From Blastocystis hominis (taxonomy: Eukaryota > Sar > Bigyra > Opalinata > Blastocystidae): a stretch of DNA of 64,000 nucleotides. Both the position numbers and the translations under genes were made by a program. The stretch is from positions 38,680 through 102,679 of the forward strand of contig NW_013171836.1 of the NCBI RefSeq assembly GCF_000151665.1, given 5' to 3'. The notes under the pieces were generated by a model. The model did not search any database. It saw only the letters and a list, made by a program, of their open reading frames with translations, and had not been told where the DNA came from. Shown piece after piece: positions 1 to 64,000 of the stretch; within the stretch, counting starts at the first letter, position 1, and every line of letters starts with the position of its first letter.

Positions 1-101
1 TTGTACTGTCTCAACAGATCAGAGACAAGGTACATTCGAATACCATTATCAAGGCACATACGAATCTTGTAGTCGTAGAAGTCAATCTCTTCGAATTTCA
101 T
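1..101 (-). CDS. N-terminal part of a viral protein, possibly KilA-N/Bro-like (runs off the window)
   Basis: An ATG at 101 (reverse strand) opens a frame that stays open for 33 codons to the window edge. The visible start has an Ile-Arg-Met-Cys-Leu-Asp-Asn-Gly stretch followed by Tyr-Leu-Val-Ser-Asp-Leu-Leu. That spacing recalls the start of KilA-N, Bro-N or MSV199 DNA-binding domains, which are common in large DNA viruses and Polinton-like elements. It sits directly downstream of the protease gene on the same strand, so it belongs to the viral element. Only about 33 residues are visible, so the family call is weak; that this is coding is more likely than not. Confidence 0.45.
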   Translation of the reverse strand, partial: MKFEEIDFYDYKIRMCLDNGIRMYLVSDLLRQY

Positions 102-170
102 TTCTATTTGTATTTATGTATTGAACTCTTTTAAGTACAATAGTTACAGTAGGGGACACTACGTGCCCCC

Positions 171-189
171 GGGGAAGCGAAGCTTCCCC
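171..189. repeat. GC hairpin, 8-bp stem and 3-nt loop
   Basis: GGGGAAGC, loop GAA, GCTTCCCC. It is a perfect palindrome just after the protease stop region (the protease gene reads leftward). A degenerate hairpin (152-170) abuts it, giving the paired arrangement seen elsewhere in the element. Confidence 0.9.
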
Positions 190-666
190 TTACACCCTCT
201 GGATAGCTGGGTCAACAGCGTCGTGCGTGTACAAGTGAAGGAGTGCCAGGTAGCCACAGTTGTTGGCAAAGATCGACTGGTATTTCACTTTGTTCACACG
301 GAACACACGGTTCGTACCTGTCAACGGGAAGTCATTCATCTCGCCAAAGCTGTCCTGGTAGTTCAGTGTTCCGTCGTCTTCACGGAAGCAAGAAACAAAG
401 TGACCGAGCTTACCACCGTCTTCAAAGGGTATCCAGATGATGCAATTCGCTGGTTCTTTGTACTTCTTTGCCAAGGACTTGTACTTGCCCAATTCCATCA
501 CATCGAAGTCGGGTATCTCGAGTTGCTTGGCCAGTTTTCGAACTTCATCGAAAGTCATTGGTTCAGCATCCACATTCATGTATCCATGCTTGTAGAGTTT
601 ACTTAGTACGGAGGAAGCTCTGCTTTGGGGCGACAAAGTCGCCCCGGCGGAACTTCGTTCCGCCAT
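190..666 (-). CDS. Adenain-like (C5-type) maturation cysteine protease
   Basis: This encodes a 158-residue protein with the layout of the adenovirus/Polinton maturation protease. His89 lies in a Gly-His-Phe-Val context, Asp105 follows 16 residues later, Gln130 sits in Tyr-Gln-Ser-Ile, and Cys137 is in Asn-Asn-Cys-Gly-Tyr. The 7-residue Gln-Cys spacing matches the adenain family, as does the Trp-Ile-Pro just before the histidine. Such enzymes cleave capsid precursors during virion assembly. The first ~25 residues are translated from a cluster of GC hairpins, so the natural start may be Met30 (position 579) or lie elsewhere. The next gene upstream encodes a protein with repeated Gly-Gly-Ala sites, a plausible substrate. 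The catalytic set is complete, so the enzyme looks intact. Confidence 0.82.
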   Translation of the reverse strand: MAERSSAGATLSPQSRASSVLSKLYKHGYMNVDAEPMTFDEVRKLAKQLEIPDFDVMELGKYKSLAKKYKEPANCIIWIPFEDGGKLGHFVSCFREDDGTLNYQDSFGEMNDFPLTGTNRVFRVNKVKYQSIFANNCGYLALLHLYTHDAVDPAIQRV

Positions 667-743
667 GCTTCCTCCCGGGGCAGCGTCGCTGCCCCTCAGT
701 GTCGCGGAAGCATTGCTTCCGCGCGGGAGCCACAGGCTCCCGC
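627..743. repeat. Cluster of five GC hairpins
   Basis: Five perfect hairpins stand almost head to tail. Stems and loops are 627-634/638-645, 646-653/657-664, 677-684/688-695, 704-711/715-722 and 723-731/735-743, each with a 3-nt loop. A decayed sixth may precede them at 611-626. They fill the gap between the precursor gene and the protease gene and are read into the annotated N-terminus of the protease. Confidence 0.9.
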
Positions 744-1742
744 TTAGTACACTCTCCTTCGAATCACTGACTCGTGCATCTTGTTCTCGTTCTGTGGAAG
801 GGCTGTGAGGATGCGATTCTTTTTTTTCGTCTGGACTTCAATTGCTTGTGTCTCGTTGTCCAGGTCAGAAATATCGTAACCAGTGCCGGCTTTGCTTTCC
901 TTGCCCTGAATCTGGTTTGCCACATCGCTAACCGTACCCTTCGCCATGTCACCTATCACATTCGCGAGCTGCTTCACGGTGTCCGATCCTGTCTTCTGGG
1001 ATACATAGTTCACACCCTTGTTGATCGCGTTGTTCGCGGCATTCGTGCCAGCATTGACCAGGATATCGGTGATGGGTTTTAACTTGTCGGCATTGTTGTC
1101 GTACCAACCTTTGATCTTGTTCCAGGCATTCTTGAAGAACGTGCCAACACGACTTGAACCGGCGTACAAGGCTCCACCTCGGACTTCGATGTTTTTACTT
1201 TGTCGTTCAATGGCTTTCATGGTCTTCAACACATCGTCGTAGTCGCTAGGGTTGATTCCATTGAGGAACACAGCAGAAGCTCCTCCGAATTTGAGTGCAC
1301 CTCCCTCCTTACCACTAATCAAACTTTTGAGACTCGAGATGATCTGTGGAGCCATCTGAATGAGCGCTGGGATGACCGTGGCAGCGAGAGTACCAAGTGC
1401 TCCGCCTTTCTTAAGTCCGGTCAGCTCGTTCATCAATTGTGCTTCATTGAATGCCAGTGCTCCAGCGGATTTAGAGTCTGTCTGACATGCACCACCTTCC
1501 TTGAAAGCAATGGCTCCACCGGTGTCCTTGGTCGCCCCATTGAAAGCAATAGCACCAGCTGTTTTCGTCTTACTAGCTCGTTTTGGTGTTCGCTTTCGTG
1601 ATCGCTTTGATTGCACTGGTGCTTCGAGTTCCTTGTGTAGATTCAATGTCTTGCGTCGATCCACAATCGTTCCACTATCCTGTTCTCGGAAATCGGGTTC
1701 GCCATAGAAAGCAGATATATCAACAGTGAATGGAATTGCCAT
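744..1742 (-). CDS. Putative virion precursor protein with repeated Gly-Gly-Ala sites (pVI/pX-like)
   Basis: This 332-residue protein has a basic segment near residues 45-60 (Lys/Arg runs). Gly-Gly-Ala tripeptides occur at about residues 75, 83, 113, 147, 153 and 189, often followed by a hydrophobic residue. Adenain-type proteases cut after (M/I/L)xGG or xGx-G, so these are candidate maturation sites; this is inference. Hydrophobic stretches (residues ~117-143) and an amphipathic segment around 200-230 resemble membrane-active or core proteins such as adenovirus pVI or pX in style, not in alignable sequence. It lies between the protease and the coiled-coil gene on the same strand, and a TAAATG sits at its start. 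Family not firmly recognised. Confidence 0.6.
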   Translation of the reverse strand: MAIPFTVDISAFYGEPDFREQDSGTIVDRRKTLNLHKELEAPVQSKRSRKRTPKRASKTKTAGAIAFNGATKDTGGAIAFKEGGACQTDSKSAGALAFNEAQLMNELTGLKKGGALGTLAATVIPALIQMAPQIISSLKSLISGKEGGALKFGGASAVFLNGINPSDYDDVLKTMKAIERQSKNIEVRGGALYAGSSRVGTFFKNAWNKIKGWYDNNADKLKPITDILVNAGTNAANNAINKGVNYVSQKTGSDTVKQLANVIGDMAKGTVSDVANQIQGKESKAGTGYDISDLDNETQAIEVQTKKKNRILTALPQNENKMHESVIRRRVY

Positions 1743-1750
1743 TTATGTAT

Positions 1751-1790
1751 GGGGAGAATGAAATTCTCCCCGGGGAAGCGTAGCTTCCCC
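1751..1790. repeat. Paired GC hairpins
   Basis: Two hairpins lie side by side: a 9-bp stem (1751-1759/1763-1771) and an 8-bp stem (1772-1779/1783-1790), each with a 3-nt loop. They lie just upstream of the start codon of the 332-residue precursor gene. Confidence 0.9.
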
Positions 1791-1860
1791 ATTCGTACAA
1801 AGTGAAAAGAATAATGTCTCCCCTTTGTCGAAGACAACCCCTACATTCCACGTCTAATGA

Positions 1861-4140
1861 TTATCTCTTTTCCACAGCGAACATATCCTGGATCGTGTTA
1901 TATGTTCGCTGAAGATATTCTTCGTAAGTTCCTGTTGCAACAATGTGGAATCTGATGTACTTCTTCACATCGGCTAAATATTGAGGAGTTAAATTATTGC
2001 TATTAGCTACCTGCATGAAGAAATTCATCAAATACTCGTCTTCATTACGCTCACGATAGGCTTTGAATAGACGAGAAAATCCGACGTCATTTGCAAATTG
2101 AGTGAAATTAGGATTGTTTACATTGCGAGCAAGCAGACTTGAGAAAGCAATGAAATCATTACGAATCATTTCTTTTTCAATCTCATCAGCAGTAGCATTA
2201 TCTTCGTTATTACCTTCGTCGATCAGGGCTGCGACTTGATTTACTTGTTCGATTGCTTGAGGTGTAAATCCTTGAGTATTTACAATTTCAGGTTGACGAT
2301 CACCCAAATAGATCACAGCTTGAATTTGTGGTTGATTCATGATCCGTCTATAAGCCTGATTCATCCTGTCATTCATTTGCATATTCTGATCCATTATTTG
2401 TTGCTGGACCATCTGATTATTATAAAATCCATTTGTCAACATGTTACCAAGTTGAGTCTGTCCATTAGCAACATCTGTCAGCAAGTTACCAGTCTGAGTC
2501 TGCCCGTTTTCAAGAGCTAGCAAATGTTTATTCGTAGTTTCTATTTCTTTACCCAGAGCATTCGTGCCATCCAATAATTGCTGCCTAGTCGCCTTTCCCT
2601 CATCCGACAATTGCTGCCTAGTCGCCTTTCCCTCATTTTCAACCGCATTGCCAAGAGCTATCAGATTCTGGTTCGTAGTCTGCAATTCATTTGACACGTT
2701 TTGAAGCAAAGGTGTGAATCGATTGAATGATTCAACCAACCATTTGTTGATTTCTTCATATGCTTTTCCCAACTCAGCAGATACGAATTGCTGAATGAAG
2801 CTATTTCGCTCTAGCCACTGTTTCAAGAAATCATTGTACTGATTCTTCATGAACTCCAACAATTCATCGATTCGCATTTCACTTTGTCTTGGAATCATTG
2901 CTACGATATCAGCAATTGCAGGAGGATCGGGTTTGTTTTCAATACCTTGCAGACGAGCTTCGACTTGTTGCAAATACTGATTACTATTTTCAATCACCGC
3001 TTTCTGTTGATTTACCAAGTCACCAATACTCTGGATCAACTTGTCGTCTCCTGTCGCAATGCTTCTTGCCAGTTCAGCATATCGATCATTCAACAACTTG
3101 ATTTCTTGGTTCGCATTTTGCAATTTATCATTAACACCATTCAACAATTCCAACATCTTAGGATAACCCTTCTCCGCATCTTCTAAGAAGTTGATTCGTT
3201 CTGCTACTTGGGTGACTACTCTGTAAATATTGCCAAGGTTCACCTGGATATCGAAGCTGTTCATCACAGTAATCACTTCATCCAACTTCTCGAGAATGGG
3301 CTTCACATCCATCTGTTGTACGATCTGATTCGTCACATTCAGAGGTTGTTGTTCAGGTTTGATCAACCACCGATCACGTTCAACGCGACCTTCAGCTACC
3401 AAATCTCTATATTTCGTACTACCTCGTTTCGTAGTGTGTGTCACACCTCTTTTATATGCCGTAGTATTATCGTCATTCCACAGCAGGACATCTCGATCTG
3501 GATCACCTTGTTCTGTCACATCGTCTCGCAAGCCAGCAAAATCATTATGAATTATTGCACTCTGTTGAGCAAATGTGTTGATACTTTCTCCCATCTGTTG
3601 AGCTGCACCCGTTATGGCATCAGCAGCATTCTTCATTTCGTTGATGCTGGCTCCAAGATCACCAGGCAAATTCACGATTTGTAATTCGCCGGCCTGTGTC
3701 GTAGGGAAGATGATACGATAGGGTGATACAGGTTCATATCCAAATGGATTATCAAAGATAGCTCGTTTCTCCATATCAGACAACTCGTGATTCACAGATT
3801 GGACAACGATCTTGTTGAATTGTCTCTCAATTTTGGCATTGTAGACCACGTTGTCCTCGAATGAGTACAACAGTACGTTCTCATCGTCAATTCGCTGCAT
3901 TTGATATCCACGCATGTCAGAGACGGATACACGACGACGTTCAGCGGGTGAGAGATTCATGTACGAATCAAACAAGGTTCGCTTCTGTCGCCATTGTTCG
4001 CTCCTCATTCGCTGTTGATTGAATTCACTTTCAACGACTTTATCGAAATAACGATTCAACATCTTGTCCATCATGTTTCTCGACTTCACTTTGTGTGGCT
4101 TGTATCGAATGATTGGAATTGTAGCAACGTATTCATCCAT
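1861..4140 (-). CDS. Viral coiled-coil structural protein, unknown family
   Basis: This is a 759-residue open frame, rich in Gln, Asn, Glu and Lys. The N-terminal ~200 residues look globular and contain a basic region. From about residue 280 to 600 the composition and heptad-like hydrophobic spacing suggest a long coiled coil. Short internal repeats are visible: KATRQQL occurs twice and NGQTQ twice. The C-terminal ~100 residues are again globular and helical. There are no transmembrane segments and no enzymatic motif I recognise. The gene sits between the precursor gene and the 231-residue structural-domain gene. A TAAATG overlaps its start codon. A tail, fibre or scaffold role is possible but unsupported by homology. 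Confidence 0.6.
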   Translation of the reverse strand: MDEYVATIPIIRYKPHKVKSRNMMDKMLNRYFDKVVESEFNQQRMRSEQWRQKRTLFDSYMNLSPAERRRVSVSDMRGYQMQRIDDENVLLYSFEDNVVYNAKIERQFNKIVVQSVNHELSDMEKRAIFDNPFGYEPVSPYRIIFPTTQAGELQIVNLPGDLGASINEMKNAADAITGAAQQMGESINTFAQQSAIIHNDFAGLRDDVTEQGDPDRDVLLWNDDNTTAYKRGVTHTTKRGSTKYRDLVAEGRVERDRWLIKPEQQPLNVTNQIVQQMDVKPILEKLDEVITVMNSFDIQVNLGNIYRVVTQVAERINFLEDAEKGYPKMLELLNGVNDKLQNANQEIKLLNDRYAELARSIATGDDKLIQSIGDLVNQQKAVIENSNQYLQQVEARLQGIENKPDPPAIADIVAMIPRQSEMRIDELLEFMKNQYNDFLKQWLERNSFIQQFVSAELGKAYEEINKWLVESFNRFTPLLQNVSNELQTTNQNLIALGNAVENEGKATRQQLSDEGKATRQQLLDGTNALGKEIETTNKHLLALENGQTQTGNLLTDVANGQTQLGNMLTNGFYNNQMVQQQIMDQNMQMNDRMNQAYRRIMNQPQIQAVIYLGDRQPEIVNTQGFTPQAIEQVNQVAALIDEGNNEDNATADEIEKEMIRNDFIAFSSLLARNVNNPNFTQFANDVGFSRLFKAYRERNEDEYLMNFFMQVANSNNLTPQYLADVKKYIRFHIVATGTYEEYLQRTYNTIQDMFAVEKR

Positions 4141-4182
4141 TTACTATGGGAGGAACAATGTGGGGCGACTTTGCCGTCTCCC

Positions 4183-4878
4183 CTACTTTACTTTGGTGTA
4201 ACAAGATATCGTGAATGAGATGTACACATTCGAATTCAATGAGATCGGACGGTCATTCGCGTCCGTCAGTACCCAGTCAATGTAGTCCAGGTTCGATTGT
4301 TCAATCACATCGATCGATAGGTTGTCCCAGGTGATCATGTTGTTCAGTCCCATCGATACATGAATCAGGTTATCGATCAACGGACTCTTCAGACCGAATG
4401 TTTGAGCATTGATACTACTGTAGACTCGGATCACACTCATGCCATTCGTGATGTCGTAGGGTTCAGTCGCTACCATACCTGCCTCAACGATACCTTCCAA
4501 CTTGAGGATACTCGTGTAATCAGGTGCGCCACTAAGGTCAACAGCGGTCGCCACATCACTGTTCAAGTATGCTCGGTTAACATCGTCTACCTGGATGGAA
4601 TCGGCTATCGCACGGCATAACTCGGTAATCGAGTAGTAGCCAGGACCGACGTTGTACACCATTTCAAACCCTGACAGCATTTGAACCTTCACCACATTCA
4701 TTGCACGAATGTTCCAGAGAGAAGTGGTATCGATCTTGCATGTAATCGAAGTGATCTTGTACACAAGGTCACGAGGCATGATCACTGTGTTGAACGTTTC
4801 ATGGTATCGTTCGTTGTTCTTCGGAATTACTGTATTGTGGTTAATCACACTTACCGGTAGTGCACGATTATGACTCAT
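4183..4878 (-). CDS. Polinton-type structural-domain protein (single copy of the domain)
   Basis: This 231-residue protein shares a domain with the large protein encoded at 5197-8310. Conserved landmarks in order are a Gly-Tyr-Tyr-Ser-Ile-Thr-Glu-Leu segment, Ala-Pro-Asp-Tyr-Thr-Ser-Ile-Leu, Tyr-Asp-Ile-Thr-Asn-Gly, a Val-Tyr-Ser-Ser strand, and a final Asp-x-Asn-Asp-Arg-Pro-Ile strand pair. I recall a similar pattern from uncharacterised structural proteins of animal Polintons/adintoviruses. Role in the particle (fibre, penton or minor capsid) is unknown. Its start overlaps the end of the 110-residue gene by 11 bp. A TAAATG precedes it. The C-terminal third recurs almost unchanged in the fossil at 56.8-57.0 kb. 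Confidence 0.65.
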   Translation of the reverse strand: MSHNRALPVSVINHNTVIPKNNERYHETFNTVIMPRDLVYKITSITCKIDTTSLWNIRAMNVVKVQMLSGFEMVYNVGPGYYSITELCRAIADSIQVDDVNRAYLNSDVATAVDLSGAPDYTSILKLEGIVEAGMVATEPYDITNGMSVIRVYSSINAQTFGLKSPLIDNLIHVSMGLNNMITWDNLSIDVIEQSNLDYIDWVLTDANDRPISLNSNVYISFTISCYTKVK

Positions 4879-5200
4879 TTATTGTGTGGAAGTGAATGCA
4901 CACTGTAATCGGCATTGGCAGGGCAATCGTTGCACCGGTCTTATCGGTCAACGAGAATGACCATTTGCGACTTTTGGGTACCACGACGTTCATGTGTGCA
5001 TTCTCCGTAAACTCCTCGTTCAATACAACCAACGGAGACTGTCGTCGTTCTTGCATGTTGTTCACTCGATCAAGGACAAGGCAGGTGCCAGTCGAATCTC
5101 CCTTCATAGTCACTCTGTCGATTACCATGTCGCTTTTGATGAGATTGTTACTTGTGAATTCATGTTCGTACGTTCGAGCAATGTTGAACACTAGATTCAT
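4868..5200 (-). CDS. Small viral protein with a short form of the structural domain
   Basis: This encodes 110 residues. The last ~35 residues (a Trp-Ser-Phe-Ser-Leu-Thr-Asp-Lys-Thr-Gly core) match the terminal strand pair of the domain in its two neighbours. It is sandwiched tightly: its ATG shares an ATGA with the stop of the 1037-residue gene upstream, and its end contains the start of the 231-residue gene. This packing suggests a late gene block, perhaps with one transcript and translational reinitiation, although a TAAATG at the start may instead mark its own promoter. No independent family was recognised. Confidence 0.55.
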   Translation of the reverse strand: MNLVFNIARTYEHEFTSNNLIKSDMVIDRVTMKGDSTGTCLVLDRVNNMQERRQSPLVVLNEEFTENAHMNVVVPKSRKWSFSLTDKTGATIALPMPITVCIHFHTINES

Positions 5201-8200
5201 TTATTATTTCCTCCTGAAACGGTGAATCCGATTAGCAGGTACACGTTCCCAATGAACGATAGCGGGTCACCATTTTCGTCCTTCAATTCGTACACGATGC
5301 GATCAAGCAATTCAGAACATGGTACCAACATGCGATTCTTGTAGAAGTAATTCTTGTACAAGCTGTCCATCGGGACATTCGCAAGCAGTGGTATCGTCTT
5401 GCTTTTCATGATGTTGCAATACAGCTGTATGTTCGATAGACCGTTCGTGATATCGACAGGATACTCGGCAACCATTGGACCATAGTTGGCATAGTACACA
5501 CCATCGTCGAAAGGGATACGCCATGTATGCGATTGCGATCCTGAAGCGGGAACGATGGTTCCCAGGTTACCACTCAACGAGAACACGTAGTCTGCGTGAA
5601 TGTAGTACCCATCTGTCTCAGCTTTCCATCGTATGTTCAGTGCAGCCGAGTCAAAACACTGGTTCATGTGCCATATCATGTCAGCCTGTGTCAACCGTGA
5701 TGGTATGGTCCACGTGAATGTCTGAACGTCATCTGTGTACGTGATATCAGTCTCGGGGGAAGCACTGCTTCCCTCTTCGTCCAGTGTCATCATTCCGTAC
5801 GGGGAGCGAATCGTCGTGTTAGCCGTGTACGACTCAGATTGTTCCCAGTCAACGAAGGTAGCCAATGATGGAACAACAACTTCATCATTCCTCACATAGT
5901 GGGGCAGCTTCGCTGCCCCGGGGAAGCTTTGCTTCCCCACATACGTAACACGTGTCGGTTGTATGAATTCGATCGACACAGCACGATCGGAATACGTACT
6001 ACCTTTGATCATATTCGTCACATTCAGTCCATCGATGTTTGCCATCGCAAACTCGTAAGGTGATGTCAACTCGGGCATCCTGATGTAGTAATTGCGATAA
6101 AACTCGAAATAACAAGACAGATACACACCACCTGGTTCAGCGTATGGTCCGGGTATAATCTTGAAACATGGATTATCACAAAACAATATGAATCGTGGTT
6201 CTGTACCATTTCGACATCCCATTCGTACTCGACCACCATTATCTGCAATGACATATACCAAGTACCCTCCGAGAGATGCATCTACAAATATCTTATTGAT
6301 CACATTAGCGATCATATTCACGATATCAATAGCGCTATAATGACCTCGTTGGATTGTGAGAGGTCTTTCGCCATATCCACGTATTCCAAGTATAAAATTC
6401 GTCGTATCGATAAACACTTTCGTGTGATATATACTATCCTTGGAATACCAAGGTCCGATCGAAGAACCATTCGATGACACCAAGTCACCTGTATTTTCCG
6501 ATGTGATATGCAATTCCAATTCTGGTGCATAGTCCTTCGCAGTCCATGACATGCTTTCTCTATTGTCATTCACCGTCCACGCAATCGCATTCTGGTGAGA
6601 TGGAGGTAGTTCCATAGCACTCGCATATCGAGCATTGAGTTCATTAAAACATGTGGTTGTAAGAGTATTCATCTTGATCGGGGTAGACGTATCTTCCGTT
6701 ATGTAGAATTCACCACTATCGAGTACTGAGCCATCAGCTAAACGCATCGTGTATGTCGCGAGAGGCTTTAGCAGGAACCGATTATCATTCGTACGCATTT
6801 TCCAGTCATACGCAATGAAGGTGTTTGATCCTATGTACGCATGACCACCAATACCTTGATCATTCGTCATATCAGGTGGTGAATCGCTTTCAGGGTTGAA
6901 CGAAGCTTCCACTGGTCGTTCGATGCACAGATTGCGTACCGTTGATGTCAATTTGAACCATGGAGTCCAACCAAAACCATTGATCGTCGTGTCAACACTG
7001 GATCGATCGAAATACCATCCGTCTGCTTGGACATTGAAGCGAACATGATCAACCTCGATCGTCATGGATGTGAGTGGAAGCACTTTCACCATCTCAGCAC
7101 CGACAGCCTCGATGAACTCGCTGAACGTGTAGTAACCGACAGGCAATGTCAACATGTGCGAGACAGTGCCATCAGTAACAACCACGTGATTACACGAGGA
7201 AGACATGTAGTAGCGCTTCGGGTTATCCACTCCTTTCACCAAGATGTCCGATTCGAATCCGAGGATCGACCTGATCTCTGGTGCATTCGTGAAATCAATC
7301 ATGTAGAAGTGATCTACCGTGATGTGGAACGCATTCTCACCGCTATACACCAATTCGAACAGGGCATCACTTGCATTCAGCTTTGCAATGATCGTTTCGA
7401 TGTCGTATGCACCGCGTGGTATCGTGATCTCTTGAATCGTACTGCCAGCATTGATTAGCACCACTTGATCAGTCGGCACATTGTGCAACACGAAGTCCGT
7501 ATACAACGACACAGACGAGATGTAGCACTGATCGAATGAGAGAGGATTGTCCAGCTTCACTTCCTTCTTCGTGGTATTGCCGAACACTTCAATCATGGAG
7601 AACTGATTAGCGGAAGTGACGCTATTTTCACTTTGCTCGTACACATCCTCAATCGTCAACTGGAGTTCGAATTCGCCGTTCAATCGCATCATCTTGCCAT
7701 CCATATCGCGGAACACGAACATCAATTGATCAAACCGAGTGATCATTGGTATACGCACGTCTTCCACACTTCGCACGTAGTCAGCCGTTGGATCGTCAAT
7801 GATCATCGTGGTGAGCAGGTTGTTGTTCTGGTTGGCAATCTTCAGGTCCGATGATCGCACGATCGTCGAGTAGACCTGAATCACTTGTCGATTTCGCGTG
7901 ATATCAATCACGTTCGATCCACTGAACGAAGCAGGTAGAATGACCGTTCGTCCATCGAAGCCGAGGATCTCACGAATGTCAGGTGCATCTGTGAAATCAA
8001 TGGTGTGTGGAGACTGAATCCAGATACAGCCGAACGACGAGGCATTCGTCGATATGGAAAATGTAGTATCGGTCATCATATTGAGCAAGGCAATGATCTC
8101 ACTGATCGTGTAATAACCAGCAGGGATCGTTACCTTCTCGTCATTGCTGTTAGTAACCACATTGGTCGTGTCTACGTTGTTGAACATCGAACCATTAGGA

Positions 8201-8310
8201 TGAAACAACACAGTCATGGAAGTGATATAGGGATTCTTGTACTTGTACGGATTAACCCATGTAAATGAGCCGTTGGTAGGTGAGCCTTGAATAAGCATGG
8301 AGTAGTGCAT
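5197..8310 (-). CDS. Large multidomain viral structural protein (tandem Polinton-type domains)
   Basis: This 1037-residue protein is built from divergent copies of one ~230-residue domain, at about residues 1-235, 250-470 and 800-1037, with a less clear copy between. Landmarks repeat: a Gly-Tyr-Tyr-Thr-Ile/Phe-Ser-Glu helix, Ile-Asp-Phe-Thr-x-Ala-Pro-x-Ile-Arg-x-Ile-Leu-Gly-Phe, Asp-Ile-Thr, and a closing strand with Asp-x-Asp/Asn-Gly. The three downstream viral genes carry related pieces. It is likely a virion surface or fibre-like protein, by inference only. The frame is intact but contains GC hairpins at 5757-5773 and 5901-5938, translated in frame as unusual Gly/Ser/Ala/Pro-rich inserts. 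A relative of its first ~300 residues survives as a fossil at 55.9 kb. Confidence 0.68.
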   Translation of the reverse strand: MHYSMLIQGSPTNGSFTWVNPYKYKNPYITSMTVLFHPNGSMFNNVDTTNVVTNSNDEKVTIPAGYYTISEIIALLNMMTDTTFSISTNASSFGCIWIQSPHTIDFTDAPDIREILGFDGRTVILPASFSGSNVIDITRNRQVIQVYSTIVRSSDLKIANQNNNLLTTMIIDDPTADYVRSVEDVRIPMITRFDQLMFVFRDMDGKMMRLNGEFELQLTIEDVYEQSENSVTSANQFSMIEVFGNTTKKEVKLDNPLSFDQCYISSVSLYTDFVLHNVPTDQVVLINAGSTIQEITIPRGAYDIETIIAKLNASDALFELVYSGENAFHITVDHFYMIDFTNAPEIRSILGFESDILVKGVDNPKRYYMSSSCNHVVVTDGTVSHMLTLPVGYYTFSEFIEAVGAEMVKVLPLTSMTIEVDHVRFNVQADGWYFDRSSVDTTINGFGWTPWFKLTSTVRNLCIERPVEASFNPESDSPPDMTNDQGIGGHAYIGSNTFIAYDWKMRTNDNRFLLKPLATYTMRLADGSVLDSGEFYITEDTSTPIKMNTLTTTCFNELNARYASAMELPPSHQNAIAWTVNDNRESMSWTAKDYAPELELHITSENTGDLVSSNGSSIGPWYSKDSIYHTKVFIDTTNFILGIRGYGERPLTIQRGHYSAIDIVNMIANVINKIFVDASLGGYLVYVIADNGGRVRMGCRNGTEPRFILFCDNPCFKIIPGPYAEPGGVYLSCYFEFYRNYYIRMPELTSPYEFAMANIDGLNVTNMIKGSTYSDRAVSIEFIQPTRVTYVGKQSFPGAAKLPHYVRNDEVVVPSLATFVDWEQSESYTANTTIRSPYGMMTLDEEGSSASPETDITYTDDVQTFTWTIPSRLTQADMIWHMNQCFDSAALNIRWKAETDGYYIHADYVFSLSGNLGTIVPASGSQSHTWRIPFDDGVYYANYGPMVAEYPVDITNGLSNIQLYCNIMKSKTIPLLANVPMDSLYKNYFYKNRMLVPCSELLDRIVYELKDENGDPLSFIGNVYLLIGFTVSGGNNK
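5757..5773. repeat. GC hairpin inside a coding region
   Basis: GGGAAGC, loop ACT, GCTTCCC. It lies inside the 1037-residue frame and is translated without breaking it. Confidence 0.85.
5901..5938. repeat. Paired GC hairpins inside a coding region
   Basis: GGGGCAGC-TTC-GCTGCCCC (5901-5919) abuts GGGGAAGC-TTT-GCTTCCCC (5920-5938). The pair lies within the 1037-residue frame, which stays open across it. Confidence 0.9.
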
Positions 8311-8346
8311 GGTCTTTCTCTCTTTACCTTAGTCAACAAGACAATG

Positions 8347-8388
8347 GGGAGGAATCGAAGATTCCTCCCGGGGCAACGTAGTTGCCCC
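8347..8388. repeat. Paired GC hairpins upstream of the large viral gene
   Basis: A 9-bp stem with a 5-nt loop (8347-8369) is followed directly by GGGGCAAC-GTA-GTTGCCCC (8370-8388). The pair lies 37 bp upstream of the ATG of the 1037-residue gene. Confidence 0.85.
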
Positions 8389-8439
8389 ATCACATCCATG
8401 GATACCATGGCCTACAATGGAAGTCAGGTTAACATTGCA

Positions 8440-8686
8440 GAAATTTGCCGAAATTGGCAGCCATGGGTTTCCGCGCGTTTCTTGTTATGGACAATACGGT
8501 AGCCAGGCAGGCAATGGCAGAAAATGGCCGGAAATGGGTTGCCGCGGTTATTTGGTAGGAAATGGATTTCCGCGTGTTTCCCGTCATGGCCATCGAGGTG
8601 ACCAGGTAGGAAATGGCCGAAAATAACAAAAAACGGGTTGCCGCGGTTATTTGGTAGGAAATGGATTTCCGCGTGTTTCCCGTCAT
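8440..8686. repeat. Tandem ~99-bp repeats at the edge of the viral segment
   Basis: A 52-bp block is perfectly repeated at 8536-8587 and 8635-8686 (99-bp period). A diverged third copy starts around 8440-8500. Units contain the words AAATGG and TTCCGCG several times. The array lies between the first viral gene (start 8310) and AT-rich host-like DNA, so it may mark the element's upstream regulatory region or its junction. No terminal inverted repeat can be tested because the other end is outside the window. Confidence 0.8.
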
Positions 8687-9076
8687 TCCCCTACTACTAG
8701 TATATCTACAGTCTACTCCATTCTATTGTTGGCAAATATACTATGATTCACATAAAGCACTTAGTAGCTTGTCTTTTCTTCTTTTTATGATTCCTTTCTT
8801 TTCTATTCGCGATTCTATCACATGAAATTACTTCTGAACGCTAATTATTGATTATACTACCTTGGTGTTACATAGAACAATGAGATTACAAATTAAGCTG
8901 TTGTGCATTCTTCTGTTTGACTTTGCACTAATTTATCGCATTGCTAGTATACTTTTCACGCGAACTTTCTTATATAACAACAGTTAATATACCAAGTCCG
9001 CAATTTGGAAGTCAATTTCAAATTGTTTGTTATTAACAAACTAGAAACAAATGGAACTTCGGTCCTGTTTCAATTA

Positions 9077-9530
9077 TTACGGAGAAGAAGCTTCAGTTGG
9101 ATGGAAGATATTGTACCGATTCTGGATAGCCTCTACAAAAGCCGGGTTTTCTACAATGACGATAGAATAATAACGATTACCTGAGAACTCGCCACTAACC
9201 TCGGAAGCATCCATGAATGACTGATTTGTTTCCGCCTGATTGACAATTTTCAACGACGCCTTAGGTATACCTATACTAAAAATAGTTGTAGTTAGAATAT
9301 ACCATATAAGAAGATATTTGTAGTCGTAACGAAGTTGTTAAGTCTGCATCTGAAAATGGTGAGTTTGGGCAGAGCTATTTGATTATTTACCATTTCAATG
9401 ATAATTACAAACTAATTTCAAATTAACAGATGTGCTCGCAGTAACAGCTTGACCACGCAAAGCATTGGCAGAAAGATCAACAGTCTGTAACTGAAAATAA
9501 CCTTTTGGTATTGAAAATGATCATAGCTTT
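9077..9530 (-). pseudogene. 3' fragment of a BspA-like leucine-rich-repeat gene
   Basis: Reading leftward, three coding blocks join cleanly through a 34-nt intron (9375-9408) and a 32-nt intron (9271-9302), ending in TAA at 9077. The product contains Leu-Gln-Thr-Val-Asp-Leu followed by x-Leu-Pro-Lys-Leu and x-Ile-Pro-Lys repeats, the same pattern as the gene at 62.1-63.9 kb. Both introns are phase 1 and fall just before the x-(Leu/Ile)-Pro of a repeat, again as in that gene. I could not find upstream exons or a start codon, so it is probably a 5'-truncated copy. It lies in very AT-rich DNA next to the viral segment. Confidence 0.5.
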
Positions 9531-9540
9531 TTTCAAATAA

Positions 9541-10824
9541 TATATCAATTGTCAATTGAATTGTGTGACTATTTATCTTCATATTTCAAAAACTAGGAAA
9601 TGTGAAATCTAATAACAAACTATCAATTGTAATACTCTTATAATTATACTTTCAATCAGAGATAATAGATAAGAGTTCTACAATTTATCCATTTTCAAGT
9701 TGTACCAAAATAGTATACTTACTGAGAGTAGATCGGCCACTGTATATAGAAATATTTCGCTTACTAATGATAAAATCTATTTATTCATGTATTATAATAA
9801 TATGCAATACAGAGCATCGCTTTCGATACTTTGCTCTAGGAATCACAGCCACCATCTGATTATAACAGTTCTTCTTATCTATATTTCTTCCAAATTGATT
9901 TTGACTTGTGAGTTTGCATTTATTCTTAATTTGCTATTGGTTCTGTCTATTCTATTAGATGAATTGACATATATGATTCAAAAAACAGACTATAATATAC
10001 CCTTTTTAGGCTTGTTATTTGTAACCTTCCCCAGAGAATGGGTACATCAGTTTTATACAATTTACATTACGATCACTCTCTTGTAATAAAGTCAGCAAGA
10101 AGTTCGCATCTAATCATCGTCGTTTTTTGATTTATTTTTGTTTAAATATGATAATTAGCGTATTGATTTCATTTCTGTGACATACTTTGGTATATCGCAA
10201 AGATAATTCTATGCCATAGAGTAGTTTTCAGCATTTCTATTCTAGTAATTACAATTTCGTGATCACATCAATTCCCTTGCTGTTTTGCGATGGTTTGTTT
10301 ATTCCTAGGAATACTAAGGTGCATTTCAATCTGTAATCCACATGAACTCCTCTTATCTGCCTTTCACTCAGAGTTTGTTCTATATATTATCCATGCGATG
10401 AATATCATTTCCTACTTGATTTTGATTTTCATTATCCTTATCTTAACCCTGAATCTACTATTTCTCTACATATTGAAATGATTTGTTCCAGTTTATTATC
10501 ATCAATGACTATTTTACTCTTGTCAAATAGCCGTTATTTCTTACAGATTACAAATGCACTCTTTAGTATTTCCTGTGCGGATTTCCTAAACATGGATGAT
10601 CTCTCTGCATATCGTGGAATGAAGAGTTCGATTCTTTTCCTGTACAATAGTTCTTTTTTAGATACGCTTTTTTATTTGTAATCAAGTTGCCTTGTATTAG
10701 TGGTTCTCGTTTCCTCATTATTATTTCTTGTCCCTATTTCATATATTATAAAATAGGGATTAGGGTACAAACCGAATATATGATATCTATTCTATCATTT
10801 TTCACATTATTTTTGTATTTTAGA
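9541..10824. other. AT-rich intergenic DNA, no supported gene
   Basis: I see long AT-rich runs and several short forward frames (e.g. 9700-10086, 10290-10481, 10478-10681) whose products are almost all Ile, Leu, Phe, Tyr and Ser. This is what random AT-rich DNA gives, and no intron pattern or family motif supports them. The region presumably holds the promoter of the surface-protein gene at 10825. Confidence 0.6.
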
Positions 10825-13800
10825 ATGAAATCTCTATTATTCGTAAGTACTCTATGTATGTCATCGTATCACTACTTACTCTTAGTCTTACTTGTGTATT
10901 GTGACTTAACTTGTTCTTCTGGAGAAACTTATGTCAAGTTTGTGAAAAAGTGTGGCGATAGCAGTGCAATTGAGGAATCTTTCAAAGTATATGATGGATC
11001 GACTCTATTGTATACTGGAGCCAACTTTGCCAACAGGGAAACACGAACGATTGAGCAATGCTTAACCTCTTTCGTCAATAATCAATTCACTGTTGAGCTG
11101 ATCGACTCATATGGCGATTCGTGGTATACTGGATCCTATCTGACTATATTGGGGAAGTCTGGAAATGTAGTTTTCAAAAATATGATGACAGATAATAACC
11201 AAGAATCTTTTCCCTTTTCTCTCTATTATGGAATTGAGCAAGATTCCACTTGGAAGATGACTTCCGGCGTTGCTTCTGCTGGATGGACTGAGTACTCGTT
11301 TTCTGACAGCACTTGGACGGATGTTACTCTTGGTTCTGAGACTACAGTTGAATCTGGTACTCAATATTTCCGCAAGCAGTTCGTGGGTCTTTCAGATATG
11401 GCTGCTTATGATGTGCGGCTGCACTACAAGGCTGGAGTGATTGCCTATATCAATGGAATTGAGGTCTACCGCGACAATCTGCCTGATGGAGCTGTTTCTT
11501 CGACCACTGCTGCGACTGGAGAATATTCTGAGATTGCCTATCGTGGATTCATCCGTCCTGGCTCTGAAGTGGCTTCACAACAATCGATTCTGGCTGTGGA
11601 GCTCCATTTCAATTCTACACAAACTATTGTGGACTTCAATGCCTATCTTGCTATTCTGGCTACCTCTACTACTGAAGGCAATTGTTTTATTTATGCTGAA
11701 TCTACTTATGTGACTTCGAACGGTGGCTCAAGTGTTACCAATATCTTTGATTTCGTTAAGTCAAGTTATTATCAGGCTAGCTCTTCATCCCTTCCTGCTA
11801 CTGTAACCTACTCCTTTGAAGGACCAAGACCCTACATTAACTCCCTCCGTGTTTGGCCTTATACGTCTATTACATCTGCTCCTAGCACATTCTCTTGGCA
11901 AGGATCGAATGATAATTCGCAATGGACAACTGTGTTTACTGTATCTGATGCTACTTATGAAACCAAGGTTTACCAAATCTTTGGTGGTTATTTCTATGCT
12001 TCGCTTTACCCGCACTATCGTCTCAATATTGTTAGTAGCAGTGGTACTAATTATGTTTATGCATATGAAGTCCAACCCTTGATTTGCTCTACATCCATTC
12101 CAACCTCTATCACATTCACTCCTGACTCATACACCTTCTTGGCATCATTTGAAATGGTGTATGTCCAGCCTGATATTTCCGAGTTTACTTCATGTTCAGC
12201 TCAGAACCTTCCTGAGGGTCTTTCAATTGATTCTGTTACTTGTGTGATTTCTGGAGTTGCGGACACGGCTGTTTCTGATTTGACGATCACTGTTACTTCT
12301 GTTATGAATAACAATACATACACTGGATCGTTTACTCTTAATATCCAGGAATGTTCTGGTACAGTACTGAACATTCTACGTACCTATGGATCCAATGCTG
12401 CTAAGGAGAGTTTCGAAATTAAGGATACTTCAACCCAGCAAACAATCATATCTGTTGCTGCCAACTCTGGTCAGGTTAGTAATGAAGATTGGACCCATGT
12501 TGTTTGCGTTACTGGATCAAAGTATGCAGTTACTGTAGGATCCGAAAACAGTTATTGGAGCGCTGCTTCCTTTCTGTATGTCCGTGCTATTCTCTATGGT
12601 GATGAAATGGAAACGATTCTTCGTATGAGATATGATTCGAGAGTCGGTTTCCCTTCATCTCGTACGTTTAATGCTCAGTATTCCATTCTTCCCCATTCCA
12701 ACTGGTATTACAAGCATGGAGAAGTTCCTACTGATTGGTATTCATCAACTTCCACTACTGGATGGACTGAGGGAAATACCAGCAACTTTCCCGACTCTAC
12801 CAACCAGATCCAGCTGTACAAGAAGACATTCACTGTTGCGGACATCAACAACATTGCTGGATTCGTTCTTTCCATCAAGTACAAGTATGGATGCATTGTC
12901 TATCTGAATGGACATGAAGCGTTCAGAAAGGGATTGACGGATACAACGATCAGCACTTCGAGTTATGCTGACAACATTTACACGGATACTCTCTTTCACC
13001 AGATTTCTCTTCCCATCAAGACGGTTCAAGTTGGAGAGATCACTGCTGTGAACTACATCCAACAGGGATCGAATACTATCGCCATTGGACTCGTTGCTGC
13101 CAATGCAAACCAGAAGGAAGCGATCTTCGATGGTGCCATTCGATTGATGGGCGACACGACCACATCTCGTGTCTTTGACTACACTGTTACCTACAGTGGA
13201 TTGGATGGAGATGTATCTGAATGTTTTGAGCAATACTATGCATATGAAGTCGAGCCATCATCATACACGACTAATTATTTGAATATTGCGTTCAACAACG
13301 ATCGTCAAGAATGGATCAACTCTGTGACTATCAAGGCATACTACAGACAGATTAGAGCACAGCCTCGTGAGTTTGTACTAAAGGCTCGAAGTGGAAATGA
13401 TGCATGGACCACGTTGACAACCGTGACTGAGCTTACTTGGTCTCAAGTTGGTCAGGCTCAAATCATCTATTTCCAGAATAATAAGGCATACAACGAATAT
13501 CGTTTTGAAAATATAGCCACAGGTGATTTCCTACAAGAATACTGGAAGTTCAATACCTTGGATATGAGTTCAGTGTACACAACGATGACCATTCCTGAAC
13601 TTGTCTATGATGATATTACCATTTTCAAGGATATTGAGATGGGAGAAGTCTATCCGAACTCTCCGTATTACTACAATTTCCAGATCAGCCCCAGTCTTCC
13701 TGCTGGAATTTCTCTTGACCCGAACACAGGCATGATTTCTGGAACTGCTACCGCTCCAAAGATATCTACAACCTATACCATCACTGCCAGCAAACTTAGT

Positions 13801-15782
13801 GGAGGTACTTCCTCTGTTTCTTTTTCGCTTTCTGTTGAAGTTTGCACTGGGAGCCAATCATTGATTACTTTAGTGGCTCGCACTGATAGCTGGCCAGGCG
13901 AAGGTTCTTACAAGGTCTATCAGGGAATTGGTACAAGTGGAACTGTTGTCGCTTCTATAGATAGTTTTATTACTGGTAGTAGCTTGAATTATGGAGATTT
14001 CTGTCTGGAGAATGATATCTACACTATTCAATTACTTGATTCTGGAGGGGATGGCTGGTTTAATCCTGCTGGGTATTATCTGACCGTGGATATGGGTGCA
14101 ATGATTTTTGAAATGGGACAGCTCCCTGCGAACACTCATTCCGTAAGCACAATGTTTTCTTCATATCTTCCGTTCCAGATTGAGTATACCGAATGGAAGG
14201 TCAACTATGATTGGGTGGAGAATTGGAATACTGTTGACTTTGATGACTCTGATTGGGAATCTAAGAAGGCGAGTCTGATTGGAACGAATAGTAAAATAAC
14301 CACCTACATTCGTAAAGAAGTAAACATTCCAGATATTGGCAACTACCATGTGCTCAATATTCGTGTGAAATACACTGGAGGTGTTGTTGCTTACTTTAAT
14401 GGATTCAAAGTGGCTCGTTTTAATATGGGGGAAATCTTCGATTCGGAGACGATGTCATTTACCCTCCATGATGAAAAGGTATTCTCCATGTTCCACATAA
14501 TTATGACGAATGTTGCTGGAAGAACGGGAAAGAACATGATGGCTTTTGAAATTCATCGTCCTATGGATCAGTCATCGTCAAATCCGATAGTGTTCGATGC
14601 TACCGGAGTGTTTGGAGTGAATGAGTGTTCGATTGTTGTGGACACTTACTCATCAATCGATGGTTCGGAGGTTGATATGTGCTCTATTGAAGAACTATTT
14701 GATTTGAATCCCACAACTTACGGATATCAGACAAACGTTATGGGAACCTATCTGGAATGGGCGGTGGAAAACTTGGAAGGAACCAAGTTCAATAGTTTTG
14801 CTATGCAAACCGTTTATTCTCGTAGTGAGTATGGATTCTCTCTCTATGGTCGCAGAAATACATTTGACGATTATATCACAGCAGTTGAGACGGTTGATCA
14901 GACTACTCAGGCACTAAGGCGCAATGCTTGGTCTGCTCCTGTGGGTACTATTGGATTCAAGCAGCTTCGATTTGAAGTGGATGTCGCTGCATCAAACATA
15001 GTCTATGTGAGTTCCTACATGCTTCAGTACTGTAAAGTGAGTGGAAGTGGATCATGTCCTGGTGTTGATGAATACCCTTCTGTGGGAGAAGGAGAGATTT
15101 CACCTGGCAATTGCGAAAAGGGATATCGAGGCTATTCTTATCGTACTTGTTCCAATGGTCAATTGGGAGAGATTGACTACAGACATTGCATTCAGCTCGA
15201 ACCTAAAAATCTGACATATGAGCACAATGAATACAACCTGACATTAGATATTACGATATCCATTGCTCCACCTGCATATGAGAATGTTAGTGAAGAGTTT
15301 TATTTGGCCGAAAATAACCATCTGCCTCTTGGGCTTACGCTAAACCCGATATCTGGAGAGATTGTTGGAACTCCGGTAATGGATATCGGAAAGTCAAATT
15401 GTACAATCTTTGGAAAGAATCAAGTGGGTATTGTGTCTACGACACTCCTATTCAATGTCCAAAGAGGAAGGTGTGAAGAAGATGGCCACTTCCCAATGAC
15501 TTATGTTGGAAAAGTGGCTGTTTATGAATGCGCATCGGATGGTCTTTATATTGGAACACAGAAAAGGCCTGCAAGCTTGGCGAAACGGGTGGCGAATGGC
15601 AAAGAACGAGTGGGTTCTGTATTTCGATTATTTTCTTAATTGTACTGGTAGTAGTAGTTGTTGTGATTATTGTGGTTATTGCGCTTATTATAGTTTATGT
15701 GAAGAGAAGTAAAAAACAGCAAAATACCAAAAGAAAATCTGTTTCTAAAAAGGGAAGTGTGAAAAAGGATATGAATGTCTAA
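10825..15782 (+). CDS. Large type I membrane surface protein with He_PIG-like domains (one apparent frameshift)
   Basis: Translation most likely starts at the ATG at 10825, since it opens a signal peptide (hydrophobic run ending near Thr-Cys-Ser-Ser); the frame is open further upstream. About 1,600 extracellular residues follow, with three rounds of a module: a cysteine-bounded segment with Asp-Ser-x-Gly-Asp-x-Trp, then a jelly-roll-like part with Tyr-x-Asn-Gly. Putative Ig (He_PIG) segments read Leu-Pro-Ala-Gly-Ile-Ser-Leu-Asp-Pro-x-Thr-Gly. Cysteine-rich sushi-like ends follow. The first frame stops at 15639. The transmembrane helix and Lys-rich tail are in the +1 frame (to 15782), so one base seems missing near 15570 (AAAAGGCC). 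A sequencing error, a real frameshift or an unusually short 20-nt intron could explain it. Likely an adhesin or receptor; ligand unknown. Confidence 0.7.
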
Positions 15783-16633
15783 ATGGAATTGAAAATCCCA
15801 ATTAAAAGACAGTGATTATTTCGAAAAAAGGAATAACTATGTAAAGCAAAATATGCCTATATGTTAGTTAACTTCAAAAAGCAACACTTCCTAATTACAA
15901 GAAACTAAACTGAGTAAAGCAAACACGTTTTTAGTTTGATCATGTCTGAAATGCATATCACTCCGTTCATTTTGTATAGAATCATCAAATTGGAACGTAG
16001 CATACACCTAGCCAAACACATTTTTTTCTAGTTTGAAACTGGTTCGTACGTAGACTCCACAAAAAGACCAAAGTTGTTCCAGCTCGCTTTCATAGGTTAA
16101 ATCTGTATAGTTCGTAATAATAATGGTATTTTAAAATATATGTTGTTGTCTTATATATCTGACACTCTCTTCTTTGATCAACTTTTCTGTAGATATGTCT
16201 TACAACGAATATTTACGATTCAATAATAATACCACACGGTAATATTTCATAGCTATCCGTAAGGAACCAAAAACCGTGTATTACTTACACATTCTGATTC
16301 GATCGATTTACTTAACTGCCGAAAGTCTATATATATATATATATATCTTTATCCTTACTTTCATAAAGAATTAGCACATAGGGACAAGAAACAAATTCTT
16401 TACTCTGATCGAATGTTTCTCTTTCCATTAAGCCTCACGATTTACTGTACGAAATTTAGAATGAAAAAATAGAATTACAGCAATTTCTTTCAAAGATTTC
16501 CATAAAAGATTGAAAATGCTCTATTTCCGGATTTCCAAAAGTTATGGGTATATTTGCAACATATACAATACACTTAATTGTTGTTTTATTTTCTATTCCA
16601 TAGTCATTTTTTCTATTTCCTACATTGTAAAAA
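15783..16633. other. AT-rich intergenic DNA
   Basis: No coding signal was found on either strand. An (AT)n microsatellite lies near 16330-16347. The stretch separates two same-strand genes. Confidence 0.6.
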
Positions 16634-18062
16634 ATGGCCAATTATTATTCTACTCATGAGTTACCTATTTTCTGGATCATTTTTCTGGTTTTCGCAATTG
16701 TATTCAATGTATATTGTAGTAATAAATTTGTATATAATATATTTTGCGGTACTAACTCTATTTCTACCTATTCTACAAAAGATCGCTTTCAAAGCACTTC
16801 TGTGCATTTCTCGACTTCTCAGCAAGAGGTTATGAGACTTAAATTGTATCCGAGCTTGTCTTTTCTAAAATCATCGAAAGTGCTCAATTCTAACAGCCAC
16901 TATTTTTCCAACAGTGACTCGTCTCTGATTCTATCAGAAAATTCTATTAAAAGACCCAGACTTGTGGTAGATCTAAAGTTTGCTGAGAGATTGAGGAACA
17001 GTCAGAAGAATGATAGTCTCCCTTTGGTAAATGATATTATTGTTACGGAGCAAAAGCGTTCCTGGGTTGTATATGTTATTATCAATAGTCTAAACGCACT
17101 TCCCTCCTATAGAGGGATTACGAACATGAATGTGGATCTGATTTATGGCAACCGTGTGTATCATAATAAGTTCAAAGTTATGAAAGAGCACCAAATTAGA
17201 CTCCTAAAATATGTTGTCAGTGATCTTCCTTCGTTTGGTACCTTTACGTTAGTTGATCATGCAACATCATGGGAATACGATTCTCTTCCATTCCGTGTAG
17301 TTCCTTATCAACCTAAAAGAAGAATGGCAATTTGTACTTATATTTCTTCGTACAATACTGTGAACGAAATACGATTCTTTTTGGCCTATTATTTAGTCCA
17401 AAAGGTGGATACCATCATTTTCTATTGTCCTGATAATTATGATTATTTCTCTAGACTACTGAAGAAAGAAATTGAGAGTGGATATGTTATTTTATACAAT
17501 TATCCATGGCCGTTATCGAATGATTTTGGTGTCATACAAAACTCCCTGCAAATCAGCCAAGTAAATAGCTGTTACTATAGACATCGAAGCTTTTATCAAT
17601 ATATTATATCCATAGATATGGATGAATATTTGTATAGCGAGCTTCTTCCATATGACTTATATAATGCGATCGTAAACAGCTTTAGGTTTCACCCTCCAAA
17701 GGATGATATTGCTGTAGAGTTATATTTTTGTTTATTTAGTGTAGGTTCAATCGTACTTGTATACGGGGGGTACAAATCGTGAGTATTCGTTAGGGAACGG
17801 GACCCTATTCAATGATTTTAATAAACGAATGGATAACAATTTGGTATCTGGAAGACCGAAACAAGTCATTCACACAAGTAATGAAGGATGGTTTTCGATT
17901 CATTGGTGCTATCGATGTGCAGTTACTTTTGATATTCCGCCAAACTTTCTTCGGATTGCTCATTTCAGGGCGGAAATCCCCCTGAATGATACGCTCACTG
18001 TGACGCACACGCTTGAGCAATACACACCAAAAATCAAGCAGTATTTGGCCAAAATTGTGTAG
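16634..18062 (+). CDS. GT92-like glycosyltransferase, type II membrane protein (frame break at a G run)
   Basis: The N-terminus has a single hydrophobic anchor (residues ~12-28), as in Golgi glycosyltransferases. The central part matches the GT92/DUF23 pattern: Cys-Thr-Tyr-Ile-Ser-Ser-Tyr-Asn, a Glu-Ile-Arg-Phe-Phe helix, Val-Asp-Thr-Ile-Ile-Phe-Tyr, and the metal-binding-type Ile-Asp-Met-Asp-Glu-Tyr. The first frame ends at 17782. The family's C-terminal part (Pro-Lys-Gln-Val-Ile-His and a final helix) continues in the other frame to 18062. The switch is at GGGGGG (17764-17769); five G would restore one frame, so a homopolymer error or a real frameshift is likely. A 55-nt intron is another option but too long for this genome. 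A TTTGTTTGTC motif follows the stop. Confidence 0.7.
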
Positions 18063-18885
18063 AGGTACATTTGTTTGTCATCGCTGTGTCGACTGGGGCT
18101 TTTGCTATATTCTGTTTTGTTTCTATCTGAGATCTTTTGATATTAATTGTAACGTGCATATTTGTACACTCTAATGCTGTTTTCTTTTAGACTCTTTGAA
18201 ATTCTCTTATTGGTGAGCATCTAGAAATCACACTCTGAAAGGTTCGTCACATTGTATCCGTATGATGTATAGTTAGTGTTATAACGGATACCTTCAAAAG
18301 AGAAATGTGGTTTTGCTTCATGCACCGTCCTTATTATAACTTGGGTCTTCCAAGTGATATGTGCATCTGGGTACTAGCAATCATGTGAATCTAGCTCACA
18401 ACAATTCGTTGTGTGAATCGATAAATTGTTTTTCTTGTTTGAAAGTCAAACTGTGCTTTTCTTACACTAAATTATCGATAATGGTTATATTTCTCTGTAG
18501 CATACCTCTTACAATAACAAGGATATATTCATTTTTATATTACACACTCTCTGCATTCCGTGTCTTTCACCGATTCATTGCCGAGCCATTCAGGCAGGTG
18601 CTGAAGACAATTATGCCATTTTCTTCTCTCAAAAGGAGTGACTTGGTGCAATCCTTCGAGATCTTCCCTTCTAAGATTGATTTCCGCTTTTATACAATCC
18701 AGTGATCTTCCATATACTTGTAAAATGATTCAAACAGAGAATAGTATGTGTATTTGATATGTTTCTTAGTAATCAAGGAACCACTCAACACATCCACTTT
18801 TACCAATTATTGTTTTACTATGCAAAACGATACTGATTTTAAGGTACGCTGGTTGGAGAGATTGTATCACCGATAGGTAGCAGAT
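18063..18885. other. Intergenic region with a weak coding-like patch
   Basis: Between 18541 and 18710 both strands are open for ~55 codons with protein-like composition. The minus-strand reading ends in a Cys-Arg-Glu-Cys. No start, intron or family supports either reading. It may be a relic exon or chance. The rest is AT-rich and presumably contains the promoter of the next gene. Confidence 0.35.
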
Positions 18886-20298
18886 ATGTCTCTTGCTGAA
18901 TGGGGCCGAAAGGATCTCACCCTTTCAGAGTACGAGATGCCTGGCTTGATGGCTTGTCGCGAGAAATATGCGGGAAGACTGGAAGGGGCTAGAATTAGTG
19001 GTTCCTTGCACATGACGGTTCAGACAGCTGTGCTCATTGAGACACTGAAGGCTTGCGGAGCTAAACTGCGATGGTGTTCTTGCAACATCTTTTCTACTCA
19101 GGATCATGCTGCTGCTGCGATTGCTGCTGCGAAGTCTGCTGCGGTTTATGCCTGGAAAGGAGAGACCTTGAGCGAGTATTGGGAGTGCACCTTGAAGGCT
19201 GTTTGTTGGCCTTGTGAAGATGGTTCTGTGTGTGGTCCTGATCTTATTGTGGATGACGGAGGCGATATGACTCTGATGATTCATGAAGGTGCTAAGTGGG
19301 AGGCTCTCTACGAAAAAGATGGAACTCTGCCTGATCCTGATGCTGTTGAGGGAGAGGACTTTAAGTGCCTCCTGGCTCTTCTCCGTCGTGAGATTCCTAA
19401 GAATTGCCATCTCTGGAGATCAATTGCTGCCAAGTGTCTTGGTGTGTCGGAGGAGACAACAACGGGCGTTTTGCGATTGTACCAAATGGAGAAGGAGCAC
19501 TCTTTGCTGTTCCCCGCTATTAATGTGAATGACAGCGTGACAAAGTCCAAGTTCGACAATATTTATGGCTGCCGACACTCTCTTCCTGATGGAATTATGC
19601 GTGCCACCGATGTTATGATCGCTGGTAAGCGAGTTTTGGTGTGCGGTTATGGTGATGTGGGTAAGGGTTGTGCGGAAGCCATGGTCGCTGCGGGAGCTAT
19701 TGTGTGTGTGACTGAAGTGGATCCGATTTGTGCCCTTCAGGCGTACATGCATGGCATTCGTGTTGTGCGCTTGGCTTCGGTTGTGGACGAAATCGATATC
19801 TTTGTGACTTGCACTGGAAACAAGAAGATTATTATGGCTGAGGATATGAAGAGAATGAAGAACAACGCCATCGTCTGCAACATTGGTCATTTCGATAATG
19901 AGATTGATATGGCGGGACTCTATGCCATGAAAGACGTGAAGAGAGAAAACATTAAGCCTCAGGTTGATCGTTTCGTGTTCCCTGATGGTCATGGTGTGAT
20001 TGTGCTTGCGGAGGGCCGACTGGTGAATCTTGGTTGTGCTACTGGACATCCTAGTTTTGTGATGAGCAATTCATTCACGAATCAGGTTCTTGCCCAGATC
20101 TCTCTCTGGGACAACCAGAAGACTCAGCAATACGAGCGTGGCCATCTGTATACTCTTCCGAAGGAGCTGGATGAGATGGTAGCTCGTTTGCATTTGGAGA
20201 AGCTTGGATGTGAGCTCACCGAGTTGACTCAGGAGCAGGCTGATTACATTGGTGTGCCGATTCAGGGTCCTTACAAGGGAGACAACTATCGTTATTAA
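18886..20298 (+). CDS. SAHH: Adenosylhomocysteinase
   Basis: The enzyme reversibly hydrolyses S-adenosylhomocysteine to adenosine and homocysteine, keeping methyltransferases free of product inhibition; it is cytosolic and NAD-dependent. The 470-residue frame is intronless and complete. It shows [10 protein letters not shown] near the N-terminus, Asn-Ile-Phe-Ser-Thr-Gln-Asp-His, Glu-Glu-Thr-Thr-Thr-Gly, the substrate-site [10 protein letters not shown], the NAD loop GYGDVGKG (residue ~254) and the C-terminal Tyr-Arg-Tyr. An insertion of ~40 residues after residue 140 is the type found in plants, bacteria and many protists. The stop is followed 3 nt later by TGTTTGTT (20302), so polyadenylation may occur inside the stop codon. 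Confidence 0.97.
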
Positions 20299-20301
20299 AT
20301 G

Positions 20302-20309
20302 TGTTTGTT
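20302..20309 (+). terminator. TGTTTGTT 3'-end motif of adenosylhomocysteinase
   Basis: An exact TGTTTGTT lies 3 nt after the TAA. It is placed as in Blastocystis, where this element directs cleavage a few bases upstream. Confidence 0.8.
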
Positions 20310-20646
20310 TTAGACAGTGAGTGGAATGTTTTTATGTGGGAAGCCGTATTTTCTGTGAGTATGTGATCATCATAATATTGCTATTACTATTTTGGGATTG
20401 ATTCTTGTGGTTGGAATAAAGTATTATCAAGTCTTTTGTGTGTTGGAGACAGGTAGTATCATGTATTTCCAAGCAATATCATCTCTCCCCACCATCCTAT
20501 GACATTCCTTCCATCAATATCCATCTATTACCTTCCATGAATCCATCGATCCACAAACTATTACCAATCCTCTACACAAATCTTTACTCTTCTTCCATTT
20601 ACACACACACACATTTATAGATAAAATAATTATCAAACAAAAATCT
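20310..20646. other. Intergenic spacer between convergent genes
   Basis: The stretch holds low-complexity pyrimidine-rich sequence and an (AC)n run near 20603. I see no gene. Confidence 0.6.
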
Positions 20647-23128
<2,482 letters not shown>

Positions 23129-23246
23129 CCTCAAAGTAAAAAATGAAGAAAAACCTACAAAATCTAGCTGAGGAATTGTTACTTTTCTCTTTTGCATCTC
23201 AATAAACCCTCTTCGTCACATTCAATGGCTTGCAATCGATTAATAG

Positions 23247-23254
23247 AACAAACA
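23247..23254 (-). terminator. TGTTTGTT 3'-end motif of TRAPPC2
   Basis: The reverse complement reads TGTTTGTT, 14 nt past the TAA. Confidence 0.75.
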
Positions 23255-23268
23255 GTTCTCCAAATCCT

Positions 23269-23802
23269 TTACAATTTCGCCGATAACTTCCGAATCTTCA
23301 TTTCTAAATCTGTATTGCTTATAGGAGACAAATAGGAGTAAAAAGGGTTCATAATAAACTAGATTCATAGAAGGAATGAAGTAGAATACACTTTTGTACA
23401 ATTCAAAAACTCCCTGGAAAAAAACTCGTATTTTCTCTTCGCTCTCATTACGGTGGAGAAGGAGGAAGGTGATATTTTCAATATGAAGGATCCAAAACAC
23501 TACTCGTCTTCAGGATATTTCCAGGTGTTAAATATGCGGAGACAAAATATCCATTCGATTTGTCTACAACTTTCAAATACCTAGACCTTATGATATAGAA
23601 CAGCTTGTACTGTGCATTGGTTGTTTTCCGTTTTTCGTCAATCATATCTAGCGAAGAGTACAATATAAACTCAGAGAGGTGGGGCGTGGTTTCTTGCTAT
23701 TCCATTACAATGGAGTGGCTTCATTACGTTATCTCTCCCAACAGCAATGGAAAGTAATGGGTTGTCATTTCCAAATATTACAAAACGAACTGGGTTTGCC
23801 AT
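23269..23802 (-). CDS. TRAPPC2: TRAPPC2/sedlin, TRAPP vesicle-tethering subunit
   Basis: Reading leftward from ATG 23802, exons join through introns of 31, 30 and 31 nt. The product has the sedlin signature: Arg-Phe-Val-Ile-Phe-Gly-Asn-Asp-Asn-Pro near the start, Leu-Asp-Met-Ile-Asp-Glu, Tyr-Leu-Lys-Val-Val-Asp-Lys-Ser-Asn-Gly-Tyr-Phe-Val-Ser-Ala-Tyr, and Met-Asn-Pro-Phe-Tyr. It acts in the TRAPP complex, tethering ER-Golgi vesicles. One anomaly: a 43-nt segment bounded by direct GATATTT repeats (23471-23477, 23514-23520) breaks the frame. Removing exactly one repeat plus the segment restores the family alignment, yet it is not a GT-AG intron. The stop is TAA at 23269, with TGTTTGTT on the minus strand at 23254-23247. 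Confidence 0.88.
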
Positions 23803-23892
23803 AAGTTACAAAAAAAGAATAAATGAATATGAAAACCCTTGTTTCTAACACTATTTCAATTCTTAACTCATTCTTGCTCATATTTCTCAATC
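23803..23892. promoter_or_regulatory. Shared 90-bp divergent promoter region (TRAPPC2 / RTF2)
   Basis: Start codons of the two divergent genes lie 90 bp apart, so both promoters and 5' UTRs must fit in this AT-rich stretch. No TATA box or other defined element could be assigned. Confidence 0.6.
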
Positions 23893-24657
23893 ATGGGAAA
23901 TGATGGAGGTACAGTAGCCACACAACGCAAGTATTCTAGATGGGCGACAAAGAAGGAAGAAGCTCACGTAGATTCCGAAGAAGTCATTCAAGCAAAGTGG
24001 TCTACGTGTGCCCTATCCGGAGAGCCTCTTCAAGAGCCTGTTTGGCCCTTCTTTTGCACTAACATGTAGATTTGCTCATGCGAATTGGGGTATTTGTTTA
24101 ACCGCATAGCTCTTATTCAGGCACTTCTTGATAAAAGCCTTCCTCCCACGTTTTCGTATATTCGAAAAATGAAGGATGTTGTAGACTTACATTTTACTGC
24201 TAATCCAGACTACACATCGAAATATGTTGGGGACTCCGGTGATTATTGGCAACAAGATATTCTTGGCGGAAAGTATATCTGCCCGATTACAAAGGAGGCC
24301 ATTGGAGGAAAAACAAAGTAGGAAATCGGAAAGGTTGACGATTGAAAGGTTTTGTTATCTGCGGACCTGTGGTTGCGTGCAAGCCTTGAGCGTCTTGAAG
24401 GAAATCCCATCCGATAAGTGTTTGGTGTGTGACAAGCCGTTCACTGAGGATGACGTAATTGTGATCAATGGGAAGTATGGGAGCTGTTTTGCTGTTAATT
24501 CACAGTGAGAAGGAAAGAGAGGAGCTGCGGAGGAGGATGGAGCTTCGCCGCTCAAAAGAAAAAAAGACGGTTTCATTTTCAAATTCTAGGTTATTTGTAG
24601 AAGAAGCATCATCATTCCACCGAAAAAAAGGAAAAGCTGGAAAAGAAGGATCCATAA
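23893..24657 (+). CDS. RTF2: RTF2 replication-fork RING-like protein
   Basis: Exons joined through four introns (24040-24069, 24318-24348, 24475-24505, 24570-24600; 30, 31, 31, 31 nt) give the Rtf2 family. The protein starts Met-Gly-Asn-Asp-Gly-Gly-Thr, then Trp-Ser-Thr-Cys-Ala-Leu-Ser-Gly-Glu-Pro-Leu, Cys-Glu-Leu-Gly-Tyr-Leu-Phe-Asn, Ile-Cys-Pro-Ile-Thr, and the second half Arg-Thr-Cys-Gly-Cys-Val with Cys-Leu-Val-Cys and Glu-Asp-Asp-Val-Ile-Val-Ile-Asn-Gly. The charged C-terminal helix and Lys-rich tail match the family. RTF2 is a nuclear protein at stalled replication forks that is linked to ubiquitin pathways; in yeast it aids fork pausing. The final intron places the stop TAA at 24657. 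Confidence 0.93.
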
Positions 24658-24860
24658 GATTTCTTTCAATGTGTTTTTTGTCTATTTCCTTTTGTTTTCA
24701 AATATAATTTCTTCCATCTTTCTCTCTGATTGCCAATTCTTAAGTATGCATGGGTTGAAAATGATAGCACAAATTTTTTGTTCTTAAATCTTATTGGGGA
24801 ACAATACTTTTCGTTACATTTCATGGTCATTCTCATGACCTTTCAAATATTTATTTAACG

Positions 24861-26017
24861 ATGCGCGGTGTTGTCATTTCCCTCTTCGCTCTTTGTGTGG
24901 TTGTTGGTTCCCAGGTTCCGATCAGTGCTCTGCTGAAGCAGCCTTTCCTTAATCAGAAGCATACTCTGAGAAATAATAATGATATCTGGTCTAATTCCGG
25001 AGATAGTAGGATCTCTCTTTTTGCTTCATTTTAGTGTGCGGAACATATCAGGGACAATGTGTTTCGACTGAGTTTATAAGTAGGTTTCTTGAAGGGTCAT
25101 CATTTGTAGGTAATAGAAACGATGTTCGCTTTGATGGCATTCCTCAACAAGTGCCATCTTCTCTCTTCATGTTCTCGGAAATGTTTGTGGGTAGCGAATG
25201 TACTCCTAGCATGAGCATGATGAAGATCACTATGAAGACTGATATCCAGAGTCAAGAAGGCAGTATTATGCATGTTTTTGTGAATGATGTTACTGTCATT
25301 CTGCAAGAAATGTATATTTCGCAACTTACCTGTGAATCTGCTGTGGAAGCTGGAAAGGAGTATTCGGTTAAGGACCTGCATTGTACCGATTATACTGGTG
25401 AAGATCCTTTTAAGGATATCACCCCGATTGTTGGTACTGCCCAGGAATTGCCTGTCGAATTCACTGAAAGTGAGGTAACTGTTGGAGAGGACTCGATGAC
25501 ACGTACCTCTTCTGAAGGATGCTCTACTGAGGTTCCCACTACTGATGCTCCTACCGAGGCTCCTACCACCGTGGCTCCCACTACTGAAGCGCCTACCACT
25601 GCTGCTCCCACTACTGTGGCTCCCACTACTGCTGCTCCTACTACCGTGGCTCCTACCACGGAAGCTCCCACGACTGCTGCTCCCACTACTGTGGCTCCTA
25701 CTACCGTGGTTCCCACTACCGAGGCTCCCACTGAAGCCCCCACGACTGTGGCTCCCACTGAAGCCCCCACTACCGCTGCTCCCACTACCGTAGCCCCTAC
25801 TGAAGCCCCCACCACTGTGGCTCCCACCGCAGTTCCCACCACTGTGGCTCCTACTGAAGTTCCCACTGCTACTCCTACTCCTACCCCGAAACCCGATAAC
25901 TCGAATATTATCATCTGGGTTATTGTCGGTGTCGTGGTAGTCATTGTTGTGGCCGTTTTGGTGTGGTGTACCTGTAAACCCAAAGGTAAGCAGCTTGAGA
26001 CAACTCCGCTTGTTTAA
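24861..26017 (+). CDS. Mucin-like Thr/Pro-rich type I membrane protein
   Basis: ATG 24861 opens a signal peptide (hydrophobic run of ~16 residues). After a ~29-nt intron and a possible in-frame 30-nt intron (near 25081-25110) comes a ~150-residue cysteine-containing ectodomain of unknown family. Next is a ~120-residue array of Ala-Pro-Thr-Thr-Glu/Val/Ala units, a typical O-glycosylated stalk. The C-terminus has a Val/Ile-rich transmembrane helix and a short Cys-Lys-rich tail. It is probably a cell-surface glycoprotein. The stalk codons vary (ACT/ACC, CCC/CCT), so the array is not a fresh DNA-level expansion. TGTTTGTT follows the stop at 26025. The stop of the convergent neighbour begins 15 bp downstream. 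Confidence 0.8.
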
Positions 26018-26024
26018 GAATCGA

Positions 26025-26032
26025 TGTTTGTT
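26025..26032 (+). terminator. TGTTTGTT 3'-end motif of the mucin-like gene
   Basis: An exact motif lies 7 nt after the stop and abuts the stop codon of the opposing gene (26033-26035). Confidence 0.75.
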
Positions 26033-27462
26033 TCAGAAAACAGAATACTGAGCAATTTGGATAGATGCCTGAACCTCATCTAGCAGCAGTTTCTTATCTT
26101 CCAAACTCAACTCTGCAACCAACGTCAGCACGTTCGCCAGCGTAACCGAATTCTCCCTACAACTCATCAAAACCGTTCTCAGCTACCGAATAAACGTATT
26201 GTAGTACATCGAGGTAAAGTACAACATGATGAATTGGCAATCAAATCGATCCATGAGACCTCCATGTCCAGGAATAATAGAGTTGAAGTCCTTCTTTCCA
26301 TAAGCACGTTTTATCGCAGAAGCAAAGAATCCGCCAAAGGGGGCGACCAATGCAGCAAACAATGCAAGGAAAAACTCGTGAATGTAAATGGGTTCCAAAT
26401 CAAATCCAGTCCGTCCAAGAATTCCTGCAAGCCACGATGGGAAAGAATAATGGTGCAAGAGATAATAGTTCGGAACAGGACAATTTGGCTTATTGAATGG
26501 ACAGTACAAATGAGGAACCTTGAAATAATACGCCATGATCTCGCCAATCACTATACTAGCGATTCCACCACCAATAAAGCCCTCCCAACTCTTGTTAGGA
26601 GAAAGAGGTGTAAGCGGGTATGGGATAAACCTAGAACGATACGAGTGGAATCGAAGGGCATACTTTCTTCCAAAAGCCATTCCGAAAAAATAAGCCATGG
26701 TGTCATTGAAGGCGACAGTCATACACGGAAGAACAACCCAAATGATGCCGTCCATAATCATGGGGACAGCTGCGCGAACTTGATAGATTACGATGATAAT
26801 TGTTAGCATTGTCCAAGCAATTTGACCTGCGTGGTAAGCAGCTCACAGGATTCAAAACCTACCAATTTGATATTTCAAGTACCCCTTTTTCAGACTTAGA
26901 ACCAGAATGACGAATAAACTTGAGTAGAGGATCACTGAAATAAACCTATGTTGAAGAAAGAAACAAAAAGAATACGAGTGATACTTCACAACAAATTCAA
27001 AATAAGGAATATAATGCATCATTCCAACTGCTGATTGCTTGCCAAAGACAATAAACATAGCCGTCATGAAAATTACCCAGTGAAGAGTTCGGAAATGAGG
27101 AATCTCCTTTTCTACAGCTTCTTTGTAGCGCACATTTAACAATTCATAGAAGAGTCCAAACTACACTTAAAGGTCGTGTGGAACCCTACTTGGATAGCCG
27201 TAATTAACATAATCACAGGATAGTGACCCATATAGACGATCCCAATAAAGGCAAACAGAATTGCAAATCCAGATATGACTCGTACCAATATAGAACTCCC
27301 CTTCTTCTCCTTTGCTAAAGATCAATCGCCAAAAATAACAGGAAAACCGTTAGATGACACAGGTTGCTCAATACTATCAATTTCATCTTCGTCTCTACCA
27401 TCTGCCGTCATCTCTTGAGGCTCTGATCTCCTCTTACGAAGTTCTTCGGTTTCGGGATTCAT
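26033..27462 (-). CDS. CDS1: Phosphatidate cytidylyltransferase (CDP-diacylglycerol synthase)
   Basis: The enzyme makes CDP-diacylglycerol from phosphatidate and CTP, the precursor of phosphatidylinositol and phosphatidylglycerol; it is an ER multipass membrane protein. Five exon blocks join through short introns. They encode a charged N-terminus, several hydrophobic helices, Asn-Val-Arg-Tyr-Lys-Glu then Phe-Arg-Thr-Leu-His-Trp, and the family core: Asn-Asp-Thr-Met-Ala-Tyr-Phe-Phe-Gly, Leu-Ser-Pro-Asn-Lys-Ser-Trp-Glu-Gly-Phe, and near the end Pro-Gly-His-Gly-Gly-Leu-Met-Asp-Arg-Phe-Asp, the signature of these enzymes. A 30-nt intron after Tyr-Asn-Thr-Phe-Ile-Arg leads to a 3' exon ending in TGA at 26033. 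Start ATG is 27462. Length ~390 residues, as expected for eukaryotic members. Confidence 0.93.
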
Positions 27463-27770
27463 TTATTTTTGAATGAATGAAAAAGGGATCCCAAAATTTA
27501 CGTCATCTGCCTTTGTACAGATATCTCTTTTTCCTATTGACTAGACAATAATAATAAATCATCTCTTTCTCCATATATCACCGGAATCTTGGATATATAT
27601 ACACACAGTATATCTTTAAGCCAGACCCGTAGCATGGAACGATCATCCATTTCATTCTTCAAGTGTTTAAAATATCCTAACTCTTTGTGTTCCTATAATA
27701 ATAGAATCCAGATAAAATAGAATTATATTTGCTTTAACGTCAAAGAGGTGTCACATTGTTGATAACAGAA

Positions 27771-28646
27771 ATGGAAAAGGATAAAAGCCAGCAAGCAAAA
27801 GAGTTATTGAGCTTAATAGATACGCTTTACGACGAAAAGACGCGTCATAAGGGTTTAATAGGTAGGTTTGTTATTCTTATGAGATCAATTCAGATTTGTC
27901 TGAGAAGAAAAGTGAGGTGGAGCTGAGGACACTCTGCATTTATAATTCGTTCGGAATCGTGACGATTCTTCAACAAGAAATATTATCGGCTTATAAGTAT
28001 CTTGACAACAGTAACATGCCCGATGGATTTGAAATTCGCATCTGTAACGCGCTTACGATTTTACGTTCGATTGCTGGGTATAATGAGATTGCCATTAATC
28101 TTGCAAGCTGTATATGCGATTGTTGGTGCTCTTAATGTAGCCCATTTGCTTTATTTTATGTGTCCTTTAATCGAGACCAATAATCCGCGTTTCTCCAACA
28201 TTCGAAAGGTGGGAATCGCTGTGTTTGTAGAAGTTACAAGTGGTAATAAAGACCCTTTTGTAGGTTCTCGCTGCTTTCCTTATTCGTAGATTTACCAAAC
28301 ATTTGTTGATGATGGTATTCTCAATGTGTGCTTAAACGTTATTGAGCGGGTTGATTTGAAAGAAAAAGGCGTACGACTAGTCGTTTCGCGTGTGATGTGT
28401 TAGGGAATTATGCTGATGCTCAATAACATTCTTTGCTTTGATATGTCGTTCTGCGAGAAACTGAATAACGTGCTTTGTAGGGTGCATGCTTTTTGTTTGA
28501 GGGTAGTGGATAAAATATACAATGCACTTGTGATTTATGAAAACGAGATTAAGAAGTCCCCTCAGGAAACAGCCAAGCTCAAGGATTGCATTGAAAACAT
28601 ACGTCGTTGTATTCACGCGAATGAATATAATGGGTATGCTGCATAA
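27771..28646 (+). CDS. CNOT9: CNOT9/Rcd1, CCR4-NOT complex subunit
   Basis: Introns of 32, 31, 30 and 33 nt join exons into a divergent Rcd1/CNOT9 armadillo-repeat protein. Landmarks are an N-terminal Lys-Glu-Leu-Leu-Ser-Leu-Ile-Asp helix, Leu-Ser-Glu-Lys-Lys-Ser-Glu-Val, Tyr-Asn-Ser-Phe-Gly-Ile-Val-Thr-Ile-Leu-Gln-Gln-Glu, Arg-Ile-Cys-Asn-Ala-Leu-Thr-Ile-Leu, a Leu-Leu-Tyr-Phe-Met-Cys-Pro-Leu block, and Leu-Asn-Asn-Ile-Leu. It bridges mRNA deadenylation and decay factors in the cytoplasm. The protein is diverged and the C-terminal helices are shorter than in animals. Stop TAA at 28646; TGTTTGTT occurs 106 nt later (28753), so the 3' UTR may be longer than usual here. An identical strong reading across every intron makes the call fairly safe. 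Confidence 0.8.
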
Positions 28647-28752
28647 AAATGCTGCAAAATAGATTTCCAAGAGAATAATACTGCTTTTGGATGAAGATCT
28701 ATGTGTGCTAATTCTCCTCTTTTACTCAATATCCCTTCCGATTTTTATGTTA

Positions 28753-28760
28753 TGTTTGTT
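28753..28760 (+). terminator. TGTTTGTT motif downstream of CNOT9
   Basis: An exact motif about 106 nt after the CNOT9 stop, the only copy nearby on this strand. Confidence 0.5.
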
Positions 28761-29027
28761 CAAAGAACGATGAGGAAGTAGTAGTGATTGTCTGCGGATC
28801 GTGTATCAATCAACCGATCAATGTATCAATGAATCAATGAATCAATTATCCATCTATCTATCTATCCATTCATTCATTCAAACAAACAAAAAAGCAGAAT
28901 ATGATTCTACCAATATATAATATTCAAGTGTTGACGAGATCTATACTGGGATACAGCAAAGTATCATACCAAACACCGAATTACAATGCAAACCCATCCA
29001 AATAGACTCGACAACAACCTCTTTCAT
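28761..29027. other. Intergenic DNA with short tandem repeats
   Basis: ATCA/ATGA-, ATCT- and ATTC-type tetranucleotide repeats lie near 28805-28890. No gene is seen. Confidence 0.6.
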
Positions 29028-29541
29028 CTAGTCACTTTTATGACCATTCAGTTTTATAAACTTCTTAAATTGATTATTTACCCATGCAACCAGTTTATCC
29101 ATACCACTTTCAAACTGGGATTCTTTGTCGAAAAACACAACATAGTAACAAGCAGCCACTTCAATATAACCAAAGAAGGGAATAAGGTTAAGCAGCTTCG
29201 AATAAAAAGTAATGATAGAAAAACATAGCCAGTAATAGACCCACTTTTTCTCATGCTGTTTGTTGAGGATATCGTGGAGGAAGGCCCAAACTATCGGCAA
29301 AATCAATATTGCCACGAATAAAACACTCTTTCCAAGAGATATTAGCAAACTTATCAAAAAGAGACCAGCGATAGCCATTAACAAATAATGAGCAGGGATA
29401 TGAGTAGCGCTCTCGATTTTTAACACGTATTCTATTCAATAATCCTATAACTAGAAGTGTACCATTCTTGGGAACGATTCGCTTAAAGAACTCTTCTACC
29501 TTCGAGTAGGCATTTAATACAGTATCTTTTACCCCCAGCAT
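29028..29541 (-). CDS. REEP5/DP1/HVA22 family ER-shaping membrane protein
   Basis: One 31-nt intron (ending in TAG just before Tyr-Val-Leu-Lys) joins two exons, start ATG 29541. The N-terminus has an amphipathic helix (Tyr-Ser-Lys-Val-Glu-Glu-Phe-Phe-Lys-Arg). Two long hydrophobic hairpins follow, with the family hallmark Lys-Lys-Trp-Val-Tyr-Tyr-Trp-Leu-Cys-Phe-Ser and an Ile-Pro-Phe-Phe-Gly-Tyr. A short charged tail ends the protein. DP1/REEP proteins form wedge-like hairpins that curve tubular ER. Length ~160 residues is normal. The gene is divergent from the myosin gene (132 bp between starts). Confidence 0.82.
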
Positions 29542-29673
29542 TGCGGAAACACAGAAAATGCGCAAATAAATATTACACAAATACCCGTGATTCTAAAGAA
29601 ATCAGGTCAATTTGAATATCATTGGACCCACCCTAATATGGTGCTTCGTTAAGAGCGAAGTCATTGAATCCTG

Positions 29674-32600
29674 ATGGAATCGGAAGAGTGGTACTATGTT
29701 CTCAACGGAGAACAGGTATTGATTGCTATGAGGGTTGAGAGCTAGAAAGGACCCATCTCATTTGCCACGCTTCAAAAAGAATGGAATCAAGTACCTTCGG
29801 ATCTATATAAAAATGTATAGAATATCGTAACTAAAGACACATTTGTGTGGTGTTCTTTGATGGATAATTGGAAAACGGTTCAAGATTATCCTGAGCTCAA
29901 GTCGAAGCTATCTCCATCAAAGAGCGTTTTTTTATAAATATCAGGTGACATTTTTAGGCACCTCCCCCTATTCCAGTACGAGCGAGTGGGTCTCCTGCAG
30001 TTTCTCAAAGCGAAACTGTTAGAATCTGAACCTTTTCTCATGTTTAGTCTGATAAACGGATCTCGGCTAATTTGCTCAAAGAAATACAAAATTCAAGAAA
30101 TCATCCAGTTCTTCGCCATGTTTCTGCTGAGCATGACGATGCTCGCAGCTCTTATTCTCCCTCAGTTTCCACTTTGCGTGCTGACGGAGCAAAGGGAAGC
30201 ACGTTTAACACGTCTACCATGCGTGCTTCCGCGATATTGACGAACTCTCGTCCATCATCTGCTTCGACTGCGAACTTTTCGTATGCTACCTTGCATAGAG
30301 TAATTTTTGCTCGTACTGTTGAATCCTAGCCTTCTTCTCCTACGAGTTCACCACGTAATACAGCAAATCCTTCTGGATCTGGATCTGGTTCTGGCGTTTT
30401 GCAGTCTTCTTCTATGTTCTCTTCTCAACCAGCAACCCGGGCTTCTCTGAAGCCTTCCATTCCTTCCTCCAGACCAGCCAACTCCTCACCCAAGCCCTCC
30501 GATCTTGCTTCTTCCAAACCAGCCAACTCCTCACCCAAGCCCTCCGATCTCTTTTCCTCCAAACCCGTCAAACCCTCTCCATCACCCTCCACTTCCTTCA
30601 AATCTTCAAGCAAACCGACTCGTTCGGTCCTGTCTGGAGGCGGCTGGGAGGAGCGATACACAGCGGATGATGTGCCGTACTACTATCACAAAGAAACAGA
30701 TTCCCTGTCGTGGGATAAGCCGGAGTGTCTCCTAACCGAAGCCGAAAAGGCGGAGGGCCGTCGCCAGTGGGTGTGGATAGCCGACGAGGCCGAAGGCTGG
30801 GTTCCAGTGTGCGTGGTAATGGATGGAGCGTCTGTGCATTGTAGGAATCTGCCAAGGGCTCCACCATCACGGGACGGCGCGAAGATGGCACGATCGTAAC
30901 TTCCAAGCAGAATGGGGGGACTGTACAATGGTCTTCTCTGCGTGAACTGCCCGATGACGTGGTCCTTCTCGAAGATTGCAACGAACCCTCCATTCTGTAC
31001 ACAGTGCGGTAGACTTTTTCCTTCTGGCCACTGATTCATAGAAAGCGATACATGGAAGGCAAAATCTATACCTGGGTGGGAAGCAACAAGACCATTCTCC
31101 TCTCGGTCAACCCCTTCCAGAACCTGCCTCTCTACTCCCCCGAGCAAATCTCCCTCCACGCCAACCCTCCTCCCAACCGATTACTGCCTCCCCATGTGTA
31201 CGACATCGCCTATTCGGCCTTTCAGGAAATGTCTGTGGACGGCACCGACCAATCCATCTTGATTTCCGGCGAGTCTGGAGCCGGCAAAACCGAAGCGACC
31301 AAGCAATGTCTGGGATTCATAGCCGAGGTACGGAGGAAGCAGCGAAGCAGTGAAGCGTAGGTCGCCGGATCCGATTCGTCGCTGGAGCAGAAAGTTCTGC
31401 AGACCAATCCCGTTCTGGAAGCCTTCGGCAACGCCAAGACCGTGCGGAACAACAACTCCTCTCGCTTTGGAAAATGGATCGAGGTGCATTTCAGCAACCG
31501 TAATCACGTGTGCGGAGCTTCGATCGAGTGCTATCTTCTGGAGAAGAGCCGAGTGGTGGACCAACAAAAGGGCGAGCGAAACTTCCACATCTTCTATCAG
31601 TTGCTGTCTTCTCCCGACCTGTGTCGGGCGTACAACCTCACTTCCGCGGCCGATTATCGGTATCTCACAGCAGGACAGTGTCTGGAAGTCGAGGGAATGG
31701 ACGACAAAGCCAACTTCTTGGAGGTCTTGAACTCGTTCGAGTCCCTCGGATTTTCGCAGGAAGATCGCGAATCCGTTCTCAGTCTCTTGGCTGCCATTTT
31801 AAAGCTCGGCAATATCAAGTACGAGGAGACCGGAGGCGCGTCGCTCCATCCTGGATCCAGCATTTCGAACGAAGATGTGTTGTGCGAGGCGGCGACTCTC
31901 CTCCAAATCCCTGCCAACTCCTTAAAGGAAGCTATTTGCACGCGCCGAATCACCGTGAAAGAGGGAAACGGAGTAAATGTGACGATCATTCCGCTGAGTT
32001 GCCGTGAAGCCATTCAAAACTGCGACGCGCTGGCCAAGGAATTGTATTCGCGCCTGTTCGACTGGATTGTGTGGACGGATTCGAGCGATGAATCGTAGGT
32101 GGAGAAGATTAATCTGTCGCTTCGAGGCGAGCGGAACAAGTTCATCGGCTTTTTGGACATTTTTGGCTTTGAGATCTTCGAGAAGAACAGCTTTGAGCAG
32201 CTTTGCATCAACTATGCAAACGAACGACTGCAGCAACTGTTCAACAGCAGTACGTTCAAAGAGGAAGAGACCGTGTATCGAAACGAAGGCGTGGAGTTCC
32301 AACATGTCGACTTTATCGATAACAGCGAAGTCTTGGATATGTTGGAGAACCGATTTGGAGGGCTTTTCTGCGCCATTGACGATCAAGTCAAGATCCGAGG
32401 CGGAACCGACGAAAATCTTATGAAGGCGGTGCGTTTCGGGTAGGAGGGTGAGCTGTAGATTCGGAATACCCTCACAAAGTACTCGTGTTTCGATGGGAAT
32501 TGTCGCTCGCCTTTGGAGTTCGGCGTTTGCCACTATGCGGGAAAGGTGACGTACACGATTACCGGCTTCACGGACAAAAACAGAGACCGAATCTTTGACT

Positions 32601-34981
32601 ATTTGTTGCTTTGCCGCTCGTCGCTGACGTGTGTAGATATGAGCTGGTTTCCTCCTCCTCCTCGCCTTTCATCGCATCGCTCTTCCCTCCTCTGTCCTCA
32701 TCGACAATGCGCACGACCGTCTGCAGCAAGTTCCAAAAGCAGCTGAAGGATCTGCTCACGATCCTGCAGGCTTCCCAGCGGAAATACATCCGTTGCGTGA
32801 AGCCCAACGATAAGAAGCGGCCTCGACTCTTCGACTGCGTTCACTCCTTGGAACAGCTTCGCTACAGCGGCGTTTTCGAGGCTGTGAAGATCCGAAAGGA
32901 GGGCTATCCCTTCCGCTACAGCCACCAGCAATTCGTCCATCGCTATCGCTGTCTCCCGATGACCAAAGGAATCTCCGTCTCTTCCGATGTTCGACAGGCG
33001 ATCCAAGACGTCATCCGCTCGCGTCCCGAGTGCAAAGATCGCATCTACGTCGGGAGATCGCTGGTGTTGTACCGAGCCCCGGAGCACCGTATTCTGGAAC
33101 TGGCGCGTAATTTGGGTAATCGCTGATTCTCATCTTCACTCTCTAGCCTTGGACGATTTGCTTCCGTCTCTCCAGAGCATGATCAAGTGCAAGAGCGTGA
33201 TGGTCGGCCTCCCGCTCTACAGCCAAGTGCAAGACGTGCTGACCGTACTCTCTTTTTTTTCCAGTTTGACTGACGCCTAGAAAGCGCTTCAAACGCGATC
33301 GCTGAGCGCCATCGACGAGGCTCTTCACTCCGTCGAGTCCTCCATCGCCACCGTTCAGCAGCTGCTTCATTGCTCGATTCCCGTGGTCCGTCAAGCTCAG
33401 GGCGCTGCCGCCTTCCTGCAAAAGATCGAATCGCTGGAAGGCCAAGTGCGAAGCCTTCTCGAAGGACCGATCCTCCAGAATCTTCCCGTCTCTCTCTTTC
33501 TCCTTTCCTTCACTTCCAGACCTTGCTGGCCGCTGTCGAAGAGTTGGAGTCGCAGCCCTCGCTCCTCCCTCCTCGCATTCAGGAGCTCACCGTCGAGGCT
33601 CGAGCTCGTGTCCAGCAGTTCGCAGCCTCGTTGATCGAGCCGGACGTAAGGAATGGACGATCGAGTTCACTTGAAGCTTCGCGAGGCGCTCTACACGCTG
33701 GAACGCGCGCAGATCGAGCGGCTGGTGGAGCAGGCGAAGCGACTCAATTACTCGTCGGAGACAGTGGCGGAGGGAAAGCGGCTGCTGGCTTTGCAGGACG
33801 AAGAATTCTTCGAGTTGGAGATCCAGAGAGCGGAGGAATTGGGAGTAGGCGAGGCAGAGAGGAATGAGGCCAAGGATATCTCGAGGTTGGTGGACCGTAA
33901 GATCAAGCTGCGCGATCTGCTGCTGAAGAAGCAGGAGGACAAGTTCGTCTTCGAGAAATACCCGAAGCTGAAAACGCGCGAAGACTACGCGAGCTACAAA
34001 ATCTTCACGGTGAATCGGCGATGGTGGAGAGAAACGGCCTACTCGTTCATCACGCTGGCGATCCCGACGTGCCTTACAACGCTCTCGAAGGACGCAGACA
34101 AGCACGGCATTCTGCTGTTCAAAACGATCCAAGGGTACATGAAGGATCGCAAGTATCTTCTTCTCTCCCTTCTGCCTATCGCTGTGTAGATACAACATGG
34201 ACGGCTTCCAGCTCGCCTTCGAGATCCTGAAAATCCTCAACAAAACCAACGCGACGCCGGGTCTTCGCACGGAGGTTTACTGCCAGCTCATCAAGCAGCT
34301 CACGGGCAACCCGAGCGAGATGAGCGTGTCTCTCGGCTGGGAGCTCATGGCGATTCTTCTGTACTACGTCCTTCCCGAAGAGGATTTCATTAACTATCTC
34401 ATCGTCTTCCTCTGGAACCACGCGCCCACTCCCGACAAGTCGTTTTCCAAATCGTTTTCTCCTCTAGATTCGTCAAGGTCCTCAACAACAGCTATTATTC
34501 CTCCAAGTACAAGCGCGACAGTCACTACCAAGCCGGCTATCGCACGCCTCCGCGCGCCGCTTCGGAGATCAGCGAGTTTTTGCAGGACTTCTCCACCGAT
34601 TCTCGCCGCTACAGCATCGAGAACAAGCTCTCTTCCTACAACGCCACCGCGAAGCTCACCTTCTCCAACAGCAGTCAAGAAGGCAGAGCCACGACCCTCG
34701 CCAAAGCCTCCAAATCGCCCAAATCGTCCGGCTTGGGGCTGCGGAACGGCGGAGCTCCGGCCTGTCCTGCGCCGTTGCCGCCGACGATGCGAAAGGCTCC
34801 GGCGAAGGAGACGGCGATCGTTTTGTATGATATTACGCTGGAAATCAACCCGAACGTGTTGGAATGCAAGGAGGGAGATCGGATTGTGATCGAGGAGGAT
34901 TTCGGGGATTGGATCCGCGCGACGATGAACGGAAAGGAAGGATTTGTACCTTATAACTACATTGAGCGAGTTCGGAATTGA
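29674..34981 (+). CDS. Class IV-type myosin with GYF and WW domains, MyTH4 and SH3
   Basis: The many introns are ~30-33 nt (e.g. 31328-31360 and 32069-32098). The start at 29674 encodes a GYF_2-like domain (Trp-Tyr-Tyr-Val-Leu-Asn-Gly-Glu-Gln then Gly-Pro-Ile-Ser). A Ser/Pro-rich linker with a Gly-Ser run and Lys-Pro-Ser repeats follows, then a WW domain (Gly-Trp-Glu-Glu-Arg-Tyr ... Tyr-Tyr-Tyr-His ... Trp-Asp-Lys-Pro). The motor head has GESGAGKT (~31267), switch I Asn-Asn-Asn-Ser-Ser-Arg-Phe-Gly-Lys and switch II Asp-Ile-Phe-Gly-Phe-Glu. After the neck comes a MyTH4 domain (to ~34430) and a C-terminal SH3 (34816-34978). WW-motor-MyTH4-SH3 is the class IV layout known from Acanthamoeba and some stramenopiles; the added GYF_2 domain is unusual. 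An actin-based motor likely working at membranes or cortex. Stop 34981. Confidence 0.9.
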
Positions 34982-35080
34982 AAGCGTGGTACTAGGGTCT
35001 GTAACCATGAATATTAATTTGGTGTGTAACACAGTAGGATCCAGGAAGCTATCTAAGGTAAAACCCTACAGCTGTATTTC

Positions 35081-35088
35081 TGTTTGTT
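35081..35088 (+). terminator. TGTTTGTT 3'-end motif of the myosin gene
   Basis: An exact motif about 100 nt after the stop and 47 bp before the next gene's ATG. Confidence 0.65.
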
Positions 35089-35135
35089 AAAAAGGAGTTT
35101 TATAGTTATGACATTCTAGTTATTATTATTCCAAA

Positions 35136-36275
35136 ATGATTATCTGGGTACCCATATGGTTTACAATTGTTATTCTGGTGACGACCTTGAACAAGACGCT
35201 GTTCACTTCGTTAAAGTGCCCATATCCCCTTTCTATCACTATGGTTCACGTTATTCCTGTATTTAATCCTCAGATCCACATGCTTTCATGTGCCGTATAC
35301 TCCACTCTAATGAAGTACACCGCGCCCAACTTTTTCAAGTATCGTCCACTGAAGGAGGGAGAACTGCGGAATTTGATCTTAGTTAGCGTCATTTTCATCG
35401 TTAACATTGCCCTTTCAAACTCTTCACTCAAGTTTAACTCTCTTGCTTTGGATCAAGTATTCTCTTTTATTTTTTCTTTCTGAATCCAGATGTTCCGCTG
35501 TGCTATGCCGGTTTTCACTTGTGTACTGGAGTTTATCATCTATGGCAAAGTCCGTTCTCTTTTAGTCTACCTCTCTCTGATCCCTGTAATTCTTGGAACC
35601 ATGTTGGTGTGCCTTGGTGATGTTGTCTAGCGGGTCTGTGGTAATCGGTAGATTCAGGGTACCATTTTTGGAATTGTTCTCCTGTTCATCAGTTGTACCG
35701 TCTCTTCTCTGAAGGGAATCATCACCAAATACCTTCTTTCGGGAGAAGAGCCGATCAGCACATTTCAGCTTCTGAACTACGTTCGTGGCCTCTTTCCCTG
35801 CTTCCTTTTAGAACAGCATGTTCGCTTTTTGTGAAATCTTCCCCGTTACTCTCATCAATGACCGCACTTTTTACACATCCTGGCTTCCATCGTACATCCT
35901 CTCCGCTTGTTTTTATTGACTCTAGCGCCCCTGTGACCAGTCTCCTGATCCTGGTAGTGCACGGCATGCTGGCGTTCGCGTTGAATATCGCGAACTTTAA
36001 TGCGGTGAAGGAGGGCGGACCCTTGATGATGAACGTTGTGGGCAATGTCAAGCAGGTCGTTATGATTCTGCTTTCTGTGTTCATGTTTGGAAATAAAATC
36101 AAGCCGATCGGCATTTTTGGAAGTGTTGTCTGTATTTTGGGAAGCATGTGGTATTCATTCGGTGGGTCAGTGGAAAATCGAATAATGGATAGAAACTATG
36201 AAGTCGAACAAGGTGGAGAGTGCTGTGAAGGAGGAAGAGAAGGCCAAGCTCCTTGAACAAAAGGAATCTGTCTAG
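35136..36275 (+). CDS. Triose-phosphate/nucleotide-sugar transporter family membrane protein (SLC35/TPT)
   Basis: Seven exon blocks join through introns of 30-34 nt into a ~10-helix protein of the drug/metabolite transporter superfamily. Landmarks are Asn-Lys-Thr-Leu-Phe near the start, Pro-Leu-Ser-Ile-Thr-Met-Ile-His-Met, Ser-Asn-Ser-Ser-Leu-Lys-Phe, Leu-Asp-Gln-Met-Phe-Arg-Cys, Leu-Lys-Gly-Ile-Ile-Thr-Lys-Tyr, and the late Asn-Val-Val-Gly-Asn-Val-Lys-Gln block typical of TPT members. It probably exchanges phosphorylated sugars or nucleotide sugars across a Golgi or ER membrane; substrate cannot be read from the sequence. The last exon ends in a Lys/Glu-rich cytosolic tail. TAG (36273) is followed after 3 nt by TGTTTGTT. 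Confidence 0.87.
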
Positions 36276-36278
36276 GAT

Positions 36279-36286
36279 TGTTTGTT
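36279..36286 (+). terminator. TGTTTGTT 3'-end motif of the TPT gene
   Basis: An exact motif 3 nt after TAG. Cleavage 4 nt upstream would fall inside the stop codon (TA plus A from the tail). It sits 5 bp before the next gene's likely ATG (36291). Confidence 0.8.
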
Positions 36287-36290
36287 GAAC

Positions 36291-38338
36291 ATGCTTTGTG
36301 TGCGGCGGATGTTTGGCTCCGCGTCTGCGTACCCATTCGCTGAGCTTTGTGCGCAGTTGCAGAGGATTCGTCTCACATCGTCAACGAATGATCGTCTCTC
36401 TATTTTACAGTCAATTGTGGCGGAGACATCCACTCTAGGTACCAAGAGCGTGACGGACACGATGGAGCTCATTTCGGGTGATGTGTTCTCCCTAAGGATT
36501 TTTAATGTAGATTCTTAATGCAGATGGAGAGAGTGTGAACTTCCGGATTTCCGATACCACGATGAACCATTGTTTGCAAAAGTATTATAAAGTGGATGCA
36601 GCTACCTGCAAACAGTTAAGGCAGAGCAAGGGTGGACTACCAGAGGCATGCCGGTTTTTGTTTGACGAAAAGCAGCGGCAAAAACAACAGCAGCAGCAAC
36701 AAAAGCAACAGGAGAAGGAGAAGGAGAACAAGAATATGAACGACTTCCCAAGCCAGGCATCAAAGCCTCTAAGCGTTGAAGATTTAAAAACGTATTTCAC
36801 TAGAAGCGAGTTGTATGTAGCGAGCTCGTTTTGCTCTCTCAGGAAAACGGGAAGGGGAGTCGCGAGCGTATTTTTCAGCACGTTCTCTCTCTTTGGGATC
36901 GTTGCTCCTCTCCAATCGAGGCGTACTATACAAGAAAGCCTTGGCTTTTGTTCTGATTTGTAGCCCACTTTATTCTCCGAAATCGAGGAGTAGGCATCGG
37001 AAAGAATTCGATATGCAAAGCTCTGATCAAACAATACGTTGATCCTTCGCCGCCTCTCCTCTCTGCCATTCAATCGGCGTATCACAACAATCCTCACCTT
37101 CCCTCCTTTGTTTCCTTCCTTTCCACGCTCTCTTCATCCTCGCAAATCTCGCCTTCCACCATTCCATCCTTGTATCCCATTCGACCAGGATCCTTCTGCG
37201 ACGTCGCTCTTTGCTCCCCGCTCTCCTCCTTGACAGCCGCGCAGTCCCTTATTTCACAATCTCACTACATCGTTGAGGAGAAATACGACGGAGTCCGCGT
37301 CCAAATCCACTGGGACTCTCAGCGATTGCTCGTTTTCGGGCGTTCTGGCGAGGTTTTCATGCTGTCAGCAGCATGACGCGTAGCGTCTTCGCTCTCTCGA
37401 GCCCATAATCGAAAGCGCTCTGCACGATCGTCGCACTGAATTAGGGAGCTTTATCGTCGATGGCGAGTTCGAGGTGAAATCGCGTGACGGATCGCTCTTG
37501 CCGTTTAACGATGTGATGACGTGGCTCGGAAAACCCGGCAAAACATTTCCGAAAGAGTCGATCCTGAGGATCTTTGCCATATAGAAAGGGCGAATCAATG
37601 AGTCTGAAGCTGTTCGACGTTCTTTATCTTCACAACCAAATGATCACTCTCTCTCCGCTCTCTGAGAGAAAACGCCTTCTTTTGCAGAGCTTCAGCGGCC
37701 TCGAAGCCGCTGGGATCGAAGTGATTCCCTTCACGGAAAGCGCTTCCTCTCTCGAAGATCGCATTCGACAGAGTTTAGAACATGGCTGCGAGGGCTTAGT
37801 GCTGAAACAACGCGACAGCGTCTATGGCTGCGGCCAGCGAACGAGTGCTGCTTCGATGACTCTCTCATGTAGAGGACTGGGTGAAGCTGAAAGCAGACTA
37901 TCTGGACAGTTTTGGCGACTCGGTCGATGTGGTGATCATCGGAGGAAACGCTGGGAGAGGAGCGCGCAAAGGGAACTTTGGATCGTTTTTATGCGCGGCT
38001 CGGTCGTCTGATAAAGAAGATCGGCTTCGGCCGATTTGCTTTGTTGGGAGCGGATTCAGCGCGAAGGATCTGCGCTTCCTCTCTGAAGAAATCAATCGAC
38101 ATGCTGTTTCGCGCGAGACTTGCATGCGTAGATGCAGATGCAGATAACGAATCATACATAGAAACGTGCGATCTGCCTCCTGGAATCAAGGCGGATGTGT
38201 ACTGCGAACCAATGGTGGTTATTGAGGTGAAGGCTGCGCAGCGAACGCAGTCTGACTTGTACGGAGGATGGAGTTTGCGCTTTCCTCGATTTATCCGGAG
38301 GAGAGAAGACAAGAAGGTCTCGGATGCTTCTGTAATGT
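36291..38338 (+). CDS. LIG1: ATP-dependent DNA ligase (LIG1-like); stop probably made by polyadenylation
   Basis: Exons joined through 28-41-nt introns give a helical N-terminal region with a Gln-rich insert (~36660-36730) and the adenylation domain. Motif I is Glu-Glu-Lys-Tyr-Asp-Gly-Val-Arg (~37280), followed by Phe-Gly-Arg-Ser-Gly-Glu, Val-Asp-Gly-Glu-Phe-Glu, Leu-Phe-Asp-Val-Leu-Tyr-Leu, Glu-Gly-Leu-Val-Leu-Lys and Trp-Val-Lys-Leu-Lys. The OB-fold ends with Leu-Arg-Phe-Pro-Arg-Phe-Ile-Arg-x-Arg-Glu-Asp-Lys-Lys. The family stops shortly after this, but no in-frame stop occurs here until well past a TGTTTGTT at 38343. Cleavage after T38338, 4 nt before the motif, would give UAA with the poly(A) tail. 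It seals nicks in replication and repair in the nucleus. The gene starts 15 bp after the transporter's stop. Confidence 0.88.
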
Positions 38339-38342
38339 GGAG

Positions 38343-38350
38343 TGTTTGTT
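38343..38350 (+). terminator. TGTTTGTT motif that may create the DNA ligase stop codon
   Basis: An exact motif with 4 nt (GGAG) between the proposed cleavage site (after T38338) and the motif, the same spacing inferred for the SAHH and TPT genes. Confidence 0.7.
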
Positions 38351-38715
38351 ACTATGCATTCGAAGAGTATGGAATGTGTTTGGTTCATCGTTTTTATTCA
38401 TTAAAATCAACAACAACAAAAGCTGGAAACCAATGTTCTTACAGGATATGCATGAGATAATACGCATATCCTTTATTTTTTTGCTCAATCACTGCACAAA
38501 AAGAAAATGTATTGGATTTTGGTAAAACAAAGTAATGGTGGAAATCACGTTACGAAATCATGGATGATAACAACCACCGCTATTTTAATAAATATTCCAT
38601 TTGAAATCACAAAACAATCGTCCTATTCATTTCAAAAACTACAAATATGAAAAATAGCTCATTCTTTGAAAATTCCGATTATCGGGCGAAAACCTAAACC
38701 TATTCGACAAAGCGG
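38351..38715. other. Intergenic region
   Basis: AT-rich spacer between DNA ligase and condensin genes. The open frame that continues past the ligase motif encodes nothing recognisable. Confidence 0.6.
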
Positions 38716-41700
38716 ATGAGCCCGATCCTTTCATTGATTAGAGATGCTGTGTCCTCCGTCGAGAATTTGGACACAGTGATTGAATCATTTAGAAAGGGAT
38801 ATGTAGATGATGTACAAATCATGATAATAATTGAAATATAGACAGAGTCAACAGAGGCTATACTATCCGATTATTCTTCTCTCCTTAAAGTTTTGAATGA
38901 GTTGAAACGCAGTAAAGCACTGTACATTTTTATGTCAATATGTGAGACAAATAGGAAATCATCGGAATTATCATCTTTCTGGGAAACTTTTGATTCCAAT
39001 TTGGAAGGATACTCATTTTCGGGCGTGGAAGGTTTATTCTCCATCCTCTATTTTGTTTTAATATCGAAAGAGAAATATTCGATCGAAATCCCCTTGCTTT
39101 GTGCTGAGCTGTAATTTGTATCGCTGGGTTGTTTATTTGGTAGATATTTGCGAATTCTCCAAATCCCTGGAGCGTATGGGCATGGCATGCTACGCTGTAG
39201 TCTTTTTCAAGTCACAGTGTCTGCTATCGTTCGTTCCGTGAATAACGATGACCTTCTTCACATCGATACAGAAGTATGCTGCCTTTCTCGTGGATCCAGC
39301 ATAGTATCAACCGGAATCGCCTGCTCTGGTTTCTCTTCTCATCGACACATTCTCGATCCTCGACGACATGACAGTAAAGTTCGTCTGGAGCGAGCTCTGC
39401 GCTCTGTGCTACGAGTGCTGCCTCTCAGCGGCCCAATCCTCGAGCGTCTCGGTCCTCTTCACAAAGCTCATCGATTTCTCCATTCAAAACGAACTCAACG
39501 AGCGCATGGGCGAGCTGCTCCGCGCTCTCCTCCCCGTCTTCTCTCTCTACGCCGAAGGCAAGCGAATGGACGAAAAACCGGTCCGGTCAAGCCAGAAGAC
39601 GCTCCTCCGCCTCTTTTCGAGCTACCAATCGGCCGCGTTGACCAATCCGCGCTTTGCGTTGATCCAGCGACTCATCATCAACACGCCGGATCGCGTGGAT
39701 GACCGCACCAACACCATCGACTGCCTTCTGCAGCTGCTCTTAGCGCTCACCGAGACGGAGAAGCAGCGAGTGAATCGCTGGATTAGCGCGTGCTCGCGCT
39801 GTGGGATCGCAAATATTCGAATGTGTGCTGTGTGTCTGTCTCGCGCGCTGTTGATGTCTCGCTACGTCGCAGACTCGATCGAAGCGCAGAGCAAAGAAAA
39901 AGTTTCCGCAGCCTCCGCAGCAGTCGAGAAAGCTGAGAAAGCCGAAGATAGTGAGGACAAGATCGAGGAAACGGGAGAAAACGTGGAAGAAAGCGACGAA
40001 ATGGAAGTGGAGAGAACCGTTTTGGAATGCGAGTTGTTCTTCGACGAGAAGCCGCTTTATTGGATGTTTTTCGAATTGATTTTGAATCGATGCAACGACA
40101 TTGTGATTTCCATTCGATCCGAAGCGATTCATGTAGCTCAAGCAGCGTGATTTCATTGTAGTCGTTGGGATTGCTCTTCGATTTTCTGAACCAAAATCCC
40201 GATTCATCGCTTCGAAGTGTTCTCGACGAATCCACGTGCAAGCGAATTCTTACCATTCTAACAGATCGAATCTACGACTCGGCGGTCATCGTTCGCAAAA
40301 ACGCCCTCACGACTTATTCCAGCTGCGTAGTGAATCACACCATGCAGCATTATCTCAACAGCGACGATTTGCTCCAGATTCTGAGCAATCTTCTCCAAGA
40401 CTCCGCAGGTTTTTTTCTCTCCCTTCGCTCTCTATTCGCATAGTTTCGGTGCGTCGATCAGCGTTAGCGTTGTATTATCGCGTGTTGGATTCCAGTCCTC
40501 ACTTGCTCCATCTGTTCTTCTCGGTGTCGTTGAGCATGTTCGAAAACACATCGAATACCGATCTGCTCATCACCAAGAACGTGCAGAAACACGTGTTCGA
40601 TGCCATTATCGCCTGGAGAACGTCGCATTCCTCGCTCTCCGGTTGGATTTGTCTCGAGTTTCTGAACCCTGGCAGCATTTCCGTTTTTGAAGTCTTGATT
40701 TTGCTCCTTTTCTCACGCGCAGACGATTATGAAACTCCTTCTCGACCGAAACTCCCTCCATTTGGGCAGTCTGATGCACTCGTGTATCGCAGCGATCGAG
40801 TGGTGTCAGAGCAGCCAGATCCCAGAGCCCGAGTTGATTTCGATGCGCGAGAAGGTTCCTCACTTGGAAGAAAACGCGTGGATGCTTCTGAGTCTTCTCT
40901 CGAAAGTTCGCAGCGAGGCTTGGCTTTGATTTGCAGTACTATCAGCGAATGAACGTGGAGTTCGTCAAGCAGCAGCTGCAGCAGTTGCTGGCGAACACGG
41001 GCGCGTCGAATCGCGTCGTTCGAGACAAGTTTTTGATCCAGACCGCGATGAACGTGGTGGATCGATTCGATAAGGAGTCGCGTAGGTTGCGTTGCGTTGG
41101 ATTGACGATTAGTGAAGCAGCTCTACGTGCAGATCGTAAAGGAATTGTTCAAACTCGCGATGCCGCTCGATTGCATTCACTCCTACCTTCGACTCTATCT
41201 TTTTCTGTTGAAAACGCTATACTCCGAGTTCGCTTTCCTTCCTTTTCATTCACTTTTGCAGCGTTCGCACCATCCAAAAAGCAGTCAATTCCTTCGTGTC
41301 GCGCTTAGAGCGCAAAACGAACCGCATTCTCCGCGCCTTCATCTTCAAATCGGGCGGCAAAATGGACCGTTTCCCCGAATCGCAAGCCCTTCCCTCCAAA
41401 TCCCAAGACGATCACGTGCCTCTTACGCCTGTGGAGGACGCGGATCCGGACGGAATGGAGGTGACCGCGCTGCACGGCGATTGCACGATGCTGGCGGACG
41501 ACTCGGACTTCGCCTGGCTGTTTCCCTGGATTTTTATCGTGGGCGAACTGAGCGTTTTGGGATTGGAAGAGAGCGACGAAGGCGTTCTGAGCAAAATCCG
41601 CGCGAAGAGTCGAGTTCGAAGAAGCGGATGACTGTGTAGTCAGCACGAAGACCGTCGCGTTGCTGCAATCGCTAACGACGTATTCGCTCCCGACGGTGAA

Positions 41701-43435
41701 TTCGCAGCAAGCCACGATCGTGATTCCGCCGTGCATATCCCATTTTGGACTTTTTGGTTGTTGTGTTTTTTTAACGGAAGATCCGCGCGCATGCGATGAT
41801 CAGCTTCGGAAAGGTCTGCATCACGTCGGGTTCTCTCGCAAAACGCCACCTCCCCGTTTGGAAATCGCAGAGAATGCGAGTTGTAGATGTTTATTCGCGA
41901 GTTGGAAGTGAGTCAAGACTCCGTGATTCGGAACAATATCATCATTATCATCGGAGATATTTGCACGAAGTTTGTAGTTTATCGATTTTGCCATGCAGAC
42001 ACACGTCCGTCGTCGAGCAATATCTGCCGACCATCGCGAATTGCATGGTCGATATGGACGTGACTGTCCGCATTCACGCGCTCAGCATCATTTCCAAGCT
42101 GCTCCTCGTAGGACGATGTAAAAGAATTTGTGAAGTATAGGAAGACTTCATTAAGCTGAAGCCTGTCCTGCTTTGCTGCATTCTGGCCGCACTGAACGAC
42201 GCCGATTCCTCCATCGCCGCGTTCGCCTACCAGCTCGTCACGCAGCAGATTTTCCGGAAGTTCCCCAAGATCTTTGTGTCCACGTTCGTGGAGATCATGA
42301 GCATTCTCAACGAATATCTCGAAGGCAACCTCGTCAAGCGCGAGTTCGGAGCCAACTTGGTGGATATTCATTTGGGAGGCGGCGATCGCAAGCACGTCAA
42401 GTGAGTTTTGCTCGTTCTTTTCCTCACTCGCAGCGCGCGTCGTCGCATCTACCGCATTCTTTTAGAGCTGTTCGATGACGAATCGAAGCTGCAGGTGAGC
42501 TGCAAGCTCTGCCAGAACATTCTGGGTCCTTTGGTGGATCAGGACGAGCTGGCCAACATCGGCACTCATCCCGATTCGCCGTCGTTGAATCTCATCAAAG
42601 ACACGTTCGCTGTACTCTGCTCGAAAGAGCTGAAGGTGGGATCGAGAACGCGCGGAGAGGACGAAGAGCTGCCGGCAGAGATTTTGGAATCAAAGAAAAC
42701 GGTTCTGAGCAAAGTGAGGATTCGGAAAAGAAGGGAGTGATGGATAGTTGGAAAAGCGTACGGTGCTGGAGCAAATCCTTCCTTTGCTGATTAGTTTAAA
42801 GGTCCAATTGGAGCAGAAGCGAAGTGTTCTTCTCCGCGATTTGATGGTCTATTTCAAAGTGATTATGGTGAACTTTAAAAGCGAAATGGAGCAAGTGCTT
42901 GCCGATAATCCACGTCTGAAGCGAGAAATCGAGTACGACTTGCGCCACCTCGATTCGGTCGAAGCGGTTTGCTTTCTCTCCGCTGACCATCACGCGTAGA
43001 ATCAAGCCACGCCGCAGATCGAAGCAGTGAACCGCTCGATCAACACCCTCGCGACTCCGCTCATCAACCGCACGGAGCAGCGGACAGAACTCAATGCCAC
43101 GCCCAAACTGAAAGCAAATCGGTGCGTGTGGAACGAAGGAATGACGAGTAGAAGAGATTCGCTAGGCAGTGTGCAAGAGAAGGAACCTGCGATCGAGAAG
43201 ACGAGCTCGTTGGAGATTCATCTGTCGCTGGATGCCGAGAACGAGGGAGAAAAGAAGTGGAATATCGACGCGAGAAGCTTGTCGTTCACTTCGCCCACCA
43301 AGGAGCACAAGGAGCACAAGGAGCACAAGGAGCACAAGGAAAAGGAAGCTAGCACGCCAGGTGAGAAGCAGGTTTTGAAAACTCCTCCTATCACGCCTGA
43401 GAAGCTAAAAAGACGATCAAAGAAACGCAAACGAT
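38716..43435 (+). CDS. NCAPD3: Condensin-II subunit D3 (HEAT-repeat protein); stop probably made by polyadenylation
   Basis: More than ten short introns interrupt a long HEAT-repeat protein. Diagnostic parts lie in the second half: Lys-Ile-Arg-Ala-His-Ala-Met-Ile-Ser-Phe-Gly-Lys-Val-Cys, Glu-Leu-Glu-Val-Ser-Gln-Asp-Ser-Val-Ile-Arg-Asn-Asn, Tyr-Leu-Pro-Thr-Ile-Ala-Asn-Cys-Met-Val-Asp, and Arg-Arg-Arg-Ile-Tyr-Arg-Ile-Leu-Leu-Glu-Leu-Phe-Asp-Asp-Glu, followed by the Cys-Lys-Leu-Cys-Gln-Asn-Ile-Leu helix. This order matches condensin-II D3 better than condensin-I D2. The complex compacts chromosomes in the nucleus. The C-terminus is Ser/Lys-rich with His-Lys-Glu repeats (43309-43339). A usual stop is missing; cleavage after T43435, 4 nt before TGTTTTTT, would make UAA. 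It converges with SNU13, whose stop is 24 bp away. Confidence 0.82.
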
Positions 43436-43459
43436 GCACTGTTTTTTCGAGCAAACAAA

Positions 43460-43906
43460 TCAGATCAACAACTTCTCGATGTCAACCTTCATATTATTGA
43501 TCGCATCCTTTAACTGCGAATTCTCGTCAGACACAATCGAGCAGGCTACCACAGAACGCGTAACGCCGCAAGCACGTCCCAGAGCGATCTTGGAAGGAAC
43601 AAACACATAAGGAACGTTCTTATCCTCACACAGCAAGGGAATGTGCAGCACAATCTCCAGCGGCTCCGCGTCTGCTGCCATGACAATGAAAGAAGATTTT
43701 CCTCGGTTCAGAGTCTTGGTAGCTGCAAGTGAGCGACATTACAAAAAAAACTACCTTCATTGGCGCCCTTCTTCAACTGACGATAGTTGGAAGCTTGTTG
43801 CACAAGGTCTAAGATACGCGTGGTCAACTCCGAAGGAGCCAAAGGATAGGCCTTAGAACTATCGCTATCCTATTCGTTAAGTCGAATAAGCACTATGGAC
43901 ACTCAT
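43460..43906 (-). CDS. SNU13: SNU13/NHP2L1 (15.5K) snRNP and snoRNP protein
   Basis: Two 31-nt introns join three exons: Met-Ser, then [10 protein letters not shown], then Ala-Thr-Lys-Thr-Leu-Asn-Arg-Gly. The product is ~127 residues, the family length, with Lys-Lys-Gly-Ala-Asn-Glu, Met-Ala-Ala-Asp-Ala-Glu-Pro, [10 protein letters not shown] and Leu-Gly-Arg-Ala-Cys-Gly-Val. It binds the kink-turn of U4 snRNA and box C/D snoRNAs in the nucleus. The stop TGA is followed on its strand by TTTGTTTGC, a variant of the 3'-end motif that overlaps the opposing condensin gene's motif region. Confidence 0.96.
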
Positions 43907-44127
43907 AGGGTTTTCTTGCCTCAGCTATTTGAAAAAACAGATGTATAGAAATCTATCGTTTTTTTGGAATTCCGGAAAATGAATCTATTTCGGATATTAC
44001 ATTCTGTATTCGATATAGTATGAATGAAACAATAGCACAATTTTGGAATACATTCAATTTATAACAAAATCACAAAGAACACAAAAACAATAATCGTCAA
44101 ATTATTTTCAATTGTGTTTAAACCTCG

Positions 44128-45737
44128 ATGGATCCGAGCCCAGCAATAGAGAATAAAGCGAGCAAGATTACGGATGATCGTAGAGCGATACATATGAGTA
44201 TTGGAATTGCCTTGATTTTCTTCGGTATGTGTCGTTTTTTTGAGTTACGGAATAGGCTCCAATACAAGTCAAAACTTTGCAGTGCCCATCTATCGTAGTT
44301 ATTTTGTGTTTGCACTTATTCCAAGAATCTGTCGGTGCTCTTGCTTTTGGATTGATGTATTTGGCAGCTACGTTCTCTTCGTTCTTTGCTCCCTCCATCA
44401 TTTCTCGTTTTTCTAGTGAACGAAAAGCTCTGGCTTGTTTCTCCTTCGAATTTTGGTAAGCGATTATCATTGGCTCACCAGCAGCATCTTTGTTGGAGTG
44501 TTTGCTTTCAACATTCCAGCTCTGCTTATTACGTGCAGTATTATTCACGGAATTTGCATCAGTGTATGCTTGTCAGTTTATTTTCGTCACTCTTCTAGTG
44601 CTTCTGGGCTTCTCAAGGAGTTTATCTCGGTCATGTCAGCGATAGCTCCAATCGGTATTCTTGAATCTCCATCTTCTCAACCCTCAGAGGCAAGCGAGCC
44701 GGTACATTCTGGGCGATCTTCATGGCCGGAAACATCTGCGGTAACATCTGCGCCTATTTGGTTTTGCGATTCATCGGCCTGGTCGCTTTTTCTTTCGTTT
44801 TTTGATTCACAGAGTCCCGTAACCCACATTTGGAACGGATCGATCAGCATCATGTATCTAACCCTCGCCTTCTTCGTGCTTCTGGGCGCGATTCTGCTTT
44901 GTTTCCTGCCTCCGACGCTCTCTGAACTCTCCGAACTCTCCGAATCCAACGATCACGAGGCGCTTCTCCCCAAATCGGACGAGTCCGTGAGCGTTCTCGA
45001 AGGAATGAAGAACTGCTACTATCTTCTGACCACGCCCAAGTTCCTCCTCATGTTCTTCACGCTCTTCTCGAATGGTTGATTCCTCTTTGCCTCTCGTCTG
45101 TGCTGACTCGCAGGATACATCGCCATGTTCGTCCCCACGCAGATGAATCGCCAAGTGACCGACAGCGTCATCGTGGGCATTTACATGAGTCTCTACGCCT
45201 GTACTTTTCCTTTTTTCTTTTTCTCTCTCTCTAGTCTCTGAGATCATCTACAGCAAAATCGGTGCGTACATCAACGATCGTTTTGGCGCCTATTACGTCA
45301 TCATTATCGGCTCCGTTTCGCAGATCCTCGGCCAGATCCTCATGATTCTCAACGACCACTCGCAGCAAGTCTGGGTCTATTGCATCGCCTATCTCTTCCA
45401 CGGCGGAGCCGACGCTTGTTTCCAAACCCAGGCCCTCGCTCTCACGCTCTACTACTTCCCAGGCATCTCGGTTACTGCAAACTCCTGCTTCCGATTGATT
45501 CAATTCGTGTCGGGAGCCGTGTGCAGCATGACCACGCCGCTGTATCTGAGCGGAGAGACGGTCAGCTGGACGGGGTTCATGATGGAGAACGTGGTGATGT
45601 GGACGCTGCTGGGTCTTTCGTTTGTGTGCTTAACGGTGTTCGTGAGGAGGTACAAGACGGAGATCGAGATGGATGATGTGGGAGTTGGGATGGGACGTGA
45701 GGCGTAGAGACTGCTGGCAGCGAGGAAGAATAAGTAA
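44128..45737 (+). CDS. UNC93-like major facilitator superfamily protein
   Basis: About nine introns of 29-39 nt separate exons of a 12-helix membrane protein. Landmarks are an N-terminal helix ending Ile-Phe-Phe-Gly-Ser-Asn-Thr-Ser-Gln-Asn, Leu-Met-Tyr-Leu-Ala, Cys-Phe-Trp-Ala-Ser-Gln-Gly-Val-Tyr-Leu, and Arg-Ala-Gly-Thr-Phe-Trp-Ala-Ile-Phe. The alanine-glutamine-glycine block at the fifth helix is the UNC93/ion-channel-regulator signature. Function of protist members is unknown; metazoan ones regulate channels or traffic receptors. The 3' exon (Arg-Leu-Leu-Ala-Ala-Arg-Lys-Asn-Lys) follows a 30-nt intron, giving TAA at 45737. TGTTTGTT lies at 45797. The gene is divergent from SNU13 (221 bp between starts). 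Confidence 0.85.
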
Positions 45738-45796
45738 GAAGCGGGAAGCTGCAGCGGATTGATGGATGATAGTTTGGTAGATCGAGATTTCTTAAA

Positions 45797-45804
45797 TGTT
45801 TGTT
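45797..45804 (+). terminator. TGTTTGTT 3'-end motif of the UNC93-like gene
   Basis: An exact motif 59 nt after the stop. Confidence 0.65.
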
Positions 45805-46032
45805 GGAAATGGACTTTGTGTGTGAAATGCGTGCAGCAAGCAATGGTGAAAATGACGATGATGGTGATGATGAAAGTGAGGCAAACAGTGACAGTGACAG
45901 TGACAGGGACAGGGACAGTGCCAGTTACAATTACAACACAAACGATTCATATACTCGTACAAAAATCATTCAAATCCATAAATAACCAACAACACAATAG
46001 AGGATCGAAACACAATTTTTATATCTTACGTC

Positions 46033-46884
46033 ATGAGCAAGGTTGTTGCTGTGGATATTGGAGGTACCAAGATGGTTCTATATACGAAAGTCGGTGGAGT
46101 AGTAAGAAGAAAACGTGAGGCGACAGGGAACCAGATTACCCCTCAACAACTGGTTAAAATCATCAAGGACTTCATTAATGATCTTGATTTCACTCCAGAT
46201 GTGCTAGGCGTTTGTGTTCCGGGACTGGTTGAAAATGGAGTTCTGATTGTCGCATCCGATCGTCCGAATATGGAGGGACTCTCGGAAGAAATGCTCTCGA
46301 CTCCACAATACAAGGCGCATCTGATAAACGATCTTCGAGCAGCCATGTTTTCGCAGATTCCGAAATACCCCAAGGGTTCCTCTATCTGTCTGATCGTTAT
46401 CGGCACAGGAATCGGCATGTCTGTGGTCCTGAACGGACATTTTCTCTCTGGAGCCAAGGGATGGGTCGGAGAATGGGGATTATGCCCAGTCCGCCTGGAA
46501 GATGGAACCATCTGTAACAACGACCGCATCATGACTGGAAAAGCGATTATCGATCGTTCAGGAATGAGTCCAGAGGAAGTAATACAGAAACTGGAAGAGG
46601 GAGATGAACGCATTACCAAAATCGTAAACGAAGCGGGCTTCTACTGCGGAATGTGCCTAGCGTACTGCGTAAATCTATTCAACCCCGAGTATATTGTACT
46701 CACAGGATCGACCACTCGCTACAAAAACTATCGGTCGATTGCCTTGTCTACAATGAAGAAGTACGCGATTCCATCAAGCTTAAGCGTTTGCCAAGTGGTC
46801 GATCCGGAAGAAGAAGGAGACGTGGTAATTCTGGGTACAGCAGAATACGCTCGCATGATCATTGAAGGAGAAGAGATGCCGTAA
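46033..46884 (+). CDS. ROK-family sugar kinase
   Basis: A 283-residue intronless frame. The N-terminus has the ATP-binding Asp-Ile-Gly-Gly-Thr-Lys. Pro-Gly-Leu-Val-Glu follows, then the catalytic region Leu-Ile-Asn-Asp-Leu-Arg-Ala-Ala, Val-Ile-Gly-Thr-Gly-Ile-Gly, and Gly-Ala-Lys-Gly-Trp-Val-Gly-Glu-Trp-Gly. These are the ROK kinase landmarks; such enzymes phosphorylate glucose, mannose, fructose or N-acetylhexosamines in the cytosol. The usual Cys-x-Cys-Gly-x-x-Gly-Cys zinc motif is not present, only Ile-Cys-Asn-Asn. ROK kinases are mainly bacterial, so lateral origin is possible; intronlessness fits but is not proof, because several neighbours also lack introns. A TGTTTGTG motif lies ~50 nt past the stop. 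Confidence 0.85.
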   Translation: MSKVVAVDIGGTKMVLYTKVGGVVRRKREATGNQITPQQLVKIIKDFINDLDFTPDVLGVCVPGLVENGVLIVASDRPNMEGLSEEMLSTPQYKAHLINDLRAAMFSQIPKYPKGSSICLIVIGTGIGMSVVLNGHFLSGAKGWVGEWGLCPVRLEDGTICNNDRIMTGKAIIDRSGMSPEEVIQKLEEGDERITKIVNEAGFYCGMCLAYCVNLFNPEYIVLTGSTTRYKNYRSIALSTMKKYAIPSSLSVCQVVDPEEEGDVVILGTAEYARMIIEGEEMP

Positions 46885-46988
46885 AAGCGACTTCAAAAAA
46901 GACGAAGTGAGTCTGTATTATTTTGCAAGTTGTTTGTGAATAATCGCGGAATTTTTTCTTAATGCATACAATTCTATATTCTGATTAA

Positions 46989-47349
46989 ATGCAACCATAT
47001 CCACAGAAACCGACTCAAGGTAATCTCTGTATGATATCCGTGAAGAGTAGATTCACAAGTGTCAACAATTCCTCCACAGGTAGGGTGGTAGGTGTATAGT
47101 TCTAAATTTAGGAGTCCACTCCTCCCGTGGATGATTCTTCAGTAAACACTTCTGGAGATGATCTGAAAAGTCTTCCTATAAGAGCGTACTTAGATAAGAC
47201 GGTCGTTCCAATTCTGCTATTAGGTCTTGCTGAAACTGCAAAAGAAAGGTCTTTCTATTTTGAGACAGGTGATGTGTAGACCAAGCAACCCTATTGAATT
47301 TCTAGCAAATTTCCTGTTGCAGAACAATCCCCAAGTCAAGAAGGAGTAA
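46989..47349 (+). CDS. DPY30: DPY30 homologue, histone methyltransferase complex subunit
   Basis: Three introns of 31-32 nt join short exons from ATG 46989 into an ~88-residue protein. Its C-terminal ~45 residues are the Dpy-30 dimerisation motif: [17 protein letters not shown], then Ala-Lys-Glu-Arg-Pro, and Asn-Pro-Ile-Glu-Phe-Leu-Ala. The N-terminus is Pro/Ser/Gln-rich. DPY30 is a core part of SET1/COMPASS H3K4 methyltransferase complexes and also occurs in ciliary complexes. Stop TAA at 47349. The next gene begins immediately downstream. Confidence 0.93.
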
Positions 47350-47352
47350 TAT

Positions 47353-48472
47353 GTGTCTGCTTTGATTCTACATTGTTTTTTGCACATAGTCTATGGCGGC
47401 ACGGCCTTTCCAAATGCAGTATATCACAGTTTGCTAGTTGCTGCAAGAAACACGACAAATGGTTTGCCTCCTCAAAACACTTGTATGTCTTCCTTTTTTA
47501 TTTATATCACTTTAACTCAGCTAGTTCTATTTGATTCAAATGTTTCATACCTATCCAAATAACAGGTTAGAATTCTCAACTGCGTGCATCGATCGTAATT
47601 CAAAATCCTCCTGCGGAGAACATAGTCCCATTTATATTCGACTCTCAGATCCAGATTCGAGGCGTGGTTCGCTACTACAACAATACTGATTGTACGGACT
47701 TTGATCTCCAAGCCTCATTGGACTTCCAACGAATTGAGCATACGAATCCTGGATATCAAATTGTTTGCTTGCCTGTTCTAACGAAGAAGGGGGAAGAAGT
47801 AGGTGTGAGGTTGATCACTCTGAGAATAGCTCAACATGGATTGTCTCGCGAATCATCGATGCAAGACGCTTATTTTGCCTGACACAATGAGAATACCACT
47901 GAATATGACGGTGGTGTATGTAGACAGCCCGTTCATTGCCACTTTATATGATCGAATTGTGAGTGCTGTTGATGGCTTTTTGTGTAGAAGCAAGTCAGAA
48001 TTCCGATCATTCGCTCCATTTTCCTTTCTCATTCCTGGACATGGACACTAACAGTTCTCCTTATTCTGTTCGCCGCTTTCCTCATTATGGTATCCACATC
48101 ATTCAATGCAGAAACGCACGAAAATCCATTTCGATTCATGTTCCTAACGCACCCCATCACCGTGTATGAATCAAAAAACGCATGGATCCCTAGATCAAAG
48201 CCTCAGCTCGAGCGCATGTTTCCATCTACCTCTTTTTCGAGTATCAAGCAAGAGGACTGCCCTATCTGTTTAAGCTCGTTCACTGCAGCTGACAAGATTC
48301 GAACTCTGCAATGTGGCCATGGTAAGTAAAGCGATGATTCTGCTTCTTTGTCTAATCTGCAGTATTTCACTCGGAATGCATCGATCCCTGGATGATTGAG
48401 TACAAGGCGGAGTGCCCGCTGTGCAAGAACGACATTCGAACTGCAAAAGAAGCGATTTCAACAAACAATTAA
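47353..48472 (+). CDS. Membrane RING-H2 E3 ubiquitin ligase with a luminal domain (start unresolved)
   Basis: The downstream exons are clear and join through ~29-31-nt introns. They encode a luminal domain with Asn-glycosylation sites (Tyr-Tyr-Asn-Asn-Thr-Asp-Cys), a transmembrane helix (Leu-Thr-Val-Leu-Leu-Ile-Leu-Phe-Ala-Ala), and a C-terminal RING-H2: Cys-Pro-Ile-Cys-Leu, Cys-Gly-His-Val-Phe-His, Cys-Ile-Asp-Pro-Trp, Cys-Pro-Leu-Cys. This is the Goliath/RNF13-like layout of endomembrane E3 ligases, whose luminal part is often a PA domain. A hydrophobic signal-like segment lies at 47360-47400, but no in-frame ATG precedes it. The start may lie in an unseen exon or be reached by splicing from near 47351. 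Stop TAA 48472, 67 bp from the convergent MPDU1 stop. Confidence 0.78.
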
Positions 48473-48539
48473 CTTTTGATGAATAGCAATCTTTGTTTTT
48501 TCCCAATACCTAGAACCCCTCACACACACACACCAACCC

Positions 48540-49350
48540 CTACAATAAAATCTGAAGCACTAAAATCAAATTGCACACGAATCCCGAAATGTACATACAC
48601 AAAATCAACTTATCAGGCACCTCCATCAGCGTCGTAAAAATCCGCACAGCCGAGCCAACAAGCGAGAATGACCACGAAATAAGCGATAATTGGCCTGTGT
48701 GCCCCTGCTTGAAGTTGGTGATGATTTGGGGAATGCGAGCAAAGAGACCGAAGAGAGTGCTAATAATGGGGACAAGAATTTGGAACTAATGGGAAGATGA
48801 TAAGGTAAAACGAAAGAAAACTTTTGGGGGAATAAACATAATGAGGAGAGCAGACAGAAAGAGCAGCGAAAAATTACGAAACAACAATTTCCCATTCACG
48901 TTCACGTCAGTGGTAAAGCTACACATCACGCTTCTGCATCTACTCGACTAATGGAATAAAAGGACTTGAATGACGGCTTGAATCAAGATCATCACGCTTT
49001 CACCGAATGTAGAAAACGGATAGCCCTGCAGATTACGGAGCTGTACAAGCGAAAACCTGTACTAGATTATAAACTACAAATGGAAGATTTTCCGCGCATT
49101 CAAAGTAAAGAGAGTTAATGTTGAGTCCTAAGACACTTCGGTTCCGCCAAATCTGGTAGATTTGAGGAAACTTCATTACAACAGATCCTAAAATGATGGC
49201 ATATCCCATCACCTTGCTCAGAAGCAAGGAAAGAAAGTTTCCATCGAGGTTTTCTGGAAAGAACGGGAACTCAACTTTTAAACCGTTGTCCATACGCACT
49301 ACGGTTTTCTGGTTACCTACATGAGAGCAACTCTGAGATCCTACACTCAT
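48540..49350 (-). CDS. MPDU1: MPDU1, dolichol-phosphate-mannose utilisation PQ-loop protein
   Basis: The N-terminal exon (ATG 49350) has Ser-Lys-Val-Met-Gly-Tyr, then the first PQ loop Met-Lys-Phe-Pro-Gln-Ile-Tyr-Gln-Ile. Exons join through 30-36-nt introns. They lead to Tyr-Pro-Phe-Ser-Thr-Phe-Gly-Glu, more helices, and the second PQ loop Ala-Arg-Ile-Pro-Gln-Ile-Ile-Thr-Asn-Phe with Gly-His-Thr-Gly-Gln-Leu-Ser. About seven transmembrane helices in all. MPDU1 is an ER membrane protein needed for use of dolichol-phosphate mannose and glucose in N-glycan and GPI-anchor synthesis. An open frame upstream on the same strand (49313-49543) is hydrophobic but not family-like and is left out. Confidence 0.9.
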
Positions 49351-49556
49351 GACTTAAACAAAGTTCATATTCTTCCAATCCTTCCCTAGATATGAATTCA
49401 AAATCACAAAGGTACATGATATTCAACACCAGGTAGAACGAACAAAACAGGATCGTGTGAATAATAATAATAATCTGTGTAGCTCGCTTTCTAAGCAACC
49501 ATTGTCTGGCAACAAACACCCGATTCCACGTAACCAAATACAATATACACTAAACA

Positions 49557-49614
49557 ACAAACTAGCTAGCCAGCTAGCCAGCTAGCTAGCCAGCTAGCCA
49601 GCTAGCTAACTAAC
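49557..49614. repeat. TAGC/CAGC-rich short tandem repeat after RAD18
   Basis: Interspersed CTAG-, GCCAG- and CTAA-type units run from about 49557 up to the RAD18 stop (49615-49617). It is a microsatellite in the 3' UTR region. Confidence 0.75.
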
Positions 49615-50603
49615 TAGCTCTTCCCCTTCGACTTTTCCTCATTCGCCATAACCAACTGTGCTATCTTCCAAACAGGCATCGGATTCGTATTGTCCAGCTC
49701 TGCATTAAACTATCCATCACGCCCTCGCTCCATTCCTACTCGCAAGGTAAATTGCCGATGTCTCTCCACCAGCTGTTCTCGACTTCCATTCGTCGGCAAT
49801 CCCACCTTCTGCAGCAGTTTCTTTATCTCCGGGGTCTTCATCACGCGATAACACAAAGTTGGCAGGGGGGTGGATGGCTACAATGCACGAATCCCCGCGG
49901 TTCTTACGATTTTTTCGCAGGCGACGAAGCCTGCGAACGGCTTGCTGGCCTTTTTGGGATGGGAACCGCTGCATGTGCTGGCGTGAGCCTGTGCTTTAGA
50001 GGGAGACGACTGCACTACTTCGATTGTGGCTTGCGAAAAGAAGTTTCCGCAGAGAGGACATTCGAACAGCGGACTATCCGAGGGAGATTTTTTTTTGTCT
50101 GGCAACTCGCTAGAATGGAGGGATGACAGCACGGTCTACACTACAAAATCGGAATCACTCGTGGATTCCTCAACGCTCGTGCCGATGGTGGATGAGTTGG
50201 CTCGCTTCACGCTCTGCGATAGCATGCTTGGAGAAGGACTTGCGGAGGAAGCGCCTTCCACATTCGAAGTATGGGGTTTTGAAAACATAGTTCGACAAAG
50301 TTCAAGCAATTCATTCCGTTGCTCTTTAAAAATATCAAGCACTTCGTTTAGAGTAATGTTGCGAACAATATCGCTCTCCGTAGCTGGTTTACGGCAAAGA
50401 GGACAAATCTTTTCCTTAAGAAGAAACTGGCGAATACAGTAGGAGCAAAAGCTATGCCCGCAATTGGAGAGCAAGACGGCTGACCGCATAGTGGCATGGC
50501 AAATAGAACATTTTAGAGACTTCTCGATCAGCTGTAGCGGCTTTGCTTCCTCTGGCCAGTCTGCTTCTGTTTCGATAGATTCAAGCAAAGCATCCAGATC
50601 CAT
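49615..50603 (-). CDS. RAD18: RAD18 postreplication-repair E3 ubiquitin ligase
   Basis: From ATG 50603 the protein has an N-terminal helix (Trp-Pro ... Leu-Gln-Leu-Ile-Glu), a RING finger (Lys-Cys-Ser-Ile-Cys, Cys-Gly-His-Ser-Phe-Cys-Ser-Tyr-Cys-Ile-Arg, Cys-Pro-Leu-Cys-Arg), and Val-Arg-Asn-Ile-Thr-Leu-Asn-Glu. After a Ser-rich linker and a 30-nt intron a UBZ4-like finger follows (Cys-Pro-Leu-Cys-Gly ... His-Ala-Ser-Thr-Cys). A SAP-like segment comes next (Lys-Thr-Pro-Glu-Ile-Lys-Lys-Leu-Leu-Gln-Lys-Val-Gly-Leu-Pro-Thr-Asn-Gly). That order is RAD18. With RAD6 it monoubiquitinates PCNA to start translesion synthesis. A longer N-terminus from 50666 is open but does not fit the family. Stop TAG at 49615. 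Confidence 0.92.
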
Positions 50604-50677
50604 GCATGAAACAAAATTTGTGAAAACAAACAGTTCGCTCACCCGCCATTTTAGTTCAACCCGCACCCCTCACTCAA

Positions 50678-51660
50678 TTAAATGTGCACTTCCATCGACA
50701 CTCTCAAAACGGAGCTATCGAAAGGCGAGTCCATTTTGGTCTACATTGCACTTCCTTCCTTTTCCTACCTCCAAACTCGTCAAAAGCGTCGCACTTCTGC
50801 TTAGACAGAGACGGTAAGTAGACAGCATCGTTCCTTTCGCATCCACCTTGACAAGCAAATCGCAATTCCGATACGGCTTCATTGAAAGACCGAACGCAAT
50901 TTCAGCGGCTTTTTTCGCAAAGGAAAAATCGCAGAAGATGCCGGTGCGAATATTCCGGTAAGGTTCTGACAGGACTGCGCCATGCCATGTCGAAAATAGG
51001 TTTTCTGTGCTAAAGAAAAACGCAGTACCACGGGTTTCGTAGATTAGAAGTGGATCCAGTGAGCGAAGAAGGGACTGCTTGTCACCCAGAAAGCGAGCAC
51101 CTAAAATGAAATGGTTGATCTGTGCATGAGATTTTGCAGACGGAATCAACGGAATAGCATGTGGTTGCAGAGAGAACGTGAGAAACAGGATCGATGGCGA
51201 AGTCGGAGGCAAACTGCTCTCCGATATATTTTACACCAAATGCAGTTTTCTTGATGTGAGTAGAGCGAATATTCTGGTGAGTTCTAAGTAACACTGCAGA
51301 GTTGAAGGATACAGGACGGTAAACGCGAGATTGTGTGCTGTGTTGTAAATATTGAAGTCCAGGACACAATCTCCAGAAGTGTGGTAAAACAGTTTATTCA
51401 CCATGACCCGTTTACCCACCTTAAAGTTGGAGGTGTATGATGCATTCAATTCCTTGTTTTCTGATTGAACTTCAAATCGATGTTTCTAGTTCAATGAAAA
51501 GAACAGTCGTATGCGTACCGAATTCCGATAATCCGCCTGGAATGCGATGTTTGATGCTTTGATATGACCTTCATTCAACAATTCTACATTTCAAGGTTTA
51601 TATTATTATTATACCGTAAACTCGCTTATACACGTCACTCCACAATAAAGAACCGAACAT
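50678..51660 (-). CDS. VDAC/Tom40-superfamily mitochondrial porin
   Basis: ATG 51660 begins a short exon (Phe-Gly-Ser-Leu-Leu-Trp-Ser-Asp-Val-Tyr-Lys-Arg). A 31-nt intron (to Glu-Leu-Leu-Asn-Glu-Gly) and further 28-38-nt introns join alternating-residue segments typical of a 19-strand beta barrel. The C-terminal half has Leu-Val-Lys-Val-Asp-Ala-Lys-Gly-Thr-Met and a last strand Ser-Val-Leu-Arg-Val-Ser-Met-Glu-Val-His-Ile, a good match to the beta-signal of VDAC and Tom40. The N-terminal segment resembles VDAC more than Tom40. It should form a metabolite pore in the outer membrane of mitochondria or mitochondrion-related organelles. Assignment between VDAC and Tom40 is uncertain. Stop TAA 50678, 75 bp upstream of the RAD18 start on the same strand. 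Confidence 0.65.
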
Positions 51661-52027
51661 AAAACTCAATAATTCGCGAATACCGCCATTTTAAACAATG
51701 ACCCAATTCATATGATGCCCAAATTTGGATCAAATTAGGTGCTGTTGATTACTTCTGTTTTTTGGCAAGATCCATGAGTGATAGTACTTTGCAAATGATA
51801 GCTATAGGCGGGATATCTCCGACATGCCCGGGGTTCACGGATCCTTTTCAAACTTTGTATGTGCATGGAACAAATAGTTTGCATTTTATTGAGCTGCCTA
51901 AAATTCAATTTCATTTTATGTTATGGTAAACGAAGAGCATCATTTGGAACCGCGGTTAACCCAATAGGTTTCTACTATTCTCTTTTAATAATAAAGATAT
52001 CTCCATTATTTTTTTGAATCTATTAGC
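51661..52027. promoter_or_regulatory. Divergent promoter region between porin and pyruvate carboxylase
   Basis: 367 bp separate the two divergent start codons. The sequence is AT-rich with no gene. Two nuclear genes for mitochondrial proteins share it, so co-regulation is possible, but no defined element was identified. Confidence 0.5.
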
Positions 52028-55000
52028 ATGTTTAAGTTGGGTACCTCTTCCTCCATCCTGTCGAAGTGTGGATGGCGCTTGTTGTCAAAACGGAGCTTTG
52101 AAAAAGTGATGGCAGCAAACAGAGGCGAGATCGCAGTACGAGTAATGAGAGCGGCGCGAGAGCTTTCACTCAAGACGGTCGCTATCTATTCGTACGAAGA
52201 TCGTTATAACATGCATCGCTCAAAAGCTGACGAATGTTACATGTTGAGCAAGGAGAAGAGCGCTATTGGAGCCTATCTGGATATCCCTACTATTGTTGAT
52301 ATCGCTAAGAAAAACGGAGTATCTGCAATTCATCCAGGATATGGATTTTTGTCTGAGAATGCAGAATTTGCTAAGGCGGTGGAAGATGCTGGAATCGTTT
52401 TTATTGGACCCACCGTAGAAAATTTGCGCATGATGGCTGACAAGACTTCGGCAAGAAAAGTCGCCATCGATCACGGTATCCCTGTTGTGCCCGGCACTCC
52501 TGACCCGGTTGCGACGTACGAACAGGCGTTGTCCTTCTGCAATGAGGTCGGCTACCCTGTGATCATCAAGGCTGCGTTTGGAGGTGGCGGTAAGGGTATG
52601 CGTGTTGTTCGTTCGGAGCAGGAACTCAAGCAGAACTTTGAGTTGGCTTCGCGCGAGGCTCTGTCGGCATTTGGAAACGGAACAATTTTCTTGGAACGCT
52701 ATTTGGAGGAGCCGCGCCATATCGAAGTTCAGGTGATCGGAGATGGTACGGGACGCGTAGTCCATCTCTACGAGCGAGACTGCTCCGTCCAGCGTCGTCA
52801 TCAGAAAGTCATTGAGAATGCCCCCGCGGTGAACCTGGATCCTGCAATCCGCGACGGGATTCTGCAATCTGCCTGCCGTCTGTGCTCGCTGATCAAGTAT
52901 CGCAGCGCTGGAACGGTGGAGTTTTTGGTGGACAAGCAGGGTCGCTACTACTTCATGGAGGTCAATCCCCGAATCCAAGTGGAGCACACGGTGTCCGAAG
53001 AGATCACCGGAATCAACATTGTCCAGAAGCAGATCCAGCTGGCGCAGGGCTACTCGTTCGAGGAGCTGGGACTGCAGCAGGACAAGATCACCACCCGTGG
53101 CTACTCCATCCAGGCGCGTATTACCACGGAGAATCCCTCGAAGAACTTCCAACCCGATACTGGCGTGCTGAGTACCTTCGAAATGGCGGCTGGCCAGGGC
53201 TTCCGTCTGGACGGCATCGGCTACCAGGGCTACGAGGTCACTCCTCACTACGACTCTCTGCTGGTGAAGATGACCACACGCGGACTGACCTGGGAGGAGG
53301 CCATGGATCGCGCATACAGTGGCCTCAACGAGTTCAAGGTGGACGGCGTGAAGACGAACATCCCCTTCCTGCTGAACGTGCTGCGGAATCCCATCTACCG
53401 CTCGGGCAAGGCCACCACCTTCTTCATCGAGCAGAACCCGGAGCTCCTCAAGGCCAGGGACGAGCACGAGAACCCCGAAAAGGTCGTCAACTACCTCGCC
53501 AATCTGATCGTCAATGGCCATCCCTCCGAGCTTGGAGCCACCGGTCCCGCCCCCGCGCCCACCGATCCGACCGTGCCTCCCACGCCGCCAGGCGCTATTC
53601 CCGCGGGTCTGCGCGACGTGTTTTTGAAGGAAGGACCGAAGGGCTTCGCGAAGGCCGTGCGTGCCCACAAGGGACTGCTTCTCACCGATACGACGTGGCG
53701 AGACGGCCACCAGAGTTTGCTGGCCACGCGTATGCGAACACGTGACATCCTCGCCATCGCGCCCGCCACGGCGCGCATGCTCCCGAATCTGTTCTCGCTG
53801 GAGTGCTGGGGCGGAGCCACGTTCGACGTCGCGATGCGGTTCCTGCACGAGTGTCCGTGGGACCGTCTGGCCAAGATGCGTGAGCTAGTGCCGAATATTC
53901 CCTTCCAGATGCTGCTGCGCGGAGCGAACGCCGTGGGCTACAGCGCCTACGCGGATAACGTGAACTACAAGTTCTGCGAGATGGCCGTGAAGATGGGAAT
54001 GGACGTGTTCCGCGTGTTCGACTCGCTCAACTACATCGAGAACATGCGGCTCGGAATCGACTGCGTCGGCGCCGCGGGCGGAATCATCGAGGCCACCGCC
54101 TGCTACACGGGCGACTGCGCCAGTCCCAACGAGACCAAGTACACCGTCGACTACTACCTCGACTACGTCCGCAAACTCGTCGATCTGGGTATCCACGTGC
54201 TGAACATCAAGGATATGGCGGGTCTGCTGACTCCGCAGGCCGCCAAGCTGCTGGTCGGATCGATCCGCCGCGAGTTCCCCGACCTCCCGATCCACATCCA
54301 CACGCACGACACTGCGGGAACCGGCGTGTACTCCATGATCGAGTGCGCCAAGGCGGGCGCCGACGCGGTGGACGTGGCGATCGACTCCATGTCCGGAATG
54401 ACGTCGCAGCCCTCGATGGGAGCCGTCGTGGCCGCGCTGAAGAACACCGAGCTGGACACGGGCATCTCGCTCGAGACCGTGCAGACGCTGAACGACTACT
54501 GGAACGACGTGCGCGGTGTGTACGCTCCGTTCGAGTCGGGCCAGAAGAGCGGCTCGTCGGACGTGTATCTGCACGAAATGCCCGGCGGCCAGTACACCAA
54601 CCTCATGTACCAGAGTCAGCAGCTCGGTCTGAGCGGGCAGTGGCCGCTGGTGAAGCGCGCCTACGAGGAGGCGAACGAGCTGTGCGGGGACATCATCAAG
54701 GTCACGCCGTCCAGCAAGGTCGTCGGCGATCTCGCCAACTTCATGGTGCAGAACAAGCTCACCAAGAAGGACGTTCTGGAGCGCGCAGAGCAGCTCAACT
54801 TCCCCACCTCCGTCATCGAGTACTTCCAGGGCTACCTCGGCATTCCCGAGCCGTGGGGATTCCCCGAGCCGTTCCGCAGCCGCGTGCTGAAGGGCCGCAA
54901 GCTTCCGAACGGCAAGGATCGTCTGGAGGGCCGTCCCGGCGCTTCTCTGCCTCCGTACGATCTGGAGGGCACGAAGAAGATGCTGGCGGAGAAGTATGGC

Positions 55001-55555
55001 GAGAGCCGCGCGCAGGACCACGACGTACTATCGTACGCGCTGTATCCGCGCGTGTTCCAGGACTGGAAGGACTTCGAGGACAGGAATGGCGACATCTCGA
55101 CGCTGCCGACGCGCTACTTCCTGCAGCCGATGAAGAGTGACGAGGAAATCACGGTGGACGTGTCGCCGAGCAAGCGCATGTACATCCGCTACAAGGGAAT
55201 GAGCGAGGTGAACAAGCAGGGACAGCGCGAAGTGAACTTCCAGATCGATGGTCGTCCGCACACGGTGGTGGTGAACGACATCAAGGCGTCCGCTTCGGTG
55301 AAGCGACGCGAGCAAGCACAGGAAGGAAACAAGGCGCAGGTGGGCTCGCCGATGACGGGAGCCGTGGTGGAAGTGAAGGTGGAAGCGGGAAAGAAGGTGA
55401 AGGCTGGAGAGCCGATTTGTATTTTGAGCGCTGCGAAGATGGAGACAGTAGTGGCAGCTCCGTTCAGTGGAATTCTGAAGAGAGTGATTGTGGAGAAGGG
55501 TGAAAAGCTGAAGGCTGGTGATCTTCTCGTGGAAATTGAATCCGAAAAGAAGTGA
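52028..55555 (+). CDS. PYC: Pyruvate carboxylase
   Basis: The 1175-residue single exon carboxylates pyruvate to oxaloacetate with ATP, bicarbonate and biotin. A Ser/Arg/Lys-rich N-terminus (residues 1-~27) looks like an organellar targeting peptide. Biotin carboxylase follows: Ala-Asn-Arg-Gly-Glu-Ile-Ala, Gly-Gly-Gly-Gly-Lys-Gly-Met, Glu-Val-Asn-Pro-Arg-Ile-Gln-Val-Glu-His. The carboxyltransferase (from ~residue 555) has Thr-Thr-Trp-Arg-Asp-Gly-His-Gln-Ser and His-Ile-His-Thr-His-Asp-Thr-Ala-Gly. The biotin domain ends the protein, with the biotinyl lysine ~1137 in Ser-Ala-Ala-Lys-Met-Glu-Thr, where most homologues have Met before the Lys. The middle and end are far more GC-rich than the start. 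TGTTTGTT lies 21 nt past the stop. Confidence 0.97.
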   Translation: MFKLGTSSSILSKCGWRLLSKRSFEKVMAANRGEIAVRVMRAARELSLKTVAIYSYEDRYNMHRSKADECYMLSKEKSAIGAYLDIPTIVDIAKKNGVSAIHPGYGFLSENAEFAKAVEDAGIVFIGPTVENLRMMADKTSARKVAIDHGIPVVPGTPDPVATYEQALSFCNEVGYPVIIKAAFGGGGKGMRVVRSEQELKQNFELASREALSAFGNGTIFLERYLEEPRHIEVQVIGDGTGRVVHLYERDCSVQRRHQKVIENAPAVNLDPAIRDGILQSACRLCSLIKYRSAGTVEFLVDKQGRYYFMEVNPRIQVEHTVSEEITGINIVQKQIQLAQGYSFEELGLQQDKITTRGYSIQARITTENPSKNFQPDTGVLSTFEMAAGQGFRLDGIGYQGYEVTPHYDSLLVKMTTRGLTWEEAMDRAYSGLNEFKVDGVKTNIPFLLNVLRNPIYRSGKATTFFIEQNPELLKARDEHENPEKVVNYLANLIVNGHPSELGATGPAPAPTDPTVPPTPPGAIPAGLRDVFLKEGPKGFAKAVRAHKGLLLTDTTWRDGHQSLLATRMRTRDILAIAPATARMLPNLFSLECWGGATFDVAMRFLHECPWDRLAKMRELVPNIPFQMLLRGANAVGYSAYADNVNYKFCEMAVKMGMDVFRVFDSLNYIENMRLGIDCVGAAGGIIEATACYTGDCASPNETKYTVDYYLDYVRKLVDLGIHVLNIKDMAGLLTPQAAKLLVGSIRREFPDLPIHIHTHDTAGTGVYSMIECAKAGADAVDVAIDSMSGMTSQPSMGAVVAALKNTELDTGISLETVQTLNDYWNDVRGVYAPFESGQKSGSSDVYLHEMPGGQYTNLMYQSQQLGLSGQWPLVKRAYEEANELCGDIIKVTPSSKVVGDLANFMVQNKLTKKDVLERAEQLNFPTSVIEYFQGYLGIPEPWGFPEPFRSRVLKGRKLPNGKDRLEGRPGASLPPYDLEGTKKMLAEKYGESRAQDHDVLSYALYPRVFQDWKDFEDRNGDISTLPTRYFLQPMKSDEEITVDVSPSKRMYIRYKGMSEVNKQGQREVNFQIDGRPHTVVVNDIKASASVKRREQAQEGNKAQVGSPMTGAVVEVKVEAGKKVKAGEPICILSAAKMETVVAAPFSGILKRVIVEKGEKLKAGDLLVEIESEKK

Positions 55556-55576
55556 GTATGATGATACGTTTTGGAG

Positions 55577-55584
55577 TGTTTGTT
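55577..55584 (+). terminator. TGTTTGTT 3'-end motif of pyruvate carboxylase
   Basis: An exact motif 21 nt after the TGA. Confidence 0.7.
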
Positions 55585-55872
55585 TGAAGAAAGAAAAGGG
55601 TTTTGATGGGGTAGGGGTAGCCCTGTGGATTATGCGTTTTATATTCGATGATCTCTTCATTCAATTCATTTTGGATTATCTTATGGATTGGAGTGGTATC
55701 GATGGGCGACAGACAATGTGAGTAGTGGGGAAATTACGTCAGAGACGCAGAAGTATATGGAGTCGAAATCAGCCGATTTTAACCAGGATCGTCCCCGGTC
55801 AGCCCGTGTCTCTTTTGTCACCATGCTATCTATGGAAAAAAGTATTCGCACTGCGAATTTTCATTTCTGCGA

Positions 55873-57029
55873 CATTACTTTATGTTCATCCAAGGCTCAA
55901 CCAGTAATGGTTCATTCGAATGGATCAACTCGTACAAGTATCGGAACCCCTGCATCACTTCCATAACTGTCCTGTTCAAACCCAATCAAGTCATGTTCAA
56001 CAATCTGGATTCTACGAATGTGGTCACCAACTCGAATGACGAAGAGCTAACGATTCCTCATGGATACTACACGATCGGTCAAATTATTGTTATCCTCAAC
56101 ACCATAACCGATACTACGTTCTCGATATCTACGAAGGCTTCGAGTTTTGGGTGTATTTATATCCAGTCCACACACACCATCGATTTCACCAATGCTCCGG
56201 ATATTCGAGAAATCCTCGGTTTGGAAGGACAAATGGTCATTCTACCTGTTTCGTTCTATGGATTGAACGTGATTGATATCACGCGAAATCGCCAAGTGAT
56301 CCAGATCTACTCGTCCCTCGTGTGTTCCTCCGATCTGAAGATTGCCAACCAGAACAACAATCTGCTCACCACAATGATCATTGACGATCCCGAGGTTAAT
56401 TATCTCCGCACCATGGAAGACATCTGCATTCCGATGATAACCCGATTCGACCGATTGATGTTCCTGTTCCGCGATATGGATGGTAATATCATGCGATTGA
56501 ACGGCGAATTCGAACTCCAGTTGACGATAGAAGATGTGATTGATCAAGTGCCTTCCTCAATTCTACCGATGAACCAGTTCAGTATGATCGAAATGTTCGG
56601 TAATACTACGAAGAAGGAAGTGAAGCTGGGCAATCCTCTGTCAATTGATCAGTGTTACATCTCGTCTGTGTCGTTGTATACGGATTTCGTGTGCAAAATG
56701 TCCCATCCAATCAAGTGATATTAATCGATGCGGGGACATACCCACACGAGGTGTTAATACCCAGAGGAACCTACGACATCACGAATGGCATGAGTGTGAT
56801 CCGAGTGTACAGTAGTATCAATGCTCAAACATTCGGTCTGAAGAGTCCGCTGATCGATAACCTGATTCATGTATCGATGGGACTGAACAACATGATCACC
56901 TGGGACAACCTATCGATCGATGTGATTGAACAATCGAACCTGGATTCCATTGACTGGGTACTGACAGATGCGAATGACCGTCCGATATCCTTGAATTCCA
57001 ATGTGTACATCTCATTCATGATATCTTGT
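55873..57029 (+). pseudogene. Fossil of the viral structural genes (deletion-fused and frameshifted)
   Basis: This stretch is homologous to the viral segment at 4195-8310, in the opposite orientation. 55873-56780 corresponds to the first ~300 residues of the 1037-residue gene (about 80% protein identity by eye). 56772-57029 corresponds to the C-terminal third of the 231-residue gene (about two differences in ~86 residues). The two halves meet at the 9-bp word TACGACATC, which is also present at both matching points of the intact element. Homology starts at the position of the original start codon, but that codon is lost. A one-base deletion near 56690 breaks the frame, giving a stop at 56718. 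The element's hairpins are not found here. It is a dead copy left in host DNA beside pyruvate carboxylase. Confidence 0.9.
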
Positions 57030-57039
57030 AAGTACAACT

Positions 57040-58255
57040 TCAGTAAGGTATTCAAGAAGATAGATAGATAGATAGATATCAATGTCTATCTTCTATACAT
57101 ATATCTGAAAAGTAATAGTTTGATTGTTGTCTCCAACAAATAATCAGCCAGATATGTCTCACAGCTTGATATTGGACAACTACTCATTCCCATAGAGTCC
57201 ATTCTTATGGATTTCAGCTTTATCATCAACAATACTGATATCACTATTAGTGAGTAATTCTATTCATCCTAATGAGTTGGGAACCAAAGCATTTCACTTT
57301 CATCAACCAACTCAAACAGCAAGTATTATGTATACTATTGTTATTTATGCTCGTAATAGAACAACATTGTGAATCACTTTGTATCCCTATTGAAGTGGTG
57401 TACAATTCGATCCTTCCTTTAAATAGGAGATATTCTGCATTATTTGGTAGGTGGGGGATACTATATGGGTTAGAATAAGGGATAGTATTCTCTGGCAATA
57501 TAACAAACTCTGATAGGTTCAGAGTGCATCAAAACGACAAAACTGCACACCAACTATCCAAAAACCTAGAAACAGTGGAATATGAATATATCTCTATTTG
57601 TTCGTATAAAATATATTATGTATTCTACCTTATTTTGCTCAGTTCTTCAACGACACACCCACCTTTCTCACAAACTCTACTATTCGATTCTACTATACAC
57701 ATATCACCTATTATTTATATAAATGATAACCCAAAAACTGCTTATCGCTAGCTTTTCCATTTTCATTCCTATCATCATCTTCTACATACCCTATTTCTTT
57801 CTATCCCATCTATATAAAATTCCAAATGAATAGAACGAAAAACAAAACGCTTCCACTGGAAACAACACTCTTCGATCTATTCATTCCACAATATCCCATT
57901 TCCGCTCATCTCCTTCCACTTCACAGTAAAAACAACTCCCTCCCTATTCGAAATCTATTCTTCCACTCATACCCAATTTCAATACTATTTTCACAATTGC
58001 ACAATTCCTGTGTATTTTAGAAATCATTTGTTTTACAATAAAAGCTATTAGTTTCGTCTTACTGGGTTTGAATGTATTCAAAATTTGGAATTGGACTTGT
58101 ATGTCCTGTCTTTTCTTTTGTTTTGTTTTCGGACTTCTATGTGTTTTTGTGTGTTGTGTTGTGGGAGTGTAAGTATTGTAGCTGGGATGGGTTCTGTCCT
58201 CAAGTTGGTGTGTTTGAAGAAGCTAGTGTAGTGTGCGCTATCGTTACTTTGACTA
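57040..58255. other. AT-rich intergenic DNA
   Basis: An ATAG tetranucleotide run lies at 57061-57076. No supported gene: short open frames here are low-complexity or lack family or intron support. No further viral homology could be seen by eye. Confidence 0.55.
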
Positions 58256-59385
58256 AACTGTGTGTGAGATATGTATCGTGAACGCATTCAATACCATAAT
58301 GGCGGTGGACCCTGGTTCCATTTTTGCTGTGTGGAGTATGTTCCGAGTGAGGAATTTCTGTACTTCAAACTGTGCAACGTGGCGAACCCATTCATGCCAT
58401 GTGGGACCGCGGATACATGGAGATAACTTGCAACGTGGGAGGTATCTGGGACAGGCACGACGTTCTTGCCTAGGATATCTATTCTGTTTCTCGTATTTTC
58501 ATTTTCATATAGTGAGGTGGTAGAGTGTGGTAGAGAGAACGGATTTGCGATGAGTGAAAGGGCAAACTATGGGAGCAAGAGCTGTAGGTTTGTAGAAGCG
58601 GAGCGTGTGTGGAACGTGGGAGAATGGGACAAGAAGGCGGAGTATGCGAACTGCTGTGGGTATGGTCCTCGCCTCTGATTGATGGGAGCCGAGTGAACTG
58701 GAATGGCCAGTGGGAGCAGGCGAGTTCCAAGACGGTGCAGTTCTGCATTTGTGGGTCTGTGGAGCATGGGAAGGTGGAGGTGTGCGTGGTGCGGGCGTGT
58801 GGGAAGTGGTGGAATGGAAGAGAGGTGAGGTGCGTGGCGGTGGTGTGCCCCGCGGACGAAGCGGCGGGGTAGCCGGAAGGGCACTTGGGGCAAGTGTTGG
58901 ATACGAAGTGCGATGTGGACTAGTGGGGCATGATCACGGATGGGTGCAACGCCTATCAGCAGTGGGAATCGATCGATCGATCGATAGGGGACGGGCTCCT
59001 GCCAGCCCATCCTGCCGATGCTGCGCTGCGCTGCGCTGCGTGGCGGGCGATGGGGCGAGGGACGTGGCGCTGTGGACGATGGGAGATGGGAAGCAATCCA
59101 CGATGTACTGCACGAGCAATGTGGGCGTGGGCGAGGTGATGAACGACCCATTCGAGCCCATGAACATCCACATCGTGTTTGAATTGACCGAGGCCACGTT
59201 CTCCTATCCCACCACCGCGATCTCCATCTCCGACTACACCATTGCCTTCGCCTTCGCCTTCGATGGCTCCTTCCCGCGGTTCTGCGAAGGCACGCACGTT
59301 CTACATCAATGCCAACAGGTTGGTGTCCCGAAACGGCCTCCCCTTCCCCGCGGAAACCCTCATCGCGACCTTCTCGACCCGCGCC

Positions 59386-59506
59386 GGCGTTCGGTTGGCG
59401 TTCGGTTGGCGTTCGGTTGGCGTTCGGTTGGCGTTCGGTTGGCGTTCGGTTGGCGTTCGGTTGGCGTTCGGTTGGCGTTCGGTTGGCGTTCGGTTGGCGT
59501 TCGGTT
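59386..59506. repeat. 11-bp minisatellite, 11 perfect copies
   Basis: The unit GGCGTTCGGTT is repeated exactly 11 times over 121 bp. Because 11 is not a multiple of 3, three units encode an 11-residue repeat in every frame. Confidence 0.95.
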
Positions 59507-60227
59507 GTGGCCTGCTCGGATTGTGGAGAGCGCGATTGGTATGAGGGAAGTGGAGTAGGCGCAGCGTGTCTGTGCAGATGGAGGTTCCCTGGAGCAGTGG
59601 CATCTCCGATGAAGCCCCGATGGATGGCCTTGATGGGCAGCAATGTGCAGAGCCAGTTCTTCGAGACGCGCTCCGTGTTGGTGGCGGGCGCCATTGGGAA
59701 CAGCGTGATGGCCATCAGCTGGCGTGTCCGCAAGGGCGCCTCCTGGTCCGCCTTCGCGTCCTTCTCCGTCTACCGCCCCGTCGTGCTGCTGCCTCCCTCC
59801 CTGCCTCCCTGCCTCCGCGCCCGTCGTGCTGCTGCCGCCTTCGAAGCCACGCAGGTGCGCTGGGTCTGGTGGTGGTGCGAGCTCTTCGTGCAGGCCTTGG
59901 TTGGCTCCCACTCCCAGCTCTTCGCCGCCGACGCGCTCCTCCAAGAGGGCGACGTCCAGCAAGCCGAACTCTCTCTCTCTCGATGCGTGCGTGGCCTACT
60001 GGGTGCGCGTGGCGCTGTGCTCCGCCGCGTGCTCCATCCTCTCCGAGGCCTCCTCTCCCATCACCCTCGCCGCGTATGTCGTCGCGCCCGGCGCGGTGCA
60101 GAACCTCGAGGTGGCCGCGCTCTCCTCGACCTCGCTGCGCGTGCAGTGGGCAGAGCCGGCGGAGCTGGGCGGCGCCAGCATTCGGTACTACGTGGTGCGA
60201 CGCTCGTGGATGGCGTCGATGGCCGTG

Positions 60228-60335
60228 ATCCAGAGCGAGAGCGAGAGCGAGAGCGAGAGCGAGGTCGCCAGCACGAACTGCTTCCTGGACCTGCAGAGCG
60301 TGCAGAGCGTGCAGAGCGTGCAGAGCGTGCAGCAC
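60228..60335. repeat. 6-bp and 9-bp tandem repeats in the FN3 gene
   Basis: A GAGAGC-type array (60234-60263, Glu-Ser dipeptides) is followed by about four copies of CAGAGCGTG (60293-60330, Gln-Ser-Val). Further 6-bp arrays of GTGTGG type lie at 60757-60779 and of CCTCCG type at 60915-60950. Confidence 0.85.
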
Positions 60336-61149
60336 GCGCCCATCTATCTGAGCGTGGCCGCGTTCACCGGGTATCTCTCCCGCCAAGAGAAGATCCCCGC
60401 GGTTCTGTATACGGTGTGTGTGGAATCAGGCGGAGGGCATTGAGTGGGACTGTGCGATGGCGATTACCGGATCCTTCCATGATCTCTGCACCGCCACGTG
60501 CGAGCTTCGCGCTCCCGCCACTTCCTCCTTCCTCCTTCCGCCGAACCGTCTGGTTCCCCGCGGGACGCGATGTGTGGGACGTGTTGGAGGGTGGGATCCC
60601 CGCGACTTCCTACACGCTGGAGTGCGTCCCGAGCGAAGTGGGCAGTGCCGAGTGGATGGGCAGGCAATTCGGAGTGTCCACGATGGCCACGTCGGAATTC
60701 GTTGGGTGTTGGTGGTGGACGGCGAGCCAACCTCCTCGCTCACCGGTTCGCTCTGGGTGTGGGTGTGGGTGTGGGTGTGAGTGAGCAGGAATCTGGTGGG
60801 CGATGGGGTGGGGTCCGTGGCTCCCTACGAAGGTCTGCAGAGTCGACCGGGCTCTCTGGATCTCTTCCTGTCCAACTGGGCGCAGAACGCCACCGTGGTC
60901 TCCGTCACCCAGCCCCTCCGCCTCCGCCTCCGCCTCCGCCTCCGCCTCCGCTTCCTCTTCGCCTACGACGTGACCGGCGCGCTCATCCGCGCCCACCTCG
61001 TCGATCACGCCTGGTGCGCCGTGGGTCGCGATGTTTCCACGTTTCCACGATCCAGACCGATTTGGCAGTTGCTGAGAGAAAGAGAAAGAGAGAGAAATGG
61101 TTGCGGTGTTTGGTTTGGAAGATGGATGGATGGATAGATGGAATTGTAG

Positions 61150-62075
61150 AGATGTGGAATGGTTGAAGCGTTGTAGGATTTGAATGAGAATCGAAAATGT
61201 GTTTAGGAAAGAAGGAAGGAAAATGTAGATTTAGAGTGTGTAGGGTGTTGGAATGATTTAGAAACATGAACAGAATAATCCAGAACGAGGAACCAAACGA
61301 CTCTAGTTGATAATAATAATAATAATAATAGAGTGCTGTGAGTTGATAGTTGAAACAAACAAAGATAGATAGATAGAAAGAAAGTGTATTTAGAGTTAGT
61401 TGGTTGGTTTAGGATAAGGAAATGATAGAAAATGGAGTGAATGGTTAACGATGTGCGAAGATAGGTTCTTTGTGTGAAAATCACTGGATCAAAACCAGTT
61501 TCCATTCCATTCGATTTGATTTACTAGTTTTACTAGTTTTACTAGTTTGAATTGCTTTCAAACCCAACCATTCCCAAGTCAAAATGATTTGGCTAGAATC
61601 ATGGATGGATAGATTGGATTATCGAAAGAATAATCATGATAATGATAATAATGATAATATAGACTATTTAGACAAAGTGGAGTGAACAACCAAATCCTTG
61701 CTTCATAACACGATTTCACTATGATATCATAAATATACAACCTATACAGACATAGTACACAACAAAATGGACTTTTCCATTCTGAGTGTTTCCAAACAAT
61801 CCTGATATTATTATTTTAAATATCTATACCTCCGAACTATTTCAACCACAAAAATGTGAACAAAATGATGCGAAACACAAGTGAGTACTTCACTTGGAAA
61901 TCTTGGATCCAATGTGTATATGGTAGCACTCTATCATAATTTTTAAATATGAAGAATACTTAGGTGTACGGAAACAAACTGATCTCTCTGTTTTCTTCAT
62001 AAATTCTTTATATTTGGCTACAAATTACGGATTCAAAGAGTAGAGGCTAAGGATATGTGATTATAAATAGGTAGA
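61150..62075. other. AT-rich intergenic DNA with simple repeats
   Basis: (AAT)n at ~61309-61330, ACTAGTTTT repeats near 61520-61550 and other simple runs. No gene is recognised on either strand. Confidence 0.6.
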
Positions 62076-62843
62076 ATGCAAGAACTTAAGGGAAGCGAAT
62101 TTCTCCTGGACAGTTACATAACGCGTGGTGAAGCAAAGGAAATCACTATTGGTGGCTGCAAGTATAGCCTCCAATATTATCAAGGCGATCACGAGGAAGA
62201 ATACACGTTGACGAAAGATGGGAAGGTTTGCCTATTCCAAAATGGCATATTGAAGATGTGCTTTGAGGTGGATGCGAACGGGAGCGAAATCGGCGACTTT
62301 ACGCGATTTGATAATGGACGTGTCGCATTTGTGCAATCCTATGATGAAATCTGGGACAACAAGAATTTTCATCGTATAATAAACCATGTCCGAGGCGAGC
62401 GGATGGAAATCTATTCGCATGCGAGTGATCACCTGATTTATCACGGTGAATTTAATGAGAAGCGAGAACGAGAAGGATGGGGCATCCAATATGACGAAAA
62501 AACGGGTGTCATGCTGCTCGAGGGGATCTGGAAGGAAAACAAGCTGGTGGAGATCATCCGCAAGATTGAAGGAAACATCATGACCGAGTTCAAGCGAAGC
62601 GGTAACAGCACCATCGCTTCGAATCGAATTCCCCTCTATGTGGGTGAATTCGTTTATGATGAATCGAAAGAATCGTTTCTTCGAAATGGTCGAGGATACT
62701 GGATCGATGAAGAAACTCGGATTGCTACTCGCGAAGTGGAATGGAAAGATGGAGTGGAAGTGAGTGGAAGAGATCTCTATGATGGATGGTACACTCGATC
62801 CACAACTCCAAAACCCAAACCCAAACCCGCTCCGATGCCTGTG

Positions 62844-62887
<44 letters not shown>

Positions 62888-63918
62888 AAAACGCGAAGAA
62901 CCTGCTCCTCTTCGATTCAGCGTCACTGGATCTACAAAATGGACCGATGTGAGTTTGCAAGTGACCGATTTGAAGATTTCATCGAATTGCTGTAACGATT
63001 TGAATGCATTGGATCTGAATCGATTCGAGTGGCTACGATCTATCGAAATCGGCGATGAATGTTTTGGATCAGTGCAAACATTCAAAATCGATGGATTGAA
63101 TCGATTGAAAACGATCAAAATCGGAAACAAGTCATTTACTCAAGTGAAAAGCACTGACGAGTGGGATTCGAATAAGGTCAACAACAAATCGAAATCATTC
63201 CACATATTGAATTGTGGATCATTGGAATTCATTCAAATTGGTGAATGGAGTTTCGTTGATTTTGGAGGTGACTTTGAATTGAAGAATCTACCACAATTAC
63301 AATCCATTCAAATTGGTACCATTGGGACAATTGGAAGTAGGTCAGACAATTTCCGTTATAGTTCATTTGTGATTCGAGGTATTGATATGATATTGAATAT
63401 TTGAATGATGCATAGATCTTCCAAATCTACAATCCATTACATTAGGTGATTATGCATTCCAGTATTCCTTATCAACAATAATTGAAAGTATTGAATGAAT
63501 TCGAATGAAATGATTGATGTAGATCTTCCATCATTACAATCCATTCAACTCGGTAAATCTGCACTTTATGGAAGAGGGGAATATTCAAGTTCATTGATAA
63601 TGCGAAGTAATAATGAAATGATTGGTTATGATTTGCTTTGTAGATCTTCCAAATCTAACATCAATAACTTCTGTAGAATATAGTTTCTATTATCTTCGTG
63701 TAGTGACATTGAAAAGTATTTCTGAATATTGAATATTGATAGTATATAGATATTCCAAATCTTCAAAATGTCAAGCTACCTGAATCATTCGATAGAGTTC
63801 AATCGAAATCAATTTCGAGTATAGTTTGATTGATTTGATTTGATTCATAGATGTTTCTTCCATTCTCTCTGATCTTGTCCAAATCAAGCAGTATGGTCGT
63901 GTCAAAGTCAAGCATTAA
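62076..63918 (+). CDS. MORN and BspA-like leucine-rich-repeat protein, one repeat per exon
   Basis: The first exon encodes MORN-like repeats (Tyr-His-Gly-Glu-Phe ... Glu-Gly-Trp-Gly; Tyr-Val-Gly-Glu-Phe ... Asn-Gly-Arg-Gly-Tyr-Trp). An Ala-Pro linker encoded by a CCTGCT 6-bp array (~62836-62886) follows, then leucine-rich repeats of the Leu-x-x-Ile-x-Ile-Gly type (BspA/LRR_5). Five introns at 63379-63415, 63488-63522, 63607-63643, 63716-63749 and 63819-63850 (37, 35, 37, 34, 32 nt) are all phase 1. Each falls just before a repeat of the form (Asp/Asn)-(Leu/Ile)-Pro-x-Leu, so each late exon is about one repeat. Stop TAA 63918. The protein is likely a scaffold or ligand-binding protein; partner unknown. 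It shares repeat and intron pattern with the fragment at 9.1-9.5 kb. Confidence 0.8.
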
Positions 63919-64000
63919 ATCTATAATTTTGATTTGATTTGATTTGATTTGTTCCTGACCCTAGGGGTATTGTCGATATAAAATACGAGCAGACTTGTTC

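Follow-up and report, generated by a model that had tools for sequence, protein, structure and literature searches.

An integrated Polinton and its relatives in the genome of Blastocystis hominis

A window of 64,000 nucleotides from the Blastocystis hominis genome (C22:38680-102679, where C22 is contig NW_013171836.1 and a window position equals the C22 position minus 38679) opens with a block of minus-strand frames that a preliminary description had attributed to a Polinton- or adenovirus-like element in a Blastocystis-like genome. The host was named correctly, and the locus raises the question of what this element is, where it ends and whether it is viral. The 18.7-Mb genome (40 contigs) was analyzed in this study, and C22 also supplied the sequence to the left of the window. 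At its left end, the window almost certainly contains the right-hand portion of a full-length Polinton (Maverick, Polintoviricetes), a linear dsDNA virus that inserts itself into the chromosome of Blastocystis. This Blastocystis Polinton is a new, deep lineage of Polintons, present in dozens of copies in the genome.

Borders and integration footprint

Polintons are defined by terminal inverted repeats of 100-1000 bp and a 6-bp target site duplication, and the window element has both (Table 1). Its two inverted repeats start AGTAGTAGGGGAATGACGGG and are 96.1% identical across 307 bases in an ungapped alignment. The preliminary description had drawn the element at positions 1-8400 and expected further genes to its left; the right border is in fact the end of the inverted repeat at 8698, and the leftward extension is real, amounting to 13.9 kb. 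A 99-bp unit is repeated in tandem (1.9 copies) inside the right inverted repeat (window 8503-8686), and inverted-repeat length varies among element copies.

We have identified two empty paralogous sites (C40:614670-616684 and C21:36517-38904), in which parts of both host flanks adjoin at 91-95% identity and exactly one AGTATA separates the left-flank match from the right-flank match. The left flank was matched over 1186 of 1187 bases in C40 and 814 of 1187 in C21, and the right flank over 825 and 1572 of 1896 bases, respectively. A misjoined contaminant, for which the preliminary description had left room, is excluded by the 6-bp duplication together with these two sites, which show an insertion event. 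The exact target duplication, the flanking host genes and the occurrence of capsid sequences on 29 of 40 contigs also speak against an assembly artefact or a chimera of host DNA and a contaminating virus contig, an explanation that is refuted by the existence of the empty paralogous sites and to which we assign practically no chance. Among nine element copies, including that of the window, the target duplication is an exact 6-bp match in six, a 5-of-6 match in one and a mismatch in two (one of the latter was read by eye); the mismatching cases may result from recombination between element copies.

The Polinton sits between two host genes that both contain putative Ig domains (PF05345), the gene of the left flank being divergent from that of the right flank. 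In the 2011 genome paper (PMC3129679), the possible adhesins include 26 proteins bearing IPR008009. A second Polinton copy (C21, approximately 21-36 kb; polymerase C21:31547-36058, capsid C21:25417) adjoins the empty C21 paralogue of the window's site, so that Polintons apparently inserted, in separate events, into both of these paralogous intergenic regions. Another copy (C34:495866-518817) is nested in the 759-aa gene of another Polinton, and its flanking bases, when translated, resemble the start of that gene.

Table 1. Features of the window element and its surroundings. Positions are given on C22 or, where stated, in the window.
Feature	Position	Strand	Basis or remark
Target site duplication AGTATA, 6 bp	C22:24787-24792; window 8699-8704		
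Integrated Polinton, whole, 22,585 bp	C22:24793-47377		Inverted repeats, 6-bp duplication, empty sites
Left terminal inverted repeat	C22:24793-25099		
Protein-primed family B DNA polymerase (pPolB), 1503 aa	C22:25122-29633	-	PF03175, E 2.2e-15
Minus-strand frame	from C22:29732	-	
169-aa protein	C22:30213-30722	+	
191-aa protein	C22:30730-31305	+	
Retroviral-type (rve) integrase	C22:31256-32239	-	PF00665, E 9.9e-13
121-aa protein	C22:32482-32847	+	
414-aa repeat protein	C22:32896-34140	-	Fibre-like by eye
Capsid gene, split over two frames	C22:34296-34646 and 34805-35587	+	
180-aa protein	C22:35654-36196	+	
Packaging ATPase candidate, 460 aa	C22:36322-37704	+	P-loop only
KilA-N domain protein, 330 aa	C22:37788-38780 (5' end window 1-101)	-	PF04383, E 4.8e-9
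Right 38% of the Polinton	window 1-8698	-	Remaining 13.9 kb left of window
Putative adenain/Ulp1-like cysteine protease, 158 aa	window 190-666 = C22:38869-39345	-	Motif
332-aa protein	window 744-1742	-	GGA-rich repeats, hydrophobic stretch
759-aa protein	window 1861-4140	-	
Minor capsid (penton) protein, 231 aa	window 4183-4878	-	Predicted fold
110-aa protein	window 4868-5200	-	No detectable penton domain
Putative vertex/spike protein, 1037 aa	window 5197-8310	-	
Right terminal inverted repeat, 307 bp	window 8392-8698		
Large host gene	window 10687-15639	+	Putative Ig domains (PF05345)

Gene content and predicted functions

Similar to what had been counted before (six to seven open minus-strand frames), the window holds six long frames and the 5' end of a seventh, the KilA-N gene, which reaches base 101. 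When window 1-8400 was resampled 200 times (first order), the longest ATG frame had a median of 129 aa and a maximum of 304 aa; the 332-, 759- and 1037-aa frames are not due to chance because all of them exceed this maximum, and the shorter frames (158, 231 and 110 aa) are supported by recurrence rather than by resampling. Polymerase, integrase, capsid and inverted repeat, all of which had been predicted to lie left of the window, were found within the 13.9 kb, and the predicted packaging ATPase was recognized by its P-loop only. Replication and capsid genes are thus present within the ~15 kb in which the preliminary description had expected them, and its view of a Polinton-type element stands.

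The polymerase carries a DTDS palm motif as well as DNRC and HFLYIKD stretches, the latter two of which we take for the vOTU domain of Polinton polymerases. Other components that characterize Polintons/Mavericks are the rve integrase (PF00665), a double-jelly-roll major capsid protein, recognized by its predicted fold, and a penton protein, to which the structure model of the 231-aa protein corresponds. A penton-domain profile was recovered in the 231- and 1037-aa proteins (E 1.8e-16, 2.2e-8 and 1.4e-6), and the latter contains no fewer than three such domains (residues 28-226, 264-371 and 944-1033). The single structural domain previously attributed to three proteins is retained for these two, and the 110-aa protein was dropped as a third relative because one profile gave E 0.05 with no real alignment and a second gave E 0.11. 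The best solved structure match of the penton model is mavirus, tied with Sputnik and adenovirus; PDB sequence profiles yielded best E values of 0.68 (capsid) and 0.046 (penton), neither of which we believe.

Searches of Pfam and PHROGs with the six window proteins returned weak matches only. The 332-aa protein, for which these two collections gave no convincing family match, is a possible pVI-like membrane-active or core protein; a weak match in it to a toxin translocation domain was regarded as chance. Weak Pfam matches of the 759-aa protein to coiled-coil families all fall below the cut-off, and this protein is probably a coiled-coil. The 158-aa protease frame recurs in 71 pieces at ~66 places (70 candidates), two pieces of which contain a stop. 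It was recognized neither by Pfam profiles nor by PDB sequences, and a search for Peptidase_C5 (PF00770) gave no match in this genome or in 14 control genomes. The His-Asp-Gln-Cys order reported in the preliminary description is visible by eye, and it is by this motif that the frame is a putative member of the adenain-type family proposed there. The ATPase candidate contains a P-loop (APSKSGKS) and an IYIFDD stretch, both seen by eye, and has no convincing match in Pfam or PDB sequences. Large DNA viruses and phages commonly encode KilA-N domains, and the protein bearing this one may regulate the element.

The capsid frame of the window's copy is interrupted, for which an assembly error could be an alternative cause, and this copy is probably not capsid-competent. 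The element had been described as recently active or still functional, which suits the family and other copies better than the copy in the window, whose broken capsid gene leaves it without evident function.

Copy number, selection and age

Counts of pieces and places across the genome are lower bounds. Capsid sequences form at least 79 matching pieces at 75 places on the 29 contigs mentioned above; when nine split or partial rows are set aside, 60 of the 70 near-full-length rows are open for at least 420 aa without a stop. Scoring 31 of 297 polymerase candidates gave at least 31 long matches, all of them stop-free, and for the 1037-aa protein there are at least 46 matching pieces, 34 stop-free and 12 with stops (44 scored of 443 candidates). 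The integrase occurs in at least 125 pieces at 112 places, 47 of which have no capsid match within 6 kb. Four of these places were examined (C34:344001-353500, C8:171501-181000, C37:268501-278000 and C3:444501-454000), and all are deletion derivatives in which pieces of the 1037-aa gene, integrase and polymerase are joined and the capsid genes are lost, three of the four with a similar 1037-aa/integrase junction. Inverted repeats were sought in three of them, and one weak pair was found, in one locus only; with no clear inverted repeats in the three, these data give no support for mobility of the short integrase-bearing loci.

Ten polymerase copies (45 pairs) have a dN/dS of 0.077 at a mean divergence of 5.0%, and the ratio is 0.132 for the capsid (10 pairs of 5 copies) and, summed, 0.216 for the 1037-aa protein (36 pairs of 9 copies, one of ten fetched copies having been dropped for want of a frame of 1000 aa), all from best-scoring copies and hence biased towards intact ones. 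Judged from these ratios, the polymerase copies are under purifying selection and the structural genes (capsid and 1037-aa) have been under selection. The mostly synonymous divergence suggests that the copies diverged with their genes in use and not as decaying insertions.

These data bear on whether the elements are now transposons only, spreading in the nucleus by polymerase and integrase without a particle and carrying capsid genes as viral relics. Such a state would be in line with the larger number of integrase than capsid places (112 against 75, with the 47 capsid-free ones), with the four derivatives, which kept the integrase and lost the capsid genes, and with the nesting of one copy in another Polinton; the 60 open capsid rows of 70 and the low dN/dS of capsid and 1037-aa genes, albeit in best-scoring copies, argue against it, and we regard it as unlikely while still giving it some weight.

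Inverted-repeat pairs of seven elements were compared. Four pairs have 0-1 mismatch and the other three have 12/307 (the window's), 14/326 and 31/328 mismatches; several insertions therefore look young, and that of the window is not among the youngest. Polintons would make up an estimated ~8% of the genome if 70 copies were full length, and with capsid genes at 75 places this compact 18.7-Mb protist genome is heavily colonized by capsid-bearing Polintons. The ST7 genome published in 2011 is given as 18.8 Mb with 25% repeats (PMC3129679), and Polintons may be a partial source of these repeats.

Relatives and proposed life cycle

Homologues were found for the penton (154) and the capsid (85), most of which are presumably metagenome sequences because their contigs are short. 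The longest contig reaches at least 20 kb for 11 of the 85 capsid homologues (ten of 22.2-24.1 kb and one of 32.0 kb), and 10 of the 120 penton matches listed (of 154) lie on contigs of at least 20 kb, the longest being 23.6 kb. The ten contigs of 22.2-24.1 kb are close to the element in length. Such contigs would fit free genomes, but they were not accepted as proof of a free virus because a multi-copy integrated repeat equally yields contigs that break off at its borders. Scans of IMG/VR with capsid, penton and their alignments gave no confirmed relative, in a search that possibly omitted near records.

A midpoint-rooted polymerase tree, including neither a virophage outgroup nor MELD virus sp., was built from 53 sequences (the window's and 52 among the 120 listed of 147 homologues). 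The window's polymerase, two further B. hominis sequences and 27 others form a clade of 30 tips with support 1.0 and a long stem, and named animal and fungal polymerases fall outside this Blastocystis clade. Animal Polintons/Mavericks (Polintoviricetes) likewise have pPolB, rve integrase, double-jelly-roll capsid, penton, inverted repeats and 6-bp duplications (in part after PMC11071308). The Blastocystis polymerase is only 24-29% identical to animal homologues (Haematobia, Stomoxys, Sycon and Elysia), and unlike animal Polintons the element has an extra multi-penton-domain 1037-aa protein and a KilA-N gene. Adintoviruses have the same gene plan as the Blastocystis element, and two of their proteins are among the capsid-model matches, at only 10-12% identity; they are reportedly, to go by the title of Starrett's 2021 paper, animal-tropic dsDNA viruses.

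Instead of a Polinton sensu stricto, the element could be a mavirus-like virophage or a Polinton-like virus (PLV) that depends on a giant virus; we know of no giant virus of Blastocystis. Mavirus has an rve integrase and provides the best, if tied, solved match of the penton model. It also has a pPolB, and the polymerases of mavirus-like virophages have lost most of the exonuclease domain (TP-vOTU-PALM), according to sections of PMC11071308. PLVs are described there as mostly without pPolB and rve integrase (PMC11071308), whereas the Blastocystis element has both, and most of the named polymerase homologues from elsewhere than this lineage are animal proteins, so that we consider a virophage or PLV quite improbable. 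Adenoviridae have no integrase and do not integrate into chromosomes in the account of the same sections (PMC11071308), in contrast to the integrase and integration footprint found here.

The top match of both capsid and penton in viral structure predictions is MELD virus sp. (taxid 2834287), placed in the taxonomy among unclassified viruses with no host and known here from BFVD entries A0A8S5L5M3, A0A8S5L5C7 and A0A8S5L5B1 alone. In structure alignments, its capsid shares 71% identity with P0121 (the relative from which the capsid was modelled), and one of its proteins is 50% identical to the window's penton; the penton model also retrieved, in second place, its 996-aa 'putative penton capsid protein'. 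By these figures, and taking high capsid (via P0121) and penton identity as our own yardstick, MELD virus sp. and the Blastocystis Polinton belong to the same lineage, which points to Blastocystis as a possible host of viruses that public databases list without one. MELD virus sp. presumably derives from human metagenomes.

The Maverick-Polintons of Trichomonas vaginalis also inhabit a mucosal protist, in massive copy number and with a late-recognized capsid gene. Two assemblies are credited in the text of PMC10120064 with 2,224 and 4,841 capsid copies, that is, thousands compared with the 75 places in Blastocystis.

In the cycle that we propose, copying of the Polinton would start at the inverted-repeat ends and rely on the element's protein-primed family B polymerase, and the rve integrase would insert the linear copy and thereby create the 6-bp duplication. 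From copies with intact capsid genes, the capsid, penton, packaging ATPase and cysteine protease might build and mature a particle able to spread, in which the 1037-aa multi-penton-domain protein and the 414-aa repeat protein are likely vertex or spike parts. We know of no demonstration of virions for Polintons sensu stricto. Tentatively, intact copies might still make particles, with vertices topped by the single-chain 1037-aa protein, the 22-24 kb contigs might in part be free genomes, and virus-like particles in old electron micrographs of Blastocystis might perhaps be Polinton virions; such a circulating virus is a possibility to which we lean somewhat less than to its opposite. Since Blastocystis is cultured, particle formation by Polintons is directly testable in a human gut protist.

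The literature found contains no report of Polintons in Blastocystis; supplements (e.g., of PMC10120064) or Starrett 2021 may mention them. The main text of PMC3129679, as far as consulted, does not use the words virus, viral, integrase or Polinton; PMC10120064 surveys protist genomes in a text that, in the parts consulted, does not contain Blastocystis, and PMC10675990, in its consulted parts, merely cites a Blastocystis paper. PMC12835684, a review of virus-like particles in Blastocystis, cites Starrett 2021 for RNA viruses in the passage concerned, which does not fit the dsDNA viruses in the title of that paper.
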